Positions 1 to 64,000 of a stretch of 64,000 nucleotides of DNA are shown here, one piece after another (the first letter of the stretch is position 1; each line of letters starts with the position of its first letter). Origin of the DNA: an uncultured Spirochaetota bacterium (GTDB taxonomy: Bacteria > Spirochaetota > UBA4802 > UBA5550); contig CALMRZ010000023.1 in the NCBI GenBank assembly GCA_937872225.1, forward strand, positions 1 through 64,000, in the 5' to 3' direction. Under the pieces are notes generated by a model. That model searched no databases. It was not told where the DNA came from and saw only the letters and a program-made list of their open reading frames with translations. The position numbers and the translations under genes were made by a program.

Positions 1-48
1 GGTATGCCTTTGAAAAAAATCTATAAGGAATTGAATATTGCGGCCTAA
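1..48 (+). CDS. 3' end of an upstream gene (partial)
   Basis: Frame 1 stays open from the window edge to a TAA at 46-48 and encodes the tail GMPLKKIYKELNIAA. AT-rich, promoter-like DNA follows at once, which fits the end of a gene. Fifteen residues are too few to identify a product, and a chance open frame cannot be excluded. Confidence 0.35.
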   Translation, partial: GMPLKKIYKELNIAA

Positions 49-162
49 AAATCGCTTAACTCAAGTAATAAATTTGCTTTATCATTGACTATTTTTTAAT
101 GATTTTTAGACTATATTTGATTTAAAGAATTGCTGACCATTATATTCATTCATATCCATGTC

Positions 163-1839
163 ATGAAGAGAGATAGAATCCGTACATTCCTAATTGTTCC
201 GGTGACAATTCTAACCTTGATGTCATGCTGTTGCCTCCTGCCCGGCATGGCTTATGCCCAGATTAAGGCTGATAAAGCCGGAGGGAAAATATCCCTCGAG
301 GGACCCTGGAAAATCCGTCTGGGGGACGACCAGCGGTATGCCGCGCCGGAATATGACGATTCATCATGGGAGAATATCAACCTGCCGGGAAGCATGATGC
401 GGTACGCCCTGGACAGGACCGGAACGATTTCCGGGACCCTCTGGATCAGGAAGACCATCACCATAGACGCGAAAAGTCCCCGGGATGATGTCGGACTGAT
501 CCTCGGCCGGATCGGTAACGCCGACGAAGCCTACTTCAATGGAGTGAAGATTGGATCTACGGGCAGGTTCCCGCCGCGGGATCTGTCGATGTGGAACCAT
601 CCGCGCTATTATGTGGTGCCGATGTCGGCGGTCCGGTATGACGCGAAGAATGTCATCGCCGTCCGCATCTGGTACTACATGATCAATGAAGTGCGCGGTC
701 CCCTGGCGGTGGCCGCCATGGAGGAATTCCGCAGCAGCAAGGCCACAACGGGGTTCCTGCTGATCACCATGGACTATCTCATCATAGCCGCGGGGGTGCC
801 CATTTTCCTGGTCTTCTTTTTCTTTTACATCAGAAGACGGTCATCGGAGGAATACCTTTTCTACTGCCTCCAGCTCCTCTGCGGCCTGGTGGTGATCCTG
901 GAGCTGTGCAATTACTGGAACTCCTACGGTTCAATACTCGCTCGATTCAAGATCCTCGGCGTGGGATGGGCCGCTCTCAACGTGGTGCACCCGATTTTCC
1001 TGCACCGCATCTACGGCATGCAGAGAAAGAAAATCGAAAAGATTCTCTGGCTGTACCTGGCTGTCGTCGTTTTAATGGCCGCGGTATTCACCACCAGCGA
1101 CACCCTGCGTTTCCACGGAATCCTGATGATCGTCGTGACCGTCGGCATAGGCTTTTACAATTTCTCATGCCATTTTTCGGCCCTGTATAAAAAAAGCCCC
1201 TACGCAAAGCTGTTCGGCTTTTTCGGGAGCGCCGTGGTCATCACCGCGATCCATGACGGCTTCATCTACCTGTTCAAGTTCATTGGGTATGAATTCCATT
1301 ACGGCATCCTTTTTGACTACATGCTGTTCCCCTACGGCGCGTTTCTGCTCTACACCGGCACCACCCTGGTGCTGGTATCGCGGCTTATCGGCATGATGGA
1401 CGAGATCGAAGACCTCAACACCAGCCTGGAAAGTTTTGTCATCGAGAAGGCGCTCCTGAGCGACCGGCTGTCGCAGTCGCAGAAAAAGACCCCTCCCATC
1501 AGCATCACGTCGAGGACGGAGGAGAAAATACGGAAAGTCAAGGAGTTCATCGAGGAAAACTACACCTCGGACATATCCCGGGAGGGGCTTGCCGCGTCGG
1601 TCGAGGTGCATCCGGACAATCTTGGGAAACTTTTCAAGACCTGCACCAACCAGAAGCTGGGCGACTACATCTATGAACTGCGCGTGAGGGACGCGGCGAA
1701 AAAGCTCCTGGAGACCGACGATAATATCATCGACATAGCCTTTTCGGTGGGCTTTGAGAGCCTGCGGACCTTCAACAGGATTTTTCCCAAGTTCATGGGG
1801 GTCACCCCGGAAAAGTACCGAAGACAGAACAGGCAGTGA
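163..1839 (+). CDS. 7TM-DISM receptor fused to AraC-type DNA-binding domain
   Basis: Membrane-anchored transcription regulator of about 558 residues. From this ATG the protein has a signal peptide (about 1-33, ending GMAYAQ), an extracytoplasmic beta-rich domain like the sugar-binding fold of 7TM-DISM proteins (about 45-190, with EGPWKIRLGDD and LWIRKTITI), about seven hydrophobic helices (about 205-410), a short coiled coil, and a C-terminal AraC/XylS double helix-turn-helix (about 455-555, with DIAFSVGFESLRTFNRIFPK). A TTG in frame at 130 is possible, but the ATG at 163 gives the better signal peptide. By analogy with the family it should sense an external ligand and act on DNA from the membrane. 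The ligand and targets are unknown, and the nearest downstream gene is about 680 bp away. Confidence 0.85.
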   Translation: MKRDRIRTFLIVPVTILTLMSCCCLLPGMAYAQIKADKAGGKISLEGPWKIRLGDDQRYAAPEYDDSSWENINLPGSMMRYALDRTGTISGTLWIRKTITIDAKSPRDDVGLILGRIGNADEAYFNGVKIGSTGRFPPRDLSMWNHPRYYVVPMSAVRYDAKNVIAVRIWYYMINEVRGPLAVAAMEEFRSSKATTGFLLITMDYLIIAAGVPIFLVFFFFYIRRRSSEEYLFYCLQLLCGLVVILELCNYWNSYGSILARFKILGVGWAALNVVHPIFLHRIYGMQRKKIEKILWLYLAVVVLMAAVFTTSDTLRFHGILMIVVTVGIGFYNFSCHFSALYKKSPYAKLFGFFGSAVVITAIHDGFIYLFKFIGYEFHYGILFDYMLFPYGAFLLYTGTTLVLVSRLIGMMDEIEDLNTSLESFVIEKALLSDRLSQSQKKTPPISITSRTEEKIRKVKEFIEENYTSDISREGLAASVEVHPDNLGKLFKTCTNQKLGDYIYELRVRDAAKKLLETDDNIIDIAFSVGFESLRTFNRIFPKFMGVTPEKYRRQNRQ

Positions 1840-1851
1840 TACGCTTCCGGG

Positions 1852-2037
1852 TTACTCGATCACGTCGTAAACAAGGTCAAAATGGGCAAGGCACGAGAGT
1901 ACTGCCTTGAGGGGCATTCCTTCGGTGACTGATTTCAAATGGTCATTGTCCACACCCCTGTATTTCCAGGATCCCTCGAAAACATCGATGGAGCCGGAAT
2001 AATCCAGGGAATCAATGTGATAGAGCTTGATTTCCAT
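1852..2037 (-). CDS. small hypothetical protein
   Basis: Possible 61-residue soluble protein starting MEIKLYHIDSLDYSGS. The chosen ATG is preceded by GGGAGAG at about 6 nt, better than the ATG 15 nt further upstream. It lies convergent to the AraC-type regulator gene. Composition looks protein-like (acidic and aromatic residues, no stop-rich bias), but no family is recognised. A TATAAT hexamer on the minus strand at 2199-2204 could serve as a distant -10 box, without a clear -35. Coding status is uncertain. Confidence 0.4.
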   Translation of the reverse strand: MEIKLYHIDSLDYSGSIDVFEGSWKYRGVDNDHLKSVTEGMPLKAVLSCLAHFDLVYDVIE

Positions 2038-2518
2038 GAGGTGCTCTCCCATATCGGTTGTTTGTGCCAGGGCTGCCTGATTGCCGGGCCGCCCTTGTGC
2101 GGTACAGGATGTTGCGGCTGATCCCCGGTTTCCTGCCGGAAATCGTTCCCGGTACAGTTTCTCGCGCCCTGGGTCCGCGTCAATGAAAATATCGGATGAT
2201 TATATCCTGCCAGGCTGTAAAGGGGAGCATTTCATGCCATACCGTCCGCTTCCGCTGTTTGCCAACATGCCCCATAATCCTTACCCATATTGTTTTTTTG
2301 TATACAAATCATGGATTGTATTTATTGGTATTTTACTTGACGCTATCAGTTTATAGTAATATTTTAATTTATCAGCAGTGTTAGCCAAAAACGGGTCAAT
2401 CCGGTCCGATATCACGGGAACCCGGCGCCTCCAATAAAAATATACCGGAGACTAATTATTTTATTGCCGGAAGTCGAAATTATAGTAACCGCATAATATT
2501 TAATGTAGGGTCTGTGGA
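2038..2518. other. long intergenic region upstream of the amidohydrolase gene
   Basis: About 480 bp with no convincing gene. The 3' half (from about 2280) is AT-rich and holds the promoter candidate at 2337-2365. Short open frames here have neither ribosome binding sites nor protein-like composition. No strong terminator was found. Confidence 0.5.
2337..2365 (+). promoter_or_regulatory. sigma70-like promoter candidate for the amidohydrolase gene
   Basis: TTGACG, a 17-nt spacer, then TATTTT. This would leave a leader of about 150 nt before the ATG at 2519. It is the best match in the gap but remains a hexamer-level prediction. Confidence 0.4.
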
Positions 2519-3745
2519 ATGAGCAAATGGTCAATTAGCGGCGGTACGATATTAACTCCCGAAAAAACAATCAAGAAGGGCTCCATCGTCATCAACAATG
2601 GGAAGTTCTCCTCGGTATCCGCGGACGGGGGCGCCCCCATTAACCTCGACGCAGGCAACTGCGTCATCGTGCCGGGCCTCATCAATGCCCACGATCACCT
2701 CCTGGGGACCTACTACCCCAAGATCGGGAACGGCCCCTATATCAACTGGCTCCCCTGGGACAACGACCTGAAGAGCTCCCCCATCTACGAAGAGCGGTGC
2801 CAGATAGAGAACCGCGACCTGTATCTCCTCGGAGCGTACCGGAACCTGGTGTCCGGCGTGACCCTGGTGTCGGACCACATGCCCCATTTCGTGGGGGACC
2901 AGTTTTACGACATCCTGCCCACCCGGGCAATCAAGAAGTTCGCCCTGTCCCATTCCGTGGCGTCCTTCGCCCTTGCCTGGGGCGACGGCATCACCGTCGA
3001 GTACAAGAAGGCCCTGAAGGAAAACATTCCCTACGTCACGCATATAGCCGAAGGCTTTGACGACGAAACAAAGCAGGACCTGAAGGTCATAGACCGCCTC
3101 GGCGGCCTCGGCGACCATTCGGTCTTCATTCACTGCATCGCCTTTTCCGACGATGACCTGGACCTGGTCAGGGAGCGCGGCGCCTCCTGCGTCTGGTGCT
3201 GCGATTCCAACATGTTCATGTACAACAAAACGATGGACGCGAAGAAGTTCCTCAAGAAGGGGATCAACCTGTGCATCGGCACCGACTCGTCCGCAACGGG
3301 CGGCGAGACCCTCCTCTATGAGATGAAGTACGACAAGATGATATACCACCGCCTTTACGGCGAAGACCTGGCTGACGACCTGATACTCAAGATGGTCACC
3401 GTCAACCCGGCCCGGGCCTTCCGCCGGAACGACCTCGGCCGCATCGAGGAAGGCTGCACCGCCGACCTGTGCCTCTTCAGGGACCGTGGCGGATCGCCCG
3501 CCGGATCAATAGTCAACGCCCACCTGCGCGATGTCATGCTGGTCGTTATTGACGGCAGGCCCGTGTACGGCGATGCCGCGTACGCGGCGGTCTTCGACGA
3601 TCTGGGCGTCGCGTACAGCCGGGTCGTGATGGACGGCGTTGACAAGATCGTCATCGGTGACCCCGCCGGTCTGCTGCGGAGGATCAGCAGGGCCGTCGGG
3701 TTCAAAAAGGAATTTCCGTTCCTTCCCATAGATTTTGACATATAG
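2519..3745 (+). CDS. amidohydrolase-family metal-dependent hydrolase (TRZ/ATZ/SsnA-like)
   Basis: A 408-residue cytosolic TIM-barrel amidohydrolase, most like the TRZ/ATZ, guanine deaminase and SsnA group that deaminates or dechlorinates heterocycles. The first metal motif is PGLINAHDHL (near residue 56), followed by His residues in YVTHIAEGFDDE and FIHCIAFSDDD and a late Asp in IGTDSSATGGE. The C-terminal part (NPARAFRRNDLGRIEEGCTA) returns to the small beta-sandwich typical of imidazolonepropionase-like enzymes. There is no pathway context: the next gene, 17 bp downstream, encodes a cyclic-nucleotide-binding protein. The substrate cannot be told from sequence. Confidence 0.8.
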   Translation: MSKWSISGGTILTPEKTIKKGSIVINNGKFSSVSADGGAPINLDAGNCVIVPGLINAHDHLLGTYYPKIGNGPYINWLPWDNDLKSSPIYEERCQIENRDLYLLGAYRNLVSGVTLVSDHMPHFVGDQFYDILPTRAIKKFALSHSVASFALAWGDGITVEYKKALKENIPYVTHIAEGFDDETKQDLKVIDRLGGLGDHSVFIHCIAFSDDDLDLVRERGASCVWCCDSNMFMYNKTMDAKKFLKKGINLCIGTDSSATGGETLLYEMKYDKMIYHRLYGEDLADDLILKMVTVNPARAFRRNDLGRIEEGCTADLCLFRDRGGSPAGSIVNAHLRDVMLVVIDGRPVYGDAAYAAVFDDLGVAYSRVVMDGVDKIVIGDPAGLLRRISRAVGFKKEFPFLPIDFDI

Positions 3746-3762
3746 ATCACGGGGGTCGCACA

Positions 3763-4977
3763 ATGTCCAACGGCGCCGGAGGGCCATCGGGAATCATAAC
3801 CCGGACATACAAGTCGGGGTCGATCATATATTTCGAGGGCGACAAGAGCGAATACATCTATATCCTGAAGGCCGGCAAGGTGTTCCTCACGACGATAAAG
3901 CTGGACACCGGGGAAGAATATAAGGAAGAGGTCCGGCAAGGAGAGTTCTTCGGCGTCAAATCGGCCCTCGGTAAATATCCCCGCGAGGACACGGCCCAGA
4001 CCGTGGGGAACACCACGGTGCTCGTCCTCACCCCCGCCGATTTCGAGCGCCTGGTCCTGAAAAACGCCAATGTCGTCAAAAAGATGCTCCGCGTTTTCAG
4101 CAACCAGCTGCGGCGAATCGTCAAGATGGAGCGGTCGGTGCTGGGCGAGACCGAGATCGTCAACCCGGACGCCGAGCTCTTCAAGATCGGCGAGTACTAC
4201 TACAAGGCGGGCGTGGTGAAGCACGCACAGTACGCGTACAAGCGCTACATGGAATACTACCCCGACGGGGAAAAGGCCGCCCTGGCCATGAAACGGATCA
4301 GGGGCATCGACGCCGGGGAGCCGGCTCCTCCCGATATCGGCGGCCATGACGCCGGACCGGCGCCGGCGCCTCCGAAGCAGGCCGAGGCCGACTTCTCTTT
4401 TGACGAGCCGGACCAGTCAAAGGATAAGGACATGATCGATTTCGACGATTCGACCCACGAGGACGAGGCGCCCTCGCGGGGCGGGGCGGGCAGCACGTCA
4501 CTCTCGAGCGAGATGGACGATTTTTTCGCCGACACCAAGGCGCCCGCCCTGGACGATTTCGACGTCGATGTCACCATGAGCGATTCCCCCCGCGACCTGA
4601 ACGACGCGGCGGACACGTCCTTCGGCAGGGGGAATTACCCGATGGCACTGGAGCTGTACCAGAAGATCATAAGCCTGAACAGGACCGCAAGCCCCGAGGA
4701 TAAGAAGCTGTACGAAAAGGCCCACTTCGACGCCGGCCGGTGCTTCATTGAAATGGGGAAGCCGAAGGAGGCCCTGGACCTCATGTCGAAGGTGCTGCGG
4801 AATTTCACCGGCTCGCCCTATCTGAAACCGGCGATTTTCCACATCGGCATGATCTTTGAATCGGTGAACCAGAAGGAAAAGGCGATAACCTATTATAATA
4901 AGGTCCTGAACATGTCGCCGAAGGACAAGCTGAACGGCGACGCGCTGACCAAGATCAAGCAACTGCAGGGGAAGTAG
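3763..4977 (+). CDS. cyclic-nucleotide-binding domain protein with C-terminal TPR repeats
   Basis: A 404-residue cytosolic protein. The N-terminus (about 12-125) is a CAP-like effector domain (GSIIYFEGDKSEYIYILKAG, later QGEFFGVKSALGKYPREDTA). A TPR-like pair follows (about 140-180), then a Pro/Ala/Asp-rich linker (about 185-270) and further TPR repeats (about 275-400, with FGRGNYPMALELYQKIISLN and the ITYYNKVLNMSPKDK unit). There is no helix-turn-helix, so it is probably an adaptor rather than a DNA-binding factor. The phosphate-binding cassette is altered (FFGVKSAL instead of FGEMALL), so nucleotide binding may be lost or changed. The next gene starts 4 bp after the stop, suggesting one operon. 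Confidence 0.85.
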   Translation: MSNGAGGPSGIITRTYKSGSIIYFEGDKSEYIYILKAGKVFLTTIKLDTGEEYKEEVRQGEFFGVKSALGKYPREDTAQTVGNTTVLVLTPADFERLVLKNANVVKKMLRVFSNQLRRIVKMERSVLGETEIVNPDAELFKIGEYYYKAGVVKHAQYAYKRYMEYYPDGEKAALAMKRIRGIDAGEPAPPDIGGHDAGPAPAPPKQAEADFSFDEPDQSKDKDMIDFDDSTHEDEAPSRGGAGSTSLSSEMDDFFADTKAPALDDFDVDVTMSDSPRDLNDAADTSFGRGNYPMALELYQKIISLNRTASPEDKKLYEKAHFDAGRCFIEMGKPKEALDLMSKVLRNFTGSPYLKPAIFHIGMIFESVNQKEKAITYYNKVLNMSPKDKLNGDALTKIKQLQGK

Positions 4978-4981
4978 CTCT

Positions 4982-5632
4982 ATGGCGATGGCTCTTGATG
5001 AACGGTTTTTCGAGAAGTTCGGCGTCGAGTACGCCCCGAACGAGATCATATTCTGCGAATGGGAGCCGGGCAATGAATTCTATTTCATACAGTCCGGCAA
5101 CGTGCGCATCGTCAAGTTCATCCAGAACCGCGAGAAAAACCTGAGCGTGCTCACCGACGGCGACGTGTTCGGCGAGATGGCGATCCTCGAGGAGCAGCCC
5201 CGCTCCGCGACGGCGATCGCCATAGACCACGTCAAGCTCCTCAAGTTCCACCGCGACAATTTCGACACCCTCATGGCCGGCAACCCGCAGCTGGCGTTCA
5301 AGCTCCTGGTTATCTTTTCCAAGCGGATCTATGACGCCAAGCGGCGCCTCATGATCCTCCTCCTGGAGGAGCCGCAGCTCAAGGTTATGGACGTCCTCGT
5401 CATGCTCGCCGAGCAGGACCCCCACCTGGATCTGCAGAACGAGATAACCCTCCAGGTGACGGCGCAGGACGTGGCGCGGTGGGCGGGCCTTACCGAGGAC
5501 GACGCGCAAAAAGAATTGACACATTTAAGCCGCACTGACAAAATTGAAATGTTCGGTGACAAGATCGTTGTTAAGAAGATCAGGGAATTCCAGCGGCTTG
5601 TTGCTTCTCGACGCAAGAGCATGTACCAGTAG
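4982..5632 (+). CDS. Crp/Fnr-family transcription regulator
   Basis: A 216-residue CRP-like regulator. The effector domain (about 15-130) has a near-canonical cyclic-nucleotide phosphate-binding cassette, FGEMAILEEQPRSATA. A long dimer helix follows, and a winged helix-turn-helix spans about 150-205 (VTAQDVARWAGLTEDDAQKE). It likely binds cAMP or a similar nucleotide and regulates transcription as a dimer. GGGGAAG upstream supports the ATG at 4982. It follows the TPR-linked paralogous domain by only 4 bp, so the two probably respond to the same nucleotide or interact. Confidence 0.85.
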   Translation: MAMALDERFFEKFGVEYAPNEIIFCEWEPGNEFYFIQSGNVRIVKFIQNREKNLSVLTDGDVFGEMAILEEQPRSATAIAIDHVKLLKFHRDNFDTLMAGNPQLAFKLLVIFSKRIYDAKRRLMILLLEEPQLKVMDVLVMLAEQDPHLDLQNEITLQVTAQDVARWAGLTEDDAQKELTHLSRTDKIEMFGDKIVVKKIREFQRLVASRRKSMYQ

Positions 5633-5690
5633 AGGCCCAACGCATCGTTACCGATCCGTACGTGTCTATGCCCACATAGAAAACGACAAT

Positions 5691-5764
5691 GCTCCCGTAG
5701 CTCAGGAGGATAGAGCAGTGGTTTCCTAAACCATGTGCCGGAGGTTCGAGTCCTCCCGGGAGCG
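5691..5764 (+). tRNA. tRNA-Arg (anticodon CCU)
   Basis: A complete cloverleaf folds by eye: acceptor GCTCCCG with CGGGAGC, anticodon stem GTGGT/ACCAT, seven-base loop TTCCTAA giving anticodon CCT (reads AGG), and T arm GGAGG-TTCGAGT-CCTCC. The discriminator base is G. CCA is not encoded. It sits between the Crp-like gene and prfA, on the same strand. Confidence 0.95.
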
Positions 5765-5813
5765 CATTATAGATAGAGCGGCCCTGACCGTTCTTTTTTT
5801 ACGCGGGAAAACG

Positions 5814-6884
5814 ATGGAAGATAAATTGAATAAGATAGCCGAACGGTTCCGCGAACTGGAACTGGAGATGAGCAAGCCCGAGGTCATAGCGGACCAGAGC
5901 CGCTTCAGGGTCCTGACCAGGGAGCGTTCCCAGCTCGCCCCGATCATCAGCGCCTACGAGGACTACAAAAGGTTCAGGCAGGAACTTGCAGAATCGGAGT
6001 CCCTGCTCACCCAGGAAAAAGACCCGGAGATGAGGGAGATGCTCCAGGCCGAGGTGGCCGATTTGAGGCACAAGATAGAGGATCTTGACCGGAAGCTGCT
6101 CATCATGCTGCTCCCCAAGGACCCCAATTCCGGCAAGGACGTCATCATGGAGATCAGGGCCGGCACCGGCGGAGAGGAAGCCGCCCTGTTCGCGGCCGAC
6201 CTGTTCCGGATGTACAGCCGCTACGCTGACCTCAAGGGATGGAAGATGGAATACCTGAGCGTGAGCGATACCGGCCTCGGCGGGTACAAGGAGATCATCG
6301 TGTCCATCCGGAGCCCGGAGGCCTATGACCACCTGAAGTACGAGTCGGGTGGCCACCGGGTGCAGCGGGTCCCCACCACCGAGGCCGGGGGCCGCATCCA
6401 CACATCCGCCGTGACCGTTGCGGTCCTTGCCGAGGCGGAGGAAGACGAGATCGACATAAACCCGGACGACCTCCGCATCGACGTGTACCGTTCGTCGGGG
6501 CACGGCGGCCAGTCCGTGAACACGACGGACTCGGCGGTGCGGATAACGCACCTCCCGACCGGCATGGTCGTCACCTGCCAGGACGAGAAGTCCCAGCTTA
6601 AAAACAAGACCAAGGCCCTGCGGGTCCTCCGGGCGCGCCTTCTCGAAAAGGCCAACAAGGAGCGGGCGGAGCGCGAGGCGGCCCTGCGCAAGTCCCAGGT
6701 CGGTTCGGGCGACCGGAGCGAACGCATCCGAACGTATAACTATCCCCAGTCGAGGCTGACCGACCACCGCATCGGCCTCACCCTCTATTCCCTTGAAAAG
6801 ATCCTCGAGGGGGAGCTTGACCCGGTCATCGAGGCGCTCAAGAAAAATGAAATCGAACAGGAACTCAAGAAGGTCGATATATAG
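5814..6884 (+). CDS. prfA: peptide chain release factor 1
   Basis: Class I release factor for UAG and UAA stop codons, about 356 residues. It has the universal GGQ motif that enters the peptidyl transferase centre ([17 protein letters not shown]) and the RF1-type tripeptide in [15 protein letters not shown] (PxT, not the SPF of RF2). The ATG at 5814 gives [12 protein letters not shown], the usual RF1 start. An in-frame extension upstream would run into the tRNA gene and is rejected. It lies 15 bp before prmC, whose product methylates the GGQ glutamine. Confidence 0.96.
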
Positions 6885-6899
6885 CTGCGAGGTGTAAGC

Positions 6900-7730
6900 G
6901 TGCGCGTATCCGAGATGCTTGCGGCTGTCGCGGGGCAGCTGAAGGACGCCGGCATACCGAGCCCGACGCTGGACGCGGAGCTCCTGGTCGCCAGTGTTCT
7001 CGGCACGGACCGGTACCGGCTCCGGGTCGCCGATGACCGCGAACTTGACCGCGGTGAAACAGCCAGGATAGGCCGCCTGGCGCGCCGCAGGCTCAGCTTC
7101 GAGCCGGTGGCCTATATCCTCGGGACCAAGGAATTCTATTCCCTCGATTTTGACGTGAACCGGGACGTCCTTGTCCCGCGTCCGGAAACCGAGCTCCTCG
7201 TGGACATGGCGGTCTATTACGCAAAGCAGAACGCCGCGGTCGTCGACATCGGGACCGGCTCGGGCGCCATCGCGGTATCGGTGAAGCACAGCAGGGCCGA
7301 CCTGGAGGTGCACGCAACCGACATTTCCCCGCGGGCGCTGAAGGTGGCGCGCAGGAACGCGGTCCGCATCCTCGGGAAAAACCGGATCAGGTTCCACCGG
7401 GGTGACCTCTTCGAGCCGCTCGAAGGCATGCGGTTCCAGGTGATCGCGGTGAACCCGCCCTACGTCGACAGGGGGACATCCGCATCGCTGCAGAATGACC
7501 TTGCCTTTGAGCCGGAAGAGGCCCTGTTTTCCGAAAAGGGCGGCAGGGAAACCACCGAGCGGGTCATCAACCAGGCAGGGCCGTTCCTCACCGGCGACGG
7601 CGTTCTCATCATGGAGATCGGAGACGGTATGAAGGATTTCGTGAAAGAAACCGGCACCGGTGCAGGCTATACCGTGTCCGTGCTGAATGACTATGCCGGC
7701 CTGCCCCGGGTAGCGGTAATGAAAAAATAA
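6900..7730 (+). CDS. prmC: release factor glutamine N5-methyltransferase
   Basis: A SAM-dependent methyltransferase of 276 residues that modifies the GGQ glutamine of RF1 and RF2. An N-terminal helical domain precedes the Rossmann core. Visible motifs are the SAM-binding VVDIGTGSGAIAVSV and the substrate motif VNPPYV, the NPPY signature of amide methyltransferases. Translation starts at GTG with GAGGTG upstream. The prfA-prmC pair is a common arrangement. Confidence 0.95.
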   Translation: MRVSEMLAAVAGQLKDAGIPSPTLDAELLVASVLGTDRYRLRVADDRELDRGETARIGRLARRRLSFEPVAYILGTKEFYSLDFDVNRDVLVPRPETELLVDMAVYYAKQNAAVVDIGTGSGAIAVSVKHSRADLEVHATDISPRALKVARRNAVRILGKNRIRFHRGDLFEPLEGMRFQVIAVNPPYVDRGTSASLQNDLAFEPEEALFSEKGGRETTERVINQAGPFLTGDGVLIMEIGDGMKDFVKETGTGAGYTVSVLNDYAGLPRVAVMKK

Positions 7731-7745
7731 GACCGGCGGGAGAAT

Positions 7746-9098
7746 ATGGCGGCCACACCGATCCTGACAAACCAGTTCAAGAAAATCACCACCTTTGTCT
7801 ATATCCTGATCCTCCTGTATATCGTCAATGTCATCTTTGTCCTGAAGTACAAGTGGGACGTGATCCCCATCATCGTGAACGTGTACCTCTACGTGTTCTC
7901 CTTCTATCTCATATTCAATTTTTCCATGATAGATATACCGCCCCTGAAGGAGGAGTACCGTAACCTGTACCGACGCTTCGGGACCCTGATCCTCTTTGCC
8001 AAGACCCGGGTGTTCCCCTTTGTCCTCGTGTACACGACCACGGTCATCTACACGCTCATCAATTACCTGGACAAGGAGAACTGGCCGTGGAACCCGATCC
8101 TGGAGCTCCTGGACGGCAGGTTTTTCAACACCGTGTTCTATTCGCTCATCCTTCTCCTCATCCTGAAGTTCAACCGGCGTCCGAAGATAACGCTCCTGCT
8201 CTTCGTCGGCGGGGCTGCGATCTATTTCCTCATATATCAGCTCGTGTTCTACTTTACCCCCAGCGGCGCAGTGATGTCGGGTCTCAAAATATTCCAGATA
8301 ACCATCGGCCTTATCATGATCGCGTATGAATTCATGGCCGATAAAATAACCGTAGATGCGCGTAAAATCCGAAAATCGATCATCACCGGGCTCCTCATGG
8401 GAATGCTGATGTACTCCTGCATCGTGCTGACCCTCATCATGCTCTATGAATTCACGTCCTTCGCGTCATACCCGCAGGCCCGGTCGGCGCAGATCCTGAT
8501 GCGGCTTGGGTACTCCTTCCCGCTGAAAGACTTCAAGACGATCGTGACCGGGACTTCAAATCCCTACTATCTGTATGATTACATCTATTATTCCCGGGCC
8601 TATAAGCGGCCCGTCGCCATCACGGCGACCGAATGGGAAAACCTGATACTGTCGGGCTCGATGGAGGTTTCAAACATCATCGCCTTCTATATCCAGTACC
8701 TGGACATCGACATCCAGTACCAGCAGTTGATCTCCTATGCCGAGCGGCGGTCCGTCGATTCGGGCGAGGCCCTCGTCAACTCGGCCTATTACTCGCGGTA
8801 CATGTCGCGGTACTGCGAGAAGAACATGGCGGACATGGCGGAACGCTACGGCAAGGGTAACCGCTATTTCAAGATATGGCTGATCAGGGTCACATCGGAA
8901 TCGAAAAGCCTGGAAACCATCCCCTTCCTGGTCACGATCCTGACCGACATCAATCCCCTCCTTTCGCAGGAGGCGTACCTTTCCCTCGCCAAGGTGACCG
9001 GGCTGGACCCGGCAAAGGAAATGAAGGAACGGATCAACAGCCCCCGGGTGGTCGCGTCATTTATGAAGTTTTATCGGGACTCGCGCAAAACCCGGTGA
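7746..9098 (+). CDS. multi-pass membrane protein of unknown function
   Basis: A 450-residue protein, family not recognised. The first half (about 15-245) is strongly hydrophobic and could form six or seven membrane helices (IYILILLYIVNVIFVL and similar). The C-terminal 200 residues are soluble and helical, with repeats that resemble HEAT-type units (near LETIPFLVTILTDINPLLSQ). The start is supported by GGCGGGAG. It follows prmC by 15 bp and may be the last gene of the prfA operon. Its 3' end overlaps the convergent nth gene by 38 bp. Confidence 0.75.
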   Translation: MAATPILTNQFKKITTFVYILILLYIVNVIFVLKYKWDVIPIIVNVYLYVFSFYLIFNFSMIDIPPLKEEYRNLYRRFGTLILFAKTRVFPFVLVYTTTVIYTLINYLDKENWPWNPILELLDGRFFNTVFYSLILLLILKFNRRPKITLLLFVGGAAIYFLIYQLVFYFTPSGAVMSGLKIFQITIGLIMIAYEFMADKITVDARKIRKSIITGLLMGMLMYSCIVLTLIMLYEFTSFASYPQARSAQILMRLGYSFPLKDFKTIVTGTSNPYYLYDYIYYSRAYKRPVAITATEWENLILSGSMEVSNIIAFYIQYLDIDIQYQQLISYAERRSVDSGEALVNSAYYSRYMSRYCEKNMADMAERYGKGNRYFKIWLIRVTSESKSLETIPFLVTILTDINPLLSQEAYLSLAKVTGLDPAKEMKERINSPRVVASFMKFYRDSRKTR

Positions 9099-9693
9099 CG
9101 GGGCACCCGTCGCAGAGGGGCAGCCGCGCCCTGCAGGTAGCCCTGCCGTGGCGGATAAAAAGGAGATGGGCGTGGGTCCAGAGGCGCTCCGGTATGAACT
9201 TCGTGAGTTCCCTCTCCACAACCAGGGGGTCGCGCGAGTCCGCGTAGGCAAGGCGGTTGGCGATCCGTAAGATATGGGTGTCCACGGCCAGGGCCGGTAT
9301 CCCGAAGCCCATCGAGAGGATGACGTTCGCCGATTTTCTTCCGATGCCGGGCAGGGCCACGAGTTCTTCGCGGGTACCGGGCAGCTTCCCGCTGAAATTT
9401 TCCACCACCTCCCGCGCCATGTCCACGATGTTTTTCGCCTTGTTCCGGTAAAAGCCGGTGCTCCGTATGATCCGGCGCACGTCGGCACGGCGCGCCTGGG
9501 CCAGGCTTGCAAAATCCGGATAGGCACGGAAGAGCTCCCCCGTGACCGCATTGACCTGTTTGTCCGTGGTCTGCGCGGACAGCACCACCGCAACTGCGAG
9601 CTGGTACAGGTTGCCGTATTTCAGATCCGGCTTCGCGTCAGGGTAGTGTTTGATAAGGGTCCGGATGATTTTATCAGAAAGATTTTTTGTCAT
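9061..9693 (-). CDS. nth: endonuclease III (DNA glycosylase/AP lyase)
   Basis: Base-excision repair enzyme for oxidised pyrimidines, 210 residues from the ATG at 9693, the usual family length. It shows the helix-hairpin-helix LVALPGIGRKSANV with the catalytic Lys, the downstream catalytic Asp in AVDTHILR, and the [4Fe-4S] ligands CX6CX2CX5C (CRARLPLCDGCPVTGFC). A TTG three codons upstream has GAGG at better spacing and is an alternative start. The open frame continues further upstream only through the hairpin array and is not coding there. The 3' end overlaps the convergent membrane-protein gene. Confidence 0.95.
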   Translation of the reverse strand: MTKNLSDKIIRTLIKHYPDAKPDLKYGNLYQLAVAVVLSAQTTDKQVNAVTGELFRAYPDFASLAQARRADVRRIIRSTGFYRNKAKNIVDMAREVVENFSGKLPGTREELVALPGIGRKSANVILSMGFGIPALAVDTHILRIANRLAYADSRDPLVVERELTKFIPERLWTHAHLLFIRHGRATCRARLPLCDGCPVTGFCASPDKTS

Positions 9694-9707
9694 TTTAATC
9701 AATGTAA

Positions 9708-9940
9708 CCTCACCCCCCGGCCCCCTCTCCATCAAATGGCGAGGGGGAGATGTTCTTAACACGGTAAACCCCCAAAACATCCGCCCGAAGGGCGGAAACC
9801 TATCGGGGTGGTGTTTGAGGCGAGTCCCACGCAGTGGGCGAGCCGAGTTCACCCCGATAGCCCGTCGCGGCGTCTGAGCGACTGGGGTGATGGGTATCGA
9901 AAGGGGAAGAGGGGAGCCCCTCTTCCCCTTTCGATAATGC
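9708..9940. repeat. composite array of intergenic hairpins
   Basis: Consecutive inverted repeats fill the nth-rdgB gap: CCCCCTC/GAGGGGG (9721-9727, 9741-9747), CCGCCC-GAA-GGGCGG (9781-9795), CTATCGGGGTG/CACCCCGATAG (9800-9810, 9850-9860) enclosing CCCAC-GCA-GTGGG (9826-9838), GTCGC/GCGAC (9864-9868, 9878-9882), and the perfect 20-bp arms at 9895-9936. The first block resembles the CCTCACCCC...GAGGGGGAG repeats common in some bacterial genomes. It is probably a mosaic of dispersed repeat elements. The two flanking genes are both on the minus strand, so it would be transcribed between them. Confidence 0.8.
9895..9936. repeat. perfect 20-bp inverted repeat with 2-nt spacer
   Basis: TATCGAAAGGGGAAGAGGGG at 9895-9914 is followed by AG and then its exact reverse complement at 9917-9936. 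It starts 20 bp past the rdgB stop (9956). It has no T-tract on either strand, so it is not a canonical intrinsic terminator, although it would form a very stable hairpin. Confidence 0.9.
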
Positions 9941-9955
9941 CGACCCGCCACCGGT

Positions 9956-10573
9956 TCATATTTTCATAAGTATTTCCCTCATCGCCTCAAGGGCTTTGGC
10001 GCGGTGGCTGATCCGGTTTTTCACTTCAAGCGGCAGCTCCGCCATGGTCTTGCCCCTGTCGGGTAGAAAAAAGATCGGGTCGTAGCCGAAGCCGTGGGAT
10101 CCCTTCAACGATTCGGCAATCGTGCCCTCGCAGATCCCCTCGGCGGATAAGGTTTTGCCGTCGGGAAACACCACGGCGATGACGCAGACGAACCGCGCCG
10201 CGCGCCGTTCTGCCGGAACGCCCCGCATCTCATCCAGGATCATCCTGTTTTTGGCGGTGTCATCGGCCGATGCGCCGCCGTAGCGCGCCGACAGAACGCC
10301 CGGCCGTCCGTCAAGGGCGTCGATGACCAGGCCTGAATCGTCCGCCATGGAGGGGAGGCCGGTGAAGGCGGCTATCTCCGCCGCTTTTTTCCGGGCGTTC
10401 TCGAGAAAGGTCGCGCCGTCTTCAATCACTTCCGGGGGATCGGTGAAATCGCTCAGGGGAACCAGGGTGAGGCCCTTCATCGCGGAAAATTTATCCTGGA
10501 TTTCCCGTATTTTGTTCCTGTTGCCCGTGGCGATGACCAGCCTGAGCCGTTCCATCCTTGTCGTCTCTGTCAT
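9956..10573 (-). CDS. rdgB: XTP/dITP diphosphatase (RdgB/HAM1 family)
   Basis: House-cleaning pyrophosphatase that removes (d)ITP and XTP from nucleotide pools, 205 residues. Family signatures are the N-terminal LVIATGNRNKIREI, DDSGLVIDALDGRPGVLSAR (metal and base binding) and the late GFGYDPIFFLPD and ISHRAKAL segments. A second ATG six codons in (MERLRLVIATGN) is an equally plausible start. It is divergent from the histidine kinase gene and may be co-transcribed with nth through the hairpin array. Both products protect against damaged bases. Confidence 0.93.
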   Translation of the reverse strand: MTETTRMERLRLVIATGNRNKIREIQDKFSAMKGLTLVPLSDFTDPPEVIEDGATFLENARKKAAEIAAFTGLPSMADDSGLVIDALDGRPGVLSARYGGASADDTAKNRMILDEMRGVPAERRAARFVCVIAVVFPDGKTLSAEGICEGTIAESLKGSHGFGYDPIFFLPDRGKTMAELPLEVKNRISHRAKALEAMREILMKI

Positions 10574-10697
10574 TGGCGGTGTTCCTGTCGCATTTTTTCA
10601 TTGATCCGGCGCCTCACGACGGCCCAACTCCATTTCGTTCAAGATTTTTCTCGTATCATGAAAAAACAGATTGAAATACCGGCCGAAATTTATCAAA

Positions 10698-10703
10698 TAT
10701 AAT
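10698..10703 (+). promoter_or_regulatory. -10 box candidate for the histidine kinase gene
   Basis: A perfect TATAAT 30 nt before the ATG, in the 159-bp gap divergent to rdgB. No good -35 hexamer lies at the usual distance (a TTGAAA is 21 nt upstream), so an activator or another sigma factor may be involved. Confidence 0.35.
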
Positions 10704-10732
10704 TTACATATCCGGATGCGTGCGGGGGGTGC

Positions 10733-12778
10733 ATGAGGCTTAATTTTATCACATTCGTTTTTCTCGTGATTTCCGACAGCGGGGTCATTGCCGCACTGCT
10801 GTTCCTCTATTCGCGGTATCATATTATCCACAGCAGGATGGTTTACATTCTCGCCGGATGCATCATCCTCATGCTTGTCCTCAGGGCGTTCCTTTTTTTC
10901 ATGACGAACTGGATTTATTACCGGAAGGGCATCAATAAAATCAAAGGGGTGGTGTCCGATTTCAAGAAGGGAAAATTCGCCCAGAGCTACCGGGAAGTCA
11001 AGGTCGTCAACGATCTCGATGAAATACTGAGAGAGCTCGTGGTGGCCGGGCGGCATCTGGACAGCATCATGACGGCCCAGAAGAAGGAGATCGACAACTT
11101 CATCGAACTCTACAACAGCATCATATTTTCCATCAGCTCCTACTTCATGGTCCTTGACGATGAGGACCGCGTTCTCTTTGCCAACGACGGGTTCTACAAA
11201 AAATTCCAGTTCCAGAGCGACGAGGTCTACGGCAAGAAGATAGAGGATATCTTTTATTTTGTCAACGCCCGGCTCAAGGGGGGGATCACCCAGGTGCGGC
11301 AGACCGGCAAGACCGTCGTGCTGGAAAAGACGCACCTTCTCACGCTGAACAAGATATCCATCATCGCCGACATCAAGATCTCCAACATCGTGGTGAAGGA
11401 CGCGAACCAGATCATCATCATCATAGACGACGTCACCAAGAAGCTCCGGAATGATTACCAGATCTCCCTGATGAGCCAGATATCGGAATCGATACAGAAG
11501 GACGACGAGATCGACCGGGTCCTTTTCACGATACTGACCGGCGTAACTTCGGGGACCGGCCTGGGGTTCAACCGGGCCATGCTCTTCCTTGTCGAGGAGG
11601 GCATGCTGGTGGGAAAAATGGCGGTGGGCCCCGATTCCTTCGAGGAGGCAATCCAGATCTGGACCGCCGCCTCGACCACCTCCGGCGATACATCGTTTGT
11701 GGAGATCAAGAGCGCGGAAATGAAGGCGGGGGTCAACCTGCTCAACCGGGTCCTCGCGGCCCGCTTCCCCGTGAAAGCCGACAACATCTTCACCAGGGCG
11801 CTGAACGGGAGGGAGAACATCCATGTCGCTGATTCGTGGAACGATGAGCGGGTAGGCGGGGAGGTCAGGGATCTGATGGACGTCAAAGAGTTCATCGTCA
11901 CGCCCCTGGTGGTCGTGAACAAGGGCATCGGCATCATCGTGGCCGACAACAAGTTCAACAACGCGCCGATCATGAAGGAAAACATCGAGCTGCTCTCGAT
12001 ATTCGCGTCGCAGGCGGCCATGTCCATAGAAAGCTATTCCAACCTTGACACGGTGCGCAGCGAGATGCAGAAGCTGTCCGAGCGGCAGGAGGCGATCGTC
12101 GAATCGGAGAAGCTCGCCGCGGTGGGACGGATCGCCGCCCACATGGCCCACGAGATACGCAACCCGCTGGTGACCATGGGCGGGTACGCCCGGCGGATCA
12201 TGCAGATGCCCAAGGAAAAATCCAAGGTCAGCAAGAAGATCGATACCTCGGCCGAGATCATCCTCAAGGAGTGCGAACGCCTTGAGAAGACCCTCTCGAA
12301 CGTGATGGACTTTTCGCGTCCTGCCAAGTTCATCAAGGAATTCAACAATATCAACGAGGTCATCCGGGACACGGTCAGCCTCTTGAAAAATCTTTTCCAG
12401 GAGAAAAAGGTGGAGGTCGGCATGGAGCTGAGCGAGGATATCCCCCTTGTCAAATCCGACTTTAACCAAATGAAGCAGGTCATGCTGAACCTGCTGCAGA
12501 ATTCCCTTGATGCGACGCCGGCAGGAGGGGCCATTCGTGTCAGGTCCAGAAGCGAAGCCGACCTCATTGAGATCACCATCAGCGACACCGGCTCGGGAAT
12601 CGGCGAAGAGGACCCCAATGTCGTATTCGAGCCTTTTTATTCCACCAAGGTCACCGGCGTCGGCCTGGGCCTGGCCATTGTGAAAAAGATCATCAAGGAC
12701 CACAACGGCACCATTCGCGCGTCGAACCGCGAGGGTGGCGGGGCGGAATTTACCATACGACTGCCGGTCCCGGGCTGA
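10733..12778 (+). CDS. PAS/GAF sensor histidine kinase
   Basis: A 681-residue membrane-bound kinase. Two N-terminal hydrophobic helices (about 5-60) lead into a linker, a PAS domain (about 130-225, FMVLDDEDRVLFANDGFYKK), a GAF domain (about 245-435), a HisKA dimerisation domain and a GHKL ATPase domain. The phosphoacceptor is His473 in AAHMAHEIRNPLVTMGG. The N box is VMLNLLQNSLDATPAGG, G1 is ISDTGSGIGEED and G2 is GVGLGLAIVKKI. A stand-alone receiver protein is encoded 140 bp downstream and is the likely partner. The signal is unknown. Confidence 0.93.
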   Translation: MRLNFITFVFLVISDSGVIAALLFLYSRYHIIHSRMVYILAGCIILMLVLRAFLFFMTNWIYYRKGINKIKGVVSDFKKGKFAQSYREVKVVNDLDEILRELVVAGRHLDSIMTAQKKEIDNFIELYNSIIFSISSYFMVLDDEDRVLFANDGFYKKFQFQSDEVYGKKIEDIFYFVNARLKGGITQVRQTGKTVVLEKTHLLTLNKISIIADIKISNIVVKDANQIIIIIDDVTKKLRNDYQISLMSQISESIQKDDEIDRVLFTILTGVTSGTGLGFNRAMLFLVEEGMLVGKMAVGPDSFEEAIQIWTAASTTSGDTSFVEIKSAEMKAGVNLLNRVLAARFPVKADNIFTRALNGRENIHVADSWNDERVGGEVRDLMDVKEFIVTPLVVVNKGIGIIVADNKFNNAPIMKENIELLSIFASQAAMSIESYSNLDTVRSEMQKLSERQEAIVESEKLAAVGRIAAHMAHEIRNPLVTMGGYARRIMQMPKEKSKVSKKIDTSAEIILKECERLEKTLSNVMDFSRPAKFIKEFNNINEVIRDTVSLLKNLFQEKKVEVGMELSEDIPLVKSDFNQMKQVMLNLLQNSLDATPAGGAIRVRSRSEADLIEITISDTGSGIGEEDPNVVFEPFYSTKVTGVGLGLAIVKKIIKDHNGTIRASNREGGGAEFTIRLPVPG

Positions 12779-12846
12779 CAGGGACACTTTCCCGGGTGCT
12801 TTAAACGCTGTTTAACCGGATAATTGGGCGCCCCGCGTGAAATTAA

Positions 12847-12890
12847 TTGATTGAAAAAATTCCGCGATTCTTATACATTATTAATCGCGG
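12847..12890 (+). promoter_or_regulatory. promoter candidate framed by an inverted repeat, upstream of the receiver gene
   Basis: TTGATT/TTGAAA (12847-12856) and TATACA (12872-12877) form a promoter-like pair with off-optimal spacing. The arms CCGCGATT (12862-12869) and AATCGCGG (12883-12890) flank the -10 element with a 13-nt spacer. The repeat could be an operator, or an 8-bp hairpin in the leader if transcription starts further upstream. Confidence 0.4.
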
Positions 12891-12918
12891 TCCAGTTTGT
12901 CAGGGAGGGAGGTTTTTT

Positions 12919-13278
12919 ATGGCCAAATTACTGATCGTCGAGGATGAAAAACACCAGCGGGAACTCTACGCGATGGAGTTCGAGGACGCGGGCTACGAGG
13001 TGGACCAGGCCTCCAACGGGAAAGAGGCGGTGGAACTGGTAAAGGCAAACAAGTACGACCTGGTCATCATGGATATACGCATGCCGGAGATGGACGGCAT
13101 CGAGGCGCTGGGTAAGATACTGTCGCGGGACAAAAAAATACCAATCATCATCTATACCGCGTATTCGAACTATAAAAGCAATTTCATGACCTGGACCGCC
13201 GATGCCTATGTGACAAAATCCTCTAACCTTGATGAAATCAAGAACAAGGTGGGCGAAATACTTGCCGCGCGGGCCTGA
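12919..13278 (+). CDS. single-domain response regulator (CheY-like receiver)
   Basis: A 119-residue receiver with no output domain. The acidic pair is VEDE (residues 8-9), the phosphoacceptor is Asp52 in VIMDIRMPEMDG, the switch Thr is Thr80 in IIIYTAY and the conserved Lys is Lys100 in YVTKSS. The ATG at 12919 is preceded by AGGGAGGGAGG. An upstream in-frame start would run through the inverted repeat and lacks a ribosome binding site. It follows the histidine kinase on the same strand and likely relays its phosphate to a protein target. Confidence 0.93.
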   Translation: MAKLLIVEDEKHQRELYAMEFEDAGYEVDQASNGKEAVELVKANKYDLVIMDIRMPEMDGIEALGKILSRDKKIPIIIYTAYSNYKSNFMTWTADAYVTKSSNLDEIKNKVGEILAARA

Positions 13279-13324
13279 AACCGGGGGTGCGTGACGCCGT
13301 ATCGCCATGGCCCCGTTACATGAA

Positions 13325-13382
13325 GGCGCGGTTCATGGACCGCGCCGACAAAAAAAAGGATGCCCGAGGGCATCCTTTTTAG
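13325..13382. terminator. tandem hairpins, the second a bidirectional terminator
   Basis: A perfect 8-bp hairpin GGCGCGGT/ACCGCGCC (13325-13346) is followed by an A-run, the stem GGATGCC/GGCATCC and a T-run (about 13351-13382). The A-stem-T symmetry suits termination from both sides: the receiver gene on plus and the small lipoprotein gene on minus. Confidence 0.85.
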
Positions 13383-13399
13383 CATTCATTGTTGAAAGA

Positions 13400-13582
13400 T
13401 TACTTCTTGACTTCTTCTTTCTTCTCTTCTTTTTTCTCTTCGCCAGCGGGAGCTGCTTCGTCAGCTTTTTGTTCTTCTACTGCGGGCTCTTCCGGTTTGT
13501 CAGCTTTTTTGCAAGCAACAAAGCCAGCGCTGAAAGCGAGAGCAAAGATGGATACGAAGATCAAAGTAAAAATTCTTTTCAT
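13400..13582 (-). CDS. small Lys/Glu-rich lipoprotein
   Basis: A 60-residue protein with a basic start (MKRIF), a hydrophobic core and a Cys near residue 24 in SAGFVACKKA, a plausible spirochaetal lipobox. The mature part is almost entirely Lys, Glu, Ala and Pro and is likely disordered. AGAAGGAG 9-10 nt before the ATG is a strong ribosome binding site, and the gene has its own AT-rich promoter region and terminator, which suggests strong expression. Small abundant lipoproteins are common in spirochaetes. The function is unknown. Confidence 0.75.
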   Translation of the reverse strand: MKRIFTLIFVSIFALAFSAGFVACKKADKPEEPAVEEQKADEAAPAGEEKKEEKKEEVKK

Positions 13583-13807
13583 GCTATGTACTCCTTCTGT
13601 TTGTATTATAAATTTTGTGCATCATTAGTATAATGCCTTTTAAAAATCAATAAAAAAAATAAAAAAACTTAAAATTCTTATCATGATAAAAGAAATTTAA
13701 AATTCTTTCATTCTTGAATGATTTTCATGACATATAAGATAAAAAAATATACGCCGTCAATATATTTTATTAATTTTTTTATATTTTTTTATAAATCATC
13801 ATCCAAG
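13583..13807 (-). promoter_or_regulatory. AT-rich promoter region of the small lipoprotein gene
   Basis: A very AT-rich gap between two minus-strand genes. On the minus strand TATACT and TATAAT hexamers lie close before the lipoprotein ATG. Further up are the 12-bp palindrome TTATCATGATAA (13678-13689), two copies of TTAAAATTCTT flanking it, and CATTC-TT-GAATG. Exact promoter elements cannot be fixed. The palindrome may be an operator. Confidence 0.4.
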
Positions 13808-14893
13808 TTAAATAAAGCCGGCCAGATTCTTTGATATTTTTTCCACATCCTTTCTGCTAAGGGTTGGATATACAGGAAGGGAGAACAGCTTCCTTGAGAG
13901 GCGCTCGCTGTTGGGAAAATCGGATCCATTCAGTCCGAGGAGGCTGTGAAGGGGACAGGCAATGGGCCGAACCACTTCAATCCTGTTCTTTCTCCAATAT
14001 GTTTCAACCTTTTCATTGGACAGGTTGAACTGTACCGGAAAAGCCTGGTAGGCAAATCGGTCATTATACTGAAAGGGCGTTTTATGGGGGGTTATGCGGA
14101 TGGAATCGTGGTAAATCCGCGCTATTTCCCTTCTCCGGTGAAGCAAATCGGCCAGTTTTGCCAGTTGCGAAATGCCCATGGCTCCCTGGAAATCGGTCAT
14201 GGAATAGTCAAAATGGATATGTTCCTCCCCATTGCCCCGGAAATCCTTCATTACCGAATAATTTTTTGAATTATTGGTAAATATCATGCCGCCGTTTCCG
14301 GTGGTGATAATTCCAGCCGGGTCGAAGGAGGCGATGGTAAAGGCTCCAAGCCTGCCAGTCGGAACTTCGTCTATCTCGGTTCCAATGGCATGGGAAATGT
14401 CTTCTATAACGGGCAAGTGGAGTTCCTCAAGGCCCTGGGTCGGAAAATGAAAGCCGAAAAGATGGCCGATAATGACCGCCTTTGTCTTTTCGGTTACCAT
14501 CCCCTGTATGTCCGCTATGGTCGGGAAAAGGGAGTCTTTCTCAATGTCAACCAGGACGGCCTTGCCCCCGGTCATGGTGAGGGCGCTCAGGGGGGCCTGA
14601 GAAAAGTAGGAAGGCATGATTATTTCATCGGCATCACCGATTTCCAGGGCCTTGAAAACCAGGTGATAGGCCGCCGTAAGGGAGCTTGTCGCCACGGCAT
14701 ATTTAAGGCCTATCATTTTTGCCAGGGTCGATTCAAAGGTTTTCACCGATTCGCCCGCAACCAGGTCATCGTTGATGAGGCAGTCCAGGACCGCTTCAAG
14801 TTCTTTCCGGGTAATGGTGGGTTTGCTGGATACGATCTTCATACCCTTCCCTTTCGCATGTGTTTCCGGTATTATAACTGATGGGTTGTTCAT
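13808..14893 (-). CDS. DegT/DnrJ/EryC1/StrS-family protein lacking the PLP lysine
   Basis: A 361-residue protein with the full fold-type I aminotransferase layout of the sugar aminotransferase family: an N-terminal segment VAGESVKTFESTLAKMIG, the cofactor-contact segment SSLTAAYHLVFKAL, and VIEDISHAIGTE with the Asp that pairs with the pyridine nitrogen. The usual Schiff-base motif SFHPTK-xxTTGEGG here reads SFDPAGIITTGNGG. Gly194 (codon at 14312-14314) replaces the Lys and Asn replaces the Glu. Transamination is therefore unlikely. It could be a dehydratase-like variant, a binding protein or a decayed enzyme, but the frame is intact. The first ATG has GGAG at 15 nt; a second start 17 codons in is possible. 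Confidence 0.85.
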   Translation of the reverse strand: MNNPSVIIPETHAKGKGMKIVSSKPTITRKELEAVLDCLINDDLVAGESVKTFESTLAKMIGLKYAVATSSLTAAYHLVFKALEIGDADEIIMPSYFSQAPLSALTMTGGKAVLVDIEKDSLFPTIADIQGMVTEKTKAVIIGHLFGFHFPTQGLEELHLPVIEDISHAIGTEIDEVPTGRLGAFTIASFDPAGIITTGNGGMIFTNNSKNYSVMKDFRGNGEEHIHFDYSMTDFQGAMGISQLAKLADLLHRRREIARIYHDSIRITPHKTPFQYNDRFAYQAFPVQFNLSNEKVETYWRKNRIEVVRPIACPLHSLLGLNGSDFPNSERLSRKLFSLPVYPTLSRKDVEKISKNLAGFI

Positions 14894-14979
14894 AGGGAAT
14901 ATCTTTTTTCTCCAATAACTAAATTAATTCCATATGGTCAAGAATGTTTTATGTCTCATTGAAAAAAATCCCTGCGGGT

Positions 14980-15013
14980 CTGCCGGGGTGGGGATTAACA
15001 CCCGCGGCGGCAG
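14980..15013. promoter_or_regulatory. hairpin in the divergent DegT-rlpA gap
   Basis: CTGCCG pairs with CGGCAG, and inside it GGGTG pairs with CACCC around a bulge. It lies upstream of rlpA and downstream of nothing obvious, so it is either a leader structure or a divergent control site. A TATACT at about 15051 is a possible -10 box for rlpA without a good -35. Confidence 0.3.
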
Positions 15014-15098
15014 AGAATTTTATCATAAAGCTTATTTTTATTATGTCCGATATACTAAAGAGAACATTATATGCAGTGCAGCAGGTTGGAGGTACAAC

Positions 15099-15989
15099 AT
15101 GAGATCAATAGCACGGAATGGCGCCTTTATACTGGCGGGGATACTGGTGCTTTTCTTTTTGGCAAGCTGTGCCACGGATAATTCCTATGCCAAACAGCGC
15201 GATTATCGCACTGTCAAGGCGGGCGATAAGACAGATTCTGAATTCGAAGAAGAAAACAATGATTTCGGCGCAGGGGACAGCAAGGACGATGCCGCATGGT
15301 CGAACAAAAAGTCCGGCGGCGATGATGAAGGCGATCGTCAGGAAGGAGATTCCTCATATAAAAAAGGCGTTTATTATCAGACCGGCCCGGCTTCGTGGTA
15401 CGGCCGTGAATTCAACGGAAAGAAAACCGCGTCCGGCGAGCGCTTCGACATGAACGGTTTGACGGCGGCCCACAGGACGCTCCCTTTCGGCACGGTCCTC
15501 AGGGTAAAGAATTTCGACAACGGCAAGTCCGTAACGGTGCGGGTCAATGACCGCGGCCCCTATCGCGGCAAAAGGATTATCGATCTCTCCTATGGAGCGG
15601 CAAAAAAAATCGGCATGCTAAAGGACGGTCAGACGCAGGTCGGTATTCAGATCATCAGGAAAGGCGGCGATGCCGGGGAGAACGACCGGGACATGAACAG
15701 CGGCAGGAACGGCGCTATAGAAGCGGTATCTGACGAGACGGGCAATGACGCTCCGTCAGACAGCGGCTCCTATGCGGTTCAGGCGGGCGCCTTTTATTCC
15801 AGGCACAATGCCGAGCAGCTGAAATCAAGGATCGAGGGATTGACCAGCAAGCCGGTCGTCATAGTCAATGACGGCGACATGTACAAGGTAAGGATCGAGG
15901 GTCTTGAATCAAAAAATGACGTGAACAGGCTGAAACAGTCCCTTTCTAATGAAGATATTCCTTCATACCTGATAAAAAAGCATGAATAG
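15099..15989 (+). CDS. rlpA: RlpA-like septal lipoprotein with SPOR domain
   Basis: An outer-membrane lipoprotein of 296 residues from the ATG at 15099, which has TTGGAGG upstream and yields the signal sequence ending LFFLASC. An acidic linker is followed by a double-psi beta-barrel (about 95-190), with GPASWYGREFNGKKTASGER, a His in TAAHRTLPFGT and an Asp in VRVNDRGPYRG, the residues matching the catalytic pair of P. aeruginosa RlpA. A C-terminal SPOR domain (about 220-295, YAVQAGAFYSRHNAEQL) should bind denuded glycan at septa. It likely cleaves denuded peptidoglycan strands. Confidence 0.92.
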   Translation: MRSIARNGAFILAGILVLFFLASCATDNSYAKQRDYRTVKAGDKTDSEFEEENNDFGAGDSKDDAAWSNKKSGGDDEGDRQEGDSSYKKGVYYQTGPASWYGREFNGKKTASGERFDMNGLTAAHRTLPFGTVLRVKNFDNGKSVTVRVNDRGPYRGKRIIDLSYGAAKKIGMLKDGQTQVGIQIIRKGGDAGENDRDMNSGRNGAIEAVSDETGNDAPSDSGSYAVQAGAFYSRHNAEQLKSRIEGLTSKPVVIVNDGDMYKVRIEGLESKNDVNRLKQSLSNEDIPSYLIKKHE

Positions 15990-16014
15990 TTGATTCGTTG
16001 TTTTTGCCCAAGAG

Positions 16015-16037
16015 ACGGCACGGAAGTGCCGTTTTTT
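16015..16037 (+). terminator. rho-independent terminator after rlpA
   Basis: ACGGCA-CGGAAG-TGCCGT followed by TTTTT, 26 bp after the rlpA stop. Confidence 0.85.
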
Positions 16038-16142
16038 CTGGTTCCGTGCTCCCCGGTTGGAGCATATAGCTGTCGGAAGCCCGTGCCATTTCTTATTGAA
16101 ATATCAAAAAAATCCTTGATTTGAGAAAATATCAAAATTTTA

Positions 16143-16170
16143 TTGACAAAAAGGGGGTGGTTTCTATGAT
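16143..16170 (+). promoter_or_regulatory. strong sigma70 promoter for tRNA-Thr and probably rpmG
   Basis: TTGACA, 16-nt spacer, TATGAT, ending 14 nt before the tRNA. This is the best consensus match in the window and fits a stable-RNA gene. Confidence 0.8.
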
Positions 16171-16184
16171 TTCCACCTACCTCT

Positions 16185-16257
16185 GCCCACGTAGCTCAGT
16201 CGGTAGAGCATTTGCATGGTAAGCAAAAGGTCACCAGTTCGATTCTGGTCGTGGGCT
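16185..16257 (+). tRNA. tRNA-Thr (anticodon GGU)
   Basis: Cloverleaf: acceptor GCCCACG/CGTGGGC, D arm with GCTC/GAGC, anticodon stem TTTGC/GCAAA around loop ATGGTAA (anticodon GGT), T arm ACCAG-TTCGATT-CTGGT, discriminator T. CCA is not encoded. A tRNA before rpmG-secE-nusG is a common bacterial arrangement. Confidence 0.95.
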
Positions 16258-16393
16258 CATGTGGGCGAGGACGACTGAGCTCACTGTTTCCAACACCGCT
16301 AGGGGTAATTCCAATTATATTAATATTAATTGGTTGACTGCAGGGTAACTGCAATTTTTTGTAACACATTGTCAAAAAGCCGAGGAACGGGAT

Positions 16394-16546
16394 ATGCGCG
16401 AGATCATACTGTTGGCATGCCAGGAATGCAAGAGGCGGAATTATTCCGTCACCAAGAATAAGAAGAACCAGACCGGCAAGCTTGAGGTGAAGAAGTATTG
16501 CAAGTTCTGCAATAAGCATACGAATCACAAAGAAACCAAGGCATAG
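16394..16546 (+). CDS. rpmG: 50S ribosomal protein L33
   Basis: A 50-residue protein starting [18 protein letters not shown]. It carries two CxxC pairs (CQEC and CKFC), so it is the zinc-binding form of L33. AGGAACGG upstream supports the ATG. It precedes secE by 7 bp in the usual rpmG-secE-nusG order. Confidence 0.95.
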
Positions 16547-16553
16547 GTCGCCC

Positions 16554-16757
16554 GTGAATAAAATACTTGATCCTATCAGCGGGATGATGACCTTCGTTCG
16601 CGAAGCGAAGGATGAATTGAAAAAAGTCACCTGGCCGACGAGGGACGAGGTGACGAGCTTTACGATGGTCGTTGTGGTGGCCCTGTTGGCGATCTCGTTG
16701 TTTCTCTGGCTCGTGGATACCGGGCTCATGTATCTGATAAAAACGGTAATGAAATAG
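16554..16757 (+). CDS. secE: preprotein translocase subunit SecE
   Basis: A 67-residue SecE, GTG start. It has the amphipathic helix with VREAKDELKKVTWPTRDEV, the conserved WPxxxE block, followed by one membrane helix (MVVVVALLAISLFLWLV). It clamps SecY in the translocon. The short single-helix form is usual outside Enterobacteria. Confidence 0.95.
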   Translation: MNKILDPISGMMTFVREAKDELKKVTWPTRDEVTSFTMVVVVALLAISLFLWLVDTGLMYLIKTVMK

Positions 16758-16760
16758 ATT

Positions 16761-17303
16761 ATGGCGAAAGAGTGGTATGTTGTTCACACCTATTCAGGCC
16801 ACGAGAACAAGGTCAAGCTTGCTCTCGAGAAGGAAGCTGAGAAGCGCGGCCTGCAGGAGAAGCTGATCCAGGTAAAGATACCTACCGTGGAGGTCCCCGA
16901 GGTCAAGGACGGGAAAAAGCGTGTCAGGTCGAAAAAATTCTTTCCCGGGTACGTCCTTGTGGAGATGGAGTTCGATGACGAGACCTGGGGCCTGGTCAAG
17001 GGCATCACCGGCGTCACCAACTTCGTCGGCGCGTACGGGTCGAGCAAGCCGAAGCCGCTGACCAAAGAGGAGGTCAATTCCCTTTTCGACCAGATGGGCG
17101 AGCAGAAAGTGAAGGAAAAGATATCCACCGTCGTGGATTTCTCGGTGGGCGAGCACGTGAAGGTAATAGACGGTCCGTTCAACAATTTCAGCGGCGTCGT
17201 CGAGGAAGTATACCCGGAAAAAGGCAGGCTCCGGGTGAAGGTCGAGATATTCGGCCGTGGCACGCCGGTGGAGCTTGACTTTCTGCAGGTCGGCAAGATA
17301 TAG
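16761..17303 (+). CDS. nusG: transcription termination/antitermination protein NusG
   Basis: A 180-residue NusG with the N-terminal NGN domain (WYVVHTYSGHENKVKLALEK, FFPGYVLVEMEF) that binds RNA polymerase and a C-terminal KOW domain (GEHVKVIDGPFNNFSGVVEE) that binds Rho or S10. It starts 3 bp after secE. No insertion domain is seen. Confidence 0.96.
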   Translation: MAKEWYVVHTYSGHENKVKLALEKEAEKRGLQEKLIQVKIPTVEVPEVKDGKKRVRSKKFFPGYVLVEMEFDDETWGLVKGITGVTNFVGAYGSSKPKPLTKEEVNSLFDQMGEQKVKEKISTVVDFSVGEHVKVIDGPFNNFSGVVEEVYPEKGRLRVKVEIFGRGTPVELDFLQVGKI

Positions 17304-17362
17304 CGATAATTTATTATTTAAAGAAGAAATTTCTTTTTTGTTTACTACTATAGAGGAATAAT

Positions 17363-17797
17363 ATGGCAAAGAAAGTTAAAACCGTTGTTACTGAAATCAA
17401 GCTGCAGATACCCGGCGGCCAGGCGAACCCGGCTCCTCCGGTCGGTCCCGCCCTGGGACAGCACGGCCTGAACATCATGGATTTCTGCAAGTCCTTCAAC
17501 GAGAAGACGAAAGACCAGATGGGAACGATCCTCCCGATCATCATCACCGTGTATGATGACCGGACCTACACGTTTGTCATCAAGACGCCCCCGGCGGCGG
17601 TCCTGATAAAAAAATCGCTGAAGATTGAGAAGGGGTCCCCGGAGCCGAACAAAACGAAGGTGGGCACCATCAACAGGAAACAGCTTGAAGAGATCGCAAG
17701 CACCAAGATGCCCGACATCAATGCGAATGATCTGGACGCGGCCGTCAAGATCATAGCCGGGACCGCCCGGTCGATGGGCGTCGATGTCGCCGAGTAA
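17363..17797 (+). CDS. rplK: 50S ribosomal protein L11
   Basis: A 144-residue L11. The N-terminus has the Pro-rich [20 protein letters not shown] that contacts GTPases and thiopeptides. The C-terminal 23S-binding domain ends [18 protein letters not shown] supports the ATG. It follows nusG by 59 bp and opens the L11-L1 pair. Confidence 0.96.
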
Positions 17798-17836
17798 TCG
17801 GCCGCCTGATAGATACAATTTCGAGGTACGTGAGCA

Positions 17837-18520
17837 ATGAAACGTGGTAAAAAAATAATAGCGGCCAGGACCAGGGTCGACCGGAACAAGCTGTACAACG
17901 TCGACGAAGCGGTCAAGCTGATGAAGGAGTGTAAGTATTCCAAGTTCGACGAAACGGTTGATATTCAGATCAAGCTTATCCACAAGAGCTTCCAGAACAT
18001 CCGCGGGTCCGCGAGCCTTCCCGCCGGCACCGGCAAGGAAAAAAAGGTCCTTGTCATCTGCAAGGGCGACAAGCAGCGTGAAGCCCAGGAAGCCGGCGCC
18101 GACTACGTGGGCGCCGAGGATATGATCGAGAAGATCAAGACCGGGTGGATCGATTTCCAGGCTGTCGTCGCGACCCCCGACATGATGAAGGAAGTCGGAA
18201 AACTGGGGCAGACCCTCGGCAAAAAGGGCCTCATGCCGAAGCCGAAATCGGGCACCGTGACCGAGGACATCAAGGGAATCGTGAAGGAGCTCAAGGGAGG
18301 CCGGGTCGAGTACAAGTCGGACAAGACCGGCGTCATCCACATGGGGATCGGCAAGATCTCATTCGCCGATGACGCTCTCATAAGCAACATCAGCGCCTTC
18401 TTCAACCAGGTCATGAAAGACAAGCCCTCCGATGCCAAGGGCAATTATATAAAGTCGGTGTTCATCAGCTCCTCCATGGGGCCTGGCATCAAACTCAATC
18501 ATAAGGGGATTGAAAAATAA
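17837..18520 (+). CDS. rplA: 50S ribosomal protein L1
   Basis: A 227-residue L1, the stalk protein that handles E-site tRNA and usually represses its own operon. Typical segments are LPAGTGKEKKVLVI, KKGLMPKPKSGTVT and the late IKSVFISSSMGPGIKL. The stop overlaps the start of rplJ by one base (TAATG), indicating translational coupling. Confidence 0.96.
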   Translation: MKRGKKIIAARTRVDRNKLYNVDEAVKLMKECKYSKFDETVDIQIKLIHKSFQNIRGSASLPAGTGKEKKVLVICKGDKQREAQEAGADYVGAEDMIEKIKTGWIDFQAVVATPDMMKEVGKLGQTLGKKGLMPKPKSGTVTEDIKGIVKELKGGRVEYKSDKTGVIHMGIGKISFADDALISNISAFFNQVMKDKPSDAKGNYIKSVFISSSMGPGIKLNHKGIEK

Positions 18521-19041
18521 TGGTAAAGCAATATAAAGTAGATGAAGTCTCGTCCATGGTCGACCAGCTCAAGGATAAGGGAAACATTATCCTCACGAAC
18601 TATTCCGGCATCAGGGTCAAAGACCTGAGCAAGCTCCGCAAGACCCTCAGAAGCAAGAACGCCGAGTACCGCGTCGTCAAGAACACCCTCTTCAAGCGCG
18701 CCCTGAAGGAAGTCGGCATCGAAGGTCTAGACGAGTACCTGAAGGGGCCGGTTGCGGTCGCCTTCGCCAAGGACGATGTCGGCGATGTAGCCAAGGCCCT
18801 CAAAGACTTCGCTAAAGACGTTGAGAAGTTCAGCTATTCCGCAGGCTACGTGGACAAGGTGCTGTATAACAGCGACCAGATCAAGAGGATAGCGGACCTT
18901 CCTTCAAAAGAGGTCGTCCTTGCCCAGCTGCTGGGAATGATCAACGGTCCGGCCCGGGGCATCGCCGTCGGCATGAACCAGATCATGGCTTCACTGGCGC
19001 GGGGCATCAAGGCAGTGGCCGAGGCGCAAAACAAGCAGTAA
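18520..19041 (+). CDS. rplJ: 50S ribosomal protein L10
   Basis: A 173-residue L10 that anchors L7/L12 dimers to the stalk. It shows NYSGIRVKDLSKLRKTLR, YRVVKNTLFKRAL and GPVAVAFAKDD, and ends in the helix that binds L7/L12. Coupled to rplA by a one-base overlap but separated from rplL by an unusually long 169-bp gap. Confidence 0.95.
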   Translation: MVKQYKVDEVSSMVDQLKDKGNIILTNYSGIRVKDLSKLRKTLRSKNAEYRVVKNTLFKRALKEVGIEGLDEYLKGPVAVAFAKDDVGDVAKALKDFAKDVEKFSYSAGYVDKVLYNSDQIKRIADLPSKEVVLAQLLGMINGPARGIAVGMNQIMASLARGIKAVAEAQNKQ

Positions 19042-19210
19042 CGGGGAATTTGCACGATAACCGTCCGCGGGGCGGAAAAATATAATTATTAAGTTAGAAA
19101 AGGTTCTGTTTCCAGTGTATATATAATATGCGGATACAATGCCTTTATAGGTTTTTACGATTCAATCGTATTAACTTGAAGAAATTCACTAAGTATAAAG
19201 GAGAATTACA
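19042..19210 (+). promoter_or_regulatory. structured rplJ-rplL spacer with promoter-like DNA
   Basis: Contains a 5-bp GC hairpin TCCGC-GGG-GCGGA (about 19064-19076) with no T-run, AT-rich DNA with a TATAAT near 19125, and a perfect palindrome TACGATT-C-AATCGTA (19156-19170). This could hold an internal promoter giving extra L7/L12, which is needed in several copies per ribosome. No -35 box is clear. Confidence 0.4.
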
Positions 19211-19588
19211 ATGGCTAATGTTCAAGAATTACTCGATGCGATCGGCTCCCTGACGCTCATCGAAGCGGCGGAGCTGGTCAAGGCGATGGAAGAAAAATTC
19301 GGCATTTCGGCCGCCGCTCCGGTCGCGGTAGCGGCCGCGGCAGGTCCCGCTGCAGCAGCTGAAGCGGCTGATGAGAAAACCGAGTTTGACGTGATACTGG
19401 CGGGCTTCGGCGACAACAAGGTCGCGGTCATCAAGGAAGTCCGGACCATCACCGGTCTCGGTCTCAAAGAAGCGAAAGAACTCGTCGAAGCCGGCGGCAA
19501 ACCGGTCAAAGAAAAAGTTTCCAAGGAAGAAGCTGAGAAAATCAAGCAGCAGCTGGTTGCGGCAGGCGCGACAGTTGAGGTTAAATAA
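19211..19588 (+). CDS. rplL: 50S ribosomal protein L7/L12
   Basis: A 125-residue L7/L12: an N-terminal dimerisation part ([20 protein letters not shown]), an Ala-rich hinge, and the factor-binding C-domain with the conserved [26 protein letters not shown] precedes the ATG at good spacing, the strongest ribosome binding site of this operon. Confidence 0.97.
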
Positions 19589-19631
19589 TCTGGCGAGTGA
19601 TAATCATTTTTTTCCACAATAAACGGGCAAC

Positions 19632-19660
19632 AGGTTTGGTTGGCAACAATCAAACCTTTT
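19632..19660 (+). terminator. attenuator-like hairpin between rplL and rpoB
   Basis: AGGTTTGGTTG-GCAA-CAATCAAACCT, an 11-bp stem with one G-T pair, followed by only three more T residues and then GGCG. The short T-run suggests partial termination, as in the E. coli rplL-rpoB attenuator, lowering rpoBC transcription relative to ribosomal proteins. Confidence 0.65.
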
Positions 19661-19697
19661 GGCGTTTTTAAACATCTCGGTAAAGGTTTAAACATCC

Positions 19698-22600
19698 ATG
19701 CAAGAGTCAAAAAAAGTCGTTAATTTTGGCAAGATTATGACGGGTCTTGAGCTGCCCAACTTGATAGAAATCCAGCTGAAGTCCTATGACTGGTTCCTCC
19801 AGCCGGGCGCGGTCAAGAAGAAGTCCCAGGGGCTTCAGGCCGTGTTCGAGGAAATCTTCCCCATCGAGAGCCCCCACGAGGACGTCGTGCTCGAGTATCT
19901 CGACTATGAGATCGGCGAGCCGAAATACTCGGAGCTCGAGTCAAAGGAACGGGATGTGACCTACGCGGCGCCCTTGAAGGCCACCATACGGCTCATCAGG
20001 AAGGACAGCATGGAGGTGCGGGAGCAGTCGGTGTACATGGGGGACATTCCCCTCATGACGCCCCGCGGGACCTTTATCATCAACGGCGCGGAGCGTGTCG
20101 TTGTTAACCAACTGCACCGTTCGCCCGGTATCTTTTTCTTCTACGAGGAGGCCGAGCGCATCTACAACTACCGCGTCATTCCCGACCGCGGGTCGTGGCT
20201 TGAGTTCGAGATGGACCCGAAGGGGTACATCATTGCCCGGATCGACCGCAAAAAGAAATTCCCGGTCACGCTCCTCATCAAGGCCCTCGGGTACGAAACG
20301 GACGAAGAGGTGGTCAAACTTTTCTACAATACCAAGGTCATCCGGCTGAAGGGCGACGAGGAGTTTGCGATTCTCAACGGCAAGCGGGTCGCCCGCGATG
20401 TGGTGAGCAAACAGACCGGCGAAGTGATCATCGAGGTCGGCGAGAGGATCAGCATGGACATGATCGATCGCCTGAAAGAGGAAAAGGTCCATGACGTCGA
20501 GGTGATCGAATTTCCCAACAACAAGGAAGACTCCTACCTGAGCGCGACCCTGGAGGTCGAGAAGGAGTTCATCAACAAGCACGTGAAGTCCCCGGCCGCA
20601 GGCGAGCTCAAGAAGTCTGACCTGGCCCTTCTGACCATTCACGCCATCATGTGGCAGAGCGAGCCGACGAACCTTGAGAACGCGACCGAACACTTCAAGC
20701 GTCTCTTCTTCGACCCCAAGACCTACAGTCTGGGCGCGGTGGGGCGCTACAAGATCTCGAGCAAATTCGGGATGGACGACTTCGCCACCCAGACCCTGAA
20801 GCCCGAAGATATCGTTTATTCGTTGAAATACTTTTTATATCTCATAGCCGAAGCGGAAGGGTACGAGATCGAGGACAATGATCCCCGTTCGAAGACCAGG
20901 AAAAAAATGATCCCGACGGTCGTTGACGACATCGACCACCTGGGCAACAGACGGGTCCGTTCCGTCGGCGAACTGATCATGAACCAGATCAAGATCGGCT
21001 TCCAGCGGATGGAGCGCGTCATCAAGGAGCGGATGACCATCCAGGACCTGGACGTCATCACCCCGCAGGCGCTGATCAGCATCAAACCGATAACGGCCGT
21101 CATCAACGAATTCTTCGGTTCGAGCCAGCTGTCCCAGTTCATGGACCAAACCAATCCCCTGGCGGAGCTCACGCACAAGCGGCGGCTGAACGCCCTGGGG
21201 CCCGGCGGTCTCTCGCGGGAACGGGCCGGTTTCGAGGTGCGGGACGTGCACCCGTCCCACTACGGGCGGATGTGCCCCATCGAGACGCCTGAAGGGCCGA
21301 ACATCGGTCTCATCGTTTCCCTCAGCACCTACGCGCGCATCAACGATTACGGTTTCCTGGAGACCCCCTATCGCTATGTCGATAACGGCAAGCTGACCGA
21401 CCATGTCGAGTACCTCACGGCGGACAAGGAAGACCTCTACTTTATCGCCCAGGCGAACCAGGAACTGGACGACAAGGGGCATTTCGTGAAAACCATGATC
21501 CCCTGCCGGCACCGGGGCAACTTTCCCTACAAGAGACCGAAGGAGATCCAGTACATGGACGTTGCGCCGAGCCAGATATTCTCGGTGTCCACGTGCCTGA
21601 TCCCCTTCCTTGAGCATGACGACGCGAACCGGGCCCTGATGGGTTCCAACATGCAGCGCCAGGCGGTCCCCCTCATGATCGAGGAGGCGCCCTACGTGGG
21701 GACCGGCGTTGAGCCGAAGGCGGCCTATGATTCCGGCGTCCTCATGATATCCAACCATGCGGGCACGGTCGAGTCCGTCGATGCCGCGACCATCAAGATA
21801 AAAACCGGCTCCAACGAATATGTCACTTATGATATGATGAAATTCAAGAGGACCAACCAGGGCACCTGCTTCAACCAGCGACCGGTGGTCAGGCAGGGAC
21901 AGAAAATCAAGAAGGGCGATGTCCTCGCCGACGGCCCTGCCACCGACAACGGCCGCCTTGCCCTGGGCAAGAACATCCTGGTGGCCTTCATGCCCTGGAT
22001 GGGATACAACTTCGAGGACGCGATCCTCATTTCGGAAAAGCTTGTCGAAGAGGACACCTTCACCTCGATACACATCGAGCAGTTCGAAGTGGAGGCGCGC
22101 GAGACCAAGCTCGGGCGCGAGGTGATCACGAGGGACATCCCCAACCTGTCCGAAAAGGCGTTCCGCGACCTGGACCAGGACGGCATCGTGCGCCGCGGCG
22201 CCTACGTGCAGCCCGATGATATCCTCGTAGGCAAGGTGACCCCCAAGGGCGAGCAGGACCTGACCCCGGAATACAAGCTCCTTCATTCGATCTTCGGAGA
22301 AAAGGCGCGGGAAGTCCGCGACACCTCGCTGCGGGTCCCGAACGGCGTGGAAGGCATCGTCATAGACGTGAGGCGCTTTTCCCGCGAGCAGGGGGACGAA
22401 CTGGCCCCCGGCGTGGAAGAGCTGGTGAAAGTGTATATAGCGGACAAGCGGAAGATATCGGTGGGCGACAAGATGGCGGGACGCCACGGCAACAAGGGCG
22501 TTATCTCGAAGATCGTCCCGATCTACGACATGCCGTATCTGCCCGACGGAACGCCGATGGACATCGTTCTCAACCCCCTGTCCGTCCCCTCCCGGATGAA

Positions 22601-23231
22601 CCTGGGTCAGCTCCTTGAAACCGAGCTGGGATGGGCGGCTGAAAAGCTGAACACGCTGTTTGAGACTCCCATATTCGACGGGGCCAAGGAAAGCGATATC
22701 CGCGAACTCCTGAAGAAGTCGGGCCTGCCGGAGACGTCCAAGTCGATATTGTACGACGGCCGCACCGGGATGCCCTTCGAGCAGGAGGTCATGGTGGGCC
22801 AGATCTACATGCTGAAGCTGGCCCACATGGTGGACGACAAGATCCACGCCCGGTCAACGGGCCCGTACTCCCTGGTCACCCAGCAGCCCCTGGGCGGAAA
22901 GGCCCAGTTCGGCGGACAGCGCCTGGGCGAGATGGAGGTGTGGGCCCTCGAAGCGTACGGCGCCGCCTACACACTGCAGGAGCTTCTCACGGTCAAGTCC
23001 GACGACATGCTCGGAAGGGCGCGCATCTACGAGGCCATCGTCAAGGGCATCAATACGGCATCCCCGGGCATTCCGGAATCGTTCAACGTTCTCATCCAGG
23101 AGCTGCGCGGTCTGGCCCTCGACGTGAGGATCTATGACGACAAGGGCAAGGAGATAAGCCTCTCCGAATGGAGCGAAGGATACGGGAAAACCAAGAAGAG
23201 GATCAAGATCGATTCGCTGAAGAACATCTGA
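19698..23231 (+). CDS. rpoB: RNA polymerase beta subunit
   Basis: A 1177-residue catalytic subunit. The rifampicin region [17 protein letters not shown] continues [15 protein letters not shown], with Asn498 at the position of E. coli Ser531 and Ala at that of Ser522. Other core motifs are [34 protein letters not shown] and [12 protein letters not shown]. It is shorter than the E. coli protein, lacking large lineage-specific insertions. It sits between the attenuator and rpoC. Confidence 0.98.
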
Positions 23232-23336
23232 CCTCGCCCTCAAGGCCTCTTTGCCCGGCACGCATTGATCAAAGGGCAGGGGAAGAGAAGGGAAGAATAG
23301 ACGAGCAGCAATTAACTCTTTCAGAGGAAGCAACAC

Positions 23337-27578
<4,242 letters not shown>

Positions 27579-27590
27579 GAAAGGCGGCAT

Positions 27591-27613
27591 CCCTGCCCGG
27601 GAACCGGGCGGGG
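27591..27613. promoter_or_regulatory. GC-rich hairpin after rpoC
   Basis: CCCTGCCCGG-GAA-CCGGGCGGGG, a 10-bp stem with one wobble pair, 12 bp after the rpoC stop. No T-tract follows, so it could be a weak or factor-assisted terminator or a processing site rather than a canonical terminator. Confidence 0.55.
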
Positions 27614-27690
27614 GACTGCGGATCCGATATTAATCAAATTAATAACTTGACAAAAAATATCATAATTCGCAAATACCATTTTATCTATTT

Positions 27691-27720
27691 TTGACATCTC
27701 GGCGATGGTGTGAATATATA
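27691..27720 (+). promoter_or_regulatory. promoter for rpsL-rpsG
   Basis: TTGACA followed after 17-18 nt by ATATAT/TATATA, 36 nt before the rpsL ATG. A second TTGACA lies about 43 nt upstream with a poorer -10. The AT-rich setting after the rpoC hairpin supports a separate str-operon promoter. Confidence 0.6.
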
Positions 27721-27756
27721 CGATATTATTATAAGTAATCAGGAACAGGAGCAATA

Positions 27757-28131
27757 ATGCCAACAATCAACCAGTTAATCCGTCAGGGACGGGAAATGAA
27801 GAGGAAAAAGACGAAATCCCCGGCCCTGAAAAGCTGCCCGCAGAAGCGCGGCGTATGTACCAGGGTTATGACCTTTACCCCGAAAAAACCGAACTCCGCC
27901 TTGCGGAAAGTGGCACGGGTTCGCCTCACCAACGGCATTGAGGTGACGGCCTATATTCCCGGCATCGGCCACAACCTGCAGGAACACAGCGCGGTGCTTA
28001 TCCGGGGCGGCCGGGTCAAGGACCTTCCGGGCGTCAGGTACCACATCATCAGGGGCACCCTGGACACCCTCGGGGTGGACGACCGGAAAAAGAGCCGTTC
28101 GAAATATGGGACCAAGCGGCCCAAGGCATAA
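27757..28131 (+). CDS. rpsL: 30S ribosomal protein S12
   Basis: A 124-residue S12 of the decoding centre. The loop [15 protein letters not shown] keeps the Lys linked to streptomycin sensitivity, and [13 protein letters not shown] keeps the second Lys and the Asp that is methylthiolated in many bacteria. CAGGAGCA precedes the ATG. Confidence 0.97.
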
Positions 28132-28138
28132 TCATTAA

Positions 28139-28621
<483 letters not shown>

Positions 28622-28631
28622 TATAATGCGT

Positions 28632-28660
28632 GCGTGCCCCCGCCTCCGGCGGGGGCACGC
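28632..28660. promoter_or_regulatory. perfect 13-bp GC hairpin after rpsG
   Basis: GCGTGCCCCCGCC-TCC-GGCGGGGGCACGC starts 10 bp after the rpsG stop. It has no T-run. It may protect the mRNA end or act together with the true terminator 24 bp downstream. Confidence 0.7.
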
Positions 28661-28683
28661 CATGTTTAAAAAGAAGTTTTTCG

Positions 28684-28710
28684 AAATACCAGGCTGTCCT
28701 GGTATTTTTA
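28684..28710 (+). terminator. rho-independent terminator for rpsL-rpsG
   Basis: AAATACCAGG-CTGT-CCTGGTATTT followed by TTATAT, a perfect 10-bp stem. It should separate rpsLG from fusA transcription. Confidence 0.75.
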
Positions 28711-28714
28711 TATC

Positions 28715-28922
28715 TTGAGAATCCAGTGTCGTGACCGAGGACTCTTTTGAGAGCAAAGCCGCGGCAGATATCTCGCTCGTTCCGCCTCGTATTTACGTCC
28801 GTGTAAGACTCGGCTGCCGGCGCCCTCCGTGGCGCTACTGCTGCCAGGAGGGCAGCAGTAGCGCGAAGGACAGGCTGTCCGAGAGCGGCCTCGTTGAGAT
28901 ATTTTGCCGCTAGTATTCTCAA
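28715..28922. repeat. 208-bp element with terminal inverted repeats (MITE-like or structured RNA)
   Basis: Nested inverted repeats span the whole rpsG-fusA gap: ends TTGAGAAT (28715-28722) and ATTCTCAA (28915-28922), next GCGGCAGATATCTC (28761-28774) and GAGATATTTTGCCGC (28896-28910), and a central perfect 14-bp hairpin GCGCTACTGCTGCC/GGCAGCAGTAGCGC (28832-28864, loop AGGAG). No open frame looks coding. The arrangement fits a small non-autonomous mobile element or a folded RNA. No flanking target duplication was identified with confidence. Confidence 0.65.
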
Positions 28923-28985
28923 TGCAGTCGATCACGCCAGCCTGATACAAGTCACAGCCTTTGATTGAATATTTGAAGGAATACT

Positions 28986-31073
28986 ATGCCACGGGAATTG
29001 CCGCTCAACAGGACGCGTAATATCGGCATCATGGCGCACATCGATGCGGGCAAGACCACGCTCACTGAGAGGATACTCTTCTACACCGACAAAACGCACA
29101 AGATGGGCGAGGTGCACGAAGGGACCGCGGAGATGGACTGGATGGTGCAGGAGAAGGAGCGGGGGATCACCATCACGGCTGCGGCGACCTCCTGTTTCTG
29201 GAAAAACACGATCATCAATATCATCGATACGCCGGGCCACGTAGATTTCACCATGGAAGTGGAGCGGAGCCTCCGGGTGCTCGATTCCGCCATTGCCGTA
29301 TTCGACGGCGTTGCCGGCGTCGAGCCGCAGTCGGAGACCGTGTGGCGCCAGGCTGACCACTACCATATCCCGCGCATATGCTTTGTCAACAAGATGGACC
29401 GGGTCGGCGCCGATTTCGAACGGTGCCTGGACATGATCAGGGAAAAGCTCCATGCGCGGCCATTGCCGCTGCAGATCCCCATGGGCCTTGAGGACGCCCA
29501 CCGGGGCGTCATAGACCTCGTGACCATGAAGGCCCTGGCCTGGACCGATGAGCTGGGAATGGAAATACAGGAGGTTGATATGCCGGCCGATCTGGCCGAG
29601 AAGGCGAAACACTACCGCGATGCCCTCCTTGAGACCGTTGCCGAGAACGACGATGCCGTTATGCACAAGTACCTCGAGGGGATCGAGCCGGACGAGCAGG
29701 AGATACGGAACGTCATCAGGAAGATAACCACGGAAACGGTCGTGTTCCCGGTGCTGTGCGGCTCCGCACTGCGCAACAAGGGCGTGCAGCCGGTCCTCGA
29801 AGCCATCGTGGACTACCTTCCGTCGCCCCGGGACATCAAGCCGGTCGAGGGCCATAATCCCAAAAACACCGAAGAGATCATCACCCGGGAGGCAAGCGAC
29901 AAGGAGCCCTTTTGCGGCCTTGTGTTCAAGCTCATGAGCGATCCCTATGTCGGGAAGCTGTCATACCTCCGCGTCTACTCCGGACACATGAAGACCGGCG
30001 ACCAGGTCTTCAACGTGACGACCGGCAAGAAGGAGCGTGTGCAGCGGTGTCTCCGCATGCACGCCAACGACCGTGAGGACATCAAGGAGGTTTTTACCGG
30101 CGACATCGTCGCGGTCGTCGGCCTGCGGAGCGCCCGCACCGGCGATACCCTTGCCGACGAGAACAACCCTATCCTGCTCGAAAAGATGGAATTCCCCGAC
30201 CCGGTGATATCCGTCGCCATCGAGCCCAAGACCAAGGCGGACCAGGAGAAGCTTGAAACGGCCCTGCGTCGCCTCGAAGAGGAAGACCCCACCTTCCATG
30301 TCAATTCCGACCCTGAATCAGGGCAGACCCTCATCTCCGGTATGGGTGAACTCCACCTGGAGATCATCGTGGACCGGATCACCCGTGAATTCAATATCCA
30401 GGCCAATGTGGGCAAGCCGCAGGTCACCTACAAGGAGACCATTACCAGGACGGCGGAATCGGAGTCCCGTTATGAAAAACAGATCGGCGGCAAGGACCAG
30501 TTCGGCCACGTGGTCATCCGCATGGAGCCGGGTCAGCCGGGTACCGGCCTCGTGTTCAGAAACGAGCTCAAGGGCGAAGAGATCCCCGCTGCCTTTATCA
30601 AAGATGTCGAAGCCGGCCTGGCCGATGCCATGCAGGCGGGCGTGATCGCGGGCTACAAGATGGACGATGTCGCCGTGGCCCTGACGGGCGGCTCATACAA
30701 CGAGACGGCATCGATCCCCATGGCATACCGCATCGCCGCAAATAACGCCTTCAAGGAAGGGGCCCGCAAGGCAGGACCGGCCCTCATGGAGCCCGTCATG
30801 AAACTTGAAGTGGTATGCCCCGACGAATATACCGGGGATGTCATCAACGATATCAACTCCCGCCGCGGCAGGATAGAAAACATAAATATACGGGGCATGC
30901 TGAAGGTGGTCGACGCCTTTGTGCCACTCTCCGAAGTGTTCGGGTACGCCACCAGCGTGCGTTCCATGAGCCAGGGACGGGCGACCCATACCCTGCAGGT
31001 GTCCCATTATGAAATAGTTCCGAAAGAGATCACGGACCGCATAATCGGCAGGATGACCGGTGTTTATTATTAG
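28986..31073 (+). CDS. fusA: elongation factor G
   Basis: A 695-residue translocase GTPase. G1 is [16 protein letters not shown]3 DTPGHVDF, G4 NKMD. Domain IV carries [14 protein letters not shown] and the tip segment near RGRIENI. AAGGAAT supports the ATG. Full length with no truncation. It lies alone between the repeat element and a 347-bp gap, unlike the usual rpsG-fusA-tuf coupling. Confidence 0.97.
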
Positions 31074-31420
31074 AATGGGGGATGAATTTTTATATTTTTT
31101 TAAAAAAACCCTAATTTTCAATATTTTTTTATTAATTTCTTGACAGAATAAGCACATTTTTTTTAATTCTAAAACCCGCAATTTGTATGGGCAAAATTGA
31201 GTGGTACGCCTAAAAGTTGCTTTTTTTTGATGAATTTATTTCAAAAAGAGCGATTTTTTCCTTAAAAGAGTACCAGGAAAGGAAACCTTTTCAGGTAATT
31301 CAAAAGTTTCCTTAAGAACAATTTTTATTATTGGTTGTTACAATTTTAATATCATCCTTTTTTGTGGGTAGATATTTTACTCAATACTATGCAGGAAAAA
31401 TAATTAAGGAGTGAAATCCA
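31074..31420 (+). promoter_or_regulatory. fusA-tuf intergenic region with promoter candidate and leader hairpin
   Basis: AT-rich, 347 bp, no coding frame. TTGACA at 31140-31145 with a 17-nt spacer and a weak TTAATT would start a leader of about 250 nt. Within it AAGGAAA and TTTCCTT (about 31275-31315) can pair, extended by TTTT/AAAA around a small internal loop. AAGGAG stands 9-10 nt before the tuf ATG. This suggests tuf is transcribed separately. Confidence 0.45.
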
Positions 31421-32635
31421 ATGGGTAAAGAAAAATTTCAACGGACCAAACCTCACGTTAACGTTGGCACGATTGGTCACATCGATCATGGCAAGACAAC
31501 ACTGACATCGGCTATTACGAAATGCCTGTTTCTGAAATATGGTCTTGGCAAGCCTGTTGAATTTGATCAGATTGACAATGCTCCGGAAGAAAAGGCCCGG
31601 GGTATAACGATTGCGACGTCACACCAGGAATATGAAACGCCCAAGCAGCACTATGCGCACGTTGACTGCCCGGGCCATGCCGACTATATCAAAAACATGA
31701 TCACCGGCGCCGCCCAGATGGACGCCGCCATTCTCGTCGTTGCCGCCGGCGACGGCGCGATGCCGCAAACCAAGGAACACGTTCTCCTGGCCCACCAGGT
31801 AAACGTCCCCTACATGCTGGTCTTCCTTAATAAAGTTGACATGATAGACAAGTCCGAGCGGGACGAGATGATCGAACTGGTCGAGATGGAAATCCGCGAG
31901 CTCCTCACCAAGTATGAATTTCCCGGCGACGAAGTTCCCATCATTCCCGGTTCCGCCCTCAAGGCGCTCGAGGAAGCAGATGCGAAAAAGACAGACGGCG
32001 AGTGGTTCGCCACAGTCATCAAGCTTGCCGAAGCCATGGACGAGTATATTCCCGAGCCTAAGCGCGCCACCGACAAACCCTTCCTGATGCCGATCGAAGA
32101 CGTTTTCTCGATTACCGGCCGCGGTACCGTTGTTACCGGAAGGATTGAGAGGGGCGTTGTTCATACCGGCGACGAAGTCGAGATCATCGGCTTCACCGAG
32201 ACCAAAAAGACGGTGTGCACCGGTGTTGAGATGTTCCGGAAGATCCTTGATGAAGGCCAGGCCGGTGACAACGTCGGCTGCCTCCTCCGCGGCACCGGCA
32301 AAGACGAGGTTATGCGCGGGCAGGTTCTCGCGAAACCCGGTTCAATCACGCCGCACAAGAAATTCAACGGCAAGGTCTACGTTCTCAAGAAGGAAGAGGG
32401 CGGTCGTCACACTCCGTTCTTCGGGAACTACCGTCCGCAGTTCTACTTCAGGACAACTGACGTTACCGGCATCGTGACCCTCCCGGCCGGAGTCGAGATG
32501 GTCATGCCCGGCGACGATATCGACATGGTGGTCGAGCTCATCACCCCGGTCGCCATGGAAGAGGAACTCCGCTTCGCTATCCGTGAAGGCGGCAGGACGG
32601 TTGGTGCAGGGGTTGTTACGAAGGTTATAGAGTAA
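31421..32635 (+). CDS. tuf: elongation factor Tu
   Basis: A 404-residue aminoacyl-tRNA carrier GTPase. G1 [12 protein letters not shown]3 DCPGHADY, G4 NKVD. The effector loop is [13 protein letters not shown], with Ala where E. coli has Asn. It is about ten residues longer than E. coli EF-Tu, the extra lying mainly in the GTPase domain near [16 protein letters not shown]. The gene precedes the S10 operon and is separated from it by a 13-bp hairpin. Confidence 0.97.
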
Positions 32636-32670
32636 CATATTCTGCCGAGGATGTGAATATAGTACTTTAT

Positions 32671-32699
32671 GGTCAGACCATCACACTGATGGTCTGACC
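32671..32699. promoter_or_regulatory. perfect 13-bp hairpin between tuf and rpsJ
   Basis: GGTCAGACCATCA-CAC-TGATGGTCTGACC. A weak T-containing stretch (CTGTGTATTTTC) follows, not a real T-tract. It could be a partial terminator or a control site for the S10 operon, 42 bp before rpsJ. Confidence 0.65.
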
Positions 32700-32740
32700 T
32701 GTGTATTTTCATGATATAAAAATTATTTCAGGTAATGAAA

Positions 32741-33058
32741 GTGGCAAAGTCTACTGGACAACGTATAAGGGTAAAGCTAAGATCATTTGACGCAAAGTTG
32801 CTGGATCAGTCTGCCGAGAAGATCGTCGCGACGACAAACCGGAGCGGCGCCAAGGTCGCAGGTCCGATACCGTTGCCGACAAAGATCGAAAAGTTCTGCG
32901 TTCTCAAGTCGCCGCACGTCAATAAGAAGTCGCGCGAGCAGTTTGAGATTCGTACACACAAGCGTTTGATTGACATCATTGATCCGAATTCTGATACGGT
33001 CGAGGCTCTGATGAAACTGGAGCTGCCTGCCGGTGTTTCGGTTGATATTAAATCCTGA
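32741..33058 (+). CDS. rpsJ: 30S ribosomal protein S10
   Basis: S10, 105 residues from the GTG at 32741 ([20 protein letters not shown]), which has AGG at proper distance. An ATG two codons earlier is possible. Family markers are [22 protein letters not shown] and [17 protein letters not shown]10 also serves as NusE in antitermination. First gene of a cluster that runs to rplQ. Confidence 0.95.
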
Positions 33059-33119
33059 CCTTGCATAGTTCTTTATCTTAGTATCCTTATCATCTAATAT
33101 TTTTGGATAGGAATGAGTG

Positions 33120-33737
33120 ATGAAAAAGGCGCTTATTGGCAAAAAAATCGGGATGACCCAATTCATACATGAGGACGGCACGACGGTCCCTGTTACCGTG
33201 TGCGAACTCGGTCCCTGCGTGGTCGTGCAGAAAAAAAACGTCGAGAAAGACGGATACGCGGCATTGAAGCTGGGCTTCTCCGATGCAAAGGAACAGCGAG
33301 TCACGAAGCCGATTCTTTCCGATCTTAAAAAGAAAAACATCCGGCCTCTCAAGATTTTCGGCGAGGTGGCGGTGTTCGACGAAACCCTTGATGTCGGCAG
33401 CGAGATCACGTGCTCGATATTTGCCGAGAACACGGTGGTCAACGTAACCGGAATATCGAAAGGAAAAGGATTCGCCGGCGTTGTCAAGCGGCATGGCTTC
33501 CATGGCGGCCGCGAAACCCACGGTTCCACCTTCCATCGCGCTCCGGGGTCCATTGGAGCCTGCGCGTATCCGAGCGAGGTCTGGAGGGGGCAGCGGATGC
33601 CGGGCAGAATGGGATACCGCACCGTAACGGTGAAAAACCTGAAGATAGTCAAGGTCTTTGAAGACAAGAACATAGTGCTCATTTCCGGGGCAGTGCCGGG
33701 CAGAAAAAATACATTGATCACTGTTTGCGAACGATAG
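33120..33737 (+). CDS. rplC: 50S ribosomal protein L3
   Basis: A 205-residue L3 starting MKKALIGKKIGMTQF. GGAT...AGGA upstream supports ATG 33120, with a GTG one codon before as an alternative. The peptidyl-transferase-facing loop includes GGRETHGSTFHRAPGSIG and GQRMPGRMG, which contains the glutamine methylated in some bacteria. Confidence 0.96.
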   Translation: MKKALIGKKIGMTQFIHEDGTTVPVTVCELGPCVVVQKKNVEKDGYAALKLGFSDAKEQRVTKPILSDLKKKNIRPLKIFGEVAVFDETLDVGSEITCSIFAENTVVNVTGISKGKGFAGVVKRHGFHGGRETHGSTFHRAPGSIGACAYPSEVWRGQRMPGRMGYRTVTVKNLKIVKVFEDKNIVLISGAVPGRKNTLITVCER

Positions 33738-33748
33738 GTAGGCTGGCG

Positions 33749-34375
33749 ATGAAAGTTGATAAATATTCCATAGACGGCAAGGTGGTAGGCTCGGTTGAGC
33801 TGTCCGACAGCGTTTTCAGCTCTGAAGTAAACGATATTTTAATATATGAACTCATAAAATCCGCTAACGCCAATCTGCGTCAGGGAACCCACAAGACGAA
33901 GGGCCGTTCGGAAGTAAGCGGCGGCGGCGTGAAGCCGTGGCGCCAGAAAGGGACGGGCAGGGCCCGCGCGGGGTCGAGCAGATCACCCATCTGGAAGGGC
34001 GGTGGAACGGTTTTCGGGCCGGTTCCGCGCAGTTACCGGATAGACCTTCCGCGCACCCTCAAACGGTCCGCGTACCGCGCACTCTTCTCCCTCAAGGCCA
34101 GGCAGGGCAGCATCAAGGTGGTTGAGGACTTTAAAGTTAACGGGAAAACTAAGGAAGTCGCCAAGATCGGCAAGGCCCTGGCCATATCGAAAGGGACCAT
34201 TATCGCCGACAGCGATGATTCCATGCTGAAACGGTCAGTGAAGAATATACCGTGGCTGACTTACAATAACGTAAACAGAATATCAAGCAAGGATATCTTT
34301 TATTCAAAAGAGCTCATCATCACGGAGAGCGCGGTGCTGAAGCTGAATGAACGATATGCCGAGGGCGGCAAGTAA
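33749..34375 (+). CDS. rplD: 50S ribosomal protein L4
   Basis: A 208-residue L4. The ATG at 33749 with AGGTAGG upstream gives [11 protein letters not shown]. The exit-tunnel loop [20 protein letters not shown] is intact. In E. coli L4 represses its own operon. The stop overlaps the rplW start by one base. Confidence 0.95.
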
Positions 34376-34659
34376 TGAATGCGAATGATGTCATTTTAAA
34401 GCCGGTTATATCGGAAAAAACAACCGAGCTGATGGGAATAAACAAGTATGTTTTCCGGGTATCCATGAAGGCCAACAAGCTCATGGTATCGCACGCCGTT
34501 AAGGAACTCTTCGGCGTCCAGGCGGAGAAGGTGAATGTGCTGACCGTACGCGGTAAAAACCGGCGGCTTCGCTTCCGGACCGGAAGAAGGAGCGCGTGGA
34601 AAAAGGCGATCGTTACGCTCAAGCCGGGCGAAAAGATCGAACTCTTTGAAGCGCAATAA
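34375..34659 (+). CDS. rplW: 50S ribosomal protein L23
   Basis: A 94-residue L23 at the tunnel exit, docking site for trigger factor and SRP. It starts [19 protein letters not shown] and has YVFRVSMKANKLMVSHAV and a basic loop GKNRRLRFRTGRR. Translationally coupled to rplD (TAATG). Confidence 0.95.
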   Translation: MNANDVILKPVISEKTTELMGINKYVFRVSMKANKLMVSHAVKELFGVQAEKVNVLTVRGKNRRLRFRTGRRSAWKKAIVTLKPGEKIELFEAQ

Positions 34660-34702
34660 GGGCCGGTAGCATCCGGATTACCAGGTTGAAGAGGAACCAG
34701 AC

Positions 34703-35530
34703 ATGGGACTGAAAAAATTTAGACCGATAACGCAGACAACGCGATACAAAACAGTGCTCGATTTCTCCGAAATAACGGAGACCGAACCGTACAAGCCCCT
34801 GACCAAGGGCAAAAAGGAAAATGCCGGCCGCGGCAACAAGGGTCACATTTCCGTGCGGCGCCGCGGCGGCGGACACAAGCGTCGGTACCGCGTCATAGAT
34901 TTCAGGCGGGATAAATTCGGGATAACGGGCCGCGTGGATACGATCGAATATGATCCCAACCGTTCGGCCAATATAGCGCTTATAACCTATATTGACGGCG
35001 AAAAACGATATATCGTCGCTCCCGATACCCTCAAGGTGGGGGATACGATCCTGTCCGGCGAAAACGCGGAGATTAAAGTGGGGAACGCTCTTCCCCTGAA
35101 AAACATACCCCTGGGCACCAATATATTCAATATTGAAATGAGCCGCGGGAAGGGCGGCCAGCTGGTCCGATCGGCCGGCGCTTCGGCCGTTATCACGGCG
35201 AAGGAAGGCTCCTACTGCCTGATCAAGCTCCCCTCGGGTGAAATCCGGAAAATACACCAGGAATGCTATGCGACCATCGGCGAAGTCGGCAACAAGGACT
35301 TCGGCCTGGTGAGCATCGGCAAGGCCGGCAGGTCCCGGTGGATGAACAAGAGACCCAAGGTCCGCGGCGTTGCCATGAACCCGATCGACCATCCCCTGGG
35401 CGGCGGCGAAGGAAAATCATCGGGAGGGCGGCACCCCTGTTCGCCGACGGGCGTTCCCAGCAAGGGATACAAAACGAGGAAGAAATACAAAATCAGCGAT
35501 AAATATATTGTAAATCGAAGGAAGAAGTAA
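34703..35530 (+). CDS. rplB: 50S ribosomal protein L2
   Basis: A 275-residue L2 near the peptidyl transferase centre. It contains [18 protein letters not shown] and the conserved [16 protein letters not shown] with the functional His. The stop overlaps the start of rpsS by one base. Confidence 0.97.
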
Positions 35531-35814
35531 TGGCTCGGTCAGTTAAAAAAGGTCCATACGTTGACATCAAGTTGTTCAAAAAGATTGAGGACATGAACTC
35601 CTCAAATCAAAAGAAGGCTATCAAGACATGGTCGCGCAGATCGACGATTTTCCCCGAAATGATCGGCCATACGCTGATGGTCCACAATGGAAAAAACTTC
35701 ATTCCGGTGTATGTCACGGAAAACATGATTGGCCACAAGCTTGGTGAGTTCGCGCCGACAAGGACCTACCGGGGCCACAGAACCAAAGATGATAAAATTG
35801 CCAAGAGGAAGTAG
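35530..35814 (+). CDS. rpsS: 30S ribosomal protein S19
   Basis: A 94-residue S19 of the 30S head, with [15 protein letters not shown], the [20 protein letters not shown] core and [12 protein letters not shown]. One-base overlap with rplB and 2 bp to rplV, so these genes are tightly coupled. Confidence 0.97.
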
Positions 35815-35816
35815 CA

Positions 35817-36155
35817 ATGGAAGCGCAAGCTTTTTCGAAATTTAACAGGATTTCCGCCTCAAAAGCGAGGCTTGTCGCCAACGAGGTGCGGGGCGAAGAG
35901 CTCCTGTATGCGATTGAAATTCTTAAGGCGATGCCGCAGAAATCGGCCCGGCTCATACTGAAGACGATCTATTCGGCCGGCGCGAACGCCAAGTATAAGA
36001 AGCCTGACGTCATGGACAAGGACCTGTATGTGAAGAAGATAGTCGTGGATGTCGGTCCCACCATGAAGAGGTTCCGTCCCCGGGCCCGCGGCCGGGCGAA
36101 CCGCATAAAGAAGAGAACAAGCAGTATCCTGATCGTGTTATCGGATGAAAATTAA
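35817..36155 (+). CDS. rplV: 50S ribosomal protein L22
   Basis: A 112-residue L22. The beta-hairpin that lines the exit tunnel contains PTMKRFRPRARGRANRIKKR, the site of macrolide-resistance changes in other bacteria. Start MEAQAFSKFNRISASKARL. Confidence 0.96.
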   Translation: MEAQAFSKFNRISASKARLVANEVRGEELLYAIEILKAMPQKSARLILKTIYSAGANAKYKKPDVMDKDLYVKKIVVDVGPTMKRFRPRARGRANRIKKRTSSILIVLSDEN

Positions 36156-36174
36156 ATAATAAAGGTATCCATGT

Positions 36175-36855
36175 ATGGGTCAAAAGGTTAATCCAATAGG
36201 ACTGAGGGTGGGAGTAAACAGAACGTGGGACTCCATCTGGTACGAAGATAAAAAGAATTACGCGAAATATCTTCACGAGGACCTTGCTATAAAGGAATTT
36301 GTCGAGAAGGAAAAGAAGTCGGCGGGTATATCCAGAGTGGCCATTGACCGGTTCCCGGACAGGGTGAACGTGAACATCCACGCATCGCGTCCCGGCGTCC
36401 TCATCGGGAAAAAGGGCTCTGACATAGAGGCCCTGAAAGAGAAGCTCCAGAAGATTGCGTCGAAAAATGTCTATATAAACATCATCGAGGTGAAGAAACC
36501 TGAAAAGAACGCGAGCCTCATAGCCCAGCAGATTGCCCAGCAGGTCGAGGGACGTTTCCCGTACCGGAGGGCCGTCAAACAGGCCATCACCAATGCCATG
36601 AGGACCGGCGCCCTGGGGATCAAAGTGGTCTGTTCCGGACGCCTGAACAATGCTGAGATGGCCCGCCAGGAAGCCTACAAGGAAGGAAGGATTCCCCTTC
36701 ATACCTTGAGGGCCGATATAGATTATGGGTTTGCCGAGGCCTTGACCACGTTCGGTCTGATCGGCGTAAAGGTCTGGATATACAACGGCGACGTGCTGAC
36801 GAAAGACGCCGAAGATGAAGAAGATAAATACACCGTAAAACGGAAAACAAAGTGA
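36175..36855 (+). CDS. rpsC: 30S ribosomal protein S3
   Basis: A 226-residue S3 at the mRNA entry tunnel. The KH domain has [19 protein letters not shown] (GxxG loop) and the C-domain has [18 protein letters not shown]. The start [16 protein letters not shown] is canonical. Confidence 0.97.
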
Positions 36856-36871
36856 GTAAGGGATAGCTGCC

Positions 36872-37282
36872 ATGTTAATGCCGAAAAGACAGAGATTCAG
36901 GAAAGTGCAGCGCGGGAACATGCGCGGGGCCGCCCATCGCGGTTCCACGATAGCCTTCGGTGAGATCGGGCTGAAAGTCATGGAGCCCGGCGAAATTACC
37001 GCGCGGCAGATAGAGGCAGCCCGGGTCGCGATAACCAGGAAGGTCAAACGGGGCGGAAAGCTCTGGATCAGGATATTCCCGGATCGTCCCTTCACCAAGA
37101 AGCCCGCTGAAACCCGGATGGGGAAAGGCAAGGGGAACCCCGAGGGTTTCGTGGCCAGGGTCAAACCCGGCAAGATACTCTTTGAGATAGCCGGTATCGA
37201 CGATGTCTTGGCAAAGGAAGCGCTTCTGAACGCCGCGTTCAAGCTTCCGCTGAAAACGAAGATCGTGAAAATAAACGAATAG
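36872..37282 (+). CDS. rplP: 50S ribosomal protein L16
   Basis: A 136-residue L16 near the A-site tRNA elbow, starting [19 protein letters not shown]. It includes [20 protein letters not shown] and the [20 protein letters not shown] stretch with the Arg hydroxylated in some species. Confidence 0.97.
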
Positions 37283-37301
37283 CAGGCGCGAGGATTGATT
37301 C

Positions 37302-37514
37302 ATGAAAGGGAAACTGGAAGAACTGACGATTGAGGAACTGAATCGAAGCCTCAATGAATCGAAGGAAATGCTTCGGAAGGAGCGGTTTAAAGCCGTTACC
37401 AGCAAGGTTGAAAATCCGAAGAAAATCAAGGAACTTAAAAAGCATATAGCCAGAGTATTGACCCTCAAGAAGGAATATGCCCTTGGCATCAGACAAAAAA
37501 AGGCGTCCCGATAA
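37302..37514 (+). CDS. rpmC: 50S ribosomal protein L29
   Basis: A 70-residue helical-hairpin L29 next to the tunnel exit: MKGKLEELTIEELNRSLNES, then the basic helix ending in IRQKKASR. Normal position between rplP and rpsQ. Confidence 0.94.
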   Translation: MKGKLEELTIEELNRSLNESKEMLRKERFKAVTSKVENPKKIKELKKHIARVLTLKKEYALGIRQKKASR

Positions 37515-37538
37515 CCATACGAAGGAAATGGTCGAACC

Positions 37539-37790
37539 ATGGCAAAGAACAGAAAACAGTTAATTGGAAAGGTAGTGAGCAATAAAATGGACAAGACGGT
37601 CGTCATCGAGATAGAAGACCTTGTCATGCATTCGCTATATAAGAAATCGGTCCACCGGACGAAACGGCTCAAGAGCCATGACGAGAAGAATGAGTGCACC
37701 GTCGGCGATATCGTTAAGATTGAGGAAACAAGGCCGCTGTCAAAAGAAAAGAGATACCGTTTAGTTGAAATCGTAGAAAAAGCCAAATAG
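37539..37790 (+). CDS. rpsQ: 30S ribosomal protein S17
   Basis: An 83-residue OB-fold S17: [19 protein letters not shown], then [20 protein letters not shown]. Start supported by GAAGGAAATGG upstream. Confidence 0.96.
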
Positions 37791-37800
37791 AGGAAGAGCG

Positions 37801-38193
37801 ATGATTCAAGTTCAAACAATGCTGGAAGTTGCTGATAACAGCGGCGTGAAGCGGGTCCAGTGCATCAAGGTGCTGGGCGGTACGAGACGCCGGTACGCCA
37901 CGGTCGGCGACATCATCGTCGTTGCCGTGAAGGACTCGCAGCCGTCATACGGACTCAAGGACTCGATGGGCAAGAAGGTGCACGGCAAGGCCGTTTTAAG
38001 GGCGGTGGTAGTGCGCACGACGGCCCCGGTGCGCCGCAAGGACGGCTCATACATCAGGTTTGACGACAACGCTGTAGCTATAATCGACAACAAGAACGAA
38101 CCCCGCGGTTCGCGTATATTCGGGCCGGTTGCGCGGGAGCTGCGCGACAAAAACTTCCTCAAAATCGTCTCCCTGGCTCCAGAGGTTCTTTAG
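37801..38193 (+). CDS. rplN: 50S ribosomal protein L14
   Basis: A 130-residue L14, about eight residues longer than the usual 122. The core is normal ([40 protein letters not shown]). The extra residues lie in the segment [20 protein letters not shown], where most bacteria have a shorter loop. L14 contacts h14 of 16S rRNA and the silencing factor RsfS. Confidence 0.96.
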
Positions 38194-38206
38194 AAAGGTG
38201 ATATTT

Positions 38207-38536
38207 ATGAAGCAGAAAATAACTACAACCCGGATAAAAAAGAATGACAATGTAGTCGTGACCGCCGGTACCGACCGCGGAAGGCGCGGAAAGGTGCTGA
38301 AGGTCGGAACGAAGACCGGGAAGATCATTGTCGAGGGAATCAATAAAAGAAAGAAGTATCTTAAACCGGGGCCGGAACAGCCGAAGGGCGGGGTCGTGAA
38401 CATGGAATTCCCCGTTGATATATCCAATGTCATGATCTTCTGCGATAAATGCAAAAAGGGCGTCCGCATCGGCATCCAGTTCAAGGATAAGACCAGGGTG
38501 CGGGTCTGCAAGAAGTGCGGAAAGAGCCTGGATTAG
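38207..38536 (+). CDS. rplX: 50S ribosomal protein L24
   Basis: A 109-residue L24, an assembly initiator with a KOW fold ([20 protein letters not shown]). The ATG at 38207 with AAAGGTG upstream replaces a longer open frame that overlaps rplN. The C-terminus carries FCDKCKKG and VCKKCGKS, a zinc-ribbon-like pair of CxxC motifs. Confidence 0.95.
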
Positions 38537-38567
38537 TACTACATTTGAATTGAAAAGGACAGTAGCG

Positions 38568-39110
38568 ATGGCTGCAAGACTGAGAGAAGAATACGAGAAG
38601 AATATAAAGAAGAAGCTGATGGACAACTTCAAGTTCACGTCCATCATGCAGGTTCCGAAGCTGGAAAAAATAGTGCTCAACGTGGGCATGGGCGACGGAC
38701 ATGCGAACCCGAACGGCATGAAGGCCGTGGTTGAGGAATTGACCAATATCACGGGTCAGCGCGCGGTGAAAACCCTTTCCAAGAAATCCATCGCCAACTT
38801 CAAGATCAGGGACGGCATGGACGTGGGGGCCCGCGTGACGCTGCGCGGCGACCGGATGTATGAATTCCTCGATCGTCTCATCAACGTGGCCCTTCCCCGC
38901 GTGCGCGACTTTAAGGGACTGTCGCCGAAGTCCTTCGACAATTTCGGAAACTATAACTTTTCTGTCATGGAACAGATCATTTTCCCTGAAATTGATTTCG
39001 ACAAGGTCGAAAAAATACATGGCATCAACATTACCATCGTGACAACAGCGAAGAAGAAAGAAGTCGCAAAGGCGCTGTTGGATGAATTTAAAATGCCTTT
39101 TAGATCATAG
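38568..39110 (+). CDS. rplE: 50S ribosomal protein L5
   Basis: A 180-residue 5S rRNA-binding L5. The ATG at 38568 with AAAGGAC upstream gives [19 protein letters not shown]. Markers are [36 protein letters not shown] and the late [17 protein letters not shown]. Confidence 0.96.
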
Positions 39111-39121
39111 GAGATACAACC

Positions 39122-39307
39122 GTGGCACGAACGAGCTTATGGGCAAAACAGGAAATCGGTCCCAAATACAAGGTGCGGTGGCACAACAGGTGTAAAATTT
39201 GCGGAAGGCCCCGCGGTTACCTGAGAAGGTTTGAAATGTGCAGGATTTGCTTCAGGAAACTGGCGAGCCAGGGGAAAATACCCGGCGTTGTGAAATCATC
39301 GTGGTAA
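39122..39307 (+). CDS. rpsN: 30S ribosomal protein S14, zinc-binding type
   Basis: A 61-residue S14 of the short C+ class, with four Cys in [20 protein letters not shown] that bind zinc, and the end [13 protein letters not shown] start with ATAGGAGAT upstream. The long zinc-free form found in enterobacteria is not present here. Confidence 0.96.
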
Positions 39308-39334
39308 AAAATTAATCGTTCAGGATAAGAACAC

Positions 39335-39736
39335 ATGAGTGCTATTACAGACCCCATTGCAGATATGTTGACGAGGATACGGAACGCCGTCAAGGCCGGG
39401 CATCTGATCGTCGATGTCCCGTCGTCCAAGATGAAGGTATCCATTGCTAAGATATTGAAGGACGAAGGTTTTATAAAGAACTTCAAGCTGAATGACGACA
39501 ATCGTCAGAAGATTCTGCGCATATACCTGAAATACAGCGAAGAAAATCAGCCGGCAATACTGAACCTGACGCGAGTCAGCAAGCCCGGCCGCAGGGTCTA
39601 TGTCAAGGCGGAGGAACTTGCCCCGATCTATAACAATATCGGAATCTGGATCATATCAACGTCCAAGGGAATCATAACCAATAAAACCGCGAAGAAGATG
39701 AATGTAGGCGGGGAAATTTTGTGCGAAATATCATAA
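39335..39736 (+). CDS. rpsH: 30S ribosomal protein S8
   Basis: A 133-residue S8: DPIADMLTRIRNAVKAGH at the N-terminus, RVSKPGRRVYVK in the middle and ISTSKGIITNKTAKKMNVGG near the C-terminus. In E. coli S8 represses the spc operon. Confidence 0.97.
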   Translation: MSAITDPIADMLTRIRNAVKAGHLIVDVPSSKMKVSIAKILKDEGFIKNFKLNDDNRQKILRIYLKYSEENQPAILNLTRVSKPGRRVYVKAEELAPIYNNIGIWIISTSKGIITNKTAKKMNVGGEILCEIS

Positions 39737-39752
39737 TAGGATAGTAGCGGCA

Positions 39753-40295
39753 ATGTCACGAGTAGCGAGGAAACCGGTTGTAATACCGAACGGTGTAACA
39801 GTAGATTATAAGGACAGGACCATAACGGTCAAGGGCCCCCTGGGCGAAGACAAGCTCACCCTTATGGAAGGCGTCGACCTGGAAGTCAAGGATAATGTCA
39901 TTTCTATCACTGCGAAGAATGCGAAAGAAGATAAAAAGATAGCCGCAGCATCGGGTCTGGTGCGGTCTCTCTTGAGCAACATGGTCACCGGGGTATCTCA
40001 GGGATTTGAGAAGGACATGGAGATTGTCGGGGTCGGATACCGGGTCACCCAGCAGGCAAAGGATGTCCAGTTCCAACTGGGATACTCTCATCCGATAGTG
40101 TTCTCCCCGCCCGCTGGCATTACCATTGAAGTGCAGGAAGCCACCAAGTTCAAGATCAAGGGCGCCAACAAGCAGGAGGTCGGCCAGGTTGCGGCCAATA
40201 TCCGCATGCTCCGTCCGCCTGAACCGTACAAGGGCAAGGGAATCCGCTACAAGGACGAGCGTGTAAGGAAAAAAGCAGGCAAGACAGGTAAATAG
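39753..40295 (+). CDS. rplF: 50S ribosomal protein L6
   Basis: A 180-residue L6 with two related domains. Signatures: NGVTVDYKDRTITVKGPLGE, the central MVTGVSQGFEKDMEIVGVGY and the C-terminal RPPEPYKGKGIRYKDE. Confidence 0.97.
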   Translation: MSRVARKPVVIPNGVTVDYKDRTITVKGPLGEDKLTLMEGVDLEVKDNVISITAKNAKEDKKIAAASGLVRSLLSNMVTGVSQGFEKDMEIVGVGYRVTQQAKDVQFQLGYSHPIVFSPPAGITIEVQEATKFKIKGANKQEVGQVAANIRMLRPPEPYKGKGIRYKDERVRKKAGKTGK

Positions 40296-40297
40296 CA

Positions 40298-40663
40298 ATG
40301 GATAAGATCGCATTAAAAAAGAAACGGATCACCAGAAGAAGATTCATAATCAAGAAAAAAATAAGCACCAACAAGGACGTGCTGCGTCTGTGCATCAGCA
40401 AGTATAATAATAACTTATACGCGCAGATAATCGATGATCAGAAACAGCATACCGTTATCGCCCTGTCCACCCTGTCCAAGGATTTTCCCGCCATGAAGAA
40501 CAAGGCCAACATGGAAGGGGCGAAAACCCTCGGGAAAATGCTGGCTGAAAGGGCCGTGAAGGCAGGCATCAAGAAAGTTGTCTTTGACAGAAACGGTTAT
40601 ATATATCATGGCAGGGTGAAAGCCTTTGCCGACGCGGCACGCGAAAGCGGCCTCGAGTTCTAG
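40298..40663 (+). CDS. rplR: 50S ribosomal protein L18
   Basis: A 121-residue 5S rRNA-binding L18. The basic N-terminal extension ([15 protein letters not shown]) leads to the folded domain with [20 protein letters not shown] and ending [20 protein letters not shown]. It starts 2 bp after the rplF stop. Confidence 0.95.
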
Positions 40664-40674
40664 GAGACGCGACA

Positions 40675-41187
40675 ATGAAACTGAAAAGAAAGAAAACATC
40701 TCCCGCGGAATTGGAGCTTGCGGAAAAAATAGTCACCATCAACCGGGTTGCCAAGGTCGTCAAGGGCGGCCGGCGCTTTTCGTTCAATGCGCTTGCGGTA
40801 ATAGGCGACGGTAAGGGCCATGTCGGGATCGGTTTCGGCAAGGCGAACGAGGTTCCTGACGCGATTGACAAAAGCAAAGAAGACGCAAAGAAGAATATAT
40901 TCAGGGTTAACGTGCACAAAAACACGATACCCCACCAGGTTATCGGCAAATTCAAGTCCGCCAAGGTCATTCTTAAGCCGGCGGCACCCGGTACCGGCAT
41001 TATCGCCGGAGCCTCCGTCAGGGCGGTTCTCGAGCGTGCCGGCATAAGCGATGTGCTTTCAAAGGCGCAGGGGTCCAGAAACCCGGTCAACCTGGTGAAG
41101 GCGACCCTTGACGGGCTGCTGCAGCTGCGGAGCTTCGAGGAAGCGGCCAAGCTGCGTGACGTGCCACTGAACAAGTTATGGGAATAG
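40675..41187 (+). CDS. rpsE: 30S ribosomal protein S5
   Basis: A 170-residue S5 involved in decoding fidelity and mRNA unwinding. It has [20 protein letters not shown] and [20 protein letters not shown], with the usual residues in the spectinomycin loop region (VVKGGRRF). Confidence 0.96.
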
Positions 41188-41199
41188 TTGGGTGAGAAT

Positions 41200-41388
41200 A
41201 TGGCAAAAAAACTGTTAGTCAAGCAGATAAAAAGCAGCATCGGTACGTTGCCGAAACAGAAGGCTACCCTCAGGGCCCTTGGCCTGCGCAGGATATCGGC
41301 TGAGCGCGTCCATGATGACAATGCTGTCGTCAGGGGCATGATCGACAAGGTAAGTCATCTGGTTAGCGTAAAACATATTGATCAGTAG
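41200..41388 (+). CDS. rpmD: 50S ribosomal protein L30
   Basis: A 62-residue L30 from the ATG at 41200 (MAKKLLVKQIKSSIGTLPKQ), 12 bp after rpsE. A TTG four codons earlier is in frame but less likely. It contains ATLRALGLRRI and ends IDKVSHLVSVKHIDQ, the family pattern. Confidence 0.94.
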   Translation: MAKKLLVKQIKSSIGTLPKQKATLRALGLRRISAERVHDDNAVVRGMIDKVSHLVSVKHIDQ

Positions 41389-41400
41389 AGAGACGGCATT

Positions 41401-41862
41401 ATGGAAGGAATATATTCGCTTAAGAAGCCTGATTGCATAAAGCGCAGAAAAAGGGTCGGCCGAGGGAACAGCAGCGGCCACGGCAGCCAGAGCGGCAAGG
41501 GCCATGATGGCCAGCTCGGCAGGGCGGGCAGGAAACGCCGGGCATGGTTTGAGGGCGGCCAGATGCCGCTGCAGCGCCGCATACCCAAGCGAGGATTTGC
41601 CAATTACACCAAGAAAGAGTACCAGGTGGTCAACATTGCACTTATCGAGAAACTGGGACTATCGGAAATAAACCCTGAGGTCTTGAAACAGCAAGGCGCC
41701 ATCACCCGTGTTGACAGGCTGGTGAAGGTCCTCGGTAAAGGGGATATTACCAGAGCCGTCAAAGTGACCGCTGATTCTTTTTCCGGATCGGCCATGGAAA
41801 AAATTAAAAATGCCGGTGGGGAAGCGAATCTCCGTGCAAAAACGGAAAATGAAGACAATTGA
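41401..41862 (+). CDS. rplO: 50S ribosomal protein L15
   Basis: A 153-residue L15 with the Gly/Lys/Arg-rich N-terminal extension (KRRKRVGRGNSSGHGSQSGK), PLQRRIPKRGF and the C-terminal globular part ending KNAGGEANLRAKTE. Followed after 35 bp by secY. Confidence 0.96.
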   Translation: MEGIYSLKKPDCIKRRKRVGRGNSSGHGSQSGKGHDGQLGRAGRKRRAWFEGGQMPLQRRIPKRGFANYTKKEYQVVNIALIEKLGLSEINPEVLKQQGAITRVDRLVKVLGKGDITRAVKVTADSFSGSAMEKIKNAGGEANLRAKTENEDN

Positions 41863-41897
41863 TGATACATGTTCACAGGAATAGTTCAAGGTAAATA

Positions 41898-43238
41898 ATG
41901 TCCAACGTTGTCGTAAACATATTTAAGATACCCGATTTGAGGAAGCGGATATTATTCACCCTGGTCATACTGGTGGTCTATCGGATCGGCGCGCATATTC
42001 CCATACCGGGAATCAATGTTGACGCCCTGTCGCAGTATTTCACCCAGGCACAGAGCGCTGGCGGAATGCTTGATTTCATCGATCTCTTTTCGGGCGGCGC
42101 CTTTAAGCGCTTCACCATATTTGCACTCGGGATCATGCCCTACATTTCATCGTCGATTATCATTGACCTGTTGAAAGTGGTCTTCCCCGCCCTGGAGCGT
42201 CTTGCGAAAGAGGGACATGAGGGGCAGAAGAAGATAACGCAGTATACCCGGTACGGCACCGTGTTTCTCTGCGCGGCGCAGTCCTTCGGCCTTACCTTCT
42301 GGATGAAGAGCATGAGGACGACAACGGGCGGATCGGTCGTACCGGAAGACGCAGGCATATTTTTTATCATTATAGCAGTGGCGACCATTACGACCGGCAC
42401 CATGGTGCTGGTCTGGCTCGGCGATATCATAACTGAACGCGGCATCGGCAACGGTATTTCCCTCATTATCATGGCCGGTATCGTTGTCAGGGCTCCCCAG
42501 GCTTTTGCCGCGACCATGAAAAAGATCGGTGATTCCGGGGATCCGATCATCGGCATCATTCTCATAGGTCTCTTCCTCGCGGTCGTTGCGGCGTCGATAT
42601 TGCTCACCCTGGGGCAGCGGAGGATCCCGGTCCAGTATGGCAAAAAGCAGACGAGCCGGGGAACCGTACAGCGCAGCGCCCAGTACATACCGCTCCGCGT
42701 CAACGCGGCCGGCGTAATCCCGATCATTTTTGCGGCGGCAATCATAACATTCCCGACGCAGATGATTCATATGATCGGCGGTACCAGTTCGGGGATACTG
42801 AACAAGCTGCAATTCTGGCTTTCACCGGGGCAGATCCCGTACATGGTATTGTACAGCGGTCTTATTATATTTTTCTGTTTTTTTTATACGGCAATACGGT
42901 TCAACCCGACGGAAATCGCCGATAATCTGAAAAAGTACGGCGGGTTTATCCCCGGCATCAGGCCGGGCCAGAACACGGCCGATTACATAATGAATATCCT
43001 GAACAAGATCAATCTATCGGGGTCCATTTTCCTGGCATTCATTGCCATCATCCCGGATTTGATTTTGAGCATCTGGCCGGAGCAGGTATCAGTCGAAATG
43101 GCGCACCTGTTCGGCGGAACATCGCTCCTTATTATCGTGGGCGTTGCGCTGGATACGCTGCAGCAGATCGAATCCCAGCTCCTGATGAGGCACTATGATG
43201 GATTCATGAAGGGCGCTCGCATGAAGGGCCGCCATTAA
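41898..43238 (+). CDS. secY: protein translocase subunit SecY
   Basis: A 446-residue channel with ten membrane helices. The plug and lateral gate region begins [19 protein letters not shown]. Cytoplasmic loops include [12 protein letters not shown], and the C-terminal half has [20 protein letters not shown]. The tail is [19 protein letters not shown]. In many bacteria adk and map follow secY, but here infA is next. Confidence 0.97.
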
Positions 43239-43273
43239 TACAGGGAGCACTATACTGGATAGTACGTGGTTAT

Positions 43274-43495
43274 ATGGCAAAAGAAGAACCTATTGAAGTC
43301 GAAGGCGTTGTAGTTGAGCCGCTGCCCAATGCGATGTTCAGAGTGAAATTGGACAATGGACATGTTGTTCTGGCGCATATATCCGGAAAAATGAGAATGC
43401 ATTACATACGAATCCTGGCGGGTGACAAGGTCACGGTTGAATTATCTCCCTATGACTTGAGCCGGGGAAGGATTATATACCGCTCGAAGAATTGA
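43274..43495 (+). CDS. infA: translation initiation factor IF-1
   Basis: A 73-residue OB-fold factor: [39 protein letters not shown] and [16 protein letters not shown]. It blocks the A site during initiation. Same position as in most spc operons (before rpmJ). Confidence 0.97.
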
Positions 43496-43547
43496 TAAAC
43501 CGGATCGGGCGTTGAAGAGAAAGGGAGCCGTTTAAAAGAGGTGCGTG

Positions 43548-43682
43548 ATGAAAGTGAGAGTATCGGTTAGAAAAATATGCAACGATTGCAAGGTCATCAA
43601 GCGGCATGGCGTGGTGCGGGTCATATGCACGAACCCGAGGCACAAACAGCGCCAGAAGGTGAGGACCGTAAAAAAAAAATAA
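43548..43682 (+). CDS. rpmJ: 50S ribosomal protein L36
   Basis: A 44-residue L36 missed by length cut-offs. It begins [20 protein letters not shown] and has the zinc ligands CNDC, a later Cys and His (VICTNPRH). The family usually ends about seven residues earlier; here a basic tail (RTVKKK) is added. Placed between infA and rpsM as expected. Confidence 0.95.
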
Positions 43683-43705
43683 TGTAATGGTATCAAGAGG
43701 AATGT

Positions 43706-44089
43706 ATGGCACGTATAGCTGGCGTTGATTTACCAAACAATAAAAGAATAGAAGTCGCACTGACCTATATCTACGGCATTGGTTTGACAACATCCAAAAA
43801 TATTCTGGCGGAAGCCAAGGTCGATCCCGACAAGAGGGTCAAGGATCTCGCCGATGAAGAGATCAATGATATCAGGAAAACCATTGAAAAAGTGACGAAG
43901 GTTGAAGGTGACCTGAGGACGGAAGTCGCCATGAATATCAAACGGCTGATGGATATCGGCTGTTACCGCGGTGTCCGCCACCGGAGGGGCCTGCCGGTGC
44001 GGGGCCAGAATACAAAAAATAACGCACGGACGAGAAAAGGCAAGCGCGGAGCGCCCGTCGGCGGCAAGAAGAAAACTCAAGCCAAGTAA
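43706..44089 (+). CDS. rpsM: 30S ribosomal protein S13
   Basis: A 127-residue S13 of the 30S head bridging to L5. [35 protein letters not shown] and the basic tail [28 protein letters not shown] precedes the start. Confidence 0.97.
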
Positions 44090-44099
44090 GGAGTAAGCG

Positions 44100-44492
44100 G
44101 TGAAAGGGAAAAGAGTTAAAACACGGAAAAAAGAAAAAAGGGTTATTCCTATAGGCAAGGCCTTTGTGCAGGCCACCTATAACAATACCATCATAACCCT
44201 GACCGATATGCAGGGGAACGTTATTTCGTGGGCGTCTGCCGGCGGCGAGGGATTTAAAGGTTCACGGAAATCGACTCCTTTCGCGGCTCAGATGGCCGCC
44301 AAGACCGCGGCCCAGAATGCCATAACGAACGCCGGTCTGCAGAATGTTGAAGTGTTCGTCAAGGGCCCGGGAATTGGAAGGGAAGCCGCTGTCCGTTCCC
44401 TGTTTCAGTCCGGCCTCAATATAACCAAGATAAAGGATGTGACTCCGGTTCCGCATAACGGGTGCAGGCCTAAAAAGAGAAGAAGAGTATAA
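44100..44492 (+). CDS. rpsK: 30S ribosomal protein S11
   Basis: A 130-residue S11 of the platform, GTG start. Conserved segments: [36 protein letters not shown] and the end [17 protein letters not shown]. Confidence 0.97.
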
Positions 44493-44506
44493 TGGAGTGA
44501 TGCAGT

Positions 44507-45139
44507 ATGGGAAGATATACCGGTCCACGGTGCAAATTATGCCGGCGTGAAATGACGCCGCTCATGTTGAAAGGCCAGCGGTGCCTTACCGACAAATGTC
44601 CGATCAAGGGGAAGAAAAAATATCCTCCGGGACCTCCGAGGAAAAGGCGCGCGAAATTGTCCGACTACGCGGTCCAGCTTCGCGAAAAACAGCGTATTCG
44701 GAGAAGCTACGGCCTTCTTGAAAAGCAGTTCAGACTGTTGTTTGCAGACGCCCTTCGGATGAAGGGAGTAACGGGCGATAATATGATGTCGCTGCTGGAA
44801 CGCCGTCTGGACAACGTGATTTTCAGGATGGGTTTCTCGTCATCACGGAGCCAGGCCCGTCAGCTGGTCAAGCACAAGCATGTCACGGTCAACGGCAGGA
44901 TCGTCGATATCCCGTCGTACAGGGTCGTTGAAGGCGCAGTTATAGCAATCAGGGAAAAATTCGTGAGCAATGTAATGCTCGAGGATTCCATCAAACTGGC
45001 CAAGGCGATAGACTCGATACCCGGATGGATAGAAGTTGATTTTGAAAAGAGAAGCGGGAAAATAGTGCGTCTGCCGGTACGGGAGGATCTGACGTCTAAT
45101 TTCAATGACCAGCTGGTGGTCGAGCTTTATTCGAAATAA
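44507..45139 (+). CDS. rpsD: 30S ribosomal protein S4, zinc-binding type
   Basis: A 210-residue S4. The N-terminus has CKLCRRE and later CLTDKCPIKGKK, the four-Cys C+ form. The S4 RNA-binding domain is SRSQARQLVKHKHVTVNGR. S4 initiates 30S assembly and represses the alpha operon in E. coli. Confidence 0.96.
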   Translation: MGRYTGPRCKLCRREMTPLMLKGQRCLTDKCPIKGKKKYPPGPPRKRRAKLSDYAVQLREKQRIRRSYGLLEKQFRLLFADALRMKGVTGDNMMSLLERRLDNVIFRMGFSSSRSQARQLVKHKHVTVNGRIVDIPSYRVVEGAVIAIREKFVSNVMLEDSIKLAKAIDSIPGWIEVDFEKRSGKIVRLPVREDLTSNFNDQLVVELYSK

Positions 45140-45281
45140 TTGGTTTACCGGGCACACGAAAGAGCCGGAAGGCATGCGGGGATGATACCGCATCCGGCGT
45201 CGAATGCTGGGTCCCAAAGGGAACATCCGTGGAGAATTTTGAGGTTCCCTTATTTGTTTTGTACTGAAAATGGAGGTGAAA
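45140..45281 (+). promoter_or_regulatory. structured rpsD-rpoA spacer
   Basis: Holds nested pairs CCGG...CCGG and ATGCGG/CCGCAT (about 45166-45198) and GGGAAC/GTTCCC (about 45220-45250). No terminator-like T-run and no coding frame. It may adjust rpoA expression relative to the ribosomal genes. Confidence 0.35.
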
Positions 45282-46247
45282 ATGGCCCCACGTAACCTGC
45301 TCAAGGGCTTTAAAAGACCAAGTAAGATAACGTTCGAGCATGATGAGTTACAGCCGAATTATGGTCGTTTCGTTGCTGAGCCGTTTGAAAAGGGCTATGG
45401 TTTAACTATCGGTAATTCTCTGAGACGGGTGTTATTGTCCTCGATAGAGGGCGCGGCGATTACCGCGATAAAAATTGAAGGCGTACCCCATGAGTTTTTC
45501 ACAATCCCCGGCGTGTTCGAGGATGTGACGAGGATCATTCTGAATTTGAAAAAACTGCGGTTCAAGTACAGCGGTGAACTGCAGAAGGTTCTCCACATAA
45601 AAAAAACGGGCGCCGGCGAAATGACCGGAGCCGATTTCAACGTAGACCCCGAAATCGAGGTGATGAACCCCGAACAGGCCGTGGCGACGTTGAATGATTC
45701 CGCCGTTATTGACATGGAAGTGCAGATCGAACGCGGCCGCGGCTATGTCCCGGCTGAAGTGAACAAATCCAATACGGAAACGGTCGGCGTCATCCCGATA
45801 GATTCGATTTTCTCGCCGATAAAGAAAGTAAACGTTAAGGTGGAAGATACCCGGGTGGGACAGCGGACCGACTTTGACAAGCTGATTCTGGAAATATGGA
45901 CCGATGGTTCGATAACCCCCGATGACGCTCTCGCGCACGCGGCAAAGATCATAAAAGACCACATGACCATTTTCATCAATTTTGAAGAGGAAGTGGAAGC
46001 CGAGATCGAAGAAGTTGATGAAAACATAGAGAAGATGCGGACGCTCCTGGCAAAATCAATCGATGAAATTGAACTTTCGGTCAGGTCGTACAATACGCTG
46101 AAGAGCCAGGATGTGTCGACCCTGGAACAGCTGGTGAAGAAAACGGAAGACGAATTGAAGAAGTCAAAACATTGCAGCGATCTTGTTATGCACGAGATCA
46201 AGTCCAAACTGGAATCGCTGCATTTAAGCTTGGGATTAAAGGATTAA
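45282..46247 (+). CDS. rpoA: RNA polymerase alpha subunit
   Basis: A 321-residue subunit from the ATG at 45282, which has TGGAGG at 7 nt; an ATG four codons upstream overlaps that site. The N-terminal assembly domain includes FEKGYGLTIGNSLRRVLLSS. The C-terminal domain (about 245-321) keeps the UP-element-binding SVRSYNTLK, but the usual GKKSLxEI is CSDLVMHEI, so the HhH part is divergent. Confidence 0.97.
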   Translation: MAPRNLLKGFKRPSKITFEHDELQPNYGRFVAEPFEKGYGLTIGNSLRRVLLSSIEGAAITAIKIEGVPHEFFTIPGVFEDVTRIILNLKKLRFKYSGELQKVLHIKKTGAGEMTGADFNVDPEIEVMNPEQAVATLNDSAVIDMEVQIERGRGYVPAEVNKSNTETVGVIPIDSIFSPIKKVNVKVEDTRVGQRTDFDKLILEIWTDGSITPDDALAHAAKIIKDHMTIFINFEEEVEAEIEEVDENIEKMRTLLAKSIDEIELSVRSYNTLKSQDVSTLEQLVKKTEDELKKSKHCSDLVMHEIKSKLESLHLSLGLKD

Positions 46248-46258
46248 CGAGGACTTAT

Positions 46259-46780
46259 ATGAGGCACAGAAACGGCGTAAAGCAACTAGGAAGAACCCAT
46301 GCCCATCGGAAAGCGATGTTCGGCAATATGGTAACGTCACTATTCAGGCATGAGCGGATAGTAACCACCAAGGAAAAAGGGAAAGAACTGAAGCGGATAT
46401 CCGAGCGTCTCATTACCAGGGCCAAAAGGAACATGGACATTCCTGATAAGGAAGAGAACAGGAAACTCCATAATAAGCGCCAGGTAATGAAGGTCATTAA
46501 GGACCGGGATATCATCAAGAAGCTCTTTGAAGACATTGCGCCGCGCTACAAGGATAGAAAGGGCGGATATACCCGGATATACCTTCTTGGCAAAAGGGCC
46601 GGTGATGCCGCAGAGATGTCCATCATCGAACTTGTTGATAAGAGGGTCGTCGAAAAGAAGGCCGAGGCTAAAGACAAAGAAGACAGGAAAGAAAAAAAAG
46701 AGAAAGAAAAGAAGGAACCAAAAAAAGAAAAGAAAGAGAAGGAGCCTAAAGAAGCCAAAGCAAAGAAGAATAAAGAGTAG
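46259..46780 (+). CDS. rplQ: 50S ribosomal protein L17 with Lys/Glu-rich tail
   Basis: A 173-residue L17, last gene of the cluster. The normal domain (about 1-118) starts MRHRNGVKQLGRTHAHRKAM and ends RIYLLGKRAGDAAEMSIIEL. A tail of about 50 residues made almost only of Lys and Glu follows (EKKAEAKDKEDRKEKKEKEK and beyond). AACGAGGA precedes the ATG. The tail is likely disordered or helical on the ribosome surface close to the tunnel exit. Confidence 0.96.
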   Translation: MRHRNGVKQLGRTHAHRKAMFGNMVTSLFRHERIVTTKEKGKELKRISERLITRAKRNMDIPDKEENRKLHNKRQVMKVIKDRDIIKKLFEDIAPRYKDRKGGYTRIYLLGKRAGDAAEMSIIELVDKRVVEKKAEAKDKEDRKEKKEKEKKEPKKEKKEKEPKEAKAKKNKE

Positions 46781-46796
46781 AATAACGATATATGAC

Positions 46797-46834
46797 AAAA
46801 AAACGCCTGGTCAATTGATCCGGCGTTTTTTTTC
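46797..46834. terminator. bidirectional terminator after rplQ
   Basis: An A-run, ACGCC, a 14-nt loop region, GGCGT and a run of eight T. It serves rplQ on plus and, with the A/T symmetry, the convergent minus-strand gene. Confidence 0.85.
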
Positions 46835-46858
46835 TGCTTGTCTGCAGTGACGTGAACG

Positions 46859-47707
46859 TTAGCCCTGTTTCTTGCCGAGCTTTTTCATTTCCACTGCGTG
46901 GATGAATCTCATGTTGTCATTGGCGTCAACCTTGTATTTTTCAGGGATGCGGTCGTCGAATATGGGTATGATCGAGCCATGGGTCACATTGTATTTTACC
47001 ATGCTTTTGCCGAGCTCGTTTATGTTTTTTACCCGGTGGATCTCTATCCCGCACTCTTTTGCCTGCCGGCAGAGGAATATCACGTCCATGTACCGGCTTA
47101 TGAGGTAATTGGTGTTTTTAACAGTCAGCGTGGTTTTTTTTCTCAACAGGGCTATTTCCGGATCTTCGTATATTTTTTTTGCGGCTTCATATTTTTTATA
47201 GCCTTCCCGCAGGTAGCTGCTGATCCGCTCCCGGTCATGGAAAAGATGATATTTATCCGAATCGTACGGCTTGACGTCTTTAACGGGATCATAGGGACGG
47301 GCGAAATAAGCGGCGAGGCCGCTGTTCTTGCTGTTTTCAATAAGGGAGTCGAAGGTGTCCTTTGACGTGGAATCAAGAATTTCCTTGGTCCTTTTCAGGT
47401 ACAGGTCATCGATGAGGCCGAGAAGGGATATCATTTCCATTTTGACTTTTTTATACTTGGATGTTGAACTGGTGAAATCCTGACCGTAATAGCTTTCGCT
47501 GGCGTCTTGGAACTGCAGACGTATGTCGGCATATTTTTTTTTCAGTCCGTCATCTCCAAAATTTTCAACCATGATACGCATGTTGCGAAGAGCTTCCAGG
47601 GTCAGGGCATAATCCCTGGACGATTTTTCTATCGGCGAAATCGAGAATGAATCGCTGGTGCCTGTGACCATGATGAGGACTATGAGGGCGGCAACATGTT
47701 TTTTCAT
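46859..47707 (-). CDS. exported helical protein of unknown function
   Basis: A 282-residue protein with an N-terminal signal-like segment (MKKHVAALIVLIMVTGTSDS), no lipobox Cys. The rest is rich in charged residues and predicted helical, with TPR-like or coiled-coil character (SYLREGYKKYEAAKKIYED). The C-terminus has IPIFDDRIPEKYKVDAN. No family recognised. Upstream of its ATG AAGGAG lies at 9-10 nt and the promoter region contains a 16-bp palindrome. Transcribed toward rplQ and isolated on this strand. Confidence 0.75.
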   Translation of the reverse strand: MKKHVAALIVLIMVTGTSDSFSISPIEKSSRDYALTLEALRNMRIMVENFGDDGLKKKYADIRLQFQDASESYYGQDFTSSTSKYKKVKMEMISLLGLIDDLYLKRTKEILDSTSKDTFDSLIENSKNSGLAAYFARPYDPVKDVKPYDSDKYHLFHDRERISSYLREGYKKYEAAKKIYEDPEIALLRKKTTLTVKNTNYLISRYMDVIFLCRQAKECGIEIHRVKNINELGKSMVKYNVTHGSIIPIFDDRIPEKYKVDANDNMRFIHAVEMKKLGKKQG

Positions 47708-48079
47708 TTCTGCACCACGCTCCTTGTTGTAAGATAAGTATAGATTGCAATTAATTGCAATGGAAAATCACCAGATAAGGGATCAGTAGTTAAAGGACTT
47801 ACATGTTCCCGGTTTATTTTTCGACAAACCGCTGGTATATCTTTATTATTATAATGATAACGCCAACAAAAATTGGCCCCAAAGGGTAAATGAGAGGCGC
47901 CGGGATAATTTCCTTCCGGTCGGGCAATAGAGTCAAGGAAGTGAGCCGAAGCGCGCCGCAAGTATCGCATTCATGAAAACAGGGGGAGATGAAAATTAAT
48001 AAAAAAGGTTATTGATTTTTTTTTAATTAAATATGAAATTGAGGCCAATGCTCAATCAGCATGAAAATCGGAGATGATA
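47708..48079. other. divergent intergenic region
   Basis: About 370 bp between the exported protein (minus) and the DUF2225 gene (plus). The left end holds the palindrome listed separately and a minus-strand TATACT close to the start. The right end has an AT-rich stretch with TTATTG, 17 nt, TATGAA (48009-48037) as a weak promoter for the plus-strand genes. The middle shows nothing clear. No credible gene. Confidence 0.45.
47745..47760. promoter_or_regulatory. 16-bp perfect palindrome, candidate operator
   Basis: TTGCAATTAATTGCAA, self-complementary over its full length, located about 40 nt before the minus-strand ATG at 47707 and just upstream of a TATACT element. Position and symmetry suit a dimeric repressor or activator site. 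Confidence 0.5.
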
Positions 48080-48958
48080 ATGGATAAAGAGCTTAAAATA
48101 TCATACCGCCAGAAGAATGTGACGGTCTGCCCGGTCTGTTCGTTTGAATTCCACCGGGAAGAGCTTTTCTCGGGAGGGGGGAGGCTGATTGCCGGCAAAT
48201 TGACCGATGAGTTGCGGAGACTTTACGAAGTAAGCAAAAAGTTCGGTAAGGTTTATCCCCTGTCCTATGCGTTGACGGTATGTCCGAGCTGTTTTTATTC
48301 GGCTTTCCCCAAGGATTTTGAAATCCTTGACGATTCGGAAGTTGACAAAATGCGCGAGCTTACTGCGGCCCGTAAAAATGCGATAAAGAAGTTCTTCGGC
48401 AGCATTGATTTTAACGGGGACCGGGAGCTTAAAACAGGCGCCGCGTCCTACATGCTGGCGGTGGACAGCTACGGCTACCGGAACAAGAAAGTCGCCCCCA
48501 CGTTTAAGATAGCCCTCTGCTCTATCCGGGCTGCGTGGCTGTTCAGCGACCTGGCGAAGGAAAATCCCGATGCACCTTACGGGAAGATCGCCGTGTTTTT
48601 TTACAAAAAGGCGTACCAGTCCTATGTCAAGCTTCTCGACCTGATGCAGACGGGCGGGGAGCCGGTGGATGCCGTCGGCAACATGGGTCCCGACACGGAC
48701 AAGAACTGGGGATACGAGGGCGTACTGTACCTCACAGCGGTGCTGACGGTGAAAGTCGGCTCAAAAGAGCCCGACCCGGCAAAGAAAATGGAGAACTTTG
48801 AAAAATGCAAACGATATCTGAGCCGCCTTTTCGGATCCGGGAAAACATCCAAATCGAGACCGTCCGAACTTCTTGATAAAACAAAAGACCTCTATGATAA
48901 AATTAATGAGATGATCGAAGAATGGAACAGGGAAAATCTTCCGAAGCAAGAAGGATAG
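48080..48958 (+). CDS. DUF2225 family protein
   Basis: A 292-residue cytosolic protein with the DUF2225 layout: two N-terminal CxxC pairs, TVCPVCSFEF and TVCPSCFYSAF, that probably bind a metal, followed by a TPR-like helical region (IALCSIRAAWLFSDLAKENP). CGGAG at 6 nt supports the ATG at 48080. The function of the family is unknown. The 3' end overlaps truA by 37 bp, so the two are co-expressed. Confidence 0.85.
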   Translation: MDKELKISYRQKNVTVCPVCSFEFHREELFSGGGRLIAGKLTDELRRLYEVSKKFGKVYPLSYALTVCPSCFYSAFPKDFEILDDSEVDKMRELTAARKNAIKKFFGSIDFNGDRELKTGAASYMLAVDSYGYRNKKVAPTFKIALCSIRAAWLFSDLAKENPDAPYGKIAVFFYKKAYQSYVKLLDLMQTGGEPVDAVGNMGPDTDKNWGYEGVLYLTAVLTVKVGSKEPDPAKKMENFEKCKRYLSRLFGSGKTSKSRPSELLDKTKDLYDKINEMIEEWNRENLPKQEG

Positions 48959-49716
48959 CCATAGAGGTTGAGTATGACGGAACGCAGTATAACGGCTGGC
49001 AGATCCAGAACGGCGGCAGGACAGTACAGGGGGAAATAGAGAAAGCGATCGCGGTGCTTACCCGGGAGCACTCGCGCACCATAGCCTCGGGAAGGACCGA
49101 TTCGGGTGTCCATGCCCTGGGGCAGGTGGTGCATTTCGACACGGGAAGCGCACTATCGCTCCAGCGGGTCTGCATAGGACTCAACGGGATACTTCCGAAA
49201 GATATCTCCGTAAAAAACGCGTACCGGGTCCACGACGGTTTCCATGCGCGATTCGATGCGGTTCAGAGAACATACCGGTATTTAATCTACAACCATCCTT
49301 CGCGTTCGCCCTTCATGATATACCGCGCGATGTGGGTCCATGAAAGGCTGGACGCCGATTACCTGGCGACCGTTACGCGCCAGCTGATCGGTGAAAAGGA
49401 TTTCTCGTCATTCTGCAAGAAGCGAGAGTCGAAAAACATCACCACGGTCAGGAGGATATCGGACATCACGGTTCAGAGAAACGGCGACATGATATGCGTT
49501 GAAATTACGGGTAATGCGTTTCTCCATAATATGATCCGGATCATCGTGGGGACTATTGTTGAAATGAACAAAAAAAAAGCCGAGCCCTCGGTCCTGGCTG
49601 AAATTGTATCCAGAAAGGACCGCGATTTCAGCGGGGTCACGGCTCCACCCTACGGGCTGTATCTTGTAAGGGTGCTCTATGAGCCGGATCTTGCCTTATC
49701 GGAATCGGCCTTTTAG
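48922..49716 (+). CDS. truA: tRNA pseudouridine(38-40) synthase
   Basis: A 264-residue TruA that modifies the anticodon stem-loop of tRNAs. The catalytic Asp is in ASGRTDSGVHALGQV. Other motifs are EYDGTQYNGWQIQ, RTYRYLIYN and the late FLHNMIRIIVGTIVEM. Start within the DUF2225 gene, with no strong own ribosome binding site, suggests translational coupling. Confidence 0.95.
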   Translation: MEQGKSSEARRIAIEVEYDGTQYNGWQIQNGGRTVQGEIEKAIAVLTREHSRTIASGRTDSGVHALGQVVHFDTGSALSLQRVCIGLNGILPKDISVKNAYRVHDGFHARFDAVQRTYRYLIYNHPSRSPFMIYRAMWVHERLDADYLATVTRQLIGEKDFSSFCKKRESKNITTVRRISDITVQRNGDMICVEITGNAFLHNMIRIIVGTIVEMNKKKAEPSVLAEIVSRKDRDFSGVTAPPYGLYLVRVLYEPDLALSESAF

Positions 49717-49777
49717 GCATTTTCCCGCCATAAACCGGAAAAACAAAGACCTTGAAATCCAACAATAATTTATTTTA

Positions 49778-49846
49778 TTGACATAAATAACGAGGGATAA
49801 TCTATTAACACGAGTCTCCTGTAACATTATTAAATTTCGTGTTACA
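49778..49846 (+). promoter_or_regulatory. promoter and switch-like leader of the outer-membrane protein gene
   Basis: TTGACA (49778-49783) with candidate -10 boxes TAATCT or TCTATT. Two 5' segments, TAACACG (49806-49812) and TGTAACA (49820-49826), can each pair with the same downstream stretch CGTGTTACA (49838-49846). The remaining 100 nt to the ATG shows no ribosome binding site. Confidence 0.4.
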
Positions 49847-49949
49847 AATAAATATCGGGCTGTGTCCCGGTAACTCATCTCCACCACTGCCATGAGGCGT
49901 GACCGGTGAATGGTGATCCGGGTAAAAGTCTAATTCATTATAATTATTT

Positions 49950-50516
49950 ATGAAAACAATATCTCTGTATTGCGCGGTTGCCGCAGTTGCTATACTGGCA
50001 AGCTTTTCCGATGTTTTCGCGTATCAGGAGCGGAAAGATTATTTTTCAAAGCCCCAATTCGGAGGATGGTTTGGTCCGGTTACTCCTGCCGGTGATCTGT
50101 CAAAAAGGGTGGAGACAAATCTCGGGGGCGGCGCCTTCTTCAGGTTGACGTTCCCGTGGCCGTACCTGAAGTTTGGCATTGACTCTTCATACCAGAGGTT
50201 CAAATCGAAAGGCGTCAATGACCTTCAGTTCGTGCCCGTGTACGGGAACATCCTGTTCCAGATTCCCGTTGAATTCCCTGTCAGGTTCCAGTTTAAGGCC
50301 GGGGCGGGCGGCGGGTGGCTTGCCGTTAAGCCCGATAACAAGAATGGATGGGATCCGATATTCATGGCCGGCTTTGAGGTCTCCTTCCCTGCCGGGAGGA
50401 TCGTCAATATCGGGCTACGCATTGATTACATATATATTTATGAAGGCTATATAAAAGGCTCCCAGAGCGGCGGGCATGTCATCAATACCGGCATCCAGCT
50501 CTATTTCAATATTTAA
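49950..50516 (+). CDS. outer-membrane beta-barrel-like protein
   Basis: A 188-residue exported protein: signal peptide of about 24 residues ending DVFAY, then alternating hydrophobic/polar strands with aromatic girdles (FFRLTFPWPYLKFGIDSSY, FQFKAGAGGGWLAV) and a C-terminal strand ending QLYFNI. Size fits an eight-stranded barrel. No precise family. No Shine-Dalgarno is visible before the ATG. The lipoprotein gene 48 bp downstream probably shares its transcript. Confidence 0.75.
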   Translation: MKTISLYCAVAAVAILASFSDVFAYQERKDYFSKPQFGGWFGPVTPAGDLSKRVETNLGGGAFFRLTFPWPYLKFGIDSSYQRFKSKGVNDLQFVPVYGNILFQIPVEFPVRFQFKAGAGGGWLAVKPDNKNGWDPIFMAGFEVSFPAGRIVNIGLRIDYIYIYEGYIKGSQSGGHVINTGIQLYFNI

Positions 50517-50564
50517 ATCCGGTTTGACGTAACGATGCGCCGCGGGCTTGATAAAAGGTTTTGC

Positions 50565-52094
50565 ATGAAATTATTGAAACAATCAACAGTGGTCATCCTT
50601 GTTCTTCTCTTTGCTTGTACGGTTAACTGCAACAAAGACCCGCTCCTGACCGATCTGAAGACAAAAAAACTCATCGTGGTCCTCAAAGGCACCTACGAGT
50701 CGAACAGCCCCATGGAGTGGAGCATGCCCACGGCCTGCGCCCATGTGGATCCTGTCACAAACAAGTGCGATACCTATACACCGGAATATCTCGCTCAAAT
50801 GCAGGATGATTCCGTGTATGAATGCAATTCCACCGAGGACACTCTTCCGAATGTTTTTATGATCGATCTTTCCGAGATACGGCTCTGGGACACGCGCGGA
50901 AAATCGTACAAGTTCGCGAATTACCGGCAGACCTTTGCCTCCGCTTTGAGCGACAGCGACCCGATGTTCAACGGCACGGGCTATCCTCTTTCAAATGATG
51001 ATGTGCCTTCAAAGGCCTATACCTGCATCGCCCTGTATATAAGAAAAATGCTTCTGGACGGAGCCAAGTCATATGTGGCCCGGGACGACGGCTGGTATCC
51101 TTCCGTGGTGTGGGATGTATATAAAGAAGGCGAATATCCGACCTTCAATTTCAACGCGCTCCAGATCCATTCATATTACGACGATCTGCTCATCAGCAGC
51201 GCGTCAATTAACCGAGTATACCCCCTGATTATTCCGATCAATGATCTTCTTACCGGCGGCGCCGGGATGTTTTTTAACAGCAAATTCAGCTATACCGTCC
51301 TTGAGATACGGATGGTCGTGAAGAATTTCATAAAAAAATATGAGCAGAAATCAACAACATCAAACGCATACACGGTCAAGCATTTCCACGGTCTTTCGGA
51401 CTGGCTCAACGACGTTGAAAAAGGCGATTCGGTCATCGGCGGCAATGTCCTCACCGTTGCCCGCACCTATGTGCCCGAGCTTGTCGGCAGGATCAGCGGC
51501 ACGGCAACGGCGGGAAGACACGTCATCGCGATTCCTGCAGGGAGCAGTATATTGAGCTACACGCTCAATGTTGATCCCTACGTCGATCATGCTGTAACAA
51601 CCACACCGGCCCGGGACGAGTCCATGGGTACGCTGCGGGGATTAAATCCATGTAATTTGCCCAAAAAACCGTCCTATTACACGGGAACCAGCATTAACCG
51701 TGCCCTTGAATATTTTCTTAAATATGAAAACTATAAATACGAATGGAACAAGCTGGTGCCCCAGGGAACATTCGTATATCCTGACAGTACCGAACTTACC
51801 ACCTATTGCGATTCCTATGATACCTTCAAGGAAGAATGGAACAAGTACGCTAAAGAGACCGGGATCCGCAGCATGGTCCTTCCTCAACTCGCTGTGTATG
51901 TGCCGTCCAGCGGCTCCTTCACCATTGAAAATGTCATGCCCGGCTCCTACGATGTTTACGTTGCCAACAGGGCCCCTGAATACGGCAAGCTGTATTACAA
52001 TCATTATGATACGGGATCCGGCACCTATGTCTCGGAGTTCACTCTTCTCGGCACTGTCACGGTCGGCCCCGGCTCGACCGCGACAGTTCCCTGA
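50565..52094 (+). CDS. large lipoprotein of unknown function
   Basis: A 509-residue protein from the ATG at 50565 (AAAGG upstream). The signal MKLLKQSTVVILVLLFAC gives an LFAC lipobox; a second Cys seven codons on is an alternative. The mature part has many Tyr, Ser, Thr and Asp residues and several Cys, features of surface proteins. Near the C-terminus FTIENVMPGSYDVYVANRAP resembles a carboxypeptidase-regulatory or Ig-like beta-sandwich. Family not recognised. Confidence 0.75.
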   Translation: MKLLKQSTVVILVLLFACTVNCNKDPLLTDLKTKKLIVVLKGTYESNSPMEWSMPTACAHVDPVTNKCDTYTPEYLAQMQDDSVYECNSTEDTLPNVFMIDLSEIRLWDTRGKSYKFANYRQTFASALSDSDPMFNGTGYPLSNDDVPSKAYTCIALYIRKMLLDGAKSYVARDDGWYPSVVWDVYKEGEYPTFNFNALQIHSYYDDLLISSASINRVYPLIIPINDLLTGGAGMFFNSKFSYTVLEIRMVVKNFIKKYEQKSTTSNAYTVKHFHGLSDWLNDVEKGDSVIGGNVLTVARTYVPELVGRISGTATAGRHVIAIPAGSSILSYTLNVDPYVDHAVTTTPARDESMGTLRGLNPCNLPKKPSYYTGTSINRALEYFLKYENYKYEWNKLVPQGTFVYPDSTELTTYCDSYDTFKEEWNKYAKETGIRSMVLPQLAVYVPSSGSFTIENVMPGSYDVYVANRAPEYGKLYYNHYDTGSGTYVSEFTLLGTVTVGPGSTATVP

Positions 52095-52140
52095 TGGCCG
52101 GGTCCCACAGGAAAAAAAACCCTCCACCGTATTAATTTAA

Positions 52141-52198
52141 TTGACCTCAACAGGCAACGTCTTTATTTAGGATTAACACTTCGGACTCTGCGGTGTTA
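52141..52198 (+). promoter_or_regulatory. lysC promoter and leader hairpin
   Basis: TTGACC, 17 nt, TATTTA (52164-52169), then TAACAC (52174-52179) pairing with GTGTTA (52193-52198). The ATG is 75 nt from the -10. No lysine riboswitch (too short a leader) is seen. Confidence 0.55.
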
Positions 52199-52243
52199 CC
52201 GGCGTGCCTGCGGCGCCGCGCAATGAACTGTTGGGGAATTACT

Positions 52244-53473
52244 ATGTCAGACCTGAAAATCATCGTTCAAAAGTATGGCGGCACCAGCGTTGGAACGCCT
52301 GAAAGGATCAAGGCCGTCGCGGAGCGCATCAAGAGCTACGTCAACAGGGGGCAATCGGTCGTTGTCGTGGTTTCCGCGATGGGGAAGACCACGGATGAGC
52401 TCATCGCCCTGTCACAGAGCATAACCACAAAGCCTGACAGCAGGGAAATGGACATGCTCCTTTCCACCGGCGAGCAGGTATCGATCGCCCTCCTCGCCAT
52501 GGCCCTCCATGAGATCGGGATCGACGCCATATCCTACACGGGCTCGCAGATCAAGGTCGTTACCGACGGAAATTTCAGCAAGGCAAAGATAGAAAGCATA
52601 TCGACCGACCGCATCATGAAGTCCCTCAGGGAGAACAAGGTGGTCATCGTCGCCGGGTTCCAGGGCATCGACAGCGAGGAGAACATCACCACACTCGGCA
52701 GGGGCGGTTCGGACACATCGGCGGCGGCGCTGGCGGCGGTCCTGGGTACCCGAGATTGCGAGATTTATACCGATGTTGACGGCGTGTTTACCGCCGACCC
52801 GCGGATCATATCAAAACCCCTCAAGCTGAAGGAAATCAGTTACGATGAAATGCTCGAGCTTGCCCGCCTGGGCGCCGCGGTGCTGCATTCCCGCTCGGTC
52901 GAGTTTTCGAAAAAATACAACATCCGGCTGCATGTTCGGTCAAGTTTTAATTATGAAGAGGGCACGGTCGTGATGCCCAAGGAGGAAATGATGGAGAAAT
53001 ACGTAATCAGCGGTGTTACCGCAAAACGGGACGAAGCCAAGATCACCATTCGAGATATACCGGACCGCCCGGGAATTGCGGCCCGCCTGTTCAGCATCAT
53101 GGGACAGAACAAGGTGTACGTCAACATGATCGTCCAGTCGACCGGCAAGGACAACAAGGCCTCCATCTCCTTCACGGTGCTTAAGAGCGACCTTGAAAAG
53201 GCCCTGAAACTGTCGGAAGAACTCAAGAAAGAACTGGGAGCAAGCGCCATAGAGTCAAAGCAGGACATCGCCATCGTTTCCGCCGTCGGCGTGGGCATGC
53301 TTTCTTCCTACGGCGTAGCCGGGAAGATATTCCAGATGCTGTCGGACCAGAACATTAACATTGAAATGATTTCGACGTCGGAAATCGGCATTTCCTGCGT
53401 CATTGACGATATCTACGCGGAGCTTGCTCAAAAGGTAATACACAAGGCCTTCATAGAAACGGAGCAGAAATAA
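52244..53473 (+). CDS. lysC: aspartate kinase
   Basis: A 409-residue monofunctional aspartokinase, first step to lysine, diaminopimelate, threonine and methionine. The kinase domain has [25 protein letters not shown] and [16 protein letters not shown]. Two C-terminal ACT domains (about 265-405, [20 protein letters not shown]) should bind feedback inhibitors. The start is ATG 52244 with TTGGGGA upstream. The stop overlaps the start of ddl (TAATG). Confidence 0.95.
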
Positions 53474-54573
53474 TGCTCACCGTGGGCGTCCTCTTCGGCG
53501 GGAGGTCCGGCGAGCACGATGTCTCCCTCTGCTCCGCGGCGTCCGTCGTGGCCGCAATGGACCCTTCTCGATACAATGTTGTCGCCATCGGCATTGACCG
53601 CGACGGGCGGTGGTACGTCCAGGACAGCCCGGTGATCGTCGACGACAGGGATTTCGGCCGCATCCTGAAGCTTGAAAAGAAGGGAAACTGGTTCGTAAAC
53701 CATTTTGAGGACGGCAACAGGCTGGTCCTGTTTGACGCTGACAGTAACAGGAAGGTGTCCGTTGACGTTGTCTTCCCCGCGGTGCACGGCACGTACTGCG
53801 AGGACGGCACGCTGCAGGGCCTCCTGGAGCTGGCCATGGTCCCCTACGTGGGGGCCGATTCCGTAGGTTCCTCCATCGGCATAGACAAGGACGTGACCAA
53901 GCGCCTTCTCCGGGACGGCGGGATTCCCGTGGTCCCCTGGGTGACCATCTTCAAGGACGAGTGGGACCGGGACACCGAAACAATACTGAACGCCATAAAG
54001 GAAAATATACCGCTGCCGCTCTTCGTGAAACCGGCGAGGACCGGGTCGTCCGTGGGCGTGAAAAAAGTGAAGGCCCACGGTGAGCTGGCCGGGGCGATCG
54101 ATTTCGCCTTTCAATACGACACGAAGCTCCTGATAGAGAAAGGGATCGATGCCCGCGAGATCGAGTGCTCGGTCCTCGGGAACAATGAGCCCATGGCTTC
54201 AGTGCCGGGCGAGGTAAGGACCCGCCATGAGTTTTATTCCTATGAATCGAAGTACATCGATCCGGACGGCGCCGAGCTGGTGATACCCGCCGCCATCGAT
54301 GACGCCGTATCGGCATCCATCCGCGCCGCCGCTGTCGAAGGATACCGCATTCTCTGTTGCGGGGGCATGGCCCGCGTCGATTTCTTCCTCGATAAGAATA
54401 CCGGCGAGTACTTCCTGAACGAGATCAACACCCTGCCGGGGTTCACCAGCATAAGCATGTATCCAAAATTATGGGCCCATTCCGGCCTGGAGTACCCGGC
54501 CCTCATCGACAGGCTCATCGAGCTGGCCATCGAGCGCCATCGCGCCAGGGCGGGCATCCGCACACGGATATGA
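53473..54573 (+). CDS. ddl: D-alanine--D-alanine ligase
   Basis: A 366-residue ATP-grasp ligase for peptidoglycan. N-terminal VLFGGRSGEHDVSLCSAAS, ATP-binding LPLFVKPARTGSSVGVKKV and metal-binding FLNEINTLPGFTSISMYPKL are all present. It overlaps lysC by one base and the next gene by four (ATGA). Linkage to lysC fits a cell-wall precursor operon (DAP and D-Ala-D-Ala). Confidence 0.95.
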   Translation: MLTVGVLFGGRSGEHDVSLCSAASVVAAMDPSRYNVVAIGIDRDGRWYVQDSPVIVDDRDFGRILKLEKKGNWFVNHFEDGNRLVLFDADSNRKVSVDVVFPAVHGTYCEDGTLQGLLELAMVPYVGADSVGSSIGIDKDVTKRLLRDGGIPVVPWVTIFKDEWDRDTETILNAIKENIPLPLFVKPARTGSSVGVKKVKAHGELAGAIDFAFQYDTKLLIEKGIDAREIECSVLGNNEPMASVPGEVRTRHEFYSYESKYIDPDGAELVIPAAIDDAVSASIRAAAVEGYRILCCGGMARVDFFLDKNTGEYFLNEINTLPGFTSISMYPKLWAHSGLEYPALIDRLIELAIERHRARAGIRTRI

Positions 54574-55220
54574 CCATAGACGCGATACTGTTCGACATGG
54601 ACGGGGTTGTGGTCGATTCCATGCCCAGCCATGCCGACGCGTGGAAGCGCGTCCTCGGCGAATTCGGCCTTGAGCTTGATGACATCGATATTTTCCGCCG
54701 CGAGGGGATGTCGGGCAGGCAGTCGGTCGAGGACATATTCATCGAGAAGGAGCGCCCGGTCCCCGGCGAGAGCGAATTCCACGATCTTATCGCGAAAAAA
54801 CACGCCATCTTCGAGGAGTGCGAGATCCGCCTCTTCCCCCATATCGTGGAGATCCTGGCATGGATCCGCGGCAGGGGCATTCGGGCGGCCCTGGTGACCG
54901 GATCCCAGAAGAGGTCGGTCAACCATCTCCTGCCGGCAGAAGTCCTGTCACGTTTTGACGTCGTCATTGCCGCCGAGGATGTGACAAGGGGAAAGCCGGA
55001 TCCGGAGCCGTACCTCAGGGCGCTCGACGCCCTCGGCGTCAGGCCGGAACGGGCCCTGATCATTGAGAATGCCCCGATGGGCATACGCGCCGCCCGGGCG
55101 GCCGGTATCGCGTGCGTGGCCCTTGAGACGACGCTGCCGCGCCGTTACCTTTCCGGCGCGGACAGGATATTCGGCGGACACCGCGAACTTCTTGAGTACC
55201 TGAAATCGGCCGCCCGGTGA
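54570..55220 (+). CDS. HAD-superfamily phosphatase/phosphomutase
   Basis: A 216-residue HAD hydrolase of the beta-phosphoglucomutase-like class. Motif I is FDMDGVVVDS, motif II VTGSQKR, motif III Lys in RGKPDPEPY and motif IV in IIENAPMG. A four-helix cap lies at about 15-90. The ATG overlaps the ddl stop (ATGA). Substrate unknown; coupling to ddl hints at a sugar phosphate or a cell-wall intermediate. Confidence 0.88.
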   Translation: MTIDAILFDMDGVVVDSMPSHADAWKRVLGEFGLELDDIDIFRREGMSGRQSVEDIFIEKERPVPGESEFHDLIAKKHAIFEECEIRLFPHIVEILAWIRGRGIRAALVTGSQKRSVNHLLPAEVLSRFDVVIAAEDVTRGKPDPEPYLRALDALGVRPERALIIENAPMGIRAARAAGIACVALETTLPRRYLSGADRIFGGHRELLEYLKSAAR

Positions 55221-55379
55221 CTGTACCGTCGTGGCAGCCGTGTCCCGCGCCATTTTTTTTATTGACAGTGTCTGTTTCATGCCGTCTGTATGATATTAGC
55301 AGCAGGCGGATCGTCGTGGGCATACCTTTGCGCCGTTCAGCGGAGGCGGCGGTAACCATCCCCACAATCAGGAGCACGT

Positions 55380-56282
55380 ATGGCAACAAATCGTTCAGAG
55401 AAGCGGAGCGCGAAACGGGCGGAGCGCCGCGCTTCACGCAGTGAAAAAAAGGCCGCCCGCGGCCAGCGTTCCGCAAAGACGCGCAGGGCAATAGGCGATT
55501 TCATCGTCCAGAAAAGGTCCATCGTCCCCAACATGATCACCATGTCGAACATGACGATGGGCTTCTTCGCGATCATTCTGGCCAGCAGGGGCGACGCCCG
55601 TTCCCTGGCGGTCGCCGGCATCATGGTGTTCCTGGGCACCCTCTTTGACGCTGTTGACGGCGCCGTGGCCAGGGCCATGCACGTTGCGAGCCCGGTGGGC
55701 GTGCAGCTGGATTCCCTGGCGGACGGTATCGCCTACGGCATAGCACCGGCGGTCATCGCCTACCAGGCCTACCTGTCGAAGCTTCCGTCCGGGGCGGCCA
55801 TGATCGATTTCGGCATGTTCATCGCCCTCATCTATCCGATCTGCGCCATCTACCGACTGGCGAGGTTCAATATCGGCGCGGAGGAGGACGACCATACGCG
55901 TTTCTGCGGTCTGCCATCCCCCGCCGCGGGGATCCTCATCGCCCTGGTTCCCGTACTGGAAATTCCGGACTTCCTGTCGGTGCTGAAGCTGACGGTTTCC
56001 TTCCCCTGGCAGGTCTTCATAGCCATCTATGTCGTTATCAGCCTCCTGATGGTGTCCCGTGTCGATTACAGCAAGGTCTTTCCCGACATATACCGCATCG
56101 GCGGGAAGCCCTTCCTGGTGCTGGCCATCATCCTGGCGATACTCGGGATCGGCCTTTTCAGCGCATGGGCTATTTTCTGGTTTATGTCCTTGTACACGGT
56201 CATCGGCATGGTGTTCTATGCCATTAAGCTGATCAGGCGCAGGAAAACGAAAACTACCGCGAAAGGAGATGCATGTCAATGA
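55380..56282 (+). CDS. pssA: CDP-diacylglycerol--serine O-phosphatidyltransferase
   Basis: A 300-residue integral membrane CDP-alcohol phosphatidyltransferase. The signature DAVDGAVARAMHVASPVG-x3-DSLAD (D-x2-DG-x2-AR-x8-G-x3-D-x3-D) binds CDP-diacylglycerol and metal. About seven membrane helices follow. The first 38 residues are mostly Lys, Arg, Ala, Ser and Glu, a basic extension not typical of the family. CAGGAG precedes the ATG. PssA is favoured over PgsA because of length and NMITMSNMTMGFFAI. Confidence 0.87.
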   Translation: MATNRSEKRSAKRAERRASRSEKKAARGQRSAKTRRAIGDFIVQKRSIVPNMITMSNMTMGFFAIILASRGDARSLAVAGIMVFLGTLFDAVDGAVARAMHVASPVGVQLDSLADGIAYGIAPAVIAYQAYLSKLPSGAAMIDFGMFIALIYPICAIYRLARFNIGAEEDDHTRFCGLPSPAAGILIALVPVLEIPDFLSVLKLTVSFPWQVFIAIYVVISLLMVSRVDYSKVFPDIYRIGGKPFLVLAIILAILGIGLFSAWAIFWFMSLYTVIGMVFYAIKLIRRRKTKTTAKGDACQ

Positions 56283-57466
56283 GCAATGAACCTATCGTGA
56301 TCGTCGGGGCTTCATCAGCGGGAATTTCCGCGGCGCGGGAAATCCGGAGCGTCAGCAATGATATCCCGGTGGAAATGTTCACCGAGGAAACCGATCTGCC
56401 GTATTACCGGCCGTTCCTGACCGAATATATCGGCGATGAAACCGTTGAAAAAAAATCAAACTTCTACCTGAATCCAGAAAAATGGTACGAAGAAAAAAGA
56501 ATCACTCTTAATCGCGGGGAGAAAATTGCCGCCGTCGACGCGTCGTCCCATACAATAGAGACCGCCGACGGGGCAAAGCATCCCTACGCCAGGCTCATCC
56601 TGGCCAACGGAAGCTCCCCCTTTATTCCCCTCAAGGAAGCCATCGGTAAAAAAAATGTCTATTCCATCAGGACCCTCGGCGATGCCCGGGCGGTCCGTGA
56701 AAGGGCAAAGGCAAACGTGCCCGCCATCGTGATCGGCGGCGGGCTCCTGGGCCTGGAGGCCGCCTATTCCCTGTCCCGGAACGGCATACCGGTCACGGTC
56801 ATTGAAGTGGGTGACCGGATACTGCCGCGCCAGCTGGACACTGAATGCTCCGCAATACTGCAGGAAATCATCTCCCGGACCAGCGTAAAGCTCCTGACCG
56901 GCGCGTCGGTGGAGGCCATCACGGGGAGCGACGCGGCCACCGGGGTGAGGCTGGCGAGCGGCGAGGAACTGGCCGCAGGAATGGTTATATTTTCCATCGG
57001 CGTGCGGCCGAACGTGGACCTGGCTCACAGCTGCGGCGCACGGGTAAACCGCGCCGTGGTCGTCAACGAGCGGATGGAAACGTCGGTGCCCGGGATCTAC
57101 GCCTGCGGCGACGTTGCCGAGTTCAACGGCAAGAACATCGCCCTCTGGATGCCCGCGATGAGACAGGGGAAGGTGGCCGGTTCCAACGCGGCCGGTAAAG
57201 AGGCGGTATTTGCGGATGAGGTCTATCCGGCGATCCTCAATTCCTTCGGGACGAGGGTTTATTCGGTCGGCGATTTCTGCAGTGAAAGAAAGGATGGCGA
57301 GTACCGCGTCCATGCGGCGAAAAATGACGAGAAGGGAAGCTACAAAAAGCTGTTTTTCGTCAATGATAGAATCGTCGGGCTGATTCTGATCGGTGATATA
57401 TCGGAATCACAGAAGCTCACAACGGCCATCAAGTCCGGTGCGGCATATAAGGACCTGGTGCAATGA
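56273..57466 (+). CDS. FAD-dependent NAD(P)H oxidoreductase (rubredoxin/nitrite reductase-like)
   Basis: A 397-residue pyridine-nucleotide-disulfide oxidoreductase family flavoprotein without redox Cys pair. FAD motif IVGASSAGISAAREIR, NAD(P)H motif GGGLLGLEAAYSLSRNGIPV, and FAD motif GIYACGDVAEF. It resembles rubredoxin reductases or the NirB N-terminal part. AAAGGAG precedes the ATG, inside the pssA 3' end (10-bp overlap). Electron partner not evident in the window. Confidence 0.85.
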   Translation: MSMSNEPIVIVGASSAGISAAREIRSVSNDIPVEMFTEETDLPYYRPFLTEYIGDETVEKKSNFYLNPEKWYEEKRITLNRGEKIAAVDASSHTIETADGAKHPYARLILANGSSPFIPLKEAIGKKNVYSIRTLGDARAVRERAKANVPAIVIGGGLLGLEAAYSLSRNGIPVTVIEVGDRILPRQLDTECSAILQEIISRTSVKLLTGASVEAITGSDAATGVRLASGEELAAGMVIFSIGVRPNVDLAHSCGARVNRAVVVNERMETSVPGIYACGDVAEFNGKNIALWMPAMRQGKVAGSNAAGKEAVFADEVYPAILNSFGTRVYSVGDFCSERKDGEYRVHAAKNDEKGSYKKLFFVNDRIVGLILIGDISESQKLTTAIKSGAAYKDLVQ

Positions 57467-57479
57467 ACAGGGTGGCGTG

Positions 57480-57956
57480 ATGGCTGAATTCTCCCATTAT
57501 TCTGAAGACGGCAACCCGGTGATGGTCGACATATCGGTCAAGAAGGCGACCATGCGAACGGCAAAAGCAACGGGTTTCGTAAAGCTCCAGAAAAGCACCC
57601 TGGATCTTGTCGATCGGCGGCTCCTCCCCAAGGGGGATCTCTTCCAGATAGCCAAGATCGCCGGCATCATGGCCGCAAAGAGGAACGCCGAGCTTATACC
57701 CATGTGCCATCCCCTGGCCCTGTCTTTCATCGATGTGACCATAGAACTTGATTACGATGCCGGGGGGGTGCGGATACGGTCCGAGATACGCCTTGAGGGA
57801 AAGACCGGCGCCGAGATGGAGGCGCTCACCGCCGTTTCCATTGCAGCGCTGACGGTCTATGACATGTGCAAGGCGGTGGATAAAACAATGGTCCTTGAAG
57901 ATATTAAACTGGTAGAGAAAACAGGCGGCAAATCCGATCTCATTGATGCTCCTTGA
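57480..57956 (+). CDS. moaC: cyclic pyranopterin monophosphate synthase
   Basis: A 158-residue MoaC, which converts the MoaA product in molybdenum cofactor synthesis. Conserved blocks: MVDISVKKATMRTAKATG, IAGIMAAKRNAELIPMCHPL and EMEALTAVSIAALTVYDMCK with the catalytic Lys near VDK. The ATG at 57480 has AGGGTGG upstream. No other moa gene is nearby, so the pathway genes must lie elsewhere. Confidence 0.95.
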   Translation: MAEFSHYSEDGNPVMVDISVKKATMRTAKATGFVKLQKSTLDLVDRRLLPKGDLFQIAKIAGIMAAKRNAELIPMCHPLALSFIDVTIELDYDAGGVRIRSEIRLEGKTGAEMEALTAVSIAALTVYDMCKAVDKTMVLEDIKLVEKTGGKSDLIDAP

Positions 57957-58409
57957 TCAATCCGACATACATATTCCGATTTGGCCCGGCACCAGGCGGG
58001 CAATAACCAATATGGCCTGAGAGCATAATTCCCTTCTTCTTTCATGGTTTGATGGAACCATTTTTGGACAGGATTTAAGGATTGTTTTTCTGTCCCCCCT
58101 CTCCATCGAATCCAGTCTAAAATACCGGGTAATAAGTAGTATATTGAATAATGATCAAAAAAAGTTTCAGTACACCAAAATCTCGGAGCGGTAATAAAAA
58201 TCATTCGCATGTCCACTGCAACAACAAGTTTGTATTCACTGTAGAATACCCATTTTGAGCATAAAAATTTATTAATAAGACATAATTTCTTAAAATGATA
58301 ATTTTTTATGCAGATTTAATGCATAGATCATGCTTTTTAAAAAGCAGAGATTTTTTATTTTATTTTAAAATAATTTTTAATAATTGACAAAAATCGGCTA
58401 TAAATGAAT
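57957..58409. other. intergenic region between moaC and the groE promoter
   Basis: About 450 bp. A GCCCG/CGGGC hairpin (57982-57999) with no T-run follows moaC. From about 58190 the DNA is very AT-rich. TTGACA at 58384-58389 may be another -35 box. No credible gene on either strand. Confidence 0.5.
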
Positions 58410-58471
58410 TTGATTTATTGTGAAAATCTATATATTAATAGATTGTTAGCACTCTTTTTAATGAGTGCTAA
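58410..58471 (+). promoter_or_regulatory. groE promoter with CIRCE operator
   Basis: TTGATT (58410-58415), 17 nt, TATTAA (58433-58438), then the inverted repeat TTAGCACTC (58446-58454) and GAGTGCTAA (58463-58471). Both arms match the CIRCE consensus perfectly, but the spacer is 8 nt, one less than the usual 9. CIRCE at the transcription start indicates repression by HrcA, whose gene is not in the window. The leader to groES is about 220 nt. Confidence 0.92.
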
Positions 58472-58690
58472 CATTTGAACAAAATTATTTTATTCAAATA
58501 TATAAATTATCATAGTGTTTTATTTATCCTGAATAATTTTATTCATACTAGTTATCTGAAAGGTAAGTAGGAATGAATAAAGCGTGAGTCAGGGCAGACA
58601 TAAAACGATGATAAGATACTTCAAGTTTGCAGATTTTTTCTTCTATTTCAGAGGAAAAAAATAATTATCTAGTCCATAAGGAGGAAGGAA

Positions 58691-58975
58691 GTGGCATTAA
58701 AACCTATAGGCGATCGTGTCGTCATTGAATTACTGGAAGAGGAAGCCGAGAAAGTCGGCTCCATCTATGTGCCTGATACGGCAAAGGAAAAACCACACCA
58801 GGGAAAAATCATCGCTGTCGGCCAAGGAAAGCGCGACGGCAAGGATGTTATTCCGATGACCGTGAAAGTCGGTGATACGGTCCTTTTCAGCAAGTACGGC
58901 GGCATGGAAGTCAAGCATGGCGGCAAGGATTATCTGATCCTGTCGGAAAGCGACATCCTGGCGGTGGTCGAATAG
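58691..58975 (+). CDS. groES: co-chaperonin GroES
   Basis: A 94-residue GroES, GTG start with AAGGAGGAAGG upstream. It shows [20 protein letters not shown] with the mobile loop around [32 protein letters not shown] and the end [11 protein letters not shown]. Heat-inducible through CIRCE. Confidence 0.97.
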
Positions 58976-59007
58976 CGGTAACAGGTAACGGATTGAAATA
59001 TTCATAA

Positions 59008-60669
<1,662 letters not shown>

Positions 60670-60696
60670 GATCCGCATACACAAAAGAAACAATCG

Positions 60697-60730
60697 ACGG
60701 CCGGGACAGATGTTCCCGGCCGTTTTATTT
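60697..60730 (+). terminator. rho-independent terminator after groEL
   Basis: ACGGCCGGGA-CAGATGT-TCCCGGCCGT, a perfect 10-bp stem followed by TTTATTT. Confidence 0.92.
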
Positions 60731-60742
60731 GTGAGCGCCACC

Positions 60743-60769
60743 AGCGCGGTTATGTCACCGCGCTATTTT
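60743..60769 (+). terminator. second terminator-like hairpin after groEL
   Basis: AGCGCGGT-TATGTC-ACCGCGCT followed by ATTTT, 13 bp beyond the first. It isolates the groE operon from the next gene cluster. Confidence 0.65.
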
Positions 60770-60910
60770 AATGCCCGGGCGCCGCGGCGCGGCGCGAGGG
60801 GGCGGAAAGAAATAATTCAGGTATAGGTCTATCGTACCGATCATAGAAACGGGCGATCAGCACGACCGGGGCGGCCGTGCTGGGGCCGGATCAAGCAATC
60901 GCGGGGACCC

Positions 60911-61792
60911 ATGAACGACAATGTTATCATAGTGCCGAACCGCTTCAAGGACCAGTATGAATTTGAATACGTGATAGATCTGCAGGACAGGATCCTGGGC
61001 GACGTCAGGGACTTGAATCTTTCCCGGCTTTCTTTCATCGAGCCCTATTCGATGCTCTCGCTGCTTCTTATGGGGAGAAACTATCTGAGAAAAAGCGGCA
61101 ACAAGCTGAAACTTTCAGGGATCCCTATCAACATACACCAGTATCTTCACCGGATGGATTTCTTCAAGACCGGCGTATTCGAAGTGACGGAGCGGCTCAA
61201 CGAGAAGATGCTCCTCAAGAGGAGCTCTTTCAGCAACCGGGTAATCGAGATAACGGAAATCCCGAACAAGGAGCGGGAAAGCGTAAAGGTCATCTCAAGC
61301 ATAGTCGGCGTTTTCAGGAAACGGGCCGCCCATATATTGAAATACTGGCTGACTGACCGCATAATCGATTATTTCGTCACCGTCATCTCCGAGATATGCC
61401 AGAACATCTATGAGCACAGCCTGGATTCGGGATACCTGGCGATGCAGACCTATTCCATCGGAAAGGAAAACATCGTGAGGCTGTCAATCGGGGACTCGGG
61501 AATCGGGATTCAGAAGAGCTTTGAGAATTTCGATATCACATATGATTCGCCCGCCCACCTCATGGAACTGGCCCTCACGACGCCCATTTCAAGCAAGAGG
61601 GAGTTCGGATACGGTCTCTGCCAGGTCAATGCCATCGTTGAAAAACTGAAGGGCTCCATATTCCTGAGATCGGGCAACGCGTCGGTATCGACCCTGTACC
61701 ACAGGAAAGGCGCCGGCGCTTCTGTCATTTTCCAGAAAAATGAACTGAGCCATTTTGACGGCACGCAGATATCAATATCATTAATGGGATAA
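60911..61792 (+). CDS. STAS-like domain fused to GHKL ATPase
   Basis: A 293-residue cytosolic protein. The N-terminal 100 residues resemble a STAS fold (LSRLSFIEPYSMLSLLLMGR, then a short connection to IHQYLHRMDFF). The C-terminal half is a GHKL ATPase like anti-sigma kinases: N box VISEICQNIYEHSLDSG, G1 LSIGDSGIGIQKS, and a later GYGLCQVNAIVEKLKG resembling the G2 lid. There is no HisKA domain. It is probably a partner-switch kinase or ATP-dependent switch. First of five closely packed genes. The ribosome binding site is weak (GGGGACCC). Confidence 0.8.
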   Translation: MNDNVIIVPNRFKDQYEFEYVIDLQDRILGDVRDLNLSRLSFIEPYSMLSLLLMGRNYLRKSGNKLKLSGIPINIHQYLHRMDFFKTGVFEVTERLNEKMLLKRSSFSNRVIEITEIPNKERESVKVISSIVGVFRKRAAHILKYWLTDRIIDYFVTVISEICQNIYEHSLDSGYLAMQTYSIGKENIVRLSIGDSGIGIQKSFENFDITYDSPAHLMELALTTPISSKREFGYGLCQVNAIVEKLKGSIFLRSGNASVSTLYHRKGAGASVIFQKNELSHFDGTQISISLMG

Positions 61793-61801
61793 CAACCGCA
61801 C

Positions 61802-62353
61802 ATGGTCATCGCAATCAAGAAAAAAGCGGAAGAGCTAAAGATAAAATCGCCGGATCTGATTACCAGGCATATGGGACGGATCATGTATAATGCGATCAAA
61901 GCCATCGTGGAGAATATCGGCGACGGCGAGACACTGGTTCTTGATTTCGACGGGATCAAGGTCATAGATTCCTCGTTTATCGACGAGATGATAGTAAAGC
62001 TGATTGTCGATTCAAAAAGCGCGGAGCGTGCCTTTTATATCAAGCTGAAGAACATTTCGGCAATCGCTGAAACGAACATTGATCTTGTCTTCCGTTCCTA
62101 TTCAAACTACAAAAACAAAAAAATTGTTGTAATTACCGAAAACATCTGCCAGAATAATGTGTTCTTCATCGGACCCCTGTCGGATCAGGAACGGGATGTC
62201 GTTGAATTTTTGAGGGTGAACAGGTCGATCACCCTGGATGATATCATGAAATTCACGGGGCGGCCGAAGGACGAGGTGAGAAAAACCATGGAAGATCTTG
62301 ACTCGATGCGGGCGGTCAAGAAACAGGAAAATGGTGTATATTTTCCGGTATAA
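61802..62353 (+). CDS. STAS-like (DUF4325-type) protein with winged helix
   Basis: A 183-residue protein. The N-terminal 100 residues match the STAS-like pattern: ETLVLDFDGIKVIDSSFIDE followed by LIVDSKSAERAFYIKLKN. The C-terminal 60 residues (VVEFLRVNRSITLDDIMKFT, then PKDEVRKTMEDLDSMRAVKK) look like a winged helix. It starts 9 bp after the GHKL gene, so it is the likely partner: the pair would resemble an anti-sigma kinase and its STAS antagonist, with DNA binding added. Confidence 0.75.
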   Translation: MVIAIKKKAEELKIKSPDLITRHMGRIMYNAIKAIVENIGDGETLVLDFDGIKVIDSSFIDEMIVKLIVDSKSAERAFYIKLKNISAIAETNIDLVFRSYSNYKNKKIVVITENICQNNVFFIGPLSDQERDVVEFLRVNRSITLDDIMKFTGRPKDEVRKTMEDLDSMRAVKKQENGVYFPV

Positions 62354-62402
62354 CGCCCCGGCGCCAGGAGGCGTCCGGTCAGGCAAGGGAACCGTAGCAG
62401 GA

Positions 62403-62873
62403 ATGAAACCATCGGCAAAAAACGCGACCAGAGTGAAGGATGACAGCCTCTACGGACTCCTGTCCTCGCACAAGGCCAGCTGCACCTATTTGCGCGTCCT
62501 TGTATCCGAAGAGGATGATTCGGTCATACTGCAGCTGACGGGCAATCCCAAGAACTTCAATGCCATTACGACGGAAAGATACAAGAATTACCGGGTCCTC
62601 CGGAGGCTTGAGATAGGAGCGTCGAAGCAGTTTCTTAAATATGTTGCGCCCGAAAATCTGATAGCCGTCCTGGGTCCCATGCTCGAGCTGAACATCCCCC
62701 CGGACAGGGTCGTTATAACGGACAGCTTGAAAAAAGACGGCATCTACGCCCTGGAAACAAGCCTTAAATATAAATTGAAGATGACCCAGGGGATCAGAAA
62801 AATATTAAATATGAGCCCCCAGAAGCGTTATGAAGTAATAGAAAAATTTATATCCGGCAATCAGGAACAATGA
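62403..62873 (+). CDS. hypothetical protein in STAS/GHKL cluster
   Basis: A 156-residue soluble protein from the ATG at 62403 (GCAGGA close upstream). A longer in-frame start would overlap the preceding gene by 56 bp. Residues include LRVLVSEEDDSVILQLTGN and PRDRVV-like segments in NIPPDRVVITDSLKKDG, and a C-terminal helix. No family recognised. Its tight position suggests a role with its neighbours. Confidence 0.7.
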   Translation: MKPSAKNATRVKDDSLYGLLSSHKASCTYLRVLVSEEDDSVILQLTGNPKNFNAITTERYKNYRVLRRLEIGASKQFLKYVAPENLIAVLGPMLELNIPPDRVVITDSLKKDGIYALETSLKYKLKMTQGIRKILNMSPQKRYEVIEKFISGNQEQ

Positions 62874-62874
62874 C

Positions 62875-63897
62875 ATGACCGAACAATATGATTCACTGGG
62901 AGAGAAGACCAAGCAGGTCGACATGGCCATGAAATATACCAGGGGGGACATCCTCAAAGCCAAGGAGATGGCCTCGGGCCAGTACCTCGATGTCATGGTG
63001 GTGAAAGGGAAATTCCTCGTCGAGAACAAAGGCGTGTCGGGGGTGTTTCTCGCTTTTTTCAACTACATTCAGGAGTACATTGCCAATGTAACATGCATCA
63101 TGTCATCAAAATCTTCACTCTACGAGAAAACCCGGGTTTTTGACGACTGGAAGTCACTCTCCAGGGACCTCCAGGCCTTCAAGGAAAGCAGCGATATCGT
63201 CGATTCCCAGAATTTCACCTATTTTCTCATCGATTCGTTCGTTGGCTATGACGTTTTTCCCGACGTGCAGGAACGCAACCTGGATGACCTGACCAGAACC
63301 GTCAGCGAGATCATCGGGAAATCATTCAATGCCGGCACGGTGAAATGCCAGATCGAACTGGAGCCGACCAGTTCCCTCGCGATGGAACTGGCCGGGGTCA
63401 GGATCGATATCCCGGGTATGGAGGGGCAGGGCATACAGGAGATTGTCGCCGAGGACGAGCGCATTACCATGATCGAAAGCGAGGCAAAATTCGTGATAGA
63501 GGGGACCGCCGTCCTCTCGCCCGTGAAGGGGAAAAACGTGAACGACCTTATTTCCGGTGACAAGATCAGGGTCATCCTGACGGGAAAGGACATGGTCTCG
63601 GAAAAAATCCTGAGGCTTCTTGGCGCCTATGACGCGGAGGGAGCCCGCCAGCCCATCACCGGCAGGATCAAGGCAAAGGTCCCCTTCGAAAAGGGTGGGT
63701 ATATCCTGTATGCCCTTGTCGCCAAAGGGGTGCTGGCGAAGATTTTCGAGGAAGAAAATGTCAAGCTCATGATCGACCAGCCCCAGGATGATTTCGCCGG
63801 AAAGGCGTCAGAGCTTGATAACCGTATTTTCTATATCATCGCGGTCGTGGTGGGCCTCATCATCGTGTGCGGAATAATACTCTTCCTGCTCCTGTGA
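62875..63897 (+). CDS. tail-anchored membrane protein of unknown function
   Basis: A 340-residue protein whose only hydrophobic segment is the last 23 residues (IFYIIAVVVGLIIVCGIILF and on), followed by no tail, so it would be anchored with the N-terminal bulk in the cytoplasm. The soluble part has beta-rich stretches (GKFLVENKGVSGVFLAFFNY) and a region GYDVFPDVQERNLDDLTRTV. No family recognised. One base separates it from the preceding stop. Confidence 0.7.
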   Translation: MTEQYDSLGEKTKQVDMAMKYTRGDILKAKEMASGQYLDVMVVKGKFLVENKGVSGVFLAFFNYIQEYIANVTCIMSSKSSLYEKTRVFDDWKSLSRDLQAFKESSDIVDSQNFTYFLIDSFVGYDVFPDVQERNLDDLTRTVSEIIGKSFNAGTVKCQIELEPTSSLAMELAGVRIDIPGMEGQGIQEIVAEDERITMIESEAKFVIEGTAVLSPVKGKNVNDLISGDKIRVILTGKDMVSEKILRLLGAYDAEGARQPITGRIKAKVPFEKGGYILYALVAKGVLAKIFEEENVKLMIDQPQDDFAGKASELDNRIFYIIAVVVGLIIVCGIILFLLL

Positions 63898-63899
63898 TC

Positions 63900-64000
63900 A
63901 TGAACGCGCGACGCTGCTGCTTTATCACGATTCTTCTTACCGCCGAAACGATTCTCCTGGCGCAGATGCCGGACTGGAAATTCTTCAGGGACCGCGAGGG
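63900..64000 (+). CDS. exported protein, truncated by window end
   Basis: ATG 2 bp after the previous stop starts an open frame that runs off the window: MNARRCCFITILLTAETILL then AQMPDWKFFRDREG. The N-terminus looks like a signal peptide cleaved near AQ. It is the fifth gene of the cluster. The product cannot be named from 33 residues. Confidence 0.6.
   Translation, partial: MNARRCCFITILLTAETILLAQMPDWKFFRDRE

Follow-up and report, generated by a model that had tools for sequence, protein, structure and literature searches.

The gene at positions 13808-14893 of the window (the whole 64,000-nucleotide stretch of DNA analysed, from an uncultured Spirochaetota bacterium) encodes a DegT-fold protein in which glycine occupies the place of the PLP Schiff-base lysine, and most of its relatives across the Spirochaetota have likewise replaced this lysine. 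The analysis suggests that this is probably a maintained Spirochaetota-wide pseudo-aminotransferase, which would serve as a non-catalytic binding or scaffold protein in a housekeeping role.

The gene and its missing lysine

Translation of the minus-strand frame yielded 361 aa without a stop codon or frameshift, in agreement with the first-pass annotation of the frame, the strand and the motif SFDPAGIITTGNGG. The features of the gene are as follows.

13808..14893, minus strand: lysine-less DegT-fold protein of 361 aa (344 aa if the start is Met18); PF01041, E 9.7e-62; AlphaFold2 pLDDT 85.3
14840..14842, minus strand: Met18, alternative and likelier start codon; family profile match from 14842, pLDDT below 50 for residues 1-18, start of the orthologue L012
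14600..14602, minus strand: Ser98, replacing the aromatic residue that contacts the PLP ring (Phe or Trp in 29/30 canonical paralogues)
14399..14401, minus strand: Asp165, retained equivalent of the pyridine-N1 Asp (Asp in 87/88 rows of the lysine-less groups)
14327..14329, minus strand: Ser189, retained PLP-phosphate Ser (kept in the window's order, mostly lost in other lysine-less groups)
14312..14314, minus strand: Gly194 (codon GGA), at the PLP Schiff-base lysine position by alignment to the engineered Ala of ArnB K188A and perosamine synthase K186A
14294..14296, minus strand: Asn200, replacing a conserved Glu/Asp (Glu205 of Spr1654) in the site table; role from PMC5936713
14207..14209, minus strand: Asp229, replacing the amino-donor-binding Asn/Lys in the site table; role of Lys257/Lys241 from PMC5936713

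The true start is probably Met18 (14842) and not the ATG at 14893, because this is where orthologues begin and because the model shows residues 1-18 as disordered. The protein is a member of PF01041 (DegT_DnrJ_EryC1), with 209.7 bits against a curated cut-off of 19.8. PseC (TIGR03588) was the best equivalog match, at 177.3 bits against a cut-off of 423.5; PseC and all other NCBIfam equivalogs scored far under their cut-offs and were rejected as the identity of the protein. The AlphaFold2 monomer model, built from 16 sequences, had a mean pLDDT of 85.3 and a pTM of 0.85 and adopted the PLP fold type I. Its PDB matches included ArnB and others, the best being ArnB structures with TM-scores of 0.84-0.88 (ArnB K188A at the top, 0.85). 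The fold is thus preserved, as had been proposed.

The motif SFDPAGIITTGNGG aligns with SFxxxK...TTGEGG, with Gly194 in the lysine slot, and HMMER placed Gly194 opposite the mutated Ala of both ArnB K188A (4oca) and GDP-perosamine synthase K186A (3dr4). Lys was present at this position in 30/30 canonical paralogues from Spirochaetota, and the Schiff-base lysine of a PLP-dependent sugar aminotransferase is absent from the window protein. The first-pass annotation had allowed that the true Schiff-base lysine might lie elsewhere or that 14312-14314 might contain a sequencing error. A stand-in lysine was ruled out by a check of the lysine columns over residues 139-300, none of which exceeded 50% conservation among the lysine-less relatives. 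Close homologues sharing the glycine were found, since it is kept in 6/6 same-genus assemblies (window included); these encode it by three different codons (GGA, GGC or GGG), which excludes a sequencing error.

Against the nearest orthologue, dN was 0.092, dS 1.26 and dN/dS 0.073, the other pairs being near synonymous saturation. The gene is under strong purifying selection, which bears out the view of a maintained non-canonical protein without the PLP lysine. A sequencing error or decaying pseudogene, which would account for the missing lysine and nothing else, therefore has a negligible probability, given the intact reading frame, the glycine in six assemblies by three codons, the dN/dS of about 0.07 and a lysine loss common to families across the phylum.

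Among 103 family sequences, position 194 is Lys in 7, Arg in 9 and neither in 87 (Met 33, Asp 18, Gly 13, Ser 10, His 6, Glu 3, Asn 2, Cys 1 and one other). The Lys194 members belong to five families (f9, f14, part of f15, f16 and f25) and the Arg194 members to the rest of f15 and to f44, and Gly194 is confined to the window's genus and a few distant members. Because the replacement residue varies across the family, glycine itself is not the selected feature, and the trait is the absence of lysine.

Residues of the former active site

The residue roles used here were taken from a structural study of Spr1654 and ArnB, in which the equivalents of Asp165, His168, Ser189 and Thr73 contact N1, O3' and the phosphate of PLP in Spr1654 and in which roles are described for Glu205, Lys257/Lys241 (amino-donor) and His196 of Spr1654 (PMC5936713). 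The N1-Asp is present in the window protein as Asp165. The aromatic residue at the PLP ring is missing (Ser98); across the listed family rows, site 98 is Pro, Asp, Ser, Asn or another residue, with an aromatic only as two Tyr, plus some His, and the lysine-bearing members are likewise non-aromatic, with Pro or Asn. At the sites of Glu205, Lys257/Asn and His196 of Spr1654, the window protein carries Asn200, Asp229 and Asp191, respectively, and the change of the nearby Glu to Asn had been recognised correctly from the start. Glu/Asp200 is absent from most family members, and site 229, canonically Asn/Lys, has become Asp or Glu in the majority of lysine-less members that do not belong to the Treponema-like class.

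Moreover, Arg293, which is invariant in canonical rows, is missing from nearly all family members, and the family has also lost His310, Tyr/Phe311 and Tyr224 of the canonical enzymes. Since these four positions, nearly invariant in canonical sugar aminotransferases and some of them on the substrate side, are changed and no sugar-nucleotide cluster was seen in the gene context, the first-pass proposal that the protein binds a sugar nucleotide is not supported. The active-site losses are partly present already in the lysine-bearing members. On the defining features tested, the protein appears to fall outside the functional class of PLP sugar aminotransferases.

The core of the protein is kept, as are Asp165 and other residues. 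A family-specific set comprises Thr197, Gly201, Asp234, Gln243 and Pro340, and T197, D234, G240 and Q243 are near invariant in lysine-less members and variable in canonical ones. In the window's order, Ser189 and His168 are fully kept and Thr73 mostly so, whereas the other lysine-less groups have mostly lost all three.

The window protein resembles ArnB, PseC and GDP-perosamine synthase (PF01041) in fold (TM-score about 0.85 with ArnB), domain order, N1-Asp, TTGxG loop and length, which is near 350-380 aa. Unlike these enzymes, it lacks the Schiff-base Lys, the ring aromatic, Glu/Asp200 and Arg293, carries Asp instead of Asn/Lys at 229, and has no sugar-nucleotide gene context. ColD (GDP-4-keto-6-deoxymannose 3-dehydratase), which has His at the lysine position and keeps PLP chemistry, also combines the DegT fold with a replaced lysine, but the window protein has Gly194 and thus lacks the ColD-defining His, as had been stated. 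This His occurs in 6/103 relatives, from families f11 and f22 (L054, L055, L060, L062, L078 and L093), and all six lack the Ser for the PLP phosphate and the aromatic residue at the ring. LCB1, the fold-type I pseudo-subunit of serine palmitoyltransferase, is likewise a maintained lysine-less protein of PLP fold type I; however, it belongs to another subfamily and forms an obligate heterodimer with LCB2, whereas the window gene has no linked partner gene. The first-pass annotation had missed that the trait is phylum-wide, that glycine is one of many replacements, and that the ring aromatic and amino-donor residues are gone as well.

Distribution, neighbourhood and descent

With the protein alone as query, 174 of the 393 sampled genomes of Spirochaetota gave a match at E <=1e-30. 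The family profile A3, built from 30 members, found the family in 305 of the 393 at E <=1e-65; seven hits have E values from 1e-65 to 1e-69, at least two being real and up to five perhaps paralogues, and the family total is about 300. With a trial profile close to A3, held-out members reached 280 bits or more, apart from one divergent sequence at 204, and no canonical paralogue exceeded 233. The gene is mostly single-copy and near-universal among the sampled Spirochaetota, and divergent members extend into the class that holds Treponema-like genomes. An exact-peptide-pattern scan of genome contigs matched only three relatives, all spirochaete; this low-sensitivity scan was the sole look beyond Spirochaetota, and restriction to the phylum is not proven by it. 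Plasmid-borne relatives were set aside, as the 845 records that match P0001 all have <60% identity and are weaker than family members.

The family gene is also present, at 467 kb, in a reduced 1.14-Mb genome (G056) that is a single contig of 1,139,633 bases; this genome is probably Treponema pallidum Nichols, and its family gene would then be TP0440. None of the f39 genomes, which are Borrelia-like by size (0.9-1.9 Mb), was among the family-positive genomes in the profile A3 survey. A link to motility was rejected because FliM and the family gene are not co-distributed: the f39 genomes have FliM and lack the family gene, and the reverse (family gene, no FliM) holds in f49 genomes, for instance in G224, G225, G226 and G234. 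The sequence family and the fold were already known, and the phylum-wide lysine-less branch is not described in the open-access literature searched, in which no description of a lysine-less DegT family, or of TP0440 in that respect, was found. PLP-fold pseudoenzymes are few in number, and to our knowledge none has been described in bacteria that is fixed throughout a phylum.

The gene is an orphan among housekeeping neighbours. At the loci examined, neither a sugar-nucleotide gene cluster around the gene nor an adjoining canonical DegT gene was seen, and no neighbour is common to the entire phylum. Three arrangements were found. RlpA is divergent from the gene in the window's order; QueD lies downstream on the same strand, often nearly abutting, in several families of the window's order and in f18, f27 and f44; and GlgC/D-like or CheW precedes the family gene, NAD kinase and RecN in f10, f12, f14, f21, f28 and Treponema-like families. 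Because the last arrangement holds both lysine-bearing (L072, f14) and lysine-less members, these are positional orthologues.

Several neighbouring genes were observed in passing. QueD (6-carboxytetrahydropterin synthase) lies directly 3' of the gene, often within 30 bases, at L045-L050, L057, L071, L097, L156, L166 and L168-L171, loci that are spread over families of the phylum. In the window genome QueD is elsewhere (G000:C21:10344), and the stretch that separates the gene from its neighbour in the window was searched for a QueD remnant and holds none. In many families (L064, L068, L085, L104, L202-L208 and others), and also in the T. pallidum-like genome, NAD kinase and RecN are followed by an unnamed protein of about 270-300 aa, the L064 copy of which is without a Pfam match. 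Downstream of the gene in the window, and likewise on the minus strand, lies a 60-aa ORF (MKRIFTLIFVSIFALAFSAGFVACKK..., 13400-13582) that looks like a small Lys/Glu-rich lipoprotein.

The trees mostly track taxonomy, and the canonical paralogues separate with a support of 100. The family is vertically inherited and appears to be ancient. A single loss of the lysine fits the tree, at a support of only about 28, and the Lys/Arg changes within f15 and f44 are separate events.

Possible functions of the family

Three other explanations are possible, in falling order a PLP-independent enzyme, a protein with non-covalent PLP and a dead heterodimer partner. An enzyme whose cleft was remodelled to catalyse another reaction, around Asp165, Thr197, Asp234 and further residues specific to the family, would account for a conserved set that exceeds the canonical one (T197, D234, G240 and Q243) and for a near-universal, mostly single-copy gene at housekeeping-like loci. 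However, the former active site shows no obvious conserved dyad of a catalytic kind, residues at and next to position 194 are free to vary, and a pathway context is absent, which makes such an enzyme unlikely. Slightly less probable still is that the cleft, at least in the window's order, would bind PLP or PMP non-covalently and carry out cofactor chemistry, ColD-like or otherwise. The conserved Asp165, His168, Ser189 and mostly Thr73 of that order, equivalents of Spr1654 residues (PMC5936713), and the ColD-like His194 in six members of two families are consistent with this possibility; but the ring-contacting aromatic, Glu/Asp200, the amino-donor residues, Arg293 and the substrate-side His310/Tyr311 are gone, and Ser189 and His168 are mostly missing from other lysine-less groups.

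A strong DegT-family match was also present in 60/60 sampled genomes, and DegT enzymes form dimers whose subunits share active sites. The family protein could thus be a catalytically dead subunit in a heterodimer with a canonical DegT enzyme of the same cell, as LCB1 is with LCB2. This is improbable, and well behind the two preceding alternatives, as no canonical DegT gene adjoins it at the loci examined and the canonical paralogues are diverse and variable, whereas the family gene is near universal.

In the reading preferred here, that of a binding or scaffold protein without catalytic activity, the family presumably descends from a PLP sugar aminotransferase akin to ArnB, PseC or perosamine synthase. 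The first losses would have been those of Arg293 and of the aromatic residue at the PLP ring, followed by that of the Schiff-base lysine, which some lineages exchanged for Arg and others for Met, Asp, Gly, Ser or His. The retention of the fold and of a family-specific conserved set under purifying selection suggests that the protein would act without PLP transamination. It would most likely be a homodimer, by analogy with the enzymes of the fold, and its emptied cleft or surface may take a ligand or partner in a housekeeping role. Several observations argue against this reading. Asp165 is almost invariant, and Ser189, His168 and mostly Thr73 are kept in the window's order, which would be odd if nothing cofactor-like ever bound there. 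In addition, five families have members that retain Lys194, and a single lysine loss, at a support of about 28, is not backed by the tree.

The aminotransferase labels on genes of this family are probably wrong in hundreds of genomes, including those of spirochaete pathogens. The Lys-bearing, Arg-bearing and lysine-less orthologues, some of them at matching loci, offer a natural series in which to study the passage from a cofactor enzyme to a non-enzyme. The chances seem about even that this is a phylum-defining family, kept even in a 1.14-Mb genome, whose fold was stripped of its cofactor and substrate sites and recruited to an undescribed non-PLP housekeeping function. As a near-universal spirochaete gene that is absent from small Borrelia-like genomes, it is a tractable candidate for a phylum-specific function.
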